Positions 1 through 64,000 of a stretch of 64,000 nucleotides of DNA are shown here, piece by piece. The position numbers were made by a program, and so were the translations under genes. Source of the DNA: Linanthus parryae (taxonomy: Eukaryota; Streptophyta; Magnoliopsida; Ericales; Polemoniaceae); contig JALGPY010000004.1 in the NCBI GenBank assembly GCA_023055425.1, positions 115,113,504 to 115,177,503 on the forward strand, in the 5' to 3' direction. Under the pieces are notes generated by a model. The model was not told where the DNA came from. It was given only the letters and a program-made list of their open reading frames with translations, and did no database searches. Numbering within the stretch: position 1 is the first letter of the stretch; every line of letters begins with the position of its first letter.

Positions 1-483
1 TTGCTCCTCCTCGCTTGTGAGGTCCGCGCTTAGAAAGACTGGCCTCTTCTTTTCCTCGTTCGAGCTGAGGAACACTTCCTTTAGCTCTTGCTTTTGTGGT
101 CTGGGCCTATCTTCCATGCATTCAGGTGCTTCTTTGAGTTTCTCATCCGGAGTGCCCTGCATTGGCTTTTCCGTTACTGCAATCTGCTCGATTTGGTTGA
201 TTTGCCCAGGGATATCCCCATGCCCGTGTGAGGACATCCCCGCGCACCTTCGTATGCGATAGCACTTCTTCCCATTGGCGTAGAAGCTCTCTATCTCCTT
301 GCCTTCGGGGTCATGCTTTGAAATTCTCTTCAGTGTGTACACACTCTTTCGCTGGTATGCGATTCGTGGCGCCTCTTCGTGTGTGGGCGGCTTTTCCTTG
401 GCATCTTCCCTCGTCACTATCACTCCCGCAGGTGACTGGTCCTTGATGTCTTCCCATAGAGGTAAAGGAGTGGGATTGAATGG
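1..483 (-). pseudogene. Tat gypsy pol segment upstream of reverse transcriptase (partial)
   Basis: Continuation of the protease frame after the TGA at 484-486. It reads as an acidic, lysine-rich linker with no recognised domain (motifs ELKEVFLSS and FLSADLTSEEE near the window edge). The same linker precedes RT in copy 2 at about 52650-53160, where FLSADLTSEEEE leads into RT. It is the spacer between protease and RT; RT itself lies outside the window. Confidence 0.75.
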
Positions 484-1575
484 TCACGGTGTTTGCTCGT
501 CCGCCATCTCGGTAAACCATACCGCCTCGCTGAGATGTGCTTCATCCAAGTTGAATGGATTTGTTGAAGCCGGTATCTCGACTATTCTGTCGTTCCAGAT
601 AGCTTTCATAACCTGGTGAGCTGTCGAAGGAACCGCGTCGAAGCGATGAATCCAAGCTCGACCTATGATCATGTGATACGTAGTGTTCGTATCTATGACA
701 TAGAACTTCGCTGAACACTTGATTTTGCCAATCTGAACGCCCAGGCGGATCCATCCAATCGTCATTCTAGAGTCGCTTCCGAATCCCATCAGCGGAGATG
801 GACGCCTGACAATCTTGTGCTCGGGGATCCCTACTAGCTTCAGTGTGTGGAGCGAAACGACATTGACCGCTGCTCCTCCGTCTACAAATGCTCGTTTGAA
901 CTCGACACCATTGATGATGGCTGTCACATACAGAGGCCTCTGGTGGCTCGCATCTGTCTTTTTATCGCTGGCAGAAAAGGTCATAATCTTTTCTGTAGAG
1001 CGGGACGCCCTGATGACTTTCCCGTTGGAGACTACAAGATCCTCCTCGTAGTTCTCCGCTATCCTCAAGATTGCTTTCGTCATTTCTGTCCGGCATTTCT
1101 CCGAGAAATTCATCTCGTCGAAGAATCTGCTGAAGCCGTGCGACCCCTTCATCCGGTCAGCACGTTCATCCTCTGTGTCCATGCTGTAGTCCTCGTCTTC
1201 ATGGACTTCGGCAATGATGGGTAGACCATCCTCTGCGACTTCTTCTAAGTCTACAATCGAGATCATGGCGACCTCTTTCCCTTTCGAGTCTTGCTCCGCA
1301 TGAGCAGGAAGTGGATTGTTGCGCACATCCTTCCTGTGATCGCTGACAATTAGCTCGTCGTTCTTCATCTTCTGATTGAACACAATCCTGAGCTTTTTAC
1401 ATTCCGCTGTAGGATGCATGACCTTGCCGTGGTACTCACACCACTTCGGGTCCCTCACCATCTCCTTGGAGGGTACCTTCTCGAGCGGCGGTAGAACACC
1501 GTCCTTGCGCCATTGCCTGCAGAGGTCGCTTGCCTCCTCCACCGAACATGGCAGAGGTGGTACGTCGAAGTTCAC
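484..1575 (-). CDS. Tat gypsy gag C-terminus and aspartic protease
   Basis: A 363-codon frame. The N-terminal part has a Cys/His cluster of the type C-x2-H-x5-H-x4-C (CEYHGKVMHPTAEC), which matches the zinc-knuckle-like motif of Tat gag proteins. An acidic stretch follows. Then comes a retropepsin-like domain around the catalytic segment AFVDGGAAVNVVSLHTL, where the usual D-S/T-G is D-G-G, with the downstream flap and IIGRAWIH motif. In the family, protease cuts the gag-pol polyprotein inside virus-like particles. The frame starts inside the polyprotein, so the first Met is not a true start. Relative to copy 2 a 1-bp shift in an A-run near 1690 separates it from gag. The terminal TGA at 484-486 sits where copy 2 has Arg (AGA). 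Confidence 0.85.
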   Translation of the reverse strand: MNFDVPPLPCSVEEASDLCRQWRKDGVLPPLEKVPSKEMVRDPKWCEYHGKVMHPTAECKKLRIVFNQKMKNDELIVSDHRKDVRNNPLPAHAEQDSKGKEVAMISIVDLEEVAEDGLPIIAEVHEDEDYSMDTEDERADRMKGSHGFSRFFDEMNFSEKCRTEMTKAILRIAENYEEDLVVSNGKVIRASRSTEKIMTFSASDKKTDASHQRPLYVTAIINGVEFKRAFVDGGAAVNVVSLHTLKLVGIPEHKIVRRPSPLMGFGSDSRMTIGWIRLGVQIGKIKCSAKFYVIDTNTTYHMIIGRAWIHRFDAVPSTAHQVMKAIWNDRIVEIPASTNPFNLDEAHLSEAVWFTEMADEQTP

Positions 1576-1612
1576 AACCTTCGCCTGCTTCTGGGGTGAA
1601 ACTGTATTGACC

Positions 1613-2863
1613 TCAGCTTCGCGTCCCCTCTTGTAACTGAATCTCCCGATTTTGTAGGTAGTTCCGCTTGAAGATCGCTCCGGGTTGTTCTTCTTTTTTT
1701 AGTCTCTCCACTATAGGCTCGATGTTCTTCGTGCACTCGATAAGCTTTGAAAACGTAGGTGTTTGCAGGTTGATGAGCATACCTTTGTATTCATCTCGCA
1801 TGCACTGCAGGCATATCTCTACAAGCCGGCTTTCGAGCATTGGATCTTTGCATTCCAAGGACTTCGCCTTGAATTTCTTGATGAAAGTAATCCCGTCCTC
1901 CTCGCGCTTCTGGTACATCCGCGAGAGGTGGATCATTGTCACCTTTTCTTCCATCTGGAAGAACTTGGTATAGAACTTCTGGACCATGTCGTCCCAAGTC
2001 TTCACAGATCCGGCCTCCAACGTCCGGTACCACTTGTACGCTACGTTTCCCAAGGATTTTGGGAATTCTCGCATCAGCAGCTTGGGATCGGCTCCGTATG
2101 GCCCCATGACATCGATGAAACGCATGACATGCTCATGAGCGTTTCCGTTGACATCCTCGAACTTGTCCCATTTAGGAGCCTTATACCCCACTGGGTTAGG
2201 CATGAGATAGATCTCCCGCGGGATGGGTGGATCATTATCTAGCTTCGGGATGATAGTATCCGCGAATGATTGGTGGGCCAGAATAGTGTCCATGCGCTTC
2301 TGTAGAGACGTCATGCACTCTGGAATGCTTCCCTCAGTAGCAGCAGGAGGGGTTGCTGCAGGCGGAGGCGACACATACGCCGCCGGAGGATTGGGAACAT
2401 ATTGGCCGCTCGCATTGCCCCAGATCGCCGTTGACGGAGGCAAGGGATACTGCGACGCCGAATTAGGTACCAAAGCCGGAGGCTGAGGAGTATGAGCAGT
2501 GAGAGGCAACATCTGAGCCGTTGACCCCTGAATTGAAGGCAGCTGCGTAGTCGCCGGTGGAGTCTGCAGATTAGGGTTGGGAGGTGTGGTTGACACTCCC
2601 AGTCCTGGAGTGTTAGGGGCTCCTCCTCCTTGAGAGACGGCGGTGGCTGATGAAGGATTTGGCGCAAGGGTGCCCAGAACGGCCAGGATCCGTTCTAGCT
2701 GCGCAGACTGAGCCTTGAGAGTTTTCGCCTGACCTTGGACGGTAGCATCCAAGGATTCTAGCGTTGGTTCCTCGCCGGGGGTTGTAGGAGTGCGGCGAGT
2801 CTCCTCTCCCGAGGCAGCTTCGCTGGAAGGCGATCTGTTGCTGATATCATCCTCCTGAGACAT
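1613..2863 (-). CDS. Tat gypsy gag (capsid) protein
   Basis: About 416 codons. The Met at 2863 (MSQEDD) was chosen because the homologous frame of copy 2 also starts there (MSHEDD) and the region further upstream overlaps the primer-binding site. The N-terminal half is Pro/Thr/Gln-rich and disordered. The C-terminal half is the retrotransposon gag core (KWDKFEDVNGNAHEHVMRF, then KWYRTLEAGSVKTWDDMV and FYTKFF), the capsid-like domain that packages element RNA. The last residues are out of frame relative to copy 2 because of an indel in the A-run near 1690. The frame is otherwise open. Confidence 0.88.
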   Translation of the reverse strand: MSQEDDISNRSPSSEAASGEETRRTPTTPGEEPTLESLDATVQGQAKTLKAQSAQLERILAVLGTLAPNPSSATAVSQGGGAPNTPGLGVSTTPPNPNLQTPPATTQLPSIQGSTAQMLPLTAHTPQPPALVPNSASQYPLPPSTAIWGNASGQYVPNPPAAYVSPPPAATPPAATEGSIPECMTSLQKRMDTILAHQSFADTIIPKLDNDPPIPREIYLMPNPVGYKAPKWDKFEDVNGNAHEHVMRFIDVMGPYGADPKLLMREFPKSLGNVAYKWYRTLEAGSVKTWDDMVQKFYTKFFQMEEKVTMIHLSRMYQKREEDGITFIKKFKAKSLECKDPMLESRLVEICLQCMRDEYKGMLINLQTPTFSKLIECTKNIEPIVERLKKEEQPGAIFKRNYLQNREIQLQEGTRS

Positions 2864-2881
2864 GGTTGCTTTTGTTGGTAA

Positions 2882-2900
2882 GTTCACGTCGGGTTCACCA
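2882..2900 (-). other. Primer-binding site of gypsy copy 1
   Basis: On the minus strand, TGGTGAACCCGACGTGAAC begins three bases after the LTR end, as expected for a tRNA-primed PBS (TGG complements a tRNA CCA end). The same 19 bases occur at 50213-50231 in copy 2. I do not assign the tRNA. Confidence 0.8.
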
Positions 2901-2903
2901 AAA

Positions 2904-3530
2904 TGTGCACAAGAGATTCCGGCGGGGAGACCTCCGTGTACACCGTATGTAGGGGATCAGAGATGGCACAGGAAGAGTTGGGTTGTGTGTAGGGAGAGAG
3001 TAAGGCAGTAGCAATGTCTGAGAGAGAGACAAAGGTTTGGCAGAGCTTCCGCGTATGGCAAGTGTGTTCTCCTTTGTATGGAAAGGTTAACGTCCTATAT
3101 ATTGCAGGGAACGTGACCGTTGTAGTGTGGTTAATGCGCCCATTAATGGCGGCTTAATTAGCTTAACCACAACGGCACGTTCGTCCTCATATATAGGGAC
3201 CGTTACAGCACGTTGTGCGCGAATACCGGAACCGTTACAAGGTTGACCGGGTTTGACCGGATTGACCGGGTTTATGGAGCTCGTGCCATAAATCTCTCAA
3301 AGCAGTTACTAAAGGTCGCGTGCGGGCTTGGCTCGCACGCGACAGAGCTTACTCTAGCCTCCAAACCACTAAGTCCCTACAAGTCCCGTGCAGTGGTATG
3401 CGAGGGCTCTGTCTCGCAGCCCCCACATGGATCAGCGCGGCTGGTGATCCAGTGTGTGTGGAGCACAATATGGTGTGCTGGATGGTTGCCACGTGGCCAA
3501 GATCTGTTAGCTCAGAAAGCACTATCTACA
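2904..3530 (-). repeat. 5' LTR of gypsy copy 1 (627 bp)
   Basis: Begins TGTAGATAGTGC at 3530 and ends GTGCACA at 2904 on the minus strand (TG...CA). It aligns end to end with the 624-bp LTR at 49588-50211. A GT-rich direct-repeat stretch (ttgaccgggtttgaccgg) lies at 3242-3272. Confidence 0.9.
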
Positions 3531-3538
3531 CCCTTATA

Positions 3539-3747
3539 TCTCACCTACCATCCACTTAACTACCCACTACTTGATAATTTAAACTCTCTCTCGGATTAAT
3601 TTACGTAATTATCAAAAGTGTGGAAGAACATGACTTGATGAATATCATATAAATTACTGAGGACGCCATTTTCATCTTCTCTTCTAGCAAAATCGATTAC
3701 GAAACGTGTTTTTTGGGTAGTGCCCTTGGACACGGGCAATCACCTAT
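3539..3747 (+). mobile_element. Helitron-like non-autonomous unit 1
   Basis: About 209 bp starting TCTCACC after an A. It ends with an imperfect hairpin (gtgccc ttggac acggg) and CTAT where a Helitron would have CTRR. About 85% similar by eye to the unit at 3830-4039, whose end is canonical. The preceding bases cccttata also resemble those before unit 2 (cccttaga), so a tandem duplication is possible instead of two insertions. Confidence 0.5.
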
Positions 3748-3829
3748 TATATTCTATAAAACAACATAATTTAATTAACTTATGAAATTTTCAGTCTTTA
3801 GATTAAATAAATCAGCCCCAGCCCTTAGA

Positions 3830-4039
3830 TCTCACCTACCACCCACTTAACTACCCACTACTTAAAAATTTGTCCTCTCACTAGGAATAATTTACGTAAT
3901 TATCAAAAATGTGTAAGAACATGACTTGATGGATATCATATAAAATTATCGGGGATGCCATTTTCATCTTCTCCTCCAGCAAAATCGATTATGAAACGTG
4001 TTTTTTGAGTAGTGCCCTCGGGCACGGGCAATTTCCTAG
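3830..4039 (+). mobile_element. Helitron-like non-autonomous unit 2
   Basis: Starts 5' TCTCACC next to A (3829). It ends with the stem-loop GTGCCC-tc-GGGCAC at 4012-4025, a short spacer, and CTAG at 4036-4039 followed by T. This fits the Helitron rules: 5' TC, 3' hairpin plus CTRR, insertion between A and T, no target-site duplication. No coding capacity. Confidence 0.6.
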
Positions 4040-4057
4040 TCTTAAATATATTACTAC

Positions 4058-4182
4058 TATAGGAACTGAAGGGACTAAATAAGCAATTAGTTTAGACCTA
4101 GCTTCTAGTAGCTTCTTAGTATTCTATATAAAGAGATGTAGTCCTGCATTATTATGAATTCAATACAATATTCGGTTTTACA
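4058..4182 (+). repeat. 5' LTR of TRIM-like element
   Basis: Ends ...GGTTTTACA directly before the PBS. It contains a TATA-like stretch (tctatataaagag near 4121-4133), consistent with an LTR promoter. Nearly identical to 5193-5315. Confidence 0.82.
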
Positions 4183-4297
4183 TGGTATCAGAGCGTCGGC
4201 TCACACACGTGAATGGTCTAACAACCCACATGCTCACTGCCACCCGCAGACAAAAAGATTCCCGTGTAGGCCAAAGAATGCCACACATGAGAGGGCG

Positions 4298-4411
4298 TGT
4301 TGAGAAATCCCACATCGGACATTCAAAAAGAAGAAACATAATTAATAAGTATCTTGGACTACTCTCCTCATTGCCAATTAGTTTTGAGGTGGAAACCCAT
4401 GGATTCTTACA
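4298..4411 (+). repeat. Nested TRIM-type LTR plus PBS inside the short-LTR element
   Basis: TGTTGAGAAATCCCACATCGG ... TTCTTACA, followed at 4412-4423 by TTGTATCAGAGC, a second initiator-Met-type PBS with one mismatch. The 'TGTTG..ATCCCACATCGG' head is typical of plant TRIM LTRs. No second copy or downstream purine tract is visible, so it is a solo LTR plus PBS remnant or part of a chimeric element. Confidence 0.6.
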
Positions 4412-5192
4412 TTGTATCAGAGCGGCTACGCTCTTGGTGACCTAGCATTCACGCTTCCGCATCTGGCGGGTGGAACCACCACTAGTCGCCCGCTGGATCT
4501 AGCCCCATCTTTTTTTTCCGCAATCTGTTTTTCCTTTTTTTGTCTGTTCAGTAAACCTTAGTTCCTAGCTCGTCAAGGATCACTGGTTCATCACCACTAC
4601 GTCACCAGTCTCGCGCCGCCTCAGCTGCCCATATTCGGTGCAGTCGCCTCATTCCGTTTCAGCTTCGTCCCGGTCGAACCTTGGCTCGCTTCTACGACCT
4701 TTTTACTAGTTGGACACCAGAATTGTTACCGCTCCAGAGGATCGACCTCTCGTTCCCTCTATTCGGCGACCTGCGTTCCAGGCTCTCCTGGCCTAGACCC
4801 AACTGATAGCAGCCTCCTTGCCAAGCACCGGTTGGTTTCCGTCCTGCTGAGACCGTTGATGTTCCACTGCCGTCTCCTAGTTCAACATGTGATTCGCCCT
4901 TACCGTTTCCGTTGTTGATTGGGTTTTGTTAATGGAGAAATGTCGACTCTGTGTTGCTTTTCTTTTTCTATTCAATAAAACCTAGTTCTCACTCGCCGTC
5001 TCCAAATTCAGCGGCAAAAAAAGCAAAGCCCCTGCATGGTTGTCGTTCGCCACCGAGGAGGATCGAAGCTCGTTCACTCTTGATCGGCAAAAACATGGCG
5101 CCGGGTAACCATACCAAGACCACTTTGCTCTTCCGCGCTACATTGAGGACAAAGATTGGAGTCTCGTCACGACCCTCCATCTTGGGGGGGCG

Positions 5193-5315
5193 TATAGAAA
5201 CTGAAGGGACTAAATAAGCAATTAGTTTAGACCTAGCTTCCAGTAGCTTCTTAGTATTCTATAAATAGATGTAGTCCTACATTATTATGAATTCAATACA
5301 ATATTCTGTTCTACA
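5193..5315 (+). repeat. 3' LTR of TRIM-like element
   Basis: Matches 4058-4182 with a few substitutions and small indels. Ends TTCTACA and is followed by the actac target-site copy. Confidence 0.82.
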
Positions 5316-5474
5316 ACTACTACTTGGAAAATTCCATATCTGAATTAGATTAGATCTCGTCTGTCAGACATACCTCATCTCTTCCGATCACCGTGGCACT
5401 TTCTGTACTATTTTCTCCTATCTTTCTATGTTTAGGTCACCCTTCTTGTGTCTATCGCGGGAGTGCTCCTTTCG

Positions 5475-5812
5475 CTACAGATTTCCTGACTTTGGCTTTT
5501 GACCCTTTTGTTTCTTGTTATGATTTTCTTTATCTATATCCCTCCGTTTCTTCCCTTGCTGCGGGCTTACACGATTAACCTCATCAAATACCATATCATA
5601 CCTTGAGTTATCATCGTTCAAGTTGTACTTAGAGGGTTGCTGCTTGTTCGAGGAGTTCCCGTCACAATCCTTGACCATATCATCCAGAGCTTCACATCTA
5701 AAACCCTCTTTCGCCATCATGTCTTTCCGTGTATACTAGGACCACAATTTGGCAACACTTTGACTAAAATCTACATGTATCCTCCTATTGTCAGTTAAAG
5801 CATTGTCCATCT
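5475..5812 (-). pseudogene. 3' fragment of a CYP59-like cyclophilin/RRM gene (block A)
   Basis: Minus-strand remnant carrying only the end of the RRM, the zinc-knuckle region (GFRCEALDDMVKDC, where the second knuckle Cys is missing) and the basic tail (SRYDMVFDEVNRVSPQ, then HNKKQKGQK). It corresponds to about 42850-43223 in block B. At 5812 the homology stops inside the RRM coding sequence (at MDNAL) and the DUF295 gene begins in the opposite orientation. It cannot encode a working isomerase. Confidence 0.8.
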
Positions 5813-6728
5813 ACTGCTTTGTCTTGGTTTTTTACGGGAATAATGAGATTGCTTTCTGTAAAGTTGGGAACCTTTTTTGGAGATCAATAGATGGTCCTGG
5901 ACCACGGTTCTACGTTGATGCCGTATTCAACACGGAAATTTTTTATGTGGTTGACATCTGCGGGAAGGTTTGTGCATCCGACCTCACAAACACCGATTAT
6001 GAAGGCATACCCATCGAGGAGCTTGCTATACCTCCTCCGACAAATACTTTTTCTACGGTGCAAATGGGGTACTTTGTGGAGTTAGGAGGTGAATTCCTTC
6101 ATATTACCAGAGAAATAGTTATATCCAGGAATGAACAACAAGTACTGACTAGTAAGGATGATGATGGAGAAAAAGAAGAAGTCTGAGGCAACAACGAAGA
6201 AACAGTTGCGGAAGGAGAAGGCGGTAATGATGAAAAAGAAACTGTTGAAGGAGTAGAAGTAGCTGGAGGAGGAGGAGACAATTATGAAGTTGAAGAAATG
6301 GAAGTCAGCGATGTGGAGGAGAATATGCCCGAGGAGGTTGATTATGTGAACAATATCCGTAGCGACGATGAGGAGGAGGATGAAATTGAGTTTAATTACG
6401 AAAACAGTGACGCACGACGTTTGATTTACCAAACAACTATGTTGCGAGTGTTCAAGTTAGACACAAGTGGTTCTGAGGCCCAGTGGATTGAAGTTGGAGA
6501 CTTGAATGGGGGGGTGCAGTGTTTATCGACATGAATCAATCCTTTGCGTTGCCAAGATCAAACCTCATGGGATACGAAGGAGACCGGATCTATTTCACCG
6601 ATGATTCTGCTGGTTCTCATGGTAACAATATGGGTGTGTTCTGCTTAAAGAACTCTAGTTTTAGTCTATACCTAACCAATTGTGAAACTGTAAAGCCACA
6701 TCCTGTATGGATTACTCTAAGGTCGTGA
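5813..6728 (+). pseudogene. DUF295 (KIB-type) F-box gene, 5'-truncated and frameshifted (block A)
   Basis: Paralog of the intact gene at 44966-46333, retained from YGNNEIAFCKVGNL onward. The F-box and the first part of the DUF295 domain are missing because the sequence starts at the 5812 junction. There is a TGA at 6184-6186 before the acidic linker and an extra G in the G-run near 6512 that shifts the frame. The remaining C-terminal segment (NQSFALPRSNLMGYEGDR ... VKPHPVWITL) is recognisable in the next frame. No start or promoter of its own is visible. Confidence 0.88.
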
Positions 6729-6829
6729 TCAATCATTACATCTATTCAAATTTTTCTTTCCTTTGTTTCGACATAATTCTTGTGAATCTCATATTTCATA
6801 AGTTTTTTTTTGTTACCACAGTTTCTAGT

Positions 6830-7085
6830 TTTAGTCCTTTGTACCTGACCAATTCTGAATGTATATATGAAGCCTAATTCTATAAAGTTGATGTCTATGG
6901 AAGGGCTTATATGTTTCTGAACTCACTAATCATCACGGTTCTGGAGCTAATGAGCATGATTTCCCAACCCCAAAGCATATCCCTTACGTGAATAGGTGTT
7001 ACTTGGTGCAGTTAGCCGGGCGAATTACTCAAAATCTATGCCCAGGAGCCTGTAAATAGCATATTTCTGGTTGCGTATTCAATAC
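6830..7085 (+). pseudogene. DUF295 fragment downstream of the block A copy
   Basis: Decayed second DUF295 piece (phrases like LYLTNSECIYE, then ...YGRAYMF...) equivalent to 46411-46719 in block B. Several stops and indels. Interpreted as the residue of an older tandem DUF295 copy that existed before blocks A and B separated. Confidence 0.6.
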
Positions 7086-7261
7086 TGTCCTTGTAACATA
7101 AATTTTCAAAACTTAGTTGTTCCCACCCGTTTGAAACAAGTGGAGTATTTGACCATCTTGCGATAGTATTATAGCGATAGCTATTTTACTGTGTTTTACT
7201 TCTGGTTTAGTTATTGAACACTACATAAGTATACTTGTGGGGAACTTAATTCGGTCTGCAA

Positions 7262-7710
7262 TGAAAGAAACCTTAAAGGTTTCTGTAAAATCAAACGTAA
7301 ATAATCAAAGAAACCCAAAGGGTATGATGATAAACATGAACATTCATAGATAAGCCAAACGGCTGAATAAAGGAATACAATGAATCTCCTTAATAAAGAA
7401 TACGGTTCAGAAAAGAGGAATAAATACACCAGTCCAAATGGCTCTATTAGAGACCGTTGGATAAGACTCTTAGAAGATGTTCTAACAGATGGCCACAGAC
7501 TTTTACAGTCTTACAAAATAGTCCTTGAATTATTATCACAAGGACACAAGAGAAAAGGTAAATATGAGAAGGCCACATAACTCTTGAAAATAACACAGAT
7601 GCCCTTAAGATTTGTGAAGGATTCCAAAAACACTTCTTTTTGGAATTTCTTCAAGGACCTTTGTCTTTGTCTTGACTGCATTTCTATCCTTTGGATTCTT
7701 CAGCTTTGTA
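7262..7710 (-). repeat. Probable 3' LTR of the copia remnant
   Basis: About 449 bp. On the minus strand it lies directly after the pol stop and the purine tract gtttgagggagag. Its outer end (TG on the plus strand at 7262-7263) is where homology to block B breaks. The inner end reads TA in place of TG, so the exact boundary is uncertain. No second LTR is available for comparison. Confidence 0.6.
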
Positions 7711-7730
7711 CTCTCCCTCAAACTCATGGT

Positions 7731-9146
7731 GGTGGAAAAACCATGAGTTTGGATTTAAAATCCAAGAATGCAGCAGTACCCAGCCCCTTTGTGAAAATAT
7801 CTCCAACTTGATTTGCACTAAAATAAATTGAACCAGTAATTGTTTCTTTAGTGCATTTTCTCTAACAAAATGGTAGTCTAACTCTATGTGTTTTGTTCTA
7901 GCACTGTCATAGTAATATAAGACATGTTGTCACAAAATAGAGTAGGAGCATGAGGCATGAAAATTTGCAGATCTTTGAATAAGTACTGAAGTTTAATGCC
8001 AGGAGCTGAAAGTGTAGAACATGATTTACAATGTTGCATATTGTATTTGTGCAGTAAATCACAGATGTATTTGTGTTGATGAACAAATATGCCTTTAGAA
8101 TTTTTGGAGACTTCAAGACCCAGGAAATAGGTCAGAGGTCCTAGATTTGTCATTTCAAATTCACAATTGAGTTGATGAACTAAGTTTTGAATGTAAGAAG
8201 TATCATTTCCATTAAGTATTATATCATCAACATAGAGTAATAAAATGGTAATTTGTTGATTTTGAGAGAATCTAAAAAAAAGAGAAGTATCAACACCTGA
8301 GTCATTAAAGTCAAGAGAATGCAGATAGGTGGTGAACCTCTCAAACCAAGCTCTAGGAGCTTGTTTGAGTCCATAAATAGAATTGTTTAATTTGCACACA
8401 AATTCTGAAAATTTAGGGTGTTTAAACCCCTGGGGTTGTTGCATATAAACAGTTTCCTTCAAGTGGCCATGTAAAAAGGCATTTTTGACATCTAACTGTT
8501 GAAGAGACCAGTTAAAGTAGGCTGCAAGAGCAATAATGGTTCTAAATATTGAATGATTAACAACGGGACTGAATGTTTCATCAAAATCAATTCCAGGATT
8601 TTGATGAAACCCTTTGGCAACTAATCTAGCTTTGTATCTAGATATAGTTCCATTGGGGTTAAATTTTGTCCTGTAGACCCATTTGTTCCCAACAATATTT
8701 GCATTGTTGGGAGGAGGAACATGGGTCCAGGTATTTTGTTTTAAGAGGCTTTGAAACTCATCCGTCATTGTTGTGATCCAGTGAGTATGTTTCTTTGCCT
8801 TAGTGAAGCGAGTAGGGTCAGTAGAAAAAGATGTGAGATTAGAGTTACCAGAGGTAGCATTGAACCCAATAGTCTTCTTCTTAAAGATCCCAGATTTGCT
8901 CCTTGTCTACATTGAGTGTCCACCAGTGGATTGCTGCTCTGTGACAACTGCAGGTGCCATGCCAGACACATCATCTTCATGATTTGGTGGTTGCATATCT
9001 GCAGCGGTCACAGGTGCCTCCTGCACTGGAGGATCCTCATCTGCAGATGCAGTATTGTTCTCGTCAGTGTTTGGCAAGATCTCAGTAGTATTATTCTCAG
9101 GGAATGTACCAGCAGTGTGAGTATCATAAACTGCAGATGTCAGCAT
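7731..9146 (-). pseudogene. Copia pol: linker, reverse transcriptase and RNase H (broken)
   Basis: Reading leftwards from 9146: a Pro/Glu/Thr-rich linker, a frame break near 8770-8900, then copia RT (RVT_2) with NKWVYRTKFNPNGTISRYK, the DVKNAFLHG motif, YGLKQAPRAWF and the catalytic LLYVDDIIL. After SCSTLSAPGIKL the protein jumps directly to the RNase H part (PTLFCDNMS). Frameshifts then separate ARTKHIELDYHFV and SANQVGDIFTKGL. The end of RT and the first half of RNase H are therefore deleted. In the family this polyprotein copies element RNA into DNA; this copy cannot. Confidence 0.88.
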
Positions 9147-9425
9147 GTCCTGAAATCAACTTCTCCCCTGGTGTTTCATTCAAGGGTATCATAAACTTCA
9201 GATGTCAGCATATACTGAGCTCAACTTCTTCCCTGGAGTTTCATTCAAGCGTATCATAAACTACAGATGTCAGCATAAACTGAAATCAACTTCTCCCTTG
9301 GTGTTTCATTCAAGCATATCATAAACTGCAGATGTCAACATAAACTGAACTTAATTTCTCCTCTTGGGTCATAAACTGCAGATGTCAACTCATACTGAAC
9401 TCAACTTCTCCCCTTGAGCCATAAA
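9121..9425. repeat. Tandem repeat, about 65-bp unit, five copies
   Basis: Units begin gtatcataaactgcagatg at about 9121, 9186, 9251 and 9315, then shorter units at about 9366 and 9416. Period is about 65 bp, then about 50 bp. The first unit lies inside the copia linker frame, so the array arose from element coding sequence. Located at the junction where block A homology resumes. Confidence 0.85.
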
Positions 9426-9445
9426 CTGTGAAACTGTGAAGCTGT

Positions 9446-9985
9446 GAAAGTTACCTATGGTAATTGACTGTGTCCTTGTAGTTTTAATTTCCTTCATCTT
9501 ATACTAATTCATTTGGATAAACAGCAAAAAAAAGGGCTACCAGGGAACATAAATGTTTGATGTGACTAGCCAAATTAACTTGTGGCGCGAAATGGGGGTA
9601 AAAAAAACAGATGAAGTTGTGAGGAGACCAAATTAGCACTTCGTGTAGCTAGTCTACTGCGTATTGCACTTATTCATATTGACTTTGCTATTTTATTGAT
9701 AACTCTCCTATGAATAGTCTGCTATGGATGCTCTAAAAGACAAGGGTGACCATAAGATCTGGTTCACTACTACTACAGGCATGAGGGCTGAGGCTAACAT
9801 CTAAGGGAAAGGGGACCCAAAACACTAGTAGTTATTGTTGTAAATCTACAAATATACTAAATATCAAAATGGCTTCGCTTGGGAAACAACACCACGAAAC
9901 CCGTTGGAATACAGCGGTGTGATGCCTGGACTTGTCGCTCCAGTACTCAATTTTAAAATATTAGTACACTCATAGTAATGCTTTC
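9446..9985. other. Block A-specific sequence without a gene
   Basis: No ORF or RNA gene that I can support. Block B lacks most of this stretch: homology resumes at ctttcttcctgttggaata (9980-9998), as at 47059. Likely an unidentified insertion in A or deletion in B. Confidence 0.5.
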
Positions 9986-9999
9986 TTCCTGTTGGAATA

Positions 10000-10671
10000 C
10001 AGAGGCGTGGTGCCTGGAGTTGGGGAAGGACTTGGATCATAAAACTACATATACCACCACTTGGACATCTTGGAGGATTCACGCGGCAGTAAGCTAACTC
10101 GACTATACAACAATAAATTTCCTTGTAGAATATGCCATCTATGTATCCCCATGGTACGGACCATCTATTACTTTCCACGACTTATCCCCATGGTACCGGA
10201 CCATCTATTTCTTTCCACGACTTATCCCCATAGTAAGCTAACTCGCCCCGCCCATAGAACAGTACTAGTACCAAACAATCTGAGGTTGTTACCCCTGAAG
10301 GAGACGCTGACAAAATTGCTTTCTCTATGCACCACTTTGACATTTTTCTGTCTTCTGGGCGTGGTCTAGGGAGGGTAGTAACTGGTGGGAGATCAATCTG
10401 CACACCTATGAGAGGGTTAAGCCAATGTAGGTGGGGAATACATAGAATAAGCAAATCGTGCTCTTTGTCAATGTTTTTACCAACCGCGTTGGCTAGGAAT
10501 TGGCATGTCTGGCTGCTGGTGCTAGTGGTTGCCGGAACAATCAGGCCTGGGATTTTGATGCGTCTGTACTCCTTAACAACTGACCTCCACATTTTTCATA
10601 CACCGCCACAGTCAGGACCAGTCTTTTAACGATGAGCCTACATACATATTTAGGGAGGTCGTGCCATGTTG
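10000..10671 (-). pseudogene. DUF295 F-box pseudogene (block A)
   Basis: Starts at the ATG at 10671 (MATWHDLPK, identical to the start of the relic at 40168). The rest of the F-box is garbled by a small deletion and frameshift near 10600. It then reads in another frame: KIPGLIVPATTSTSSQT, VGKNIDKEHDLLIL, PLIGVQIDLPP and LFYGRGELAYYGDKSWKEID. A 48-bp tandem duplication (10145-10228) breaks the centre. The C-terminal beta-rich half is missing. Its relative in block B (47036-47315) retains even less. Confidence 0.8.
10145..10228. repeat. Short tandem duplication inside DUF295 pseudogene
   Basis: Two near-identical copies of a 40-48 bp segment (ccccatggta..ggaccatcta..ctttccacgacttat). Block B has a single copy near 47226-47270. 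Confidence 0.75.
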
Positions 10672-10679
10672 CCATGGCA

Positions 10680-11205
10680 TGAAGTTTTTAGCTTTATGGC
10701 GTTTGAAGAGAAGAAAGGGGGCACATAAAGAGATGCGCACCATTCAGTTTCTCTTCTTTATTGATTTCGTCTGATGTACTTAAATGTGTTTATATATACT
10801 CAACTTAGGCCTCGCATAGAAAACGATTAATTATTTTGGTAAGAATAGATTAGAACATCGCTAGAAAGCTCACAAGGACGCCAAATACATTGTTAGGAGA
10901 TGAATTTGATTTGAGGATATCCTCTGTTCATGCACGAACGATTTTAATCAAAAGGATGTGTAGCTAAAAATGACAGTATATTTAATGTGTTCAATGCGTC
11001 TTAACATTCAACTAATGTTGTTTCAAGATACTAACAGGAGGAAGTGTCTAGGTAAGGATACCCTGATAATGATCTCAGATATCATAAGGATACTATAAGG
11101 GAAGAAACAAGGAAAATAAGTACTACATTTGAGCAAACTGAAGAAATATCGAATACAAAAGTCGAACATTTATTAGAAAGTACACGTTGAGGCAGTTTAT
11201 GTCAT
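10680..11205. other. Intergenic, conserved between blocks A and B
   Basis: No gene. Aligns with about 47305-47810 (gagatgc..caccattcagtttctcttctttattg). Serves as the 3' flank of the DUF295 gene on its right. Confidence 0.5.
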
Positions 11206-11211
11206 ATACAA

Positions 11212-12401
11212 TCACAGCATTGGGGTAATCCATACAGGGTGTGGCTTCACGGATTCAGAGTTGGTAAGGTACAAAGGACTAAAACTGGAGTCCATTAAAC
11301 AGAACACGCCCATATCGTGACCAGACCGTAGACTTAATTTCTGACCTTCTGTAGAATCATCGGTGTAATAGATCCGGTCTCCTTCGTAGCCCATCAGATT
11401 CGAACTTGGCAATGAAAAAGACTGATTTGTGCCGATAAACATCGCACCCCCATTCAGGTCCCTGACTTCAATCCACCACGCCTCGGATGCACTTGTGTCC
11501 ATCTTGAATACCCGGAACATACCAGTCTGGTAAATCAAATGCCGTACGTCACTGCAGAAACTATCGTTGTCGTAATCAAATTCATCGCTAGCTTCCGCTT
11601 CTTCATCTTGGTTATGTTGTTCTACTGCTTGAGTTGCTGCTTCTCCATGTTCTTCCTCATTATTTCTGGATATAACAATTTCTCTACAAATCTGATATAC
11701 TTCACCATCCAACTCCACAAAGTAGCGCTTCTGCCCCTTAGATGTATTTATTGGGGGAGTTATAGCAAGCTTGAGGGGTACGTTTTCTTCTTCGGTGTTT
11801 GTGAGGTCGGATGCATAAACCTTCCCGCAGATATCCAGAATAAAAAACTTGCCCATGTTAAATATCCCGTCAACGTAAACCCGTGGTCCAGGACCATCTA
11901 CTAATCTCCAACAAAGGTTCCCCACTTTACAGAAAGCAATCTCGTTATTCCCATAGAAAACCACGACGAAGCAGCAGTCAGAGGTTTTGTACGAGGAAGG
12001 ACTTGCCGATAAAACGACTCTGTGGATGTTCCACTTAACAGGTCGTTGTCTAGAGGGTTAGGGAGGGAACTAGCCGGCGGCAGGTCAATCCGAGCACCGG
12101 TGAGAGGGTTATACAAGTAGATATCCATGGCGTTGGTGACCAGGGCAAGCCAACCTTGGTAAGAACCGCGACAGAGGTGGCGGTGGGGGATGGGTAGAGG
12201 GGGCAGATCGTCGCGATCATGGTGGATGTTTTTGGCTAGTGGTTCGGGTAGGAGGAGTTGGCGGGTTTGGCCGGTGGTGTTAGAGGTTCCTGGTATAATG
12301 AGTACCGGTGGGATGTTGGTGCCGCTGTTTTCCGAAACCATTGATCTCCGCAGTTTGGATGCGCCGCCGCGGAATGGGGTGTGATGAGGCACGGCCGCCA
12401 T
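11212..12401 (-). pseudogene. DUF295 gene lacking most of the F-box, frameshifted (block A)
   Basis: Very close duplicate of the intact gene at 47816-49006. Frame 1 (MAAVPHHTPFRGGASKLRR, from 12401) runs to about 12036, where block B gttccactttgaca reads gttccacttaaca here: a small deletion that shifts the frame. The rest (YGNNEIAFCKVGNLCWRLVD ... SVKPHPVWITPML) is open in the second frame down to 11212. The N-terminus lacks the first two-thirds of the F-box, as in the block B copy. Probably a recent pseudogene; a sequencing error at this site would make it intact. Confidence 0.9.
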
Positions 12402-12512
12402 AGAGAAAATAAAGAGAAGACGGAGGGAAAGAGACTCTCTCTGTTTGTGTGTATGAGACTCTTCTGGTGTACGGAATGATGCTTCTACTACTACTTGCTG
12501 GCAGCAACATCC

Positions 12513-12526
12513 ACTGTATATATACA
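12513..12526 (-). promoter_or_regulatory. Candidate TATA box of the block A DUF295 gene
   Basis: ctgtatatatacag palindrome about 112-125 bp upstream of the ATG at 12401. Conserved at 49117-49130 in block B at the same distance. Confidence 0.4.
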
Positions 12527-12645
12527 GAGGATCTCCAACAAGTTATTATGGAAACTAAATCACAACAGGCTTCACCGACCTTGTTTTACCATCATCATGT
12601 AATGGACGCTAATAGAAATTTCCATATTGATTTTGGTAATCATCA

Positions 12646-12872
12646 TCATGTCCTTTTTTTTAGCTTTTTTTTTTTTTTTTTTTTTTTTGAGGAATTTATT
12701 TTAGCTAATTCGGAAAAGACCATCATGTCCTTCACCGACCTTGTTTTATAAGTTATTTTTTTTAACCACCTGTAAGTTAAGTTTGAAAGTTTTCATTTTA
12801 GTCTCCAAAAATCAACTCAATATCATATTAATTATAAACCCCCCCCCCCCCCCCCCCCCGCCCCCCGAAAAA
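12646..12872. repeat. Homopolymer tracts (poly-T, poly-C, poly-A)
   Basis: A T-tract of about 22 near 12667-12688 and a run of about 20 C followed by gcccccc and A9 at 12839-12876. At the equivalent place block B has only a short cccctc and A10. The region otherwise holds no gene. Confidence 0.85.
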
Positions 12873-13948
12873 AAAAATTGTACCAAAAAGAAAATACTTC
12901 TTGAAGAAAATTCATATAATAAGTTGGTGGGTTTCTGCGTAGACGGGACATTGAGAACAGTATTCCGCTTCTTCCTTTGTGGGCCAGCCTCGGCGACATT
13001 CTTGCCCTTCTTCTTCCTCTGCTGGCTAGCTTCGACGACATTCTTTCCCTTCTTCTTCCGCTCCTGTCTAGCCTCCACATGAACCTCATCACCCTCACAT
13101 GCTTCCTCTACAACGGCAGCTGCCGTCACTACTTTCTCAAAGTTGTAGGAAGGTTCGAAGATGCGATTCTCATGTAAATCATCTACTATTACAGTCTTTT
13201 GCTGAAAGACTTCGGTCCACCGTGGAAAAAGAGGATTGCCAGGGTGGTGCTCAACGAAGCTTTCCCAGTAGGGCTCCCGCTTCTCTTCTTCCGTTGGCAA
13301 GAGAGTAGGATAGACTTTCTTTGCATATTTCCAATAGTTGGCATCATCTTCCAACGTTGCATAACAATTTCTCCACTCCCAGTTAGCCAACCGCGACCGT
13401 ACATGTACACCTTGCTTCTTCTTCCCACCATGTCACCGAGATCCGGTATGGCCTCGCAAATCCATGCCAGAAATATGTGCGGGAAGCAAGTCATGTTATA
13501 CTTCCTACGACGGTCAGAATCCAACTGCCGTTTTCAAGCTATTATCTTCTCCTGAGCAAGGGAATCTGTCCACATGTACGTCCCCCATCCGAAACTGTTA
13601 GCCCAATCGAGATCTGAGAACAACCCGAATGGATCCATGCACATCTCATTTTTGTGGCTTCTCGCGTACACCATTCTCCCCATTAGGCAAGCCATCATCA
13701 ACTTAGCATAATCAGTGAGTTTCTTAGGGCTCCAGTCTTTCTCTTTTTTCAAATTTTTTAGTGCATCTTCAACCTTAATGATTTTGATGTTAGTACCCAT
13801 CTTGTGATCCGGAAGGTACTTTGCGGTCCAACTATAGTCAGTGAGTTTCTCAGCTACCCCGTCGGTTTTCCCAAAACTCAACCCCGACACCAAGCAAAAC
13901 TCCTTCAATCCAAAACAAATCGGCATGCCGTTTATGTGGAACCACAAC

Positions 13949-14102
13949 TGTAACAACCTGTAGATTACTGTCCCAGCACTTTCTTTACCCGTACAACCGG
14001 ATAAAAATGCTTAAGCCTTGAAGGTGCTAGTAGTAATCCACATGGGGTACTATATACCACACATCTCATCCACAATATCTCGATGTGGGACGGGATATTA
14101 CA
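13949..14102 (-). repeat. 3' LTR of TRIM
   Basis: 154 bp, TGTAACAACCTG...GATATTACA on the plus strand. Contains the gatgtgggacgggat motif, whose complement (atcccgtcccacatc) is the usual TRIM LTR head. Confidence 0.92.
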
Positions 14103-14219
14103 ATCCCCCCACGTTATGTACTCGACGTCCTCGTCGAGACTACCCAGTCACATTTCCCCTTGGCTGGCAGCGCACCGCCACGGAGCCCTTGCTGGACCAA
14201 TGTCGGCTCTGATATCATT

Positions 14220-14373
14220 TGTAACAACCTGTGAATTATTGTCCCAACACAATCTTTATCCGTACCACCGGATAAAAATGCTTAAGCCTTGAAGGTGCTA
14301 GCAGTAATCAACATGGGTTACTATATACCACATATCTCATCCACAATATCTCGATGTGGGACGGGATAATACA
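14220..14373 (-). repeat. 5' LTR of TRIM
   Basis: 154 bp, differs from the left LTR at roughly a dozen positions by eye, so the insertion is not brand new. Confidence 0.92.
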
Positions 14374-15015
14374 ACAACTCAGTGTCATCATCCCCTGCGT
14401 TTATCTCTTCATGCATAACAAGGTTTATTACCTGCCCCGGATAGTTAAACACGCCATTTTTAAGGTCCAACATGAACTTCAACTGCAAGAGCCCAGTCTC
14501 GATCACTGATCGAACGTCCTCACTAAGGTATTGCAAGCTCTACAGATAGTATTTCAAGTGGCACCTCGTAGTGATGTTCCCTCTTTCGATCGGTTCCTGG
14601 AACAACGGGAGCGATACGTCTCCTCCCAAATATCGGCTCAAGTCCGAAACCTTAAGTAACTGCACCTAGTATATAAAAGACAAATTAGTACAATTAATAA
14701 GATAGGTAACTTAATAAACTGCACCTATAATAAATTGCACATATCTTAAAGTTCATTATTGTTAAGTTGGTAAGGTTTTTTTTTTTTTTTTTTTAGGGAA
14801 CCTACCTTTTTGGTAGGGCGGTATAAACCCCGCTTTCATTAATTAAATTTGGGCTTCCAACCCATAAAAACAAGTGGGGGGACATTAACCTTACCCACTA
14901 AGCTAAGCCCAAATACAAGCCCAATACAAAATAAACCTATGAAGTCCAGGCCCATATAAAACAACCAAACAAACAAATACAGCTGAAAGAAATGAAAAGG
15001 CAAGAGAATGAACAG

Positions 15016-18000
15016 TCAACGAGAGTCGTCCTCATCCGGGGGATGAATCGCATTGATATCGTCTTGGAGGCAGCAGCGCAGAAAATCCGGTGGATGAACC
15101 GAGATGACTCTTGGTTGTTCTTCTTCTAAACTCCTCGTTGCCATCTGATGGGCTGTTCGGTTCCCAGATCTTCTTATATAAAGCAAGTCAGCCTTCAAGA
15201 TTTCGTTGATGATGTGCCGAAGCTCTGCCAAAATGAATCGCCACTCGTTGAACCAGTCGTGAGATCCCTTAACCCATTTGTAGACATTGAGCGAATCAAT
15301 CTCAATGAGGATTTTGCCTGTAGGAAGCTCTATATCCCTCATCATCCTAACTGTTTCAAGCAAAGCTTTGGCCTCACCCCAATTGGATTCTTTGGTAGGC
15401 GGAATCGGAATCGAAGTAGCAAGAAGGAAATCACCTTTGTGGTTTCTGCAGACCGAACCAGCGCAGTCACGAAGGCCTTGACCAGATGAAGCATAATCAA
15501 CATTTATCTTCAGAAAGCCTTCCGGAGGGGGATTCCACTTATCAGGTAACGAAATAGAATCAGTACTGTTATGATTTTCCACTTTGACCGCCCAATCTGA
15601 GATTCTGATATTTATCCAATTAATGATCTGATTCTGACTTTGGGTTTTGTCTTCAAAAATTCTGAGGTTCCGAGATCTCCAAATAATCCACAAACAAGCT
15701 ATGAAGACTCTCTGAGCATTTTCATCATTCTTGGACAGAACCGAATTGATCCAGTTTCTCTCCCCAACCTCCTCTGCAGATAAGTATATATTGTGTTTGA
15801 AATGATTCCAAATGAATTTAAAATACCTGCACTGCCTGAAAAGATGTCTTTGTGTTTCCGCAGCAAGATCACAAAGGGGGCAATTGTTGATTAACTGAAT
15901 CCCTCTATGTTGGAGATTGTCAGGAACTGGAAGGGTATTGGAGCAGAAACGCCAAACGAAGATCTTGATTCTCTGCGGAACAGGTAAGTTCCAAATCCTT
16001 AACCAGTCTTGCTCACAGCTTCCAGTACTAGTCTGTGCACACGTATTATCATTCTTGCTGTAAGAGAGTATTTGAACTGCTTTCTAATGTCCAGTCTTGA
16101 CACTATATCCACCATTGTTTGTGTAACCCCAACATAAGGCATCTTGATTTAGATAGTGAATGATGGGAGTTCTCAAAATATCATGTGTGTCATGTTGACT
16201 GAAATGCTGTACAATCAAATCATAATTCCACTCCCTAGTGTTAGTAATCAGAGCACTGACTCTACTGTTTAAGGGGAAACTAAAGGGTTTTCTGCCACCC
16301 TTATCCAAAATCCATCTATGTTTATAGATGAGAGTTTGGTCACCACTCCCTATCAGAGTTCTGCATCCTTCTTTCAAAATCACCTTTGCTTTATTAAAGC
16401 TTCTCCAAATAAGAGATGGAGAACAACCCAGTTCTGTATTCAAAATAGTAGAGTCTCTGTAATACTTGGCTTTTAGGACTTTTGCTACAAGTAAGTTAGG
16501 ATTTTTCATAATCCTCCAAACCTGTTTTGCAAGAATAGCCAAATTGAAAGCCTCTAAATCTCTGAATCCAAGACCCCCATTTTTCTTTTGAAGACACATT
16601 TTATGCTATGAAGACCAGTGAAGGCAGTTCTTATCCATATTGCTTCCCCACCAGAACTTAGCCATAATGCTCTCAATGTCTTTAATTATAGTAGCAGGAA
16701 TCATGAAACAAGACATGTAGAAAGTAGGCAAAGCTTGAACCACAGTTTTTAAAAGAACTTCCTTACCTGCTGGTGAGAGTATCTTCTCTTTCCAAGTGCT
16801 TACTTTCTTCCAAGCTTTTCCCCTAATTGAACTCAAGACCCTCTTTCTCTCTTTACCAATACAAGTAGGAAGGCCAAGATATTTTTCATGACATAACACA
16901 GCTGGAATTTGAAAAATCTCCTGCAAAGAAGCTTTTGCAATAGAAGACACTAAAGGTGAGAAAACCAAAGCAGATTTTTCACAATTCACCTTCTGCCCAG
17001 AAGCACCACAAAAAGTGTCAATAATGTTTTTAAGAGTAGTAGCCTCTTCAGGGGTTGCTTTACCAAAGAAAAGTGAGTCATCAGCAAAGAACAGTTTGGT
17101 AATAATAGGACCCCTGCCAACTGATCTATAACCCTGTAACCTTCCTTCTGAAACAGCCTGATTGATCAAAGCAGTAAATCCTTCAGAGCAAATGAGAAAT
17201 AAATAAGGAGACAAAGGATCACCTTGTCTCAAACCTCTAGAAGGCGTAAAAAACTCTGATTTGCCTCCATTAATCAATATGGAGTAGGAAACTGTTTTGA
17301 CACAATTCATAATGAGTTCAATGTAGAGATGAGGGAACCCCAGCTTAATCAAACAACCCTTAAGGTAATCCCACTCAATCCTGTCATAAGCTTTGGACAT
17401 ATCCAACTTTAGAGAAAAGTAGCCATTACCCCTCTTGTAACACTTCATAGAGTGAATAGTTTCAAAAGCAATGATGACATTATCTGTGATTTGTCTGTGA
17501 GAAACAAATGCACTCTGAGACTCATCTATAATATCAGGAAGTATCTGCCTTAGTCTGTTAGCAGTTACCTTAGAAATCAGCTTATAAATGACATTACATA
17601 AAGAGATTGGTCTAAAATCAGTTGTGTGTTGAGGCACAGCAATCTTTGGTATCAAAGCAACACAAGTCTGGTTAATACTTGTCAAATCACCCTGATTATT
17701 CAACAGATCCAACACTAACTGAGTAATATCCTTGCCAACTATAGACCAATAGTGCTGGTAAAACAGAGCAGGTAAACCATCAGGTCCTGGTGCCTTTAAA
17801 GGGTGCATCTGATTAAGAGCATTTATAACTTCTTCTCCACAGAAAGGGGTAAGTAAGAACTCTCTCATATGATCAGTTACCTTAACAGGAATGGAATTGA
17901 GCACAATGTCTAAATTAGAAGTGTTTTCCGATGTGTAAATGTGCTTGAAATAACTAACACATACCTTAGCCACATCCTGTTCTTCAGTTACCCAATCTCC

Positions 18001-19167
18001 CTGAGAGTTGTAGATTCCCTGGATATTATTCCTCCTTCTTCTAGCACTTGCTTTTCTGTGGAAATAAGAAGTGTTCCTATCACCCTCCTTCAGCCACAAA
18101 GCCTTGGATTTTTGTCTCCAGTCCATCTCTTTTCTCAACAGTATCTTATTAATGTCATTCTGGGCGGCACTTATTCTTTGCAAATTATCATGGTTGGGGT
18201 ATTGATCTCTGAGATGAGCAATGTGTTTGTAGAGATAAGAAATTTCTGAATGAGTAGTTCTTTTGAGTTTCCTGTCCCAACTATGCAGTTGATTTGCAAC
18301 TCTTTGAATATTGCTTTGAAACTGGTCTGTAGTCATTGTTGAGATACCATTATGCCAGTTATCTGCAACTAGTTGTTTGCAGTGATCTTCTTTTGTCCAA
18401 CTATAAGAGAACTGAAATATCTTCTTCTGCAAAGATCTTTGACTGTGATGCTTAATATTGAGTACAAGTGGATGATGGTCACTTGTGCTCATTTCCTGAA
18501 CTTCATAATTGGCATAACTGAACATATCAAAGAAAGAATCATTAGCTATGATTCTGTCCAGTTTTTCACTAGTATGATGAATCCCATGTCTTTTATTTGA
18601 CCAAGTAAAAAAGCTACCACTAGTGGGCAGTTGGGAGAGATAACACTCTCTTAAACAGTTTCTGAAACTGGACATTTGAGACTCATTCCTCCAAGACTGT
18701 CCCCAATACTCATAATGGCCAAGTAATTCGTTAAAATCTCCCATTACTATCCAAGGAATAGTGGGATCTGGGGGCTTTAGCTTTCTGAGGAGATCCCAAG
18801 CTTGTCCCCTAAGAGAAGTATCTGGGTCTCCGTAAAACCCAGTCAGCAAGAACCATTTGCTGCTGTCCTGAGGATCAAAAACTTTGCAGTGAATGCAGTA
18901 TTTGTGAAATTTCAGCACTTCCAAGTTAATATCCTCTTGCCACATGATAGTTAGACCACCAGATAGACCTACTCTTGGAACATGAAATCCATGCTTGTAC
19001 TGTAATTTTAGTCTGATGCTTTCATCTTTCCTATACTCCAGTTTTGTTTCCATAATAAACACAATGTTGGGAACCTCTGCCCTCACTTTATCTTTGAGAG
19101 CTAGGAATGCACGAGTGTTCCCCAAACCTCGTACATTCCAACAGAGTATTTTCATTGTTTCCGGCAA
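15016..19167 (-). pseudogene. LINE ORF2: endonuclease, reverse transcriptase, RNase H (two TAG stops)
   Basis: One frame of 1384 codons, interrupted only by TAG at 16606-16608 and TAG at 16084-16086. Order: EEP endonuclease (MKILCWNVRGLGN, ETKLEYRK, VMGDFNELLG, STSDHHPLVL), RT (SLCNVIYKLISKV, SLKLDMSKAYDRIEWDYL, GLRQGDPLSPYLF, catalytic KLFFADDSLFF), a zf-RVT segment (CPLCDLAAETQRHLFRQC) and C-terminal RNase H (LKINVDYASSGQGLR, EAKALLETV, IEIDSLNVYKW). In the family it nicks target DNA and primes reverse transcription there. The RNase H tail is typical of one group of plant L1s. The likely start is Met 5 of the open frame (19155). Confidence 0.94.
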
Positions 19168-19389
19168 GGGTTGTCATCAACCCCCGCCGATATCTCATCA
19201 AAGAAAGATAAATCCGCAAGTTTTTCAGCACTTCTACTCCTTTTATTGTCGGTATAAGGAGTTGCAGAGTCTTGTGAAACTTGAAGAGCATCCATCTTAT
19301 TGTTGTCATGTGAAACTGTAATAGCAGCACCAATATCAACATGTCCATGTTTAGTAGAGGAGATTGTCTTCCTTTTCTTCTTCAGTCCC

Positions 19390-20382
19390 TCATTGTGATT
19401 GACAGATAAATACTACTGCATTTGGGAACAGAAACAAGTTCTTTCCCTTTGTTGCTTTGAACATCACTGTGACTGTAAGTGCCATGTTGCCCTGACTGCT
19501 GTTTAGTGACAGTTTGTGTTGGTTTACTGGTATTGCACTGCTGCTTGTTGGACTGTTAAGACTGGGTTTTTGGAAAGGGCTGTACAAAGGGTTAGAAGGA
19601 TTTTGAGCACTTCTAAGCCAATTCCCATACATGTAGGAGATTGGTAATCCCATCTTCTGCCTCTGTTTGAGAATAGTACACACCTTCATGTCATGTCCTA
19701 TGAAGCCACAATATTCACAATGGAAAGGTAACTTCTCATACCTTATGTCAACCCAAATTAACTTGCCAGTGATAGGATTTTTGATCTTTATGCACCTTGG
19801 TAGAGGTTTATCAATTTTCATGCTTACTTTGACCCTGATATATCTACCATCCCAACTGGTTCTTTCAGGTATCTCTACATGATGTTTGACACCAAGGGCA
19901 ATAGCAATGCTTTCTCCTACTTTGATGGTAAGACATTCAGAAGGCAAACTCTTTAAATGCAGAAGAAATATTGCCTCATCATAATTAACAGAAAGCATGT
20001 TTTCTCCTTCAATCCATTTTTTCATAACAATCAAACTTCCATTAAAGAGCCAAGGTTGATTGTTAAAAACTCTATCCATATCATCTTCTTTGGTAAAGAG
20101 AAATTGAAAGAGATTTTTGCCTAAAGAAATCACATGAAATCCTTCTGGATCTTCCCACAAATTACATAGAGATGCATATAAACCACTGGAATTAATTGGT
20201 CTATTGTGAAATATCTTACCAAAGATACTGTTTCTGCAATCTCTTATTCCTTCATCAATGGAGTCCTGTGGAAGTTCCACCACTTGTTCTTCATCTTCAG
20301 TTAAGTTTATTTGCCTCATGGACCAACTAATCTCTTCTTCTGTGTTTAGGTCATCTGATCCCATAGATGTTCTTTCTTCCAT
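19390..20382 (-). CDS. LINE ORF1: DUF4283 and CCHC zinc-knuckle protein
   Basis: About 330 codons from the ATG at 20382 (MEERTSMGSDD); an earlier in-frame Met at 20454 adds a hydrophobic stretch and is less likely. Acidic N-terminus, then a DUF4283-like RNA-binding region (NLWEDPEGFHVISLGKNLF, NNQPWLFNGSLIVMKKW), then a CCHC knuckle CEYCGFIGHDMKVC (C-x2-C-x4-H-x4-C). In the family ORF1 coats the element RNA. The last 40 residues are in a different frame from the better-looking continuation (SGQHGTYSHSDVQSNKGKE), suggesting a late frameshift. Confidence 0.88.
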   Translation of the reverse strand: MEERTSMGSDDLNTEEEISWSMRQINLTEDEEQVVELPQDSIDEGIRDCRNSIFGKIFHNRPINSSGLYASLCNLWEDPEGFHVISLGKNLFQFLFTKEDDMDRVFNNQPWLFNGSLIVMKKWIEGENMLSVNYDEAIFLLHLKSLPSECLTIKVGESIAIALGVKHHVEIPERTSWDGRYIRVKVSMKIDKPLPRCIKIKNPITGKLIWVDIRYEKLPFHCEYCGFIGHDMKVCTILKQRQKMGLPISYMYGNWLRSAQNPSNPLYSPFQKPSLNSPTSSSAIPVNQHKLSLNSSQGNMALTVTVMFKATKGKNLFLFPNAVVFICQSQ

Positions 20383-20654
20383 AGTAACATCAAAGAAAAG
20401 AATCAGAAGTAATTTGCAGACAGTAAATGAAGTGTTAAAACTCACAAGGAGCATGCAGCAGCCTCTCTGGACAAGAGGAACAGCAGCAGTTACTGGTCGG
20501 AGAATGCCAGGAACTGCTTTTACATGGTGGGACAGTGGTTTGCAACTGCCAGGAACTGCTAAGTACGGTGGCTAACTGAAAATAAACTGTCAGGTAATGT
20601 AGGAGAGAGGAGAGAGCGTTTGAGTGTAGTTGTTCTAAGTGATTGGTAAGGTTT

Positions 20655-21060
20655 ATTTTTAGCATAGGTAACTTAATAAATTGATCTATTCAAATATTAA
20701 ATCTAAGTATTCAATTTAATATTCATTTCAATCTATACACATTATTAAATTGTCTGTTAAAGTTCCTATGTTATCAAACTGTTATGAAACTATTTGTTCT
20801 GATTGTTACTTATTGTTTCACTAAATTTATCCACAAAATTTTTTAAGTGTTAGTTATATGCAAGTTTTCTATGTGTACAATGTGTGATCTTGATCTGGAC
20901 CAATACCCTTGCAACCCTAACATTCAAAACCTAGCATTTTTTTCTCTCACTACTGTGATCTTGATCTGGACCAACAGTTGAAATTTCTAAGTTGGCATTT
21001 TTACAAGTGCTCGTTAATTATGCAATACGCAGACGAACTATGAAATAGCACCGACGAATG
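20655..21060. other. AT-rich intergenic sequence
   Basis: No gene seen. A 20-bp phrase tgtgatcttgatctggacc occurs twice (20883 and 20958). Confidence 0.4.
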
Positions 21061-21063
21061 GAC

Positions 21064-21293
21064 ATAACACCTCCAGCTCGTCTGGATTTTACCCGGGTCG
21101 TCTGGGTAAAATTCAGACGACCTAGGTAAAATCCAGACGACATGGAGGTGTTATCACGGACGACCAGTGGCATTTTTCAGAGACGACCCAGTCAAGCCAG
21201 TTCGTTTGGGTGGGTCGTCTCGTTAAATAATTATTTACCGAGACGACCGATCCAGACAAACTGGCTTGACTGGGTTGTCTCTGAAAAATGCCA
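21064..21293. repeat. Two adjacent long hairpins (foldback/MITE-like)
   Basis: Hairpin 1: 30-bp arms 21064-21093 and 21125-21154, with 2 mismatches. Hairpin 2: 42-bp arms 21168-21209 and 21252-21293, with 3 mismatches and an inner perfect stem ggtcgtctcg/cgagacgacc. The GACGAC motif recurs throughout. Outer phrases gacgaact and agttcgtc (about 21032 and 21312) are also inverted. Non-coding. It could be a foldback transposon or a small-RNA precursor. Confidence 0.85.
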
Positions 21294-21312
21294 TTGCTGG
21301 CCGGTGTTGTAA

Positions 21313-21870
21313 AGTTCGTCGCATAACCTAGATCTAGATCGTCTCTGTCCCAATCCTAGATCTAACTGTGTCAAAATTCAAATAAAATACACGATAAAGA
21401 ACAAAAATTCATCAACAATTCGTGGCATATCCTAGATCAAGTTCGTCTCTGTCCATCTAACTGTCTAAACACAAAATTCAAATACAAAACAAAATCAAGA
21501 ACAAGAATGACCTCATCATTCCCGTGAAGAATTGTGGGAATAGGGAGGTCGAGAATGTCAACAGTTTTCGGCGAGAGGGAATGTGACGGTGCGAATCGGT
21601 GTACGGTCAAGGACGAAGTCGGAGGCAGCCATCGAGGGCGATGATGAAGAGAATGGAGCAATTGTTGAGAAGGAAGCCATGGAGGAGGGAGGGAGCAGTT
21701 TCTGGTTCGGTTCGCACTTGCAGAGAGAGAGGGCGCAGAGAGTGATAGTGATGTGAAGGGAAATGAGATATATATATATATATATATATTTTTAGGAGAA
21801 CGAGAAAGATTTTTTATAAATAAGAAATTGTTTTATTTTATATTTAGTGTTTATTTTTTTTATTAACCAT
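21313..21870. other. Diverged direct repeat and AT microsatellite before the PPR gene
   Basis: About 95 bp (21313-21410) is repeated in diverged form at 21418-21510 (cgtctctgtcc, ctaactgt, aaattcaaata). A minus-strand open stretch near 21550-21690 (MASFSTIAPFSSSS...) may be the decayed first exon of something, but I do not recognise it. An (AT)n tract lies at about 21768-21790. Confidence 0.4.
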
Positions 21871-22003
21871 AATAATAATGGACCCCACCCTCACATATAG
21901 AAGCCATCGATGTTATTTAGCAAAAAACGTAACAATTCATTTTCAGTCTTTCAAACTTTTTCTTCGCTGTGGAACTAGAACAACTGCTGCGAAGAAGAGG
22001 ACA

Positions 22004-23882
22004 ATGTTTATCTCAGCCTCTCGATCATCAAAAACACCAATCAACCACCGAACCATTGCCAGATCTCTGTCTCTCTCGCCGTCCACCTCTCAACCGCCGC
22101 AACATCTCGAAGTCAGCATCACAGACACCTCCTTCTGGACCAATAACATCCACCGCCTCTGTCACTCCCACCGGTTCACCGAAGCCCACCGGTTCCTCAC
22201 CCACTCCCTCAACTCCGGTTCCCGACCCGACGACCGCACCTGCAATGTCATCATCGCTCGCCTAATCGATTCCAGAAACCCACATGCCACACTGCGCGCA
22301 CTTCATAGTTTGATCTCCGCAAACCCTTGTTTTGTACTTTCCCTGGTGAATTACAATCGTCTCATGGCTATCTCTCCACCCATTGAAGCTCACAGGCTGT
22401 TTTACCATATGCTGAAAAGGGGTCACCGTCCGAATGCAGTTTCGTACACTACGCTTTTGAGTGGGTTCTGTAAATTTGGGTTCTGCACAGAAGCTGTTCG
22501 ACGAAATGCCTGAGTATGGGGTGAAGCCTAATTCACTCACTTACAGTGTTTTGATTTGTGGGTTTCTGCATAAACGGGACCTTGAGGGTGGGAAGAAACT
22601 AGTGGGGAAGCTATGGCAGGTCATGTTGGATGAAATAGACTCGACCCTGAACAATGCAGCTTTTGCCAATGTCACCAAGACGCTATGTCGTGAAGGCTTT
22701 CTTGCTGAAGTATTCGAAATTGCGGAAACTATGCCACAAGGGAAGTGTGTTCCTGAGGAATTCGCATATGCACAGATGATAGACTCACTTTGCAAAGTTG
22801 GAAGTCATAATGGGGCTGCAAGGATTGCGTATCTAATGAGAAAGAAAGCCTTTACGCCGAGCTCAGTAGCATACAATTCCATAGTGCATGGCCTAAGTAA
22901 AGCAGGTTGTTCTATGAGAGCTTATCAGTTGTTTGAAGAAGGAATCAAATTTGGGTATTCGCCTTCGGAGTATACTTTCAAAGTTTTGGTAGAAGGTCTA
23001 TGCCGTGAAAAGGACCTTTGCAAGGCGAAGGAGGTTATTCAAGTAATGTTAAAGAAGAAAGGCATAGACAGTACTAGGATTCATAACATCTATTTAAGAG
23101 CTATTTGTCTCATGAATAACCCAACTGAGCTTCTCAATGTCATCGTCTCCATGCTCCAGATTGGGTGCCGGCCTGATGTAATTACCCTAAACACTGTTAT
23201 TAATGGGTTATGCAAGATGGGTAGGATTGAAGAGTCTTTGAAAGTACTAAACGATATGATTATGGGGACGTTCAGTGCACCTGATGTTGTCACCTTCACT
23301 ACGATTATCAGTGGCTTACTAGATGCTGGTCAGGTAGACAAAGCATTAACTCTATTGCAAGAAGTTATGCCTGAAAATGGTGTTAGCCCTGGTGTTGTGA
23401 CTTATAATGCTGTCATCCGTGGACTATTTAAACTAGATCAAGGATGTAAGGCGATGGATGTTTTCTCAGGTATGATGAGTGATGGTGTTCTGCCTAATAC
23501 TGCAACCTACACAATCATTATTGATGGCTTGTGTGAGTCTGACCAAATAGACGAGGCAAAGAGGATGTGGAATGATGTTATTTGGCCTTCAAAAGTTCAT
23601 GATAATTATCTGTATGCAGCAATTCTTAAAGGGTTGTGTCGTCTGGGAAAGTTTGATGAGGCTTGTGATTTCCTTTATGAATTGGTTAATAGCGGGGTTT
23701 CCCCTAATATTGTCAGCTACAACATTCTGATTGATAAGGCTTGCATGTTGGGGCTGAAGAAAAAAGCTTACGAGATATTAGGAGAAATGAAAAAGAATGG
23801 GTTAGCACCAGATTCTGTAACTTGGAGGATTCTTGACAAATTGCACAGAAAGGCCAAGATAAAGTTCTGTGAAGACAATTGA
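22004..23882 (+). pseudogene. P-class pentatricopeptide-repeat gene with one frameshift
   Basis: About 626 codons in two frames joined near 22484, where SGFCKFG passes into AQKLFDEMPEYG after a small indel. The ATG at 22004 (MFISASRSS) starts a Ser/Arg-rich, Asp-poor N-terminus that would suit organelle import; an upstream in-frame ATG at 21878 is also possible. The body has about 12 tandem 35-residue PPR motifs (PNSLTYSVLICGFLHKRDL, PDVITLNTVINGLCKMGRI, PNTATYTIIIDGLCESDQI) and no DYW/E extension. P-class PPR proteins bind organellar RNA. It resembles Arabidopsis At3g18020 as I remember it. With only one lesion it is a recent pseudogene or an assembly error. Confidence 0.85.
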
Positions 23883-25750
23883 AGTATGTTGTTTTGAAAG
23901 GGTGTCCAGGAACTGCATAGTTGAGAATTCAGACCACAATGACTTCTACCCTTTTGGCGATTGTGAGGATCATGGCAAGTAGGTCATGTGTACTTGTATG
24001 ATATCGAGTCCTTCAACCATCTGCCAAGGCCTCATGAAGAGACATGATAAAGTGGTGAGCTCTTGCAGATCATCTCTTTCCTTCTCTAACACTTGTGATT
24101 GGTTAGATATTCAACTTTAATACTATGCACAAACGTCTGCTGACACTTCCATACAACTACAATTTTACACCTACGCGGGAGTTTTTCAACTAGATAGGAT
24201 ATCATAGGGGAATGACTCTATCTTACAACTCATCTCTATGTACGATGTTTACAAGTAGTTCTTTACATCCGCGTACCTAGATCCTGTACTTTAAGGGCAG
24301 GCCACTAAGCATTGCACACTTTAGCCCGGAATTGTTGGAAGTGAGTATCTTCTGCCAATTAACTCTCCCACCTACATTGTTCATCTATACACATTCTTAC
24401 AAAGAAATAACTTTACTTTTTCTTGCTTATGTTTTCCCCACTTCTATTCTTGTCATTTATGTTTCCTCATTCGTGTATACTGCTAAAGATATGTTACACT
24501 AATACGAATAGATAGTTGTCGCTGTCTCCTTTTCTTTACCTTGGGGTTTCAACTTGATTGGTTGGGCTGGTAAGTGTTTTGGACAAAGTTTTGTTATTGA
24601 ATTCTTTCACAGTAAAAGGAAATTGTTCAATCGCGTGTTTATTACTATCCCTTCTTCAATTTGCTGAAACAATTTCTTGTTTATACAGATAATGGAACTC
24701 TGAGTTATACGTCCTTCAAGTCAATTGAATGTTAATTGCTAACAGGCTGCGTGATTCTACCTGTACGTGGTGTGGGAAGTTGTCTCAGCAAGCACATTCA
24801 AAGCAGTGGTATCAGTGACTTTCTGAATAGACACAAAGGTCAGAATTAAAATTTTTCCTTCTTAGTTGCAACTATCTCATCCTGCAAACTCAGTCATGTT
24901 AGTTTAGCAACCTAAACAATACGAAGGTGAATTAAAACCGTCATACTTCAGCATCTATCAAACCACACCAGGATCGAAGGCCTTCTAGGAAAGTACTAGA
25001 GCATCCGAATTAAGAGATTCCGGCATTTCTACGTTTTGCAGAAATCAGCCTGCTAGAAGAAACATTTTCAGATCTGGTTTTCGGTGGAGCTTGCAGCAAA
25101 TGTGTTTAGGTGTTGGTGATTTTTCAAAATTGAAGATCTGATTATATTCCCTTTTATGAATAGGAGATGATGGAGGCTGATTAAAAAATTGATGGATTTC
25201 ATGATTTAGCCAGATCTGGGTTTGATTCTGCAAGTGTGTGGTTGAGTCATGGATGTGTGTTTCATGAATCTTTATGGAGATGATTGTGCATTGGACAGAG
25301 AGGCAATAAGCCGACGATGATTATTATCAAGTACACCAAGGCATTTTAAAGCTTCTGTAGTTCAAATGAGGGTCGGAATTACTTTTTTGCTTATATTAAC
25401 GATGAAACTGTACATCACAATAGCTCAGGAGATTCTTCCTGTTTGTTGATACCTGGATATAGGGTAGCTAGTCAGGAATTTAGTCCTAAGGGTTTGGTGG
25501 TGCTGAATTAGATACCCTGCAACCGGAAGCTACTCTTTAAAGATCACCTATTTGAATAGTGGCTTTGACTTCTCATGGCAAAACCCTTTTAGAAATACAT
25601 TAGCCCTATAGGAGTCGTGACTAGGAAAGGAATGTAATGTGAACTGGAGACTGCCAATGGAGTTTCAGGTCAGACACTTATGGACTTCTATTAACATCCT
25701 TCTTCTCGGTTTGAAGTAAAGTAAACCCATAAACTCATTCCGGATGTCAC
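23883..25750. other. Intergenic region after the PPR gene
   Basis: No gene I can support. 23883-24117 is the PPR 3' flank, also present after the duplicated fragment (27245-27480). Confidence 0.5.
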
Positions 25751-25751
25751 T

Positions 25752-26320
25752 TCAATTTTTATTTTTTGGGACAAAGGTCAACCACACTAGGTTGGCCTAA
25801 AGAGAACAGAACCTTACAAGTCTGCATGAATCTAGATAGCTCTCTTTCAGTGGGAGATTTTCAGCATTTGTATTTGTTGAGTCGCACTCTCCAATTTTTC
25901 AGTAAAACTCTTCTCCTCTGGTGAATAATTGGTCCTGCTTTGATAGATTCTGCTGCTTCCACGAAATTTGTCTGATCATGAGAAGTCCACATAAGATTAT
26001 CTTTTTCTACGGTCCTTTGAATCCCCATATTCAACTTTTATCTCATCTCTGAGTAATCCACCAATGACTGCAGCATTCATGTCATCTTTATAGCTCCCAT
26101 TACCTGCTGCAGGAAGAACCCAATTAGTGATTCTTTTTCTTTTCTTCTGGCCAACTTGAATCCATTGTCTGGATGATGTTGGTAGCATACTGTTGCAAGT
26201 CCCAGAACTGTTCATCAGAGTGTGCAACGCAACCATATCGTTGTGATTTCTCTTCAAATTTAGGGAGACAAAGGTCCTGCTACGTGTCTTTCTTGTTTCT
26301 ACTAGTTGGTCATTCACTCA
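25752..26320 (-). mobile_element. 5'-truncated LINE fragment (RNase H end)
   Basis: Minus strand, ending in a short A-rich tail (tttttattttttggg at 25757-25771) followed by a 3' UTR-like text similar in style to that of the LINE at 14776. Around 26050-26130 it encodes GSYKDDMNAAVIGGLLRDE, matching the start of the RNase H domain of plant L1 ORF2. The remaining sequence is too decayed to read. Confidence 0.6.
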
Positions 26321-26330
26321 TTGAAGTCCT

Positions 26331-26900
26331 TCGTTTTCGACATTAGTTGTTCGTTAATCTATTGCTTCTCTAATGTCTAAAGAGTCTGTATTGTAACTCA
26401 TGTACGAAAGTGTTGACTCGGGCAAGTTTCACTTTTGGTTCTTTTCTAACTAGACCTATCAAACGGGCGGGGTGGACGGGTTGAGCCCGTTTATAAACGG
26501 GTACAAGCATAAATGGTCTTTACCCGTCTAGCCTGTTTGATGCCATTTATTCAAACGAGCCGGTTATAATTGGTTAATATTAACCCGAGCCCGCCCATTT
26601 AGCTCATCTAGTATTTAGGTTTCATAACCAATGTACGCGAACATCACCTTTGCCACCATTGCACCACCATCAGCACCATATCACCACCAACAGCAATACC
26701 GCCATATCACCACCCCTATTCCTATATCACCACCCTGCTCAAATCAAGCCGCACCGGAACCACTATCACCTGCACCGCCATCACAAATCAAACCAAGCAA
26801 AGCAACCCACTTATATCCAACACTAAGAATTCAAAAGTCCAGAAATTAGGTACACCAAATCAAAACCCATGCCCCCAATCGAAACCCAAACTCACACTCT
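26331..26900. other. Non-coding, with a GC-rich imperfect inverted repeat
   Basis: 26463-26605 contains repeated cgggcggg, gagcccgttt and aaacgggt motifs, a common plant repeat style that I cannot assign. The Pro/His-rich open frame at 26631-26849 is low-complexity and not called. Confidence 0.4.
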
Positions 26901-26902
26901 TT

Positions 26903-27480
26903 AACCAAATAGAGGAGGCAAAGAGGATGTGGAATGACGTGATTTGGCCTTCAAAGGTACATGATGATTATCTGTATGCAGCGATTCTTAAAGGGTTATG
27001 TCGTCTGGGAAAATTTGACGAGGCTTGTGTTTTCCTTTATGAATTGGTTAGTAGCGGAGTTTCCCCTAATGTTGCGAGCTACAACATTCTGATTGATAAG
27101 GCTTGCATGTTGGGTCTGAAGAGGAAAGCTTACGAGATATTAGGAGAAATGAAAAAGAATGGTTTAGCACCAGATTCTGTAACTTGGAGGATTCTTGACA
27201 AATTGCACAGAAATGCCAAGATAAAGTTCTGTGAAGACAATTAAAGTGTGTGGTCTCGGAAGGGTGTCCGGGAACTACATATTTGAGAATTTAGACTACA
27301 ATGATTTCTACCCTTTTTCCCAATGTGAGGATCATGGCAAATTGGTCAAGTGTACTTGTATGATACCGAGGCCTTCAACCATCTGCCAAAGCCTCATGAA
27401 GAGACATTATAAAGTGGTAAGCTCTTGCAAATCATCTCTTTCCTTTTCTAACACCAGTTGTGATTGGTTAGATATTCAAC
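26903..27480 (+). pseudogene. Duplicated 3' end of the PPR gene
   Basis: Matches 23543-24117 at about 93% by eye: the last three PPR motifs (MWNDVIWPSKVHDDYLYAA to LHRNAKIKFCEDN, stop at 27244) and about 235 bp of 3' flank. Homology starts abruptly at accaaatagaggagg and stops at gatattcaactt. It has no start, targeting sequence or N-terminal repeats, so it is a fragment even though its frame is intact. Confidence 0.9.
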
Positions 27481-27483
27481 TTG

Positions 27484-28135
27484 TACCCACAAAAGAGGCA
27501 AAAGTGTCAGCTACCAAACTAAAATCGGTAATATTGTCTTTTACCCAATCCAAAACCCTTTCTCCTCCTTGTCTATACGGGGCCAAGTGTGCGTTTGGCA
27601 ATGAGAAAGGGGTGTAAGTGTGTTATCCAAGCATGTAAGAAGTGAAAGTTTGACTGTATCAAACCTAAAGGGGGGTTAAGGTGCATTGTATCTTCATAGA
27701 GTACCAAAGTGGATGACACTGTTCTCTCTTTGTCTTCATTCCCCGCAACCAACCAAATCAACTTTCTGTAGTAAAACCGTTACGATTGCTCACGCTTTCT
27801 TCGACGATGACATTTGTTTTTACGCACGAAAGACGTAAAAGTGTCAGTTACGAAACTAAAAGCTGTAATAGTGTCTTTTACCCAATTCAAATCCCTTTTT
27901 CCTCCTTGTCTGATATGGGTGCAAGTGTGCGCCTGGCAATTAGAAGGGGGAGTGTAAGTGTGTTTATCCATGCATGAAGGAGTGAAAGTTTGATTGTATC
28001 TTTGTCTTCATAGAGTACCATTGTGGATGACATCTGGTTCTCTTTGTCTTCATTCCCACAACCAACCAAATGATCTCTGTAGTAAAGCCGTTACGATTGC
28101 TCACGCTTTCTTCGTCGATGGCATTTGTTCTTTTC
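27484..28135. repeat. Tandem duplication of the DUF295 upstream region
   Basis: Two diverged copies, about 27484-27829 and 27830-28135, sharing aaaagtgtcag, gtcttttaccca, cttcatagagtacca and gtaacg/gttacgattgctcacgctttcttcg. The second copy lies about 200 bp before the ATG at 28335. Part of the same sequence is inverted at about 36480-36630 next to the D-block pseudogene. Confidence 0.85.
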
Positions 28136-28334
28136 CGGTTCGGCCAGTGTTTGATTCCAGTTCAGCTCCAGTGAACGTTATCATCAGTCTTTCTTCACCA
28201 ATCTCCAGTCCCAGATGATGAACCCCTCACTAATTCTCCACACAGACAAATTGGGGTTTCTCTCCAAGGTCTTCTTCTAGGGTTTCATCTCAATCTCCAC
28301 CAATTCTTCACAATTTCTCTCGCTCTCCGCTCCT

Positions 28335-29498
28335 ATGGACATCTGGAATTCTGCACCGGCCGACATCCTGACGGCGATTGCTCGGAAACTGACCCTCACC
28401 GAACAACTCCCGTTCGGAGGTGTCTGCAGGCACTGGAGATCGGTGATATCTGACTACAAGAGATCCGCAGTCCGATCCGACACTCCGTGTCTTGTGATTC
28501 CAGGAAGCGACGGAACAAGGAGCAGAAACCGACGACTACTATCATACCCAATGGAGAAGAACATCGACAAAGAGATGGATTTGCCATTGCTGTCGATCCC
28601 TGGGGAAGACGTGTGCCGTGGTTCGTCCCATGGATGGCTCGCCATGGTCACCGATGAGATGACCATGTATGTGAAAAACCCTTTCTCTGGTGCCAAAATT
28701 GATTTACCGTCCCTCCATCAGCTTGGTTTACCGGAGCCGCAGATGGCGCAGTGGCACATTTCCAAGGTAATGTTGTCTTCCAGTCCTGACCCTGACCCGA
28801 GAAGAATATCCGAGTGTAAGGTTGTGGTTTTCTTTGGTCCGTTTTCGAAACTGGCTTTTTGCAGAACCGGAGACGCGTTCTGGCTAGTTGTTGAGAGTCC
28901 CTTTGCATTGTCTTTCTCAGACGGAATATTCTTTAACGACACTTTATATGCTGTGCGCGAGGGTGGAGAAATAGTTGTCGCAAACTTATGGGCTGATGAG
29001 CCAAGTTTGGCTGTATTCGGCAAGCCACCTCCCCTCTTTCATATGTCCCAATCAGCAACAATGTACTTGGTAATGTTATATGGTGAGCTGTTATTAATCT
29101 CGAGGAGTTTTAGTTTCAATGTCTGCCTCGAAGGTGACGGTGCTTGTTGCCCTGATGATGGTGTACGACCGTATAAGACTAGTCACTTCAAAGTAGTCAA
29201 GCTAGACAGAGGAGGAAAGGAACCCACCTGGGTTGAGGTGAAGGATTTAAATGGCGGGGCAGTCTTTATAGGGATTAATCAGTCTTTTGCCTTGCAAAGC
29301 TCGGAATTAGTAGATGGCTACAAGGGGGATCGAATTTATTTTACAGATGACTATACCGAGGGTCATTGGCTTTTTGATGAATCGGGACATGATTTGGGGG
29401 TGTTCTATTTGAAGGACTCCGTCTTTGAACGGCTATGTTTTACAAGCTTGGAGTCAATGGAACCACCAGCAGTTTGGATTGCTCCAATGCCATGGTAG
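28335..29498 (+). CDS. F-box/DUF295 (KIB-type) protein, 387 aa, intact
   Basis: Uninterrupted frame from MDIWNSAPADI to APMPW. Residues about 5-40 are a plant F-box (PADILTAIARKLTLTEQLPF, GGVCRHWRSVI), the part that would bind an SKP1-like subunit of an SCF ubiquitin ligase. The rest is the DUF295/KIB1-4 beta-propeller-like domain (CRGSSHGWLAMV, NPFSGAKIDLPSL, VVFFGPFSKLAFCRTGD, WVEVKDLNGGAVFIGINQSFAL, GYKGDRIYFTDD). The acidic linker of the block A/B genes is absent. The start is the first Met and aligns with the paralog at 36301. Single exon, no signal peptide. The substrate is unknown; KIB1 of Arabidopsis acts on a brassinosteroid-pathway kinase, but that cannot be transferred here. Confidence 0.9.
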   Translation: MDIWNSAPADILTAIARKLTLTEQLPFGGVCRHWRSVISDYKRSAVRSDTPCLVIPGSDGTRSRNRRLLSYPMEKNIDKEMDLPLLSIPGEDVCRGSSHGWLAMVTDEMTMYVKNPFSGAKIDLPSLHQLGLPEPQMAQWHISKVMLSSSPDPDPRRISECKVVVFFGPFSKLAFCRTGDAFWLVVESPFALSFSDGIFFNDTLYAVREGGEIVVANLWADEPSLAVFGKPPPLFHMSQSATMYLVMLYGELLLISRSFSFNVCLEGDGACCPDDGVRPYKTSHFKVVKLDRGGKEPTWVEVKDLNGGAVFIGINQSFALQSSELVDGYKGDRIYFTDDYTEGHWLFDESGHDLGVFYLKDSVFERLCFTSLESMEPPAVWIAPMPW

Positions 29499-32450
29499 AC
29501 TCTATCTCTATGACCCAGTGCCCATGTTTGGACTGTCTTTATGATCATATGGTTTTGTTTGTTAAGTTTGACTGTTTTGATTTGAACTTCGAGTTTTTAA
29601 TGTTTACTTTAGCTTTCGTTGAGTCTCCATTTACTTTCCGTCTACCTGTGCATGCTGACTTTTCCTTGAATTAGTTGAGTATTTGACTTGTTGCTGCTTG
29701 CTACCCTTCCACGGAACATGATATAGCATTCAAAATGAATGGGAGGGATCAGTGATCCAAGGAATGAAGTTAAAAGAATCAGTCATTCGGTTGGAATGTG
29801 CTATTTCAGTTGAAATCTTGAATACATTTTATGCTCTCTGGTATATAGTGCTTGTGTACCTTTGCAAGAAAACTTCATCAGCCAGGTCATAGGATGTTAG
29901 TGGCTGGTCAACAAGCTTGCAAGTTCGTTCCTTGTGGTGAAACATTTGAGAGTGGAATATAAATGGAAGTTACCAGTGTTGTGAAAATTTCAAGTTATCT
30001 GCTAGGGGATGTGACATGGGTGAAAGGATGTGCTTCCTTTTTACATTTACAAACCGAAACTCCTGTCTCATGTTCTTCTTTCTCAAGAGGCTTCTGCTTT
30101 ACTGAATGGGCTTTTTTTGTAAGACTTCACTGTTATCTTTTGATTCATATGGGTGTTCTTGCAAGCTGCAACTGTTTTGGTCTTGAAAAGATTTCACATT
30201 GCAACTGGTGTTAGGCTTCTTTGGTTAATCTTTTGCTTACAAGTTACATTTGATGGGATCGGACTTTTGATTCTTTCCGTAAGCTTAGCACCCCGCTACA
30301 AGATCATTTTTGTCATGTAATGCTCACATCGTACTCCAAAGTCGCAATGATTGAGAAATGGTAACGAAAAGAACACTCAGTAACACAACTACCAGTCTAC
30401 CATGTTTTCCGATGTTTTTACGTCATAACCCTACCGTCTGCTCATAAGGTATTAGGATTATCCATATTGAACGGCGTGATGGATTTAAATTGTTTCATCG
30501 TGTCTAATTGAGAGAGATGGCGGAACACTCGCACTTGGTGACTTTCCATTCTAAAATGTCAAAAACACAGCTTAAGTATTTATTATCAGTTTATCACATG
30601 GTATTCTTCTTTATTCAAAATTTTGTTTGTGTAGCAATTTGAAAGTTTTCTTGTCCTTGGAGTCTTGGACCTATTTTAGATTCTTAATTCTCCCACCATC
30701 TTTCCTTGATTTTTGTCGTTGCTTTTTTCCCTCAAATCTTAGCTTTGTAATAATGTTAGGATCTTCAAAGCATTATAAAATGACGTACGTGAACAACTTT
30801 TGGAGTCTCTGATGACGATCCCAATATCTCCTCTCTACTCAAGTCAAGTTTGGTGGTTTGTTTTGTGGATAAATTTCCTACAGTTCTGTCTTTTTGAAGC
30901 CATCCGCTCACTCCTTTTAAGTTGTTAACTGCGGTCATAGTGTCTATACCAAACCCACCTTGGTCTACAATTCCTTGTTTACCACATTCGACTTGGATCA
31001 AATCACTTTTCAAATATAAGGTGCATCCAAGGATCTGTGGTAAAATGACCTAACCACCTCAAACATTTTTCTCTCAATCTGTCTTCTATTGATGCAAATT
31101 CTTGGTTCTTCCTACATGTTAATGCATCCTCCTTGCTATACTATGTGAAAATTCCTCCTTGCTACTAGATGAAATGAGACTACTGTAGGACATTGACATG
31201 GACAAATACAATGAACATTCCCTGGACATTAAAAACATGGTTTGCGTGACACATTTGTCATTTGTCATTTGTCATGCCATTTAACAAACATTTTTCATAT
31301 TTACCAACAATTCCTTAAGAAGCTCACTTAAGCCTGAACTCATGTTTAGAAATATACTAGGATTATACTCATCGCAAATGCAAAATTTATGGTACATGTT
31401 TGACCTATTTAGACATGAAATAACTAGCCCCGAGCAAGAACTAGAACTAACCATTTTTTACTTCAACAAAAAAAATTACCGAAACAGACACTATATGCTT
31501 AATGCATGTCAATAATGTTCTTTTATTGGATGGAGCTTATAGATAGTTAGAATGCGCGGCTAGCTAAATATGTCACATAACTCTTAACATTCGAATCTTA
31601 GATTGTTCTCTGCATTAATTATCTTCTTATTACAGCCCCCTCCTAATATAATTACTAAAAAATCTAGTGCTAAAGGAAATTCCCATTACGAATAAAAGCT
31701 GGCACCCGTTGCGGATAAAAACTATCAAGACATTATTGGTCGCGATATATGTAGTACTAGCTATGAGCACGTGCATTGCACGTGGTATTTTATCTAGTAT
31801 AAGATAAATTATATTGATGTTCTCTATAACAATACTATCAAATAAGACTAAAGACAAGAACAACTTAAACATTCTTTTCGAAATCGGGAATAAAAAGTGA
31901 AGACATGAATTACTATATTATTTCAAATTTGAACAATGCTTTGTTTTTTCTTCACATTAATACTCTAATCGGAAATTAAGTTAGAAATGAAATTCAATTA
32001 AAGCATAATTGACACAAGAATAATCTTCCAAGGATGAAAATGCCTCTGGGGACAGTTGTGTCGTTCTCCACTTAAGTTGGACAGTGCAGACCGCTTATGT
32101 CTAGCGAACGCCTCCATTGTGTGTTGTAGTCTCAAATAGGAAAGTATATGTGAAGAATTCTCTGAAAAAGGTAACATGTATTGGAACGAAAGGAGGGCGA
32201 GAGAGAGTTGGAAAAAGGCAACGTGTATCGGGTAGTCAAGACTCCTTTTTATAATGGCTAAGCTAAGATACCCATTCGAAAAAGCACAAACAAAATAGTC
32301 ACAACTATTAGGATTTTACATGTAGTTACGTTTACATTTTAAATTTCATTGTAATTCGAATAGTCATAAGTCATAACTGTTTGGGTATGGTAAAGAGACC
32401 CCTTTCAAAAGACAAACTGAATAGGCACAACTATTCAAGTTTTAAACTAA
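29499..32450. other. Long non-coding region with block C/D homology
   Basis: No gene. 29510-29830 is repeated in direct orientation at about 36800-37110, and 31590-31720 resembles 37600-37720. Helitron-like 3' end at 31763-31797. Confidence 0.5.
31763..31797 (+). mobile_element. Helitron-like 3' terminus
   Basis: Perfect stem CACGTGC-att-GCACGTG (31769-31785), then tattttat and CTAG (31794-31797) followed by T. This resembles the common plant Helitron 3' end. The 5' end was not identified, so the element extent is unknown. Confidence 0.6.
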
Positions 32451-32466
32451 ATTAAAGTTAACTTTT

Positions 32467-32570
32467 ACATGCAAATGGGTGCTAGCTCAAGTGGTAGAGC
32501 CTTTAAAAGGCCCTGCATGAGGTCCCGGGTTCAAACCTGGTAGACGACAAACAGGTCTTTCTAAAAAAGG
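32467..32570 (+). mobile_element. tRNA-derived SINE
   Basis: Flanked by a perfect 10-bp target-site duplication gttaactttt (32457-32466 and 32571-32580). The body has an A-box-like tagctcaagtggtagagc and a B box ggttcaaacct, the internal RNA polymerase III promoter, and an A-rich end (taaaaaagg). The first and last bases cannot form a tRNA acceptor stem, so it is not a tRNA gene. Confidence 0.8.
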
Positions 32571-32959
32571 GTTAACTTTTTTGCGTTACAATTCAAATTT
32601 GGCACAACTATTCTGGCATCAATCATATATGACGGTAAATCTGTCAATTTGGCAGGGGTAATTAGGGAAACTAAGAAAAAGCTTCGACACATTTAGAGAG
32701 TAACATAGGTATATTAGCTTTACACTTAAACCAGAAACTGTTCTCTGTTTCCCATTTATTATATTCTTATTAGCTCAAAACAAAGCGCCTTAAACATTTT
32801 CCATTCGAGTCAAATTCAACTCGCTCCAATCCTAATAATAATTGTACGTCGTTCCAAAAGAAAGGAAATACAATGTAAACGGCGTCTCTCGGTTCATGTG
32901 TGTCTCCCTCTGAGAAAATAAAAAATCTGTATGGCATTTTGGATTGATATTCGCAGAAA

Positions 32960-33420
32960 CATATGGCATTAAATGCCTTTTACTGGCGTCTGTACGGAGT
33001 GGAGATCAATAGTCCTTGAATACCCAATCATCAAGATCCCGATCCACATTCTAAGTGTAATTGTTCTGGTAGCTTACCCATATGGGAAAATAGCCTTTGA
33101 TTTGCCTGTCCTATCTGTTTCTATGGAAGTTTATGTCGGGGTTCATGCCATGGTTGCCTTATGGCTGGCAAAGGTGCAAATCATGGATGTTTACTTGCGC
33201 AAACTCTCTTACCCGTGTCCGAATTGAACTCCTACCACGATTACCAACTGTTAAGTAGAGAAGGCATTGTTATCAACAAGTTCTTCACAAACAGTCTCAA
33301 CAGTCTCATATAGCTTGATAGTGGTTTTCTATGGCTTTTTGTAGATTTGCAGACAAGTACTGGAAGTTTGTAGATGGTATGTGGCGAATGGCATATTCTA
33401 TAAGGAAGAAACATGGATTT
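32960..33420 (+). pseudogene. DUF295 relic (block C)
   Basis: Reads PFTGVCTEWRSIVLEYP, the end of an F-box as in PFGGVCRLWRSMV, then diverged DUF295 text (VAYPYGKIAFDLPVLSVS, then ADKYWKFVDGM after a frame change). Starts after most of the F-box and loses the frame at several places. A matching relic lies at 37925-38170. Confidence 0.65.
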
Positions 33421-33639
33421 TGCAAAACATAATCATTATAAACTCTATCTGGTCATATTTTTCCTAATTCCTCATTTGCTAATATCTTTTAACAATATTT
33501 GCGGAACTTCTGAGGCATCTTTCTGGCATAGCCACTGGCTGGCCCCCGTTTTCCAGTGGTACATTATCCGTAAATGCTTAAGAATGGTGGATCTTGTAGA
33601 TCGAATCATCTAACTTCAATTTTCAGACACTTGTATCTG

Positions 33640-34600
33640 TATCTTTTGTGATGACCCCCTCAGGATTTGGTGAATGTCATTGATTTTGGACTGATCTGGG
33701 TTGAGTCTGTATATAGTTGAGTGGTTAATCTGCGAAGCTGTAGTTTGATGGATGATCTGGTTGCTGCATGTTAGAGTTCTTGTATTGTGATCGGTTTTGG
33801 TCGATTTTCTTGGTGATTTCCCATAATTAATTTTCACAACATTTTATTTTATTTTCTTTGAATTCCTTGGAACATCTTTACTTAGCGTGATGTGTTCTTG
33901 ATCTAGATAACCTGTCAATAGTGTAATTCATCTTTACTTAGCTTGTTAATTTTTTTATTGTTAATGAAGTAAAATTCTCTTTCATCAAATTGCAATCACA
34001 TTTAACTGCCTTTGGTCAATTTCTGATTCCGTCTTCATTTACATGTATTCAGTCTTTTGTTTCTGATGGAATAATTAAGAATTATGACGATGGTGTGTTT
34101 CCTTCCATTATTGTGTAGGGTAATCGTATTGCATTTCCAACGGGAGGGGGAGGATGCTGCTGGAGCTGCTTTTGTTAGTCTGGTTCTGCTTGAGCGCATA
34201 GATTCAGCAAACAAACAAACATTGCATACCTTGGTTTGTCCATGTGAGGAAATTACTATATATAAACACCTTTTTTGGCACCCAGATCTGGAAATTTTCA
34301 TCCACGGGCCTTTATAGCTACACAAGAGTTTCCTTTCTGTCCAAGTTAGCCTTGACATAACTTTTGTATTCAGATCTGGAAATTTTCCCTCCTCAACTCC
34401 AGAAACTTACCACTGAGCAGCTTTTCCCATACCCTTACTGCCATTTTTGGCCATTTTTTGAAGGTATGAGTTTCAGCTTCTTTGCTGAAACCGCACATTC
34501 GGCATTCTTCTTGATTTACAATTCCTCTCTTAAAGAGGTTAGAAGAGGTTGGTCATGTGATAACCACGCCGAACAAGGTATTCCTGGCAGAGAGCCTCAA
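33640..34600. other. Non-coding, duplicated near 38540-39200
   Basis: No gene. Shared phrases with block D: ttagcgtgatgtg/ttagcttggtgtg, cattattgtgtagg/cattgttgtgtagg and gcatttccaacggga/gcatttcagacggga. Confidence 0.5.
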
Positions 34601-34625
34601 ATCAGTCCCAGGAATTCCTTTCTTT

Positions 34626-35118
34626 TCAATCACGTGGGAAAACATCTCCTGCTCCTGTCTTCTTGAGTCTACATGCTACTTCGTACACCATTTTCACTGA
34701 ATAATGACATCTTTCGTCAAAAGGCCAGATGATTTTTTCTTCTTGGGGATATTTAGGTAGAGGAATCTGTTTCAACTGCGAGTTAACAGATTCGCTTCTC
34801 TGACTGCAGATCCATCCCATTGGTTGACAATGATCTTGATGTACTTCTGTAGATGACCCGTTTCCTACGCTCCGATGTATTCCTTGTTTAAAGACTTCTG
34901 GTCCCACAAGAATACTGCACCAAGCATATGAACTCCCAAGCTTGAAACAGCAAAAATCCTTGAAACCAAGTCCTCCATCCCCTCTCATCGCCTTTAATTT
35001 CTTGCGATCCACAATTAGCGCTCAGAATTTGACCCCACCATACTCTGCCCATCAGTGACTCAATCTTTCGACGCAGGCTTTGTGGAAACAAGAAGCAGGT
35101 CATTGCATAGCTTGGCAC
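34626..35118 (-). mobile_element. LINE reverse-transcriptase fragment
   Basis: Two minus-strand frames: PSYAMTCFLFPQSLRRKIESL and GRVWWG (35118-35030), then KKLKAMRGDGGLGFKDF (about 35010-34960). This is the thumb/connection region of L1 ORF2, equivalent to about 16690-16560 in the intact LINE. It abuts the DUF295 pseudogene directly, so the junction near 35125 is a breakpoint. Confidence 0.75.
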
Positions 35119-35129
35119 CTCTTTTTCTT

Positions 35130-36301
35130 TAAATCAAACACCCCCTTGTAGCCCTTTGGGTTGACTATCGAGAACATCTCCAGCGATACATTTTTTTCAA
35201 CAATGCTTTGAACTGCAAAGTAGCATTTCTTCACATCAAACACCCCCAAATCATGTCCCGATTCACCTAAAAGCCAATGTCCCTCGGTATAGTCATCTGT
35301 AAAATAAATCTGATCCCCCTTGTAGCCCTCTATTAATTCCTAGCTTTGTACGGCAAAAGACTGATTAATCCCTATAAAGGCTGCCCGTCATTTAAATCCT
35401 TCACCTCAACCCAGGTTCGTTCCTTTCCTCCTCTGTGTAGCTTGACTACTTTGAAGTGACTAGTCTTATACAGTCGTAGACCATTATCAGAACAATAATT
35501 GCCGTCACCTTTGAGGCCGACCTTGAAACAAAAACTCCTCGAGATTAGTAGTAGCTCACCATGTAACGTTACCAAGTATATTTTTACTTATTGGGGCATC
35601 TGAAAAAGAGGAGGTGGCTTACCGAGTACAGCCAAACTTGGCTCATCAGCCCATAAGTTTGTGACAACTACTTCTCCACCGTCACGCACAGTATATAACG
35701 TGTCCTTAAAGAATATTCTATCTGAGTAAAACAATGCGACGGGACTCTCAACAACTATCCAGAATGCGTCTCCGGTTCTGCAAAATGCCAATTTCGAAAA
35801 TGGACCAAAGAAAACCACAACCTTACACTCGGATATTCTTCTCGGGTCAGGGCTGACAGATAGTATTACCTTGGAAATGTGTCACTGGGCCATCCGGGTT
35901 TCTGGTAAACGAAGGTGATGGAGGGACGGCAGATCAATTCTGGCACCGGAGAAAGGGTTCTTCAGATACATGGTCATCTCATTGGTGACCATGGCGAGCC
36001 ATCGATGGGACAAACCGCAACACACGCCTTTGCCAGGGGTTGACAATAATAGCAAATCCATCTCTTTATCGACGTTCTTGTCCATTGGGTATGCTAGTAG
36101 TCGCCGGTTTCGGCTCCTGGTGCCCTCGCTTCCCGGAATCACAAGATACGAGGTGTCAAATCGGACTGCGGATCTCTTGTAGTCAGATACCACCGATCTC
36201 CAGTACCTGGAGGCACCTCCGAACGGATTTTGTTCAGTGAGGGTCAATTTCCGAGCAATCGCCGTCACAATATCGGCGGGAGCATAACCCCACATCTCCA
36301 T
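35130..36301 (-). pseudogene. Inverted paralog of the 28335 F-box/DUF295 gene
   Basis: Homologous along its length to 28335-29498 but on the opposite strand. Start at 36301 (MEMWGYAPADIVTAIARK). Lesions: TGA near 35886 (after MAQ), TAA near 35594, a lost G near 35385 (LNGGAVF becomes LNDGQPL) and TAG near 35342. The last recognisable text is LGVFDVKKCYF. F-box and propeller signatures are otherwise kept. Its 5' flank (36302-36700) carries an inverted copy of the block C upstream region. Confidence 0.88.
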
Positions 36302-37900
36302 TCGAGTGGAGAGCGAGAGAATTGTGAAGGGGTGGAGATTGAGATAAAACCCTAGAATACCTTGAAGAGAATCCCCAATTCGTCTGTTTGGAGAATTGGT
36401 GAACGGGTTCATCGTCTGGGTGGTGGTGGTGAGAAAAGACTGATGATATCATTCGTTGGAGTCGTACTGGAACCAACACTCGCCGAACCAGAAGAGAACA
36501 AATGTCGTCGACGAACAATGCTTTAGTAATTGTAACGGTTACTACAGAAACTTCATTGGTTGATTGCGGGAATGAAAACAAAGAGAACAAATGTCATCCA
36601 CTTTGGAACCGTATGACTACCTATGAAGATAATATAGCCTCTGAAATGTTCCACTTGGACATCTGCGATTCTAGTAAACAAGATGAGTGAACAACGGCAG
36701 ATCACTTCTAGGGCGACAGGGTTGTGCCGAAACCCACCAGCTGTATGAATTACTTCATCGTCGAGGTAGCACTCTAACTCTGCCATAATTCCAGTGATTA
36801 TTGAACTGTATTTACATGATTATATGGTTTTTTCTTGTTAAATTTGACTGTTTTAGTTGGAACTTTGAGTGGTTAATGTTAACTGTTTTAGCTCTCCCAT
36901 GAGATTCCATTTATTTTTAATCTACCTCTATCTGTTGAATATTTGTGCATGCTGTTATTCATAGAATTAGTAGAGCATATGACTTGTTGCTATTTACTGC
37001 CCCTGCATGGAAAATGATATAAAATTCGAAATAGGTGGGAGTGATCATTGATACGAGGAATGGGGTCACCTATCATTCGGTTGCGATATGCTATTTCAGT
37101 GGATCTGAGCTTAACTTAGTTTAAATTGTTTCATAGTGGTATGGTAGTCTTGGATATTAATTTTATTTCTTTTCGGTATATCATGCTTGTATTCCTTTGA
37201 AGCTTGTTGACTAAGTTTGTCAAGGTCAACAACCTTCGGAGGTTCATTCCCTGCCATGTAACTTATAGTACCAGCATTATATTCTTAGGTCTCCCAAGAT
37301 TTTATTTTGTTTCTGTCCCTCAAATCTTGGCAGTGTTTTTATCTGAGGGTCCTCTCGAGAGAGTATTTAGAATGATTGACATGAAAAATATCTCTGGGGT
37401 CTTTAAGGACTATCCCAGTTGTTCCTCCCTGCTCAAGCCGAGTTGGAAACACATCCATCGTTTTGTCATACTCATATTTTTCAACAAAACCTTAAGAGCT
37501 AACTTAAGTCTCACAATCGTATATAGAATAAAAGTAAAAATCTAAACCCAAAAGGAGAACTTCGTTATTCTCTGCACGTGAGTAATGATTTTGTCACTTT
37601 ACATTTGACTCGGAGATTTTTCTCTGCATTTTATTTACTGTGTTCTTATTACATCTCCCTCCTAATACAAACATTACAAAATATATGTAGCAAAAAAGCT
37701 GGTACCAAACACTTGACACTCAGCCCAGAGATTGTTCTCTGTTTCCTATTTATCATCTTCTTACTGCAGCGCCCCTCCTTGCATAATTAGCACAAAACAT
37801 AGCGCCATAAACAGTTTCCATGTGTGCCTCCCTGTGTGGAAATCAAAGATCAGTGTGGCAGTTTGTGTTGATATGATGATATCATTAGAGGTATATGGCA
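36302..37900. other. Block D non-coding region
   Basis: 36302-36700 matches the upstream region of gene 28335 in reverse. About 36800-37200 matches 29510-29860 in direct orientation. No additional gene. Confidence 0.5.
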
Positions 37901-37924
37901 TTTGCTATCTAAAGCCTGATACAG

Positions 37925-38170
37925 CATATGCCTTTTACTGGTGTTGTACGCATTGGAGATCATTAGTCTTCGAATACAGAAGCATCAGAATCCCAATCCA
38001 CTCCCTAGGTCTGATTGTTGCGGGTAGGACCAGTCCAGCAGACAAAAAGGCAGTTCCTAGCCTGTGTTCTATGAGTTCATCTTGAAAGTTCATATCAGTG
38101 ATCATACCAAGGTTTCTTGTTTGATTGGAAAAGCTTGATTGTGTATTTGGATAACCCTCTCACTGGTGTT
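37925..38170 (+). pseudogene. DUF295 relic (block D)
   Basis: atgccttttactggtgt..cattggagatcattagt matches 32972-33020, followed by shredded text (IPIHSLGLIVAGRTS, DNPLTGVGVQLPPR). Multiple frame changes, no start. Confidence 0.55.
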
Positions 38171-38174
38171 GGTG

Positions 38175-39430
38175 TTCAACTCCCACCACGGTTACCAATT
38201 TGGTAACTAGAGTGACTTGATCAGATTTCTTGATAGTGATTTTCTGTGGACTACATGACATGAGTCTCCGTAAATTTGGCGACAAGTCTTGGTAGTAGTA
38301 TCCGGCCAATGATACATTGAAGGCATACTCTTTAAGGAGTGAAATTTGGATGTTCGAAACATAGTCAAGTTTATCTGGTCATATTGTTTCCTGAAGCCAC
38401 ATTTGTTCTCATTCTTGAACAATATCTGTGAACCATCTACAGCACTTTTTCTAGCAAATCCTCTGGTTGGCCATCCTTTTGCTGTGGTACATTGTCCCTA
38501 AACACATCTTAGAGTGGTATGTCTTGCAGAATGTAGATCTTACTTCGTTCTTCAGACATTTTTTTAATGGTCTTCTCAGTGTCAGTATTTGGTGTTTTTT
38601 CATTGATTTCAGACTGATCTGGTCAAGTTTCTTTGTGATTCCCACCATTAAAGATCTCATTACCTCTTTTTTAGTTCTCTCTGCTCAATTTTTACACTCT
38701 TTAGGGCCGTCCAATTATTTTAGCTTGGTGTGGGCTTGAACTAGACAACTTGGCAACTTCATCTCCCATATCTGCCTTTACATTTTAACTGCCTTTGGAT
38801 AATTGCTATTTCTCTCTTCATTTGCATTTTTTCAGTCTTTTATTATTGATGTAACATAGGCCATGCATTTTGCAAAAATATGGTTTGACCAAAACGATAA
38901 GATCATTAGTATAATTTGAAATTTTCTTTCATTTGGGCTGAGAAAAGTACTTTTTCTCCCATGTCGTTTGATAAAGTGATAAAATTAGTGTTCTAATTAT
39001 TCTGATGCTCTTTTGAGTCAGAATAATGACAATCGGGGTTTCCCTTCATTGTTGTGTAGGCAAATTATGCTGCATTTCAGACGGGAAGGGATGTTACCGG
39101 TGTGTGGACCACGCGAAAGATAAATTCAGGCATTCAGCAGTCAAACAAACATCAAAATACATCGGTACGTCTATGTCATGGTGAAACTGCTTTCACATAA
39201 AAAACTGAACTTTTATCCATTTTTGTGGGCTCATCCGCTAATGCATCCATGTTGGTGGTTTCTCAAATAGAAGTATATGCATTTTAAACACCCGAATTAT
39301 AACTCAAATTGCACGGAAACTGAAATTTTACTCATTTTCAGGGCAGGAAGTAATTTTCTAAAAAAAAATAATAGTACTGAAACTAGTGGCAGTGAGATAA
39401 AAATTATGACAACACTCCTAAAAAGTAGAA
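38175..39430. other. Non-coding, duplicated from 33200-34300
   Basis: No gene. Diverged direct copy of the region after the block C relic. Confidence 0.45.
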
Positions 39431-39589
39431 CATAAATTACGACAACATTTGGAAAAATATAACTACATCAGGTACTATAAATCGCCTTTTGTATGGAAGC
39501 AGACTATGAGGTACAGTAAATAATTTACTCGGTGAAGAATGTGGATTTAACTTTGATAATTTCAGAATGTGGAGTTGGGGAAGGAATTG

Positions 39590-40168
39590 ATGGTTTACAG
39601 CATAGTCATCAATTACTTTCCAGGACTTGTCCCCAACTTGGCAGTAAGCTAACTCGCCCCGCCCATAGAATACTAGTACCAAACAATCCGAGGCTGTCAC
39701 CCGTGAAGGAGATGCTGACAAAATTGCTTTCTCTAGGTACCACTTTGACATTTGTTTGTCTTCCGGGCGTGGTCTAGGGAGGGTAGTAACTGATGGGAGA
39801 TCAGTCCGCACACCTATGAAAGGGTCATGCAAATACATATCCATGGCATTGGTTACCATTACAAGCCAACCTTGGTGTGAGCCGCGACACAAATGTAGGT
39901 GGGGAATAGATAAAATTGGCAAATCATGGTCTTTGTCGATGTTTTTACCAACTGGGTAGGCTAGGAATCGGCGTGTTTGGCTGCTGGTGCTAGTGCTTGC
40001 TGGAACAATCAGGCCCGGGATTTTTGTTGGGATCTTGATGCTTCTGTAGTCCTTAACAATTGAACTCCACATTTTGCATACACCGCCAAAGGGTACGTGA
40101 TCGGTCTGGGCCAGTCTTTTGAAGATGAGCCTCCATAAATCTTTGGGCAGGTCATGCCATGTCGCCAT
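39590..40168 (-). pseudogene. 5' half of a DUF295 F-box gene
   Basis: From MATWHDLPKDLWRLIFKRL at 40168: complete F-box (PFGGVCKMWSSIV), KIPGLIVPASTSTSSQTR, CRGSHQGWLVMVTNAM and LVFYGRGELAYCQVGDKSWKVID, after which the DUF295 text ends and unrelated sequence follows (frame open to 39437). The C-terminal half is missing. A C-terminal DUF295 piece lies head-to-head on the plus strand at 40360-40735, so one gene may have been split by an inversion. The ATG context matches the block A relic at 10671. Confidence 0.85.
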
Positions 40169-40344
40169 AACATGAAGCTTTTAGCTATCACCCTTCAGTT
40201 TCACTGCCAACAAGTTTCAGCACAATTGGGATCAAATCCGAGCACCCGCTAGACCAGAGTGAATAATAACCTTCAATTACCACCTCCATTGTGCAGACCT
40301 TACGTGTCATGTTGGTACCTGGTCGATGACATGAAGATGATTAG

Positions 40345-40735
40345 GTCTCTGACGACGCTAATGGCGACGGAGATGAAGATGAAGGATGGTACCTTGACAA
40401 TTTGGACGGAAGAGGAGAAGAAGAAACAGCCGGAGGAGAACGGGAAGAATCTGAAGAAGGGTATGACATTACCAATTGCCTCGATGTTTTCGATTATGAT
40501 GATGATAACTCAACCAGTCAGGTCTGCAATTTCATGTGCCAAACAAGTTTTCAAGTTAGAGACGAGTGCTTCTAGGCGGAGTTGGGTTCGAGTTGAGGAA
40601 TTTAGTGGCGGGGCATCATTTCTTGGTTCTAATCAGTCCTTTGCACAGCCAAATGTTTAACCTGATGGGGTTATGAATTGGGTGTGTTTTGGTTGGAGGA
40701 CTCCAGGTTTGAACCTCTCTGCTTTGTTGGATATC
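40345..40735 (+). pseudogene. 3' half of a DUF295 gene (acidic linker and C-terminus)
   Basis: One frame gives an acidic linker (SDDANGDGDEDEGW, EEETAGGEREESEEGYD). After a shift near 40540 another gives VFKLETSASRRSWVRVEE, FSGGASFLGSNQSFAQP, a stop, then YELGVFWLEDSRFEPL. This matches the linker and C-terminal part of the gene at 44966. No F-box or start. Confidence 0.72.
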
Positions 40736-41489
40736 ATGTTTGAGCTGATTGTCCCACATTGGGATGGTGGACTGGATGTCTAAGATTACTATAGTATGAC
40801 TTGGGCCATAACTCATAAAGTTGACCTTTTAGGTAAGTGGCTGTCCAAATCATACTATCGTGCTCCTCTCTCGCGGTGCTTAATCTACCCAGCATGCTTG
40901 GACGATTACAAATCGACAAAGCCAGCTCCAGGAGGGGTTACGCTCGTGAGCTGTTAGTTCCACCGTATCTCGTTTAAATTTAATTTGAAATTTGATTTGA
41001 CTTTTTTACAGATTTATGAAATTGTTCAGAGATGATTTAATTTTTGCTCATTGTGTCCATAAGTGTCTATCTTGGAAATTAAATAATTACTGCTAAAAAT
41101 TTATATATGGCCTGTCTTCAAATGACGTGAACGTGAAACTTAGGGTTCCAGAAGCTCTTACTTTACCAAGGATGCAAGGCCTCATGGTACCTAATTAAGA
41201 CTCATGAGACTTTCATTGTGTTGGTGATGGTTTCTGTGGTGTGGTGTTGGAATTATTGTTAATGGTGGTGTTGACGTTGTTAGTGGTGGTGTTGATGTTG
41301 GTGGTCTCCACTTTACAGAAGGAGAGTACTGTAGGCAGGTCTGTTGCTTTTTGCTTCCTGTTGTTGCTCGTTAAGTCGTTAGTCATTACAATGAAGCCAT
41401 TAGGAGAGTTTTCTTACATGTTAACAACCAAACAGACTGATTATGGCCAACTGGGATAGAGTTCACAGGAAGAGAGTCTGTGTTTGAGG

Positions 41490-41905
41490 TCAGAAATCAT
41501 CTCTACACTGTGGTAATGAGATAGGTGTGTTTCACTAATGGGACTCTAGTTTTGAACCTCCATGCTTGACTAACTCTGGATTTACGAAGCCACATCTCGT
41601 ATGAATGACCCCGATGACAGTGTTAGGACCCTAGTTTCTCACTCTTAATCGTATGTTCTTCTATTAAGTTTAGATTCTCAGTAGTTGATGTAATTTTTTT
41701 ACTGGGTTTGAAATAAATATTCGTTAATTTTTAATCTCAGTTTGATTTTTAGATAATTGATGCAACATTTTGAATTCCAAACTTGTTCCAGGTATAGTAA
41801 AGTTATGAGAAGCACCAGTACCTGCAACCAAAACACGGACGTTCCTAGCCTACCCAGTTGTGAAGATCAAAATAAAGAGTGATCGCCAGTTCTATCAATT
41901 CCAAA
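41490..41905 (+). pseudogene. Two small DUF295 scraps
   Basis: 41510-41615 reads like GNEIGVFH and TNSGFTKPHLV (compare GHDMGVFCL and TNSESVKPHPV). 41825-41890 reads like RTFLAYPVVKIK (compare RRFLAYPVGKNI). Both are too short and broken to be genes. Confidence 0.5.
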
Positions 41906-42049
41906 CCTACATAATGTGATGCCGTTCCAACAAGGTTGGACCAGCATCGCCCTCTTACCAGTGCCCGGTTCGACGTGCTACCAAGTTGCTTACCTCCTGA
42001 GAGCTGCTTTCCCAGTAGACGAATCAATGTCCAACTGCTACACACACTA

Positions 42050-42800
42050 ATCCGGCAGATGCTATTTTATTATTTGCCAAGTCTTCCATCCAAAACCTCT
42101 GAGTAGTTCTTGGCATATAGTTTTAGTGGAAAAGTGGGAAAAATGGAAATTAACAGCTGCTATGAGGGATACATGATGGGATAATCAACACGGTGGGAGA
42201 GCATATGTATCATGCATTGCGTGGACTTGTTTCTTCCAACATCCCCACGTGCATGTCATCATCGGACATGGGGGTGGAGCTACGTTGGACATAGTTAAGT
42301 TGGCCCTCCGCCCACACTGATTTTTTTTATGCCCTACTGCAGACCTTATGTGCATTTTCACTAACTCTGCAAAGTTAAGTTGATTACAATCTGCTCACTG
42401 CAGACCTTATGTGCATTTTCACTAACTCTGTCGAATGAGATGGTGAGATGTTTGTATATTTATAATTTTTCACATGAATTCAGTTGATTCTTTTAAGAAA
42501 GATAGGGTACGGTAAAGTTTCAAACCTGACAAAAATCAGAGTTGTGACAGTTGGTAGTGAAGAATTAAGAGAGCATCTTGGATGAATATACTACTACTAC
42601 TTGAAAAATTACATATCCAAACATTGTATCTTTTCCCTACTGTATCTTAATATATACCTGAAGAACAAAATGTTAGAAAGCAAAATCTTTGTTTCAGCCT
42701 TAGTTGCTGCTTTTGCTTTGCTTTGTACTGCAATGATCTTAAATATTTCTGCAAAAAAATAAAAATAAAATAAAATAAGTCCTGTGTTTCTTTGTTTCAG
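42050..42800. other. Non-coding, includes a 36-bp direct repeat
   Basis: actgcagaccttatgtgcat..cactaactctg occurs at about 42337-42371 and 42397-42431. Block A/B homology starts at about 42590 (tactactacttgaaaaatt). No gene. Confidence 0.55.
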
Positions 42801-42829
42801 CCTTAGGTTCCCGCCGTTATGCCTATGGC

Positions 42830-44156
42830 GGGAACCTTTCTCATGCTCCATTCGCTTCAGATTTCCTGGACATCGGCTTCTCACATTTTGTTTCTTGTTA
42901 TGATCTTCTCTACTATCTAAGTCCTGTGTTTCTTCCCTCGCTGCGGGCTTACAAGAGTATCCTCATCAAATACCATATCATATTCATAAAATCATACCTT
43001 GAGCTATTACTTGCCCAACGCTGAGTATTGTCTCAATGTGTACTTGAAGGGTTTCTCCTTGCTCGAAGAGCCCTCATCACAATCCTTGGCCACACGATCC
43101 AGATCACCACATCTAAAACATCCTTTCGCCATGTCTTTCGGTCTGTACTTGGACCACAATTTGGCAACACTTTGACTAAAATCTACACGTATCCGCCTGT
43201 CATCAATCAAAGCATTGTCCATCTTAAAGCACGCTTGTTCACAAGCATCCTTATCCTCAAACTCGATGAAAGCGTAACATAAACTGTTACCAGTCTTGAA
43301 ATCCCGTATCAATTCAGCCGACGTGACAGTTCCGAAACGTGAAAATACAATATGCAAATCTTCATCCTCAGTAACCTGATTCAATTTGCGAACAAACATG
43401 ACAGTTTCTGGAGGATTCATCTCTGCATCCGGAATGTCCCCTATACTGTCAAGCACAACAGCACTGGAATGGGCTTTCTTCGCCCAAAGAACTTCCTCAA
43501 GCTCTGATGCACTCAACTGCTCATCCAGGGGTACCCAATCATCTTCGAGTAGCTGCACGTCATCGTCTTCAATCTCATCTTTAGGTTTTCCTTGAGGGGA
43601 AGCATCCGGAATCAGCTCGGCTAAGTTAGGGGGATCTTCAAAAGGGTCGTGTAGTATGGAAGTGTGCTTGATTCTTATGTTTTTGTACGGCCTGTTGTTC
43701 TTTTCGTCCACATAAGTTTTGTTTATCCTCTGGATTGTGTCGAAACCCTCTGCAACCTCTCCAAAAACAGTGTTCCCGTCGAGCTAGTCAAGATTGTCGC
43801 GTAGAGTGATGTAAAACTGGGAAGCATTGAGACCTTGTCCGGCGCTAGCCATTGCGACAGTGCCCGCTTTAGAGTGCTTCAAGTCCAGACGTATCTCGTC
43901 GTCGCCAAAGAGCGCCGTACAAGAATTTGCATATTGAGTCACCACCGGCTCCGGTTCCCGTAGGATCACCAGATTGCGCAATGAAATCTTTTTGGACTGT
44001 ATGAAATAAGCAGCCGTTGTAGTATCTAATCTTGCAGAGCTTGAGTAAATTTTTGGTTGTTAGCGGACACCGATCGGTATGAAGATCGATGACTATCTCT
44101 CCCAGACTTGTTACAATCAAAACAGATATTCCCTCAGAAATGTAATATGGGTACAC
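42830..44156 (-). pseudogene. CYP59: CYP59-like cyclophilin with RRM and zinc knuckle (intronless, broken)
   Basis: Minus strand. Cyclophilin domain ([58 protein letters not shown]), linker (RPYKNIRIKHTSILHDPF, LEDDWVPLDEQL), RRM (RNP2 VMFVRKL, RNP1 LCYAFIEF, then DDRRIRVDFSQSVAKLWS), CCHC-type knuckle GCFRCGDLDRVAKDC and a decayed tail. This order is that of the multidomain cyclophilin CYP59, which couples transcription and RNA processing in the nucleus. Lesions: a frameshift near 43915 and a Tyr-to-TAG change at 43782-43784. All domains lie in about 1.15 kb without introns, suggesting a retrocopy. The later copy at 5475-5812 keeps only the end. Confidence 0.87.
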
Positions 44157-44659
44157 GATCTTTGTCGGTAAACAATCTAGGAACTAATAAACGGGTAGAA
44201 CAAAACCTCACTACAAACAACAAAATTTTGAAAAAGATATACCCGAGAAACAAAGGCGCGGAAACTTCTTAAGTCTTCTTCTTGTGTCGCACAGTCACAG
44301 TCTCGTAGATTGCTAGCAACATCAGATGGGTTTATATAGGCAGTGTGTATTGGCCGTGGATCACTAGCCAACTCATCATCAAATGAGATTCTGATTTGGA
44401 GCCAAAAAGGCATTAGTACCGCCTCAAATCATGCCACAGCCTGACCAAGTATGGGCCACTTAATTTGGGCCTGGGCCCAACACTATCATATTCAAATTTC
44501 AACTTACAAAAGGTAAATTTATAGAGCCTCCCAACCCTGTCACGATTTGTTATTCTGTAAGAATCACGGAGAGTCTCTTTTTGCCCTCTATAGGGCGATT
44601 TGGTTTCCAAAACCTGCCTATATATATACATTGGATGTTGCGCATAACAAAGAAACATA

Positions 44660-44917
44660 CCACTCCGTCCCAGCTCTTTCTACCCAAACTGACTTTTGTC
44701 ACTATTCACTTGGTCACTTTGACCCGTTGATTTGAATAGCAAACCGATGTAATTTTTCGATAATTTTTTCATGGTGTTGTAGATTAAAAGTTTCTCTGTA
44801 ATACGGAGAAAAAATTATAAAAAAATCATATTATTTTGCTATCCAAATCACTCGGTCAAAGTGATCCAAATACGAGTCAAAAAGTCAGTTTGGGTAGAAA
44901 GAGCTGGGACGGAGTGG
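44660..44917. mobile_element. Stowaway-like MITE, 258 bp
   Basis: Terminal inverted repeats of about 40 bp (ccactccgtcccagctcttt ... aaagagctgggacggagtgg, extending through ctacccaaactgacttt) with TA on both sides (44658-44659, 44918-44919). The CTCCGTCCC tip and TA target site are typical of Tc1/mariner Stowaway MITEs. AT-rich interior, no ORF. It ends 48 bp before the ATG of the DUF295 gene. Confidence 0.92.
44812..44835 (+). promoter_or_regulatory. TATA-like sequence inside the MITE
   Basis: aaaaattataaaaaaatc lies about 140-150 bp before the ATG at 44966. It could serve as core promoter; position is the only support. Confidence 0.25.
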
Positions 44918-44965
44918 TATACCACACCACAAAGAGTCTCTGTTTTTCCTCTGTTTTTTTTGTCT

Positions 44966-46333
44966 ATGGCGGCGATCATGTGGAATGATCATCTCCCGAA
45001 AGATGTATGGTGGTTAGTCATCAGCAAACTTACCCTGCCCCATCACGTACCCTTCGGCGGCGTGTGCAGACTCTGGAGATCAATGGTTTCAGAATACAGA
45101 AACATCAACATCCCCATCCAAGTACCTGCCCTTGTTATCCCCCGATGCTCCAACACTGCCAACAGCCAAACACGCCAACTCCTAGCCTACCCGGTCGGCA
45201 AACATATCGAAAAGGATGACGGCAATTTGCCCCTTGTATGCATCCCCCATCGTCACCTGTGTCGCGGTTCATACCATGGTTGGCTTGTTTTGGTTACCGA
45301 CGCCATGGACATGTACTTGTATAACCCTCTCACCGGTGCTCGGATTGACCTGCCGCCAGCAAGTTCCCTCCCTAGCCCTGTCATGTCCAAGTGGGACATC
45401 CACAAGGCTTTTTTATCGGCAAGTCCCTCTTCTTCCTCCAAAACCTGCTTTGTATTGGTTTTCTATGGGAATAATGACGAGATTGCTTTTTGTAAAGTTG
45501 GGAACCTTTGTTGGAGATCAATAGATGGCCCTGGACCACAGGTATATGTTGATGCGGTATTCAACACCGACAAGTTTTATATAGTTGACATCGGTGGGAG
45601 GGTTTATGCTTCTGACCTCACAAACACCGATGATGAAGGCATACCCATCGAGGAGCTTGCTATACCTCCCCCGACAAATACTTCTTCTTTGGTGAAAAAG
45701 CGCTACCTTGTGGAGTTAGGAGGTGAATTCCTTCAGATTACCAGAGAAATTGTTTTATCCAGGAATGAACAAGTAGTGCCTAGTAAGGATGATGATGATG
45801 ATGATGATGATGAAGAAGAAGTCCGAGGCATAGTTGCGGAAGGAGAAGGTGGTAATGATGAAAAAGAAGTAGCAGGAGGAGACAATTATGAAGTTGAAGA
45901 AATGGAAGTTAGCGATGTGGAGGATACGCTCGAGGTTGATGATTATGAGAACGATATCCGTAGCGACACTGAGGAGGAGGATGGAATTGAGTTTGAATAC
46001 GACAACAGTTTCTGCAGTGAGCATTTCATTTACCAAACCACTATGTTCAGAGTGTTCAAGTTAGACACAAGTGGTTCCGAGGCCCAGTGGATTGAAGTTA
46101 AAGGCTTGAATGGGGGTGCAGTGTTTATCGGCATGAATCAATCTTTTGCGTTGCCAAGCTCAAAACTCATGGGGTATGAGGGAGACCGGATCCATTACAC
46201 CGATGATACTATTACTTCTCATGGTAACGATATGGGTGTGTTCCACTTAGAGGACTCTAGTTTTAGTCCTCTATACCTTTCCAATTCCCAGTCTGTGAAG
46301 CCACATCCTGTATGGATTACTCTAGTGCAGTGA
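44966..46333 (+). CDS. F-box/DUF295 protein with acidic linker, 455 aa, intact
   Basis: Start set at 44966 (MAAIMWNDHLPKDVWW); the frame is open 35 codons further upstream, but those codons are MITE sequence. F-box at about residues 8-42 (LPKDVWWLVISKLTL, PFGGVCRLWRSMV). Then the first DUF295 part (CRGSYHGWLVLVTDAMDMYL, NPLTGARIDLPPASSLP, YGNNDEIAFCKVGNLCWRSI), an acidic linker at about residues 270-350 rich in Asp/Glu, and the C-terminal part (FRVFKLDTSGSEAQWIEVKG, NGGAVFIGMNQSFALPSS, VKPHPVWITL). The F-box would recruit an SCF ligase; the substrate is unknown. The linker begins with a (GAT)n run of Asp and varies in length between paralogs. Single exon; the closest relative is the truncated copy at 5813. 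Confidence 0.92.
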   Translation: MAAIMWNDHLPKDVWWLVISKLTLPHHVPFGGVCRLWRSMVSEYRNINIPIQVPALVIPRCSNTANSQTRQLLAYPVGKHIEKDDGNLPLVCIPHRHLCRGSYHGWLVLVTDAMDMYLYNPLTGARIDLPPASSLPSPVMSKWDIHKAFLSASPSSSSKTCFVLVFYGNNDEIAFCKVGNLCWRSIDGPGPQVYVDAVFNTDKFYIVDIGGRVYASDLTNTDDEGIPIEELAIPPPTNTSSLVKKRYLVELGGEFLQITREIVLSRNEQVVPSKDDDDDDDDEEEVRGIVAEGEGGNDEKEVAGGDNYEVEEMEVSDVEDTLEVDDYENDIRSDTEEEDGIEFEYDNSFCSEHFIYQTTMFRVFKLDTSGSEAQWIEVKGLNGGAVFIGMNQSFALPSSKLMGYEGDRIHYTDDTITSHGNDMGVFHLEDSSFSPLYLSNSQSVKPHPVWITLVQ

Positions 46334-46410
46334 TCAATCATTACATCTGTTTCAAATTTTTCTTTCACAAATAATCTTGTGTATCTGATATCTCATAAGT
46401 TTTATCAAAT

Positions 46411-46719
46411 GTGTTTTTTGTTACCTCAGTTTCTAGTTTTAGTCCTCTACACCTGACCAATTCCGAATCTATATATGAAGCCAAATTCTATACAGTTGAC
46501 GTCTATGGAAGGGCTTATATGCTCACTAATCCTCACTGTTTTAGAGCCAATGAGCATGATTTCCCTTTCACCCCAAAGCATATCCCTTATGTGAATAATT
46601 GTTACATGGTGCAGTTATCCGGCCGAATTACAGAAATATCTATAAAGATGTTCTTATACCAGAAGCCTGTAAATTTATTCCTGGCTGCGTATTTCAACAA
46701 GTGTCCGTGCAAGATATAA
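46411..46719 (+). pseudogene. DUF295 fragment downstream of the 455-aa gene
   Basis: An open 102-codon stretch carrying PLHLTNSES (as in the C-terminus PLYLTNSESVKPHP), then FYTVDVYGRAYML and YVNNCYMVQLSGRITEIS, which match the middle of the domain (FYIVDIGGRVYASDL, KKRYLVELGGEFLQIT). C-terminal text precedes mid-domain text, so it is a rearranged relic. Its block A match is 6830-7085. Confidence 0.7.
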
Positions 46720-47035
46720 CATACATACTTCAAACTTAGTTATTCTCAAACAGCTACCCGTTTGAAACAAGTGGAGTATGATACCATCTTGCCATAGGAT
46801 TAGCTATTTTACTGTGTCTTACTTCTGGTTTTGTAGTTGTATGCTATATAAGTATACTTGTGGGGGAACAAATTAATTAGGTCTGCAAGAGGATTCTTAA
46901 ATCAAACAAATCATGGCAAGTAAAATTCCACTTTGGTTGAAAGTGGCTGGAGGGGTGGGGTGAAACTTTGAAAGTTACCTAATAGTAATTGATGATTTTG
47001 AAACTATTAAATACAAAAACAAAAGTAGCAAGGAT
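46720..47035. other. Non-coding in block B
   Basis: Aligns with 7085-7261 and then, past the copia insertion of block A, with 9424-9480. Nothing else seen. Confidence 0.5.
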
Positions 47036-47315
47036 TTGTTGACTCACCACATCTGGCTTTCTTCCTGTTGGAATAGAGAGGCGTGCTGCCTGGAGTTGGG
47101 GAAGGACTTAGATCATAAAACTATCGTTGTCATGTACCAGCACTTGGACATCTTGAAGGATTCACGAGGCAGTAAACTAACTCGACTATACAAAATTTGT
47201 CCTTGTAGAATATGCCATCTATGTCTCCCCATGGTTCCAGACAATCTATTAGTTTCCAGGACTTATCCCCACCTTGGCAGTAAGCTAACTCGCCCGGCCC
47301 ATAAAAGAGATGCAC
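47036..47315 (-). pseudogene. DUF295 fragment (block B)
   Basis: Minus strand: LFYGPGELAYCQGGDKSWKL, EPWGDIDGIFYKDKFCIVEL. This is the middle of a DUF295 domain, matching part of 10000-10671. The F-box half is deleted in this block. Confidence 0.75.
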
Positions 47316-47815
47316 ACCCTTCAGTTTCTCTTCTTTATTGATTTCGTCTGATGTACTTAGATGTGTTTATATATACTCAAATTAGGTCTCGCATAGACAA
47401 AGATTTAATTTTTTTTTGGGTAAGAATAGATTAGAACATCGCTAGAAAGCTCTCACAAGGACGCCAAATACATTGTTAGGAGATGAATTTGATTTCAGGA
47501 TATCCTCTGTTCATGCATGAACGATATTAATCTAAAGGATGCATAGTTGAAAATGACATTTTATTTATTGTGTTTTATGCGTCTAACCATTCAACTAATG
47601 TTGTTTCAAGATACTAACAGAGGAAGTGTCTAGGTATGGATACCTGTATCTATACACTAGCATCACCCTGATAATGATCTCAGATATCATAACGATACTA
47701 TAAAGGAAAAACAAGGAAATTAAGTACTACATTTGAGCAAACTGAAGAAATATCGAACACAAAAGTCGAACATTTATTAGAAAATACACGTTGAGGCAGA
47801 TTATGTCATATACAA
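47316..47815. other. 3' flank of the 396-aa DUF295 gene
   Basis: No gene. Conserved with 10720-11205. Block B has a small insertion (ctgtatctatacactagc) near 47645. Confidence 0.45.
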
Positions 47816-49006
47816 TCAAAGCATTGGGGTAATCCATACAGGGTGTGGCTTCACGGATTCAGAGTTGGTCAGGTACAGAGGACTATAACTGGAGTCCTTT
47901 AAACATAACACGCCCATATCGTAACCAGACCGTAGACTTAATTTCTGACCTTCTGTAGAATCATCGGTGTAATAGATCCGGTCTCCCTCGTAGCCCATCA
48001 GATTCGAACTTGGCAATGAAAAAGATTGATTTGTGCCGATAAACATCGCACCCCCATTCAAGTCCCTGACTTCAATCCACCGCCCCTCGGATGCACTTGT
48101 GTCCATCTTGAATACCCGGAACATACCAGTCTGGTAAATCAAATGCCGTACGTCACTGCAGAAACTATTGTTGTCGTAATCAAATTCATCGCTAGCTTCC
48201 GCTTCTTCATCTTGGTTATGTTGTTCTACTGCTTGAGTCGCTGCTTCTTCATGTTCTTCCTCATTATTTCTGGATATAACAATTTCTCTACAAATCTGAT
48301 ATACTTCGCCATCCAACTCCACAAAGTAGCGCTTCTGCAACTTAGATGTATTTATTGGGGGAGGTATATCAAGCTTGAGGGGTACGTCTTCTTCTTCAGT
48401 GTTCTTGAGGTCGGATGCATAAACCCTCCCGCAGATATCTAGTATAAAAAACTTGCCCATGTTAAATATCCCGTCAACGTAAACCCGAGGTCCAGGACCA
48501 TCTACTAATCTCCAACAAAGGTTCCCCACTTTACAGAAAGCAATCTCGTTATTCCCATAGAAAACCACGACGAAGCAGCATTCAGAGGTTTTGTACGAGG
48601 ACGGACTTGCGGATAAAACAACCCTGTGGATGTTCCACTTTGACATGTCGTTGTCTAGAGGGTTAGGGAGGGAACTAGCCGGCGGCAGGTCAATCCGAGC
48701 ACCGGTGAGAGGGTTATACAAGTAGATATCCATGGCTTCGGTGACCAGGGCAAGCCAACCTTGGTATGAACCGCGACAGAGGTGGCGGTGGGGGATGGGT
48801 AGAGGGGGCAGATCGTCTCGGTCATTATGGATGTTTTTGGCTAGTGGTTCAGGTAGGAGGAGTTGGCGGGTTTGGCCGGTTGTGTTAGAGGTTCCTGGTA
48901 TAACGAGTACCGGTGGAATGTTGGTGCTGCTATATTCGGTCACCACTGATCTCCGCAGTTTGGGTGCGCCGCCTCGGAATGGTGTGTGATGGGGCACGGC
49001 CGCCAT
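47816..49006 (-). CDS. DUF295 protein lacking most of its F-box, 396 aa
   Basis: Open frame from MAAVPHHTPFRGGAPKLRR to VWITPML. Compared with the 455-aa paralog (MAAIMWNDHLPKDVWW ... LPHHVPFGGVCRLWRSMV), about 28 residues between MAA and PHH are missing in frame, which removes the SKP1-contacting first helices of the F-box. The DUF295 part is complete: CRGSYQGWLALVTEAMDIYL, NPLTGARIDLPPASSLP, VVFYGNNEIAFCKVGNL, a shorter acidic linker (EEEHEEAATQAVEQHNQDEE) and FRVFKMDTSASEGRWIEV, GGAMFIGTNQSFSLPSS. Both A and B copies share this start, so the loss came before the duplication. It may not join an SCF complex; function unknown. Confidence 0.88.
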   Translation of the reverse strand: MAAVPHHTPFRGGAPKLRRSVVTEYSSTNIPPVLVIPGTSNTTGQTRQLLLPEPLAKNIHNDRDDLPPLPIPHRHLCRGSYQGWLALVTEAMDIYLYNPLTGARIDLPPASSLPNPLDNDMSKWNIHRVVLSASPSSYKTSECCFVVVFYGNNEIAFCKVGNLCWRLVDGPGPRVYVDGIFNMGKFFILDICGRVYASDLKNTEEEDVPLKLDIPPPINTSKLQKRYFVELDGEVYQICREIVISRNNEEEHEEAATQAVEQHNQDEEAEASDEFDYDNNSFCSDVRHLIYQTGMFRVFKMDTSASEGRWIEVRDLNGGAMFIGTNQSFSLPSSNLMGYEGDRIYYTDDSTEGQKLSLRSGYDMGVLCLKDSSYSPLYLTNSESVKPHPVWITPML

Positions 49007-49116
49007 AGAGAAAAGAAAGAGAAGGCGGAGGAAAAGAGACTCTCTGTTTGTGTGTATGAGACTCTTCTGGTGTACGGAATGATGCTTCTACTACTACTTG
49101 CTAGCAGCAACATCCA

Positions 49117-49130
49117 CTGTATATATACAG
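49117..49130 (-). promoter_or_regulatory. Candidate TATA box of the 396-aa DUF295 gene
   Basis: ctgtatatatacag, about 111-124 bp before the ATG at 49006. Conserved with the block A copy. Confidence 0.4.
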
Positions 49131-49429
49131 AGGATCTCCAACAAGTTATTATGGAAACTAAATCACAACAGGTTTGGGATATAAGCTTCACCGACCTTGT
49201 TTTACCATCATCATGTAATGGACGCTAATAGAAATTTCCATATTGATTTTGGTAATCATCATCATGTCCTTTTTTTTAAGCTAATTCGGAAAAGACCATC
49301 ATGTCATTGTCCTTCACCGACCTTGTTTTATAAGTTAATTTTTTTAAACCACCTGTAAGTTAAGTTTGAAAGTTTTCATTTTAGTCTCCAAAAATCAACT
49401 CAATATCATATTAATTATACCCCCTCGAA

Positions 49430-49587
49430 AAAAAAAAACTTGTACCAAAAAGAAAATACTTCTTGAAGAAAATTCATATAATAAGTTAGTGGGTTTCTGC
49501 GTAGACGGGACATTGAGAACAGTATTCCGTTTCTTCCTTTGTGGGCCAGCCTCCGCGACATTCTTGTCCTTCTTCTTCCTCTGCTGG
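49430..49587 (-). pseudogene. DUF1985 gene 3' fragment cut by the gypsy insertion
   Basis: Lys-rich tail text (QQRKKKDKNVAEAGPQRKK) as in the block A DUF1985 gene. Homology with 12890-13025 ends exactly at 49587, where the gypsy LTR begins (ctgctgg then TGTAGATAG). Confidence 0.85.
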
Positions 49588-50211
49588 TGTAGATAGTGCT
49601 TTCTGGACAGGCAGATCTTAGCCACGTGGCAACCATCCAGCACACCATACTGTGCTCCACACACACAGGATCACCATCTGCGCTGATCCACGTGGGGGCT
49701 GCGAGACAGGGCCCTCGCATACCACCACACGGTTGTTGTAGGGACTTAGTGGTTTGGAGGCTAGAGTAAGTCCTGTCGCGCGCGAGCGACAACCAAGCCC
49801 GCGCGCGACCCCTAGTAACTGCTTTTGAGAGATTTGTGGCACGAGCTCCATAAACCCGGTCAACCCGGTCAACCTCGTAACGGTTCCGGTATACGCGGAT
49901 AACGTGCTGTAACGGTCCCTATATACGCGGACGAACGTGCCGTTGTGGTTAAGCTAATTAAGCCGCCATTGATGGGCGCATTAACCACACTACAACGGTC
50001 ACATTCTCTGTTATATATAGATTGTTAACCCTTCCATACAGGGAAAGAACACACCTGAACTACGCGGAAGCTCTGCCAAAATCTTGTCTCTCTCTCATAC
50101 AGTGCTATTGCCTTACTCTCCCCCTACACACAACCCCACACTTCCTGTGTCTTTTCTATCCCCTACTCTTGGTGTATATTGAGTTCTCTCTGCAGGATTC
50201 TCTCGTACACA
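49588..50211 (+). repeat. 5' LTR of gypsy copy 2 (624 bp)
   Basis: TGTAGATAGTGC ... CGTACACA, TG...CA ends, aligned end to end with 2904-3530. TATA-like gttatatatag at 50010-50020. Confidence 0.92.
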
Positions 50212-50212
50212 T

Positions 50213-50231
50213 TTGGTGAACCCGACGTGAA
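50213..50231 (+). other. Primer-binding site of gypsy copy 2
   Basis: TGGTGAACCCGACGTGAAC two or three bases after the LTR; identical to copy 1. Confidence 0.82.
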
Positions 50232-50250
50232 CTTACCACTGCAAGCAACC

Positions 50251-51840
50251 ATGTCTCACGAAGATGATGTCAGTAACAGATCGCCCTCCACGGAGACCAT
50301 CTCAGGAGAGGAGACCCGCCGCACTCCTACAGCCGCCGGTGAAACTCCGACGCTAGAGGCTCTAGATGCTACCATCCAGAATCAGGCGAAGGCTCTCAAA
50401 GCTCAGTCTGCGCAACTGGAACGGATAATGGCTATCATGGGGACTCTTGCCCCAAACCCCGCATCAGCCACTGTCATCTCTCAGGGAGGAGGAGCTTCCA
50501 CCACTCAAGGATTGGGAGTATCAACCACACCCCCTAACCCTAACCTTCAAACTCCACCGACAACGTCACAGTTACCCTCAGTTCAGGGGCAAACAGCTCA
50601 AATATTGCCCCTTGCCACTCACACTCCTCACCCTCCAACTCTGGTACCCAATCCGACCTCACAATACCCCTTGCCTCCTCCATCGGCAACTTGGGGTAAC
50701 GTGAATTCACAATATGTTCCTAGCCCTTCCGCGGCATATGTATCGCCTCCGCCTGCAACAACTCCTCCTCCTGCTGCTGGGGGAAGTGCACCAGAGTGTA
50801 TGACGTCGCTGTAGCGGCGCATAGAAACCATCCTGGCTAATCAACCGTTTGCGGACACCATCATCCCGAAGCTTGACAACAATCCACCTATCCCACGCGA
50901 GATCTACCTCATGCCTAATCCTGCTGGGTACAAGGCTCCTAAATGGGACAATTTTGAAGATGTCAATGGAAACGCCCACGAGCATGTCATGCGTTTCATC
51001 GATGTGATGGGGCCATATGGGGCTGATCCCAAGCTGCTGATGCGTGAGTTCCCGAAGTCCCTTGGGAACGTGGCCTACAAGTGGTACAGGACGCTGGAAG
51101 CCGGATCTGTGAAGACCTGGGACGACATGGTTCAGAAGTTTTACACTAAATTCTTCCAGATGGAAGAAAAGGTGACAATGATTCATCTCTCGCGGATGTA
51201 CCAGAAGCGCGAGGAGGATGGAGTCACATTCATCAAGAAGTTCAGGGCCAAGTCCTTGGAATGCAGAGACGTGATGCTTGAGGGCAGACTCGTGGAGATA
51301 TGTCTGCAGTGCATGCGAGACGAGTACAAAGGTATGCTTATCAACCTGCAAACTCCTACATTTTCGAAGCTGATCGAATGCACAAAGAATATAGAGCCTA
51401 TAGTAGAGAGGTAGAAAAAGAAGCACGCCCCTGAGAGATCCCCGAGCGGGACCACTTTTAAAATTGGGAGGTTCAGCTACAAGAGAGGACGTGAGGCTGA
51501 AGTGAATACGGTCTCGCCCCAAAAGCAGCCAAAGGTCACAAACTTCGATGCGCCACCTCTGCCATGTTCGGTAGAGGAAGCAAGTGACTTGTGCAGACAA
51601 TGGCGTAAAGATGGTATCTTGCCGCCGCTCGAAAGGATACCCTCCAAGGAAATGGTGAGGGACCCAAAGTGGTACGAATGTCACGGAAAGGTCATGCACC
51701 CCACGGCTGACTGTAAGAAGCTCAGAATCATGGTGAGCCGAAAGATGAAAAATGGCGAGCTGATTGTCAGCGACCAGAGGCAGGATGTGCGAAACAATCC
51801 ACTGCCTGCCCATGCGGAGCAAGAGCCGAAGGGCAAATAG
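50251..51840 (+). pseudogene. Gypsy copy 2 gag
   Basis: Starts MSHEDDVSNRSPS. Pro/Thr-rich N-terminal region, TAG at 50812-50814 where copy 1 has CAG (Gln), capsid core (KWDNFEDVNGNAHEHVMRF, KWYRTLEAGSVKTWDDMV), TAG at 51412, then the knuckle CHGKVMHPTADC and a TAG at 51838. Same product as in copy 1. Confidence 0.88.
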
Positions 51841-52798
51841 GTTGCCATGATCACGATAATGGACCTCGAAGAGATTGCGGAAGATGGTCTACCCATCATT
51901 GCCGGAGTCTACAATGAGGAGGATTACAGCATAGACACGGAGGATGAGCGTGCCGATCGGATGAAAGGGTCGCACGGGTTCAGCAGGTTCTTCGACGAAA
52001 TGAACTTTTCGGAAAAATGCCGAAAAGAGATGACAAAAGCAATCCTAAGGATAGCGGAAGACTACGAAGAGGATATTGTGATTTCCAATGGGAAGGTTGT
52101 CAGAGCATCTCGCTCCATGGAAAAGGTCATAACCTTCTCCGCAAGCGACAAGAAGACATATGCGAGCCACCAGAAGCCCTTGTATGTGACAGCAGTAATC
52201 AATGGTGTCGAATTCAAACAAGCATTTGTCGACGGCGGAGCAACAGTTAATGTGGTCCCACTTCACACTTTAAAGCTGGCTGGAATCCCGGAGCAGAAGA
52301 TTGTCAGGCGCCTATCCCCGCTGATGGGATGCGGAAGCGACTCAAGGATGACGATAGGATGGATCCGTTTGGGCGTCCAGATCGGAAAAATCAAATGCTC
52401 AGCCAAATTATATGTCATCAATGCGAACTCTACATATCATATGATCATCGGTCGGGCCTGGATTCATCGCTTCGATGCAATCCCCTCGACGGCTCATCAA
52501 GTGATGAAAGCTATCTGGAACGATATAGTGGTGGAGATACCAGCTTCGGGAAACCCTTTCAATCTGGATGAAGCGCACCTCTCCGAGGCAGTATGGTTCA
52601 CCGAAATGGCAGATGAGCAAACGCCGAGATCGTTCAACCCCACTCCCTTGCCTCGATGGGAGGACATCAAAGATCAGTCACCCACAGGAGTGATGGTGAC
52701 AAGGGAGGAGCCCAAAGAAAAGTCTTCTGCGCAAGAAGAGACACGGCGAATTGCTTCAGCGAAAGAACGTGTACACCCTGAAAAGGATAGCGAAACAT
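51841..52798 (+). pseudogene. Gypsy copy 2 aspartic protease region
   Basis: Acidic lead, then AFVDGGATVNVVPLHTLKLA with the D-G-G active-site segment and MIIGRAWIHRF. Ends at TGA 52798, after which the linker continues in another frame. Confidence 0.85.
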
Positions 52799-52873
52799 GA
52801 TCCTTAGGGCAAGGAGATAGAGAGCTTCTACGCCAACGGGAAGAAATGTTACCGCATATGAAGGTGCGCGGGG

Positions 52874-54480
52874 GTGTCCCCACGTGAGCATGGGGGTATC
52901 CCTGAGAAAATTAATAAAATTGAGCAGGTTATGGAATCGGACAAACCAATACCAGACGCTCCAGAGGAAAAGCTAAAAGAAGCACCCGAATACATGGAGG
53001 ACAAGCCCAAACCGCAAAAGCAGGAGCTGAAGGAGGTATTCCTGAGCCCAAACGAAGGAAAGAAAAGGTCGGTCTTTCTGAGTGCGGACCTCACAAGCGA
53101 GGAGGAGGAAAGATTGCTACAACTTCTGACTGAATACAAAGACGTGTTCGCATGGGAGTACGATGAGATGCTTGGCCTGGACGCGAGCATCACTATGCAC
53201 AGGTTAGATGTGATCCCAGGATCTAAACTGGTAAAGCACAAGGAGCTTTAGGCCGGAGATCAACGTGAAGATCAAGCAAGAAATCGTCAAACTGCTGACT
53301 GCTAAATTCATTGAGCCGAATCACCATCCTACATGGTTGGCCAACATTGTGCCAGTGGTGAAGAAGAATGGGCAGCTTCGCATTTGTGTGGACTTCCGGG
53401 ACCTTAATCGTTTCTGTCCCAAAGAAGACTTTCCACTTCCCAACATTGATCTACTCATAGATTCAACCGCGGGTCATCGCATTTTCAGCTTCATGGACGG
53501 CTTTAGCGGGTACAACCAGATCAAGATGGACCCTGAGGATGCACGAAAAACTGCGTTCATCACGCCAGTGGGAGTCTTCAATTACACGGTTATGCCCTTC
53601 GGACTCAAGAATGCAGGTGCGACTTACTAGCGAGCTATGATGGCCCTGTTCCATGAAATGATGCACAAAGAAGTAGAATTCTATGTTGATGACTTGGTTG
53701 TCAAGTCCAAGGAAGAAAGCGACCACTTGGAGGATCTGCGAAAAGTCTTCGAAAGATGTAGACGTTTCCAGCTAAAGATGAACCCAATGAAATGCGCATT
53801 TGGAGTAACCTCGGGGAAATTCTTGGGATGTGTAATACATCGCCAAGGTATTGAGTCTGATCCCGCAAAAGTATCAGCCATCACCAGCATGACGGCGCCG
53901 CATAACCAAAGTGCTCTGAAGACATTCCTGGGGAAGTTATCTTACCTGCGAAGGTTCATCCCTGCGATCGCAGAAATCACCTTTTGTTTCAGTGATCTTC
54001 TCAAGAAGGATGCTGTGTACGATTGGACCGCAGAGCACGAAACCGCATTCGGAAAGCTAAAGGAATTGCTGACATCGTCGAGGGTCATGATCGCACCGCA
54101 GCTCGGATCGCCACTTTTGCTATACCTTACATCGACAAAGAGGTCTATAGGAGCTCTCTTGGCTCAGGAACATGAAGGGCAAGAAAGGCCAATCTACTAC
54201 ATTTCCCGCATAGTGCAGCCAACAGAATCAAGGTACACGGACATCGAACGTCATTGCCTTGCCCTATTCTTCGTAATAGAAAAGTTAAAACACTATTTTG
54301 CCTCGCATAAAGTGATCGTGATTACAAAGAGTGACCCCATACGGTATCTCTTGACTCACACTTCTCCTGGTGGAAGACTAGCAAAATGGTATATGACCAT
54401 CTCTCAGTACGACATCACATGCGTTCGGCCGCGGGCAATCAAGTCGCAGGCCGTGGCCGATCTGCTAGCACAATTCCCTG
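52874..54480 (+). pseudogene. Gypsy copy 2 reverse transcriptase and RNase H
   Basis: Linker frame to 53251, frameshift, then RT: TWLANIVPVVKKNGQLRICV, DFRDLNRFCPKEDFPLPNID, FMDGFSGYNQIKM and MPFGLKNAGATY. TAG at 53628 where the family has Gln, then the catalytic EFYVDDLVVKS, and a connection segment with LGKLSYLRRFIPAIAE. The classical RNase H follows (LLLYLTSTKRSIGALLAQE, YTDIERHCLALFFVIEKLKHY). Confidence 0.9.
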
Positions 54481-54529
54481 ATAATAGTCATGAGCCCGTG
54501 ATTGAGGAAGAACTGGAGGGGCCTGAAAT

Positions 54530-54884
54530 CTATGCAGTTGAGTTACTTTACTGGACGCTCCATTTCGACGGGTCGTCGACAAGGAAGGGTGGAGGAATTG
54601 GCATAGTCCTGACCAAACCCGATGGAGATGTCATACAGATGTCTACAAAACTCGACTTCGCAGTCACCAACAACGAGGCAGAGTATGAAGCTCTTATCGC
54701 AGGTCTTCGCGCAGCAAGGGCACTAGAAGTAAGCAACTTGACGGTTATGGGGGACTCGAAGCTAATCGTCAAACAAGCCTCGGGCGAGTACGGTTTGAAG
54801 GAGATAAACCTATTGCCCTACCGGACTTTGGTACAGAAGCTGGTGCAACAATTCTGCGATGTCAGGTACGAGCACAAACCCTGA
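54530..54884 (+). pseudogene. Second (archaeal-type) RNase H of the Tat element
   Basis: WTLHFDGSSTRKGGGIGIVL, NNEAEYEALIAGLRAARAL and VMGDSKLIVKQASGEY carry the D, E, D residues of an RNase H1 fold, placed between the pol RNase H and integrase. This extra domain marks the Tat branch. The frame stops with TGA at 54882, just before the expected HADALA motif (54897-54914). Confidence 0.88.
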
Positions 54885-55199
54885 GCAGACAATAGGCATG
54901 CTGATGCTTTGGCCACCCTGGGATCCAAAGTTAGTGCGGATAAGTGTCCCGCGAGAATCTTGATCGAAGTGCGAACGTCCTCGGCGTTGACGGAGGACGC
55001 GTGTGAGGACGAATGCATGGATGATGTAGACTGGAGAAAGGAAATATTGCGTGCTATCGCAGAAGGAACGAGCAACGAAAACTGGGCGTCCACCAAGGGG
55101 TATTGAATACATGACAACACCCTCTACTACAAAGGTCCTGGCGGAATACTCATGCGATGCGTCTCGCAGCAGGAGGGATAAGCGCTGTTAGAAAAGATT

Positions 55200-56594
55200 C
55201 ACCAACATACATGTGGGGAAAGTGAGGTGTCAATGTATCGAAAAGCCCAGAGGTATGGGATTCATTGGCCGGACATGTCAGCGGCCGCGACCCTGATTCA
55301 AGGGAACTGCGAGAGTTGTGCGCTGATCAAAGACTCCTTAGAAATCGCTCTGGTCGATGATGACATGGATTGGAGGAAGCCGCTCCTCGACTTTCTTACG
55401 CAAGGTGTCGAGCCTGAGTCAAGAAAAGAGGCCGAAAAGCTAAAACGAAAAGCAGCTCGTTACGTGGTGCAAGAAGACATACTCTGGCGAAGGGGCCACG
55501 AGGGTAACCTGCTGCGATGCCTAGACAGCAAAGAAGCACATGAGGTGATGGACCTCTCTCACCAAGTGGAACATCAGGGACGTGCGAAGTTATGCAGGCA
55601 GCTCCTCACAGTCGGATACTTTTGGCCCACCATGGAAGCAGATTGCCGCGCTAAAGTAAGAAGATGCCAGGAGTTTCAATTCAAAGGCAACCTAGTACAT
55701 GCTCCTGCCGTAGATCTACATGCGTTGGGAACACCATGGCCGTTCCATACTTGGGCTTTGGATTTTGTTGGCCCTATCCTACCAGCTTCGCATGGGAACC
55801 AGTTTATTCTCACTGCGACCGAATTGTTCACTAAGTGGGTAGAAGCAATACCACTGAAGACAGCAAATGCGCTCGCTGTAGTTCATTTCATCCAAGAGAA
55901 CATCATATAAAGATTTGGGATTCCTAACACAGTTCTCTCGGATAATGGTACCCCCTTCGTCAATCGCCAGGTAGCTGCGAAGCTGGCAGAGTACAACATA
56001 AGGCAGATATGTTCTACCCCCTACTATCCGAAGGGGAATGGTCAAGCGGAGGCAACCAACAAGACGTTGTTGAGAATCTTGAGCAAGATGGTTGCAGACG
56101 ACCACAAGAAATGGGCTGATTCTTTGAACATAGCTTTGTGGGCGTATCGAACTTCTCCAATGACCCCCACAGGAGTCTCTCCATTCCTTTTATGTTATGG
56201 AGCTGAAGCTGTAGTACCTGCGGAGGTAAAAGTCAACTCTGCAAGGTTGGCCTTCCACGCACTATACGAGAATCATTGTGATCATGATTTAGTTCTGTTA
56301 GAAGAAAAGCGGGAGCAGGCTAAGCGAACTAACAAGCAATACCAGGAGAGGATTGCCCGCGCGTACAACAAAACGGTCCAACGCCGAGATTTCGCAGTTG
56401 GGGACCTGGTTCTGCGCGCATCGGACCACTGCATGCGGAAGGCGGCTCACCCAAAATTCGCAGCCAACTGGGAAAGCCCCTTCGAAGTCAAAGAAGTCTT
56501 CGACAGTGGCTACTGTAATATACAAAGGCTACATGGGACGGCCTCAACCCCAAGCTCAGTCAACATGCGCAGGATTAAGAAGTATTATCCTTAA
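55200..56594 (+). pseudogene. Gypsy copy 2 integrase
   Basis: Zinc-binding region altered (HQVEHQGRAKL, GYFWPTMEADC, then RRCQEF where a second Cys is expected). Catalytic core with D in WALDFVGPI, D in VLSDNGTPF and E in GNGQAEATNK. There is a TAA at 55908-55910 between the first two catalytic residues. C-terminal GPY/F-like part (VGDLVLRASDHCMRKAAHPK, FAANWESPFEV) to the stop at 56594. Confidence 0.88.
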
Positions 56595-56814
56595 CTCCTC
56601 TCATTACATGCGTTAGAGTACAATGCCTACTTTATGCTCTGTATTGTTAAAGATTCATACATCTTCTCTCCCATATGAGGGAATTGCAATCTCACCTCTC
56701 CCATATGAGAGTGTTCTATAATAAAAGGCTTCTTCCAAATGAGAAGAACTTTGTAATTTCAGCTGTCTTTATCTCTTTATTTATTTCTTCATTTCTCAGT
56801 AGCGAAAGTTTATC

Positions 56815-57480
56815 TGCTAAGTCAGCATCACCATGCGAATACAATCTCAACTGATCTACAAGCCTATCCGCCGTGATAGCAGCACCATGCGAATATGATC
56901 TTAACTGATCTACAAGCCTATCCGCCGTGATAGCAGCACCATGCGAATACGATCTCAATTGATCTACAAGCCTATCCGCCGTGATAGCAGCACTATGCGA
57001 ATACGATCTCAATTGATCTACAAGCCTATCTGTCGTGATAGCAGCCCTATGCGAATATGATCTTAAGTGATCTTTAAGCCTATCTGCCATGATAGCAGCC
57101 CTATGCGAATATGATCTTAAGTGATCTTTAAGCCTATCTGCCATGATAGCAGCACTATGAAAATATGATCTTAAGTGATCTTTAAGCCTATCTGCCATGA
57201 TAGAAACACTATGCAAATATGATCTTAAGTGATCTTTAAGCCTATCTGCCATGATAGCAGCACTATGCAAATATGATCTTAAGTGATCTCCAAATCTATC
57301 TGCCATGATAGCAGCATTATGCGAATATGATCTTAAGTGATCTTCAAAACTTATCTGCTGAAATAGCAGCCGTACTTGAGTCTAATCTTAAGTGATTCTC
57401 AAGCCTATCTGCCAAGATAGCCAAGCTATGCAAATGCGATCTCAAACGATCTAAAAACTCATCTGCTAAGATAGCAGTTC
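56815..57480. repeat. 54-bp tandem repeat array in the Tat 3' region
   Basis: About 12 copies of a 54-bp unit (gatctacaagcctatccgcc..gatagcagca..atgcgaatatgatct), for example starting at 56853 and 56907, regular to about 57300 and more diverged to 57480. Two subfamilies (gatctacaagcctatccgccg and gatctttaagcctatctgcca) occupy separate halves. Period 54 is a multiple of three, so the minus strand stays open as 18-residue repeats; I do not treat that as a gene. Confidence 0.92.
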
Positions 57481-58870
57481 TCATGAATGATTTTTAATCT
57501 GTGAATCTATCCATTGGATAGCAAATCATAGCCACAACACAAAGTGCGAATATGACACTGCAAAAGGTGAAGTTTGCCAACACGCATGCGAATGTCGCAA
57601 TTTGTTGTGACAAGAACAGCAAATCATACAAAGCGATTTATTATTATGAGTCAAAATGACTTACAATCTATCTGTATAGATAGCAGCTTACAAGCGAAAA
57701 GCTCAGACCGAGCTAATTACACACCCAACATGGCTTACAATTCATCTAAATAGTGGCTTACAGGCGAAAGTTACACAGAAAGGAAATCCTTACTGTAAAA
57801 GGATCGGCCTACTGGTCCTAACAAAAGCTATGCGACATAGTGGTCTGCGACCAAAGATCTGTCGCAAGTAGGGTCTTGCTATAAAATGAACGTCCTACAA
57901 ACGCCACAAAGGCTATGCGACGCCACCTTCAAGATCTTACGATCTGACAAGGCCTCTGTCTGGTCTTCACCCCAAGAGATGTGCCCGAGGAACCACCTGT
58001 TCCGGCGTATGCGGCGGTGAAGAACAGGCAAGCAGCAACTCCTAGGGAAAGAAGCTCCTTGTCCACGAAGACGAGCACAATGGCTCGCCACCCCGAGTTT
58101 AAGAACGTGGAGGCAAGAAATTCTCCTCCGGGAAAGCTAGAGGAGAAATCCGCCGTTCATTACGAACCAGTAAGAAGGTCAGTACGGCACTGCAGCTCGC
58201 CGGGAGGCGGCCGGAAACACGACGTGCAAACATAATAGACGAAGAAAATTCTTCGAGAAAGCATGATGTATTATGTGCATCTTCTTTATGATGGTTATGA
58301 AGATCAATAAGCCTTGTAAAGAAGATCTTGGAAGCTATTTCTATGGCACAAAGCACAAACTCAATTTTCACAACTCGAGGTTGCCATGAATCAACGAAAG
58401 AGAAGCGTTGAAGCCAGCGTTCGGGACTCATGGCAAGCCACATTATGGGATGAGGAACCCAAGCAGCAAGAGGCAGGGTTTATATAGACCCAGTTGAGAC
58501 CCTTCAGTTGCCTGGCTGAGTCACCAAAGCTTGGAAAAGGGGTAAGAATCAATCACTCACGCCTTGATAAAGCTAACATTCAATTACCCTACTAAAGGCT
58601 ACGACGATTCAGTTGCGTGTCCTAATTAATGACCGAAGGTCATGATACGGATGGACTTCCCAAGGAAAGCGTGCTTATCTGATAAGAAATTTGCGCGAAA
58701 ATCAAGGCATAATATCGCTAGCTGATGTCATAATTGATACGCACAAAGATATTCGAGCAAATCCCGGGAAGGGAAAAACGGGCATTCAAGTTTTGAATAA
58801 AAAAAGGGGGGAGAAACCCTAGCAACATTACAATAATGTTTTAACATTTTGTTCAAAACAAATTTGTTAT
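57481..58870. other. Tat 3' region without a clear gene
   Basis: Short open frames near 57981-58235 (+) and 58099-58443 (-) have no recognisable domain. A minus-strand TATA-like ctatataaacc (58477-58488) lies about 35-45 bp upstream of the ATG at 58443, so a minus-strand transcript is possible but unsupported. Confidence 0.4.
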
Positions 58871-58873
58871 TGT

Positions 58874-60485
58874 TCAAAATAAGCCTTTGACCAGGGAGTC
58901 ATCAGGAGTAAACTGAAGTGACAAATTTGTCACTTGCTCCACTTCTCGCTTCAACTGCTCGTAGTTGGCGCTCATTTTATGGAAGAGCTTCACAGCCTCT
59001 TCAGCTTTCTGCTTTTGCTTCTCCACTTTCTGCTCCTCAGCTGCGAGGTTATGGAAGCCGCGCTTCAAATTCACAGCCGCGCGAATCTGGGTGACCCTGT
59101 TGACAAGGTACCCAAAGCCTAGCTTTCCCTGAACTTTGGCTTGAAGGCCTTGGCACATGCTGAAGAGCAATTGCGCACTCTGAGGAGAGATGGTCGCAGG
59201 TGTAGCCGCAGACAGCTGCCCCAAAATCCAGATGCCTCGGTCAAGAACAACCTCCTGTTGAAAGGCTCTATCTCCAGGGACCTCGCGAATGATCGAGGAT
59301 AAGAGAGACGCATTCGGACCAGCCAGTCCACATCAGCTTGCTTCAACCCTAAACAATGATCATTCGTTGTTAGAACATGAAGCTTGTAAATGAAAAGTGC
59401 AAGATGCGAGCAGGAAAAGTGATAACATACCAGTTCCTTCAAGGATCTCGCGCAAAGAAGGAATGCGCGTTGTTGGGGCAGCTGAAGACTGTTCTCGTTC
59501 CATTGATCTTCTATCAGCTGCAAGCTCTAGCTCTTCATAATTGGCAGGAAGGGTATAGGTCGCACCAGGTGCGATCGCAACTCCTACTTGCGAACTCCAA
59601 AAGCTCCATGCTGGAGGAATCACTGGAGGCTCAATCCTTGCTGGAGGCTCAATCCTTGCTGGAGGCTCAATCCTTGCTGGAGGCATGGCAACAGTAGCAG
59701 CTGATGCTCGATTAGGGACGCCTTCAGGTGCAAAAGGCTCATTCGACTCAGGAGCACTCATTTGAACATTCACATTCGCATGTGATCCAACATCTCCCGT
59801 GATCTGATCACGAATCTCAGCCTCAGCAGCATCTGCTTCCATTTCTTCAGTAGCAGCATGGGTATCTTCCTCCATCAGCACGGTATTAGCCTCGACATCA
59901 TCGGAAACTTCGATGACATCCTCTAAGGGCTCTCCTGCATATTCAGCAGCTGCGACGGACTTCTCGATATGAGAACTTGGCACTGGGACATAAGATGCAG
60001 ACGGTTGACTTCTCTGTTCCAACATGGCTTCACCAGCATTACCTGCGACACAATATAGGACGATGTGAGGTAACCTGTAATAAACAATATTTTATTATTT
60101 TTGATAAACCAAGAGCGAGCACCTCCACGCATAGGTGGGATTACAGCATCTCCGTCATATGCTAAGGACACGATACCATGTCCTATTAATGTGTCTTCGT
60201 TAAGCATATCTTTAAGGTGAGCATGACCTGGGGTGCGAAGAAACCAGTCATGATGATGATCGGGTTACTAAGCCTAGACCACCAGCACTGTTCAAATGAT
60301 TACCTGAAGGTTCACCGCACTTGCTTACTAGCCAGCGGCGAATGTCAGCTTTCGATAAGCCATGCTTTAATGCACCAACAATCACATCTCGGTAAGTTAC
60401 CGCAAGATTAAAAATCTCACCTTCGTTGCCGCCTGCGATCTCCTCAAAGTCTGTCTGAGCCTGCTCCAGGGCAGCCGCATCCTCT
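58874..60485 (-). pseudogene. Spliced antisense gene-like structure in the Tat element (at least four exons)
   Basis: Minus strand, proposed exons 60485-60304, 60227-60123, 60042-59431 and 59348-58874. Introns of 76, 80 and 82 bp each have GT...AG ends and are all in phase 1, and the frame stays open across the first three joins. Product: IFNLAVTYRDVIVGALKHG, then GHAHLKDMLNEDT and IPPMRGG, then an acidic Ala/Glu-rich region with a triple PPARIE repeat, then after a frameshift near 59310 a coiled-coil tail (AEEQKVEKQKQKAEEAVKLF) ending at 58874. The 5' end is cut by the nested LTR at 60486. Antisense ORFs before the 3' LTR are known in Tat elements; a captured host gene is the alternative. 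Function unknown. Confidence 0.6.
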
Positions 60486-62649
60486 TGATGCGCAATTTAG
60501 CGTGCTATTCGCAAGTATACGAATCAAGTAATATAGAGAGTATTTTCGACTCGGATTATCGATCCCACAGGGACTTTGCAGGTTTTTCTAGTAATCAGTT
60601 TTAACGAACAGAGTGTAAAAAGGAGGAATATTTTGAGTGTTTGTAACTACGAACTAAGTACTGAACGTAAATAACTGAAACGTAAATATTTTTGTGGAAG
60701 TTTTCTGAATAATCTTAAGTTTGTAAAACTAGGGTTTGAGATACTAGGTCCCGGGATCCCCTAGGGTTTTTCAGATTTTCGTTCTTTGTTTGACATGAAA
60801 ACACACAGCAGTCTCGTTATCCGTGCCACGTACCAATTGTGCAGTATCTTTTCTTTTCCTACACGTTATCACAATCCTGCAGACTGTCGGATTCCTGTTA
60901 AGCTGCCTAAGTCTGCAGTCTCGTTCTAAGGCTGCTAGGGTTTCTAACCTGTCCTGATGGCCCGGGTCAGTTTCTCTCACAGTTGGTCTCACGTTTTTCA
61001 GGCTAGTCCTAACTCCCCTTCGCTAGTCGGCCCATCGGGGCAAGGTGCTAAATTATGTCTTCTCTTCGTAACCCTAACCGGACGCTTTCACCTACCGGCT
61101 CGGGTCTGTAGCAATTCTGGTTCGCGACTCCGATCATGCATAAGCAGTAAAATTCAAAGACAGAATAACTGATAAAGCTGCTGATATTAAGATAATACGA
61201 TCATGAATTCATAGTCAAAACGTAGAACTAATCTCTGAAAACGAAACCCTAGGTTCACCGAGAACCTAGGTAAAAGTTTAGCTACTAAAATTCATAACGT
61301 AAATAACACAGTTTTTGAATGAGAGAGAAGAAGAGCAAACGGGTGTCTTGAATCTGGATTCACGTTTCCGTGCTCTCCGGGGATGCTCCAACTTCTCCTT
61401 CGGTTGTGCTATGTTGTGTTTTTTGTGTATTGTTGATATTCTCAAAACGAGTCTGGACGAGTCTTTAAATAGTGCTGTTTTTCCCGAAAACGCTTGCGCC
61501 AAAATTTACGAAAACTGCCATCGGTCCACCGACTCGGGAAAAAAAGTCAAACTGGCTGCGTATATACGCAGGGTTGCGTATATACTCAAGGCTGCGTATA
61601 TACTCAAGGCTGCGTATATACTCAACCAGGAGCCAAAAATCCACCCACCTCCACCTTCCCTGCCTGCGTATATACGCAAGGCTGCGTATATACGCAAGCA
61701 GGGGGTGGTGGTGGTGGCCCTGCTTGGTCCTTTGGTGGGCCCGGTTGGGTCTCCTGGGTCCCACTCTTCTGCCTGAAATCTCCAGTTTTCCTTCCTCGGT
61801 GTCTTCCTGCTTTCCCGTGTTCCCGTCTTGCGTTTTGACCCGAAACTTATCAAAATTACGAAAATACCCCTGGGTCAATATCGCTCAAAATTCTGTCCAA
61901 TCTTGGCTCTGGCCATAGGAAAACTGCTGACTGAATTTGGGAGACAAAATCTGAACTTGACTCCGGAAACCCGGGCCCGGTGCCAAAATGACCAAAATAC
62001 CCCTAGGCCAAAACTGTCCCGGAAATCGTCACGACCCTGAATTAGCTGCTCATGACTCCAGGCATCGGGAACCGAGACTCCTACTTGGGCGTGTCCTGTC
62101 TGGGACCCACACTTGACAGGAGTCGGTTTTTCGGCCGGACTCCGTTTCAGCATTATAACCTGTTTTCGGAAAGCCCTTGACGTTTCCGTTCTTTTGCCCC
62201 TGGTTTCACTTCAAAATTCCAAGTCAAGCTCAAGATATTGTCAACCGAGCGCATCCTGGTGATTCTCGGTTTTGGCGTTTTCAGCTTCCTCGGTCGGTTT
62301 TCACTGCTCGTTTTTCCTCCAGTCTTTCCGTTTTCCATTCCGCTCTCCCTTGTACCAGTCTCGGTCAAATCCTGCTCCGAGCGTTTTCTACACGTTTCCC
62401 GAGGCGAACCCGGTTCTGTCTCGGCACGCATCCCGATGCACTTTCCGAACCTGTTCCTGAAAAAGCAGGAAAAAACCCGCGATCATATCCAATAAAAGTA
62501 CGAAACATGCAGAAATTCACGAAGAGCAAATAAACGTCTCGTTCCTAAAACTGAGGCTTTCCGAGGGTGAATTCTGGCTAAAACGCGGCTTTCCAGCACA
62601 CATACACATCTTTTCAGGCTATAAAATAACCCCTATTTGGGCGTTATCA
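60486..62649 (-). repeat. 3' LTR of a nested LTR retrotransposon (about 2.16 kb)
   Basis: On the minus strand it begins TGATAACGC (62649) and ends GCGCATCA (60486). The purine tract agtgtgggggtatt lies directly before it at 62650-62663, so this is the 3' LTR and the element continues rightwards out of the window. The left flank cctct (60481-60485) is the expected target-site copy; its partner is not visible. Probably gypsy-type from its ends and large LTR, but no coding part is in the window. It interrupts the first visible exon of the antisense gene. Confidence 0.8.
61555..61700. repeat. Palindromic 18-bp minisatellite in the LTR
   Basis: Units of gctgcgtatatactcaag or gctgcgtatatacgcaag at about 61555, 61574, 61592 and 61610, and again at 61667 and 61681. 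The core tgcgtatatacgca is a perfect 14-bp palindrome. Confidence 0.9.
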
Positions 62650-62663
62650 AATACCCCCACACT
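62650..62663 (-). other. Polypurine tract of the nested element
   Basis: aatacccccacact on the plus strand, purine-rich on the minus strand and adjacent to the LTR start. It would prime plus-strand DNA synthesis. A similar acccccacactaat occurs at 63439-63452. Confidence 0.7.
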
Positions 62664-64000
62664 AAACTTTGCTCGTCCCGAGCAAACTCTAGCAGTATAC
62701 TACCAATGCATATTATCCCGAATCAATCCAGAGCGGTGTAACTGTACTTATTTAAAAACAGTATTTATAAAAACAGTTTATATATATATATATATTTGGT
62801 GAGACTCGGCAATCTCTTCAACTCAAACTGAACATCATCAAGTTCTCATATTTCCCTAAATTTCAGAAACTGTGGTGATCGGAAGAACTCGCGGCCAGCC
62901 TAGGTTAGCAACAAGCACGAACACCACTTACTTCCGCTTTTGCACGCAAACCGAACGTATCCCTAACACACACCTTCCGTGCTTTTACTCCGGGTGTAAT
63001 GTAAATCTGCCGGCTTTGGGACGGTAGGATAAGTCATTTAGAAGCGATGTCCTAAACGTCACAGCACACTCACAAATACCCCAATCTCACACTCCCTCAC
63101 CGAGATGATAGAAACTGACCCAAATCACCTAAGATTCTACACACTTAATTTCCCCAGTCCCGGTGTAACTGCCGTTCTCGCGGCCACAACTGTGAAACTG
63201 TGATAAAAATTGCCGGCCTGGCGTTTTGAAATAAAATCAATCAAGCACCCTGAATTTTATGCCTTTGATACTTTTTTTCTTCGTTTTTTTTTTTTTTTGC
63301 ATTCTTTTTCTCTGTTTCTTTCCTTTTTTTTTTTTTTTTTTTTTTTGCGGGGCAACACAATAAACACCAATAATATAAACCAGGCCCCAAAAACGTGGGG
63401 TGACAAAAAAATACTGAAATAAAATCTGAAACGACCACCCCCACACTAATTTCGAACCATGTAGTCAATTTGTAAAATAATCGCGCTTTTCCAACCGATC
63501 CTCCTCACTCCAAGGATGTCTAAACCGCACAGCGCGTCCTCCAAATAACCCTGTCAACCCAAGTCTCCCATGTCGTGCAGAAAATTTACGCACTGCGGCT
63601 CTCCTCCTGTGCTCACGGTGTAATGTCGTGAGTCACCGCCACACCGAAGTGTGCTGCCGTCACTATCTCACCCTTACACACCCTCAAATATAAAAATAAA
63701 GCTCATCCACTATCAAATATGACAATTCTGCTCTACCCCAGAAAATCCCCCTCAACTCAACTCCCTCGTGCCATGACGCGTAGGAAAGGTAAAAATACTA
63801 ACAATGATGCGAGTATCAAAAAACGGTCTCCTAGGTCAAACGGTTACCAAGAAAAGGATTAATGGATCAACGGGGCTCACTAGTGGACCTAAGGCGCGAG
63901 ACAGGACGTGAGGTCCCCTATGGCCTATCACTCCACCAAATAATGTGGTGACCGTGATGGCGGGTTGACGACTACCTGGTGACGGTGGTCTGGCAGCTAG
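62664..64000 (-). other. Internal 3' region of the nested LTR element
   Basis: No gene or domain seen on either strand. Contains the phrase ctttgctcgtcccgagcaaac next to the purine tract, an (AT)n tract near 62781-62794 and two T-tracts (63284-63297 and about 63328-63346). Consistent with a long non-coding stretch between pol and the LTR. Confidence 0.5.

Follow-up and report, generated by a model that had tools for sequence, protein, structure and literature searches.

The carrier element and the insertion that splits the gene

In the stretch of 64,000 nucleotides of Linanthus parryae DNA analyzed here (the window), positions 58874–60485 lie within an LTR retrotransposon (the carrier), which is present at full length, LTR to LTR, and measures ~15.1 kb when a nested insert is left out (Table 1). 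The LTR pair is 96.2% identical (14 mismatches over 634 aligned columns), and GCTGG occurs at both outer LTR edges as the target-site duplication. Between the LTRs lie gag, reverse transcriptase (RT), RNase H and integrase, the protease and rve matches being below the Pfam cut-offs. RT_RNaseH (83.9 bits) and RVT_3 (56.2 bits) occur in a single open frame (53631–54881). Such a dual RNase H, in which a second, RVT_3-type domain follows the RT-RNase H, is a mark of the Tat clade (PMC9289625). This feature supports the assignment of the carrier to the Tat clade of the Ty3/gypsy elements, be it to Retand, Ogre or another lineage of that clade. When the nested insert is excluded, the internal region is ~13.9 kb long and the distance from pol to the 3′ LTR is ~7.5 kb. 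Two further observations concern the surroundings of the carrier. The 44 bp before the 5′ LTR (49544–49587) are 86% identical to the 44 bp right after the 3′ LTR (L041:1682–1725), as if the insertion had hit a tandem duplication, and two KIB1-4 beta-propeller (PF03478) genes of opposite orientation lie just upstream, at 44867–46330 (+) and 47819–49006 (−).

A second LTR element is nested in the carrier. It is ~9,750 bp long and continues beyond the end of the window to L009:6339, and its LTRs of ~2.2 kb are 97.0% identical (21 mismatches in 2,202 columns). When compared with the 14 mismatches in 634 columns of the carrier LTRs, this number fits a younger age of the nested element. In 18 of 19 other copies of the region, the similarity to the window stops at 60445–60494, and the sequence then continues as that found ~9.75 kb further along the chromosome of the window; the nineteenth copy, L025, has a deletion in this breakpoint region. 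Position 60485, at which the gene had been predicted to start, is the last base of the 5-bp target-site duplication of the nested element, and an end of the gene is therefore ruled out there. The first exon of the original prediction is instead the 3′ part of a longer exon (exon C).

Table 1. Features of the carrier, the antisense gene and the nested element. Positions refer to the window unless an L number is given; exon numbers in brackets are those of the original prediction, and splice-site counts are alignment rows.
Feature	Position	Strand	Remarks
5′ LTR of carrier	49588..50211	+	624 bp
gag	50815..51411	+	Retrotrans_gag PF03732, 35.2 bits
Protease-like region of carrier	51841..52797	+	Matches under Pfam cut-offs
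RT, RNase H and second RNase H (RVT_3) of carrier	53235..54881	+	Two open pieces
Integrase of carrier	55182..56591	+	Two open pieces; Integrase_H2C2 above cut-off, rve below
54-bp tandem array	56824..57421		11.1 units; between pol and antisense gene
Exon F (exon 4)	58874..59348	−	Last coding exon; C-terminal region and coiled coil; frame broken here
Intron E	59349..59430	−	82 bp; GT 30/30, AG 29/30
Exon E (exon 3)	59431..60042	−	Acidic; 18-bp PPARIE expansion, private
Intron D	60043..60122	−	80 bp in window, commonest 79 bp; GT 30/30, AG 29/30
Exon D (exon 2)	60123..60227	−	105 nt in window and in 18/19 other copies
Intron C	60228..60303	−	76 bp; GT 28/28, AG 26/28
Exon C, 3′ part (exon 1)	60304..60485	−
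Target-site duplication CCTCT of nested element	60481–60485		Second copy at L009:6340–6344
LTR of nested element	60486..62649		Nested element splits exon C of antisense gene
Rest of exon C, exons B and A (PMD) of window element	L009:6340–9001 and L041		Outside window
3′ LTR of carrier	L041:1045–1678		Outside window; 634 bp

Structure of the antisense gene in the window and in other copies

The genome from which the window comes (1.51 Gb, 121 contigs) was searched at the DNA level with 541 bp of the middle exon as the query. This search gave 3,809 first-look candidates; 40 of these were scored and all matched, one being the window itself. Long stretches were taken around 19 of the 39 other scored copies, and these 19 copies, together with the window and L009 (two partial rows of one element), make up the 21 rows examined for the whole gene. 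The 30 rows examined for exons D–F consist of the window and 29 of the 39 other copies. The copies sampled are those closest to the copy in the window and belong to a single genome.

In the other copies, the antisense gene starts near the 3′ LTR and runs back towards pol, and it consists of six coding exons (A–F) and five short introns (A–E), with ~1,339 codons. The commonest exon lengths are 1881, 511, 471 (or 489), 105, 576 and 476 nt, and the commonest intron lengths are 76, 73, 76, 79 and 82 bp. The length variants of exon C (471 or 489 nt), each common to several copies, preserve the frame. Exon A starts with MAKTKGTK, and the encoded protein opens with a plant mobile domain (PMD); basic and acidic linkers follow, and then a conserved C-terminal region and a coiled coil. 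What had been described as a conserved-looking N-terminal part lies inside the protein, whose real N-terminus is encoded by the PMD exon located outside the window. As the donor of exon A, AAG/GTAAAC fits the frame and the conservation; another candidate, C/GTTAAG (in L010), was dropped. Before the ATG, there is a pyrimidine-rich tract with an AG two bases upstream, and this AG is kept in 13 of 14 copies, which suggests one further, putative intron in the leader of the gene. The gene is flanked by two tracts that are C/T-rich on the antisense strand and purine-rich on the other, one at ~58815–58795 and the second just upstream of the ATG in L010; the latter would be the tract of the putative leader intron.

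The three introns first predicted from the window correspond to introns C–E. All have GT–AG ends and are in phase 1, and the predicted junctions (60304/60227, 60123/60042 and 59431/59348) are exactly the flanking exon bases. The joined exons had been taken to be open; this is true of the first three, but in the fourth a stop occurs after 75 of the 157 codons of the spliced frame, because exon F of the window is one base short as compared with L011. The coiled coil is present as stated, but in this copy it lies in a frame other than the joined one. The PPARIE motif does form a triple repeat in exon E of the window, but it does so in the window copy only: there, exon E measures 612 nt, as against 576 nt in 18 of the 19 other copies and 567 nt in the remaining one.

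Three lesions break the window copy: the nested element, a stop in exon A and the lost frame of exon F. It is a dead fragment of the antisense gene. Exons A–F are spanned by 15 of the 19 other copies (counting L025, in which B and C are deleted), and none of these 15 is open throughout. Exon D of L025 is reduced to 71 nt by a deletion, and exon F is irregular in length in L015, L017 and L023.

Variation among the copies and its bearing on coding and splicing

Copies decay after insertion, and singleton variants are therefore near neutral, whereas variants common to several copies mostly arose during the replication of the family. Accordingly, the variants found in at least three of the 21 rows (shared variants) were compared with the singletons over exons A–F, those found in exactly two rows (127 synonymous, 129 nonsynonymous and 6 stop) being excluded. 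The shared variants comprised 298 synonymous, 139 nonsynonymous and no stop variants, and the singletons comprised 381, 744 and 44, respectively (odds ratio (OR) 4.43, p = 1e-37). In the wrong antisense frames, the ORs were 0.75 and 0.50, and in the sense frames they were 0.77, 0.55 and 3.05; the third positions of the sense frame with the OR of 3.05 coincide with the antisense third positions, and this frame has 18 shared stops. The p values of the individual exons were 9e-29 (A), 8e-5 (B), 0.007 (C), 0.45 (D), 0.007 (E) and 1e-5 (F). When exons D–F were examined in the 30 rows, 83 synonymous, 72 nonsynonymous and one stop variant were shared, versus 139, 323 and 21 among the singletons (OR 2.81, p = 5e-8), and the two other same-strand frames gave ORs of 0.88 and 0.96.

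A branch-based count using 13 copies, from which eight rows spanning the gene poorly were omitted, gave an N/S ratio on the internal branches that was 0.44 of that on the terminal branches (p = 3e-15). Exons C (0.065), D (0.70) and F (0.27) were not significant alone in this count. Recombination between copies is likely, in view of the irregular exon F lengths in L015, L017 and L023 and of the scarcity or absence of shared variants over most of the LTR and in the adjacent 400 bp, and it blurs this test.

Three features were found for the introns. One is that the splice sites are well kept: for introns C–E in the 30 rows, GT is present in 88/88 and AG in 84/88 cases, and for introns A and B, GT is present in 16/17 and 18/19 rows and AG in 17/17 and 19/19 rows (one deleted row omitted for each). 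The mean conservation of the ten splice dinucleotides is 0.974, as against 0.850 for the 370 other intron dinucleotides (resampling P = 0.001). Another is that the shared variants occur in the introns at 0.174 per site, while codon positions 1, 2 and 3 have 0.063, 0.043 and 0.215. The introns differ from positions 1 and 2 combined (p = 2e-14) and show no clear difference from position 3 (p = 0.09). For the singletons, the corresponding values are 0.29 in the introns and 0.29, 0.25 and 0.34 at the three codon positions. The last feature is that in-frame read-through is possible in no copy for introns A–D (0/17, 0/19, 0/19 and 0/20) and in 4 of 20 copies for intron E.

The coding-type pattern of the variants, together with introns varying like third positions, shows that the spliced antisense protein was under purifying selection while the family multiplied. 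Judged from these variants, the purifying selection predates the insertion of the copies. The proposal of a spliced antisense gene in a Tat-clade element is strongly supported by this coding-type selection and by the splice sites conserved across copies. The opposite view, that chance or composition accounts for the open antisense frames and that the introns are chance GT–AG pairs, could draw on the window copy, which is weak evidence when taken alone, its last exon being out of frame and its start missing. However, the selection signal appears in the correct frame and is absent from the other antisense frames, and the splice dinucleotides are kept above the rest of the introns. We regard this view as extremely improbable.

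It is also conceivable that the antisense RNA itself matters and not the protein, for example in a dsRNA-based control of the element, and PMC7264820 considers a dsRNA role for transcripts of this kind. Nevertheless, the conservation tracks codon positions, and no stop is common to three or more rows; neither is predicted by a role of the RNA only, which is thus quite improbable. The RNA could have a role beside the protein.

Relation to known elements, expression and possible role

A Pfam profile search found the PMD (PF10536) in exon A of copy L016 (85.9 bits, E = 4e-24) and in two pieces of exon A of the window element, with a stop between them (48.1 and 38.4 bits); all three matches exceed the Pfam gathering score of 34.9 bits. 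Exons D–F and the 3′ part of exon C in the window gave nothing over any Pfam cut-off, and GA_3, FadA, DUF2968, Ripply, BORCS7, HALZ and CcmH, all below the cut-offs, were rejected. The earlier statement that the protein matches no family therefore applies to the window exons but not to the whole gene, whose first exon encodes the PMD. TRP28 (PF04195) was rejected as the domain of the antisense gene, since it gave no match in nine gene pieces at E up to 1 or in exon A of L016 at E up to 0.01. Used as the query of a protein search, the spliced protein matched none of the 7,990 scored candidates at E up to 0.001. A PMD query was also without a match, and the searched protein collection may therefore hold few plant proteins. 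A PDB sequence search with one PMD piece gave no match, and an AlphaFold2 model of exon A of L016 (mean pLDDT 30.6) was discarded.

Introns and a PMD are found in host genes, and the genome has many PMD matches outside the element family, some with long open frames. These facts would suit a PMD host gene that was captured with its introns, in antisense orientation, only recently, in which case the selection signal would reflect its life in the host and not a service to the element. However, the signal comes from variants separating the element copies, so that the selection took place inside the element family. Moreover, the element PMD is just 18–26% identical to the PMDs of L042, L043, L029, L040 and L034 of the same genome (25–26% to the ORFs of L029, L040 and L034, which have MAIN-like high Pfam scores). 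A recent capture is thus unlikely, while an ancient capture followed by selection within the element is compatible with the explanation preferred here.

Retand elements are known to bear antisense ORFs between pol and the 3′ LTR (PMC11963269). The antisense ORFs of maize Grande (gene23), rice RIRE2 and Silene Retand are described as lying between pol and the 3′ LTR, within a long extra region and with tandem arrays nearby (PMC11963269, PMC7264820), and the antisense coding region of the carrier resembles them in all these respects. The carrier LTRs (624–634 bp) are also inside the Retand range of 315–1,194 given in PMC11963269. On the other hand, the internal region and the distance from pol to the 3′ LTR exceed the respective Retand ranges of 7.4–12.9 kb and 2.9–6.6 kb in the same source. 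TRP28 is reported in 97% of the Retand clusters (PMC11963269) and in 23% of the Retand elements (PMC6317226), whereas the antisense ORF found here has a PMD and lacks a TRP28 match. Furthermore, the Retand ORFs were called by ORF Finder, and the word "intron" is absent from the main text of PMC11963269, whereas the gene found here has five introns. Intronless ORF finding would miss or truncate such genes, and the antisense coding capacity of Tat-clade elements may therefore be underestimated. An examination of antisense and spliced transcripts is called for in PMC7264820.

The PMD itself is found in the extra ORFs of 57% of Ogre elements (PMC6317226), and it is the most frequent non-canonical domain among plant gypsy consensuses (PMC9289625). 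The PMD ORFs of Ogre and other Tat-clade elements are similar to the present gene in that PF10536 occurs in a dual-RNase-H Ty3/gypsy element (PMC6317226, PMC9289625). In the carrier, as in Ogre, the PMD belongs to an extra ORF. The extra ORF of Ogre, however, lies 5′ of gag in sense orientation, whereas the PMD gene described here is antisense, located 3′ of pol and split by introns. The original expectation of something not described was too strong, since both the antisense ORFs of Retand (PMC11963269) and the PMD in Ogre ORFs (PMC6317226) are known. The literature searches turned up no account of a conserved multi-intron antisense PMD gene, whose novelty is provisional. In the deltaretroviruses, HBZ of HTLV-1 and APH-2 of HTLV-2 are likewise encoded by spliced antisense protein genes of a reverse-transcribing element (PMC10186651); this likeness is an analogy of expression only, and no relationship is claimed.

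We consider positions 58874–60485 to represent the 3′ part of an accessory gene, antisense and spliced, that belongs to a Tat-clade Ty3/gypsy retrotransposon, with a probability of about 75%, a figure that covers the gene and its mode of expression. Antisense transcription would be driven by a promoter in or close to the 3′ LTR, and host splicing would remove the introns from the antisense RNA. In L010, the 776 nt that precede the ATG lack the motif TATA[AT]A. Passage of an element through RNA normally costs it its introns. Those of the antisense gene would persist, as the template of reverse transcription is the sense RNA and the splice sites are on the wrong strand there; intron survival by way of a sense-strand replicating RNA fits the data. 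Plant LTR elements are generally without introns, with Ogre and EVADE as exceptions (PMC12786077). When an element that is copied through RNA keeps a five-intron gene under purifying selection, this is strong evidence at the sequence level for expression and splicing of the antisense strand and for a protein of benefit to the element.

With regard to the LTR and the 400 bp near it, an additional observation was made in 15 rows. At L010:6701–7100 and over most of the LTR (L010:7201–7756), the shared variants amount to 0 to 0.07 per site, and the singletons to 0.19–0.34. This gap perhaps reflects a recent common source by recombination, or a constraint, perhaps that of an antisense promoter.

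The protein would act in the nucleus. In the host, the PMD proteins MAIN and MAIL1 work together with PP7L to silence TEs and regulate genes (PMC7156037), and an element-borne PMD could therefore interfere with them or redirect them. MAIN, MAIL1 and their relatives have the same Pfam domain as the element PMD; unlike them, the present gene is borne by an element and has acidic and coiled-coil C-terminal exons. Taking the domain as the sole guide, we tentatively suggest that the product may be a nuclear protein whose PMD mimics or competes with host PMD proteins of the MAIN/MAIL1 kind, thereby easing silencing or tuning the transcription of the element. A bolder version is that the antisense PMD protein imitates the host PMD silencing factors and blocks or redirects them; the gene would then be an anti-silencing gene, expressed only after the host has spliced the antisense RNA, with introns surviving retrotransposition on the strand that is not copied. 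This version is rather doubtful.

Alternatively, the spliced gene may be real and its product may serve the replication cycle, for instance in nuclear import or cDNA integration, and not interfere with the host PMD factors. Roles like those of retroviral accessory proteins are proposed for antisense ORFs in PMC7264820, and the protein of Grande gene23, whose antisense transcription starts from its own promoter, is nuclear (PMC7264820). However, the part that MAIN and MAIL1 play in silencing and gene regulation (PMC7156037) favors a regulatory role a little. Such a replication role is possible but tentative, and we hold it and interference with the host PMD factors to be about equally likely. 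Through its PMD, the element is linked to a host family involved in the silencing of mobile DNA, and the function of the antisense protein is thus directly testable.

Other PMD sequences were also noticed in this genome. Another class consists of long single-frame PMD ORFs, represented by L042:1736–4597 (−; 953 aa) and L043:1984–4377 (+; 797 aa); their PMDs are 18–21% identical to the element PMD, and the C-terminal tail of L042 looks helical. In addition, among the best 117 of 11,793 candidates, dense clusters of PMD matches were found at G000:C57:126.3–127.7 Mb and C46:154.9–155.9 Mb, where long open frames occur, many of them of 500–770 aa.
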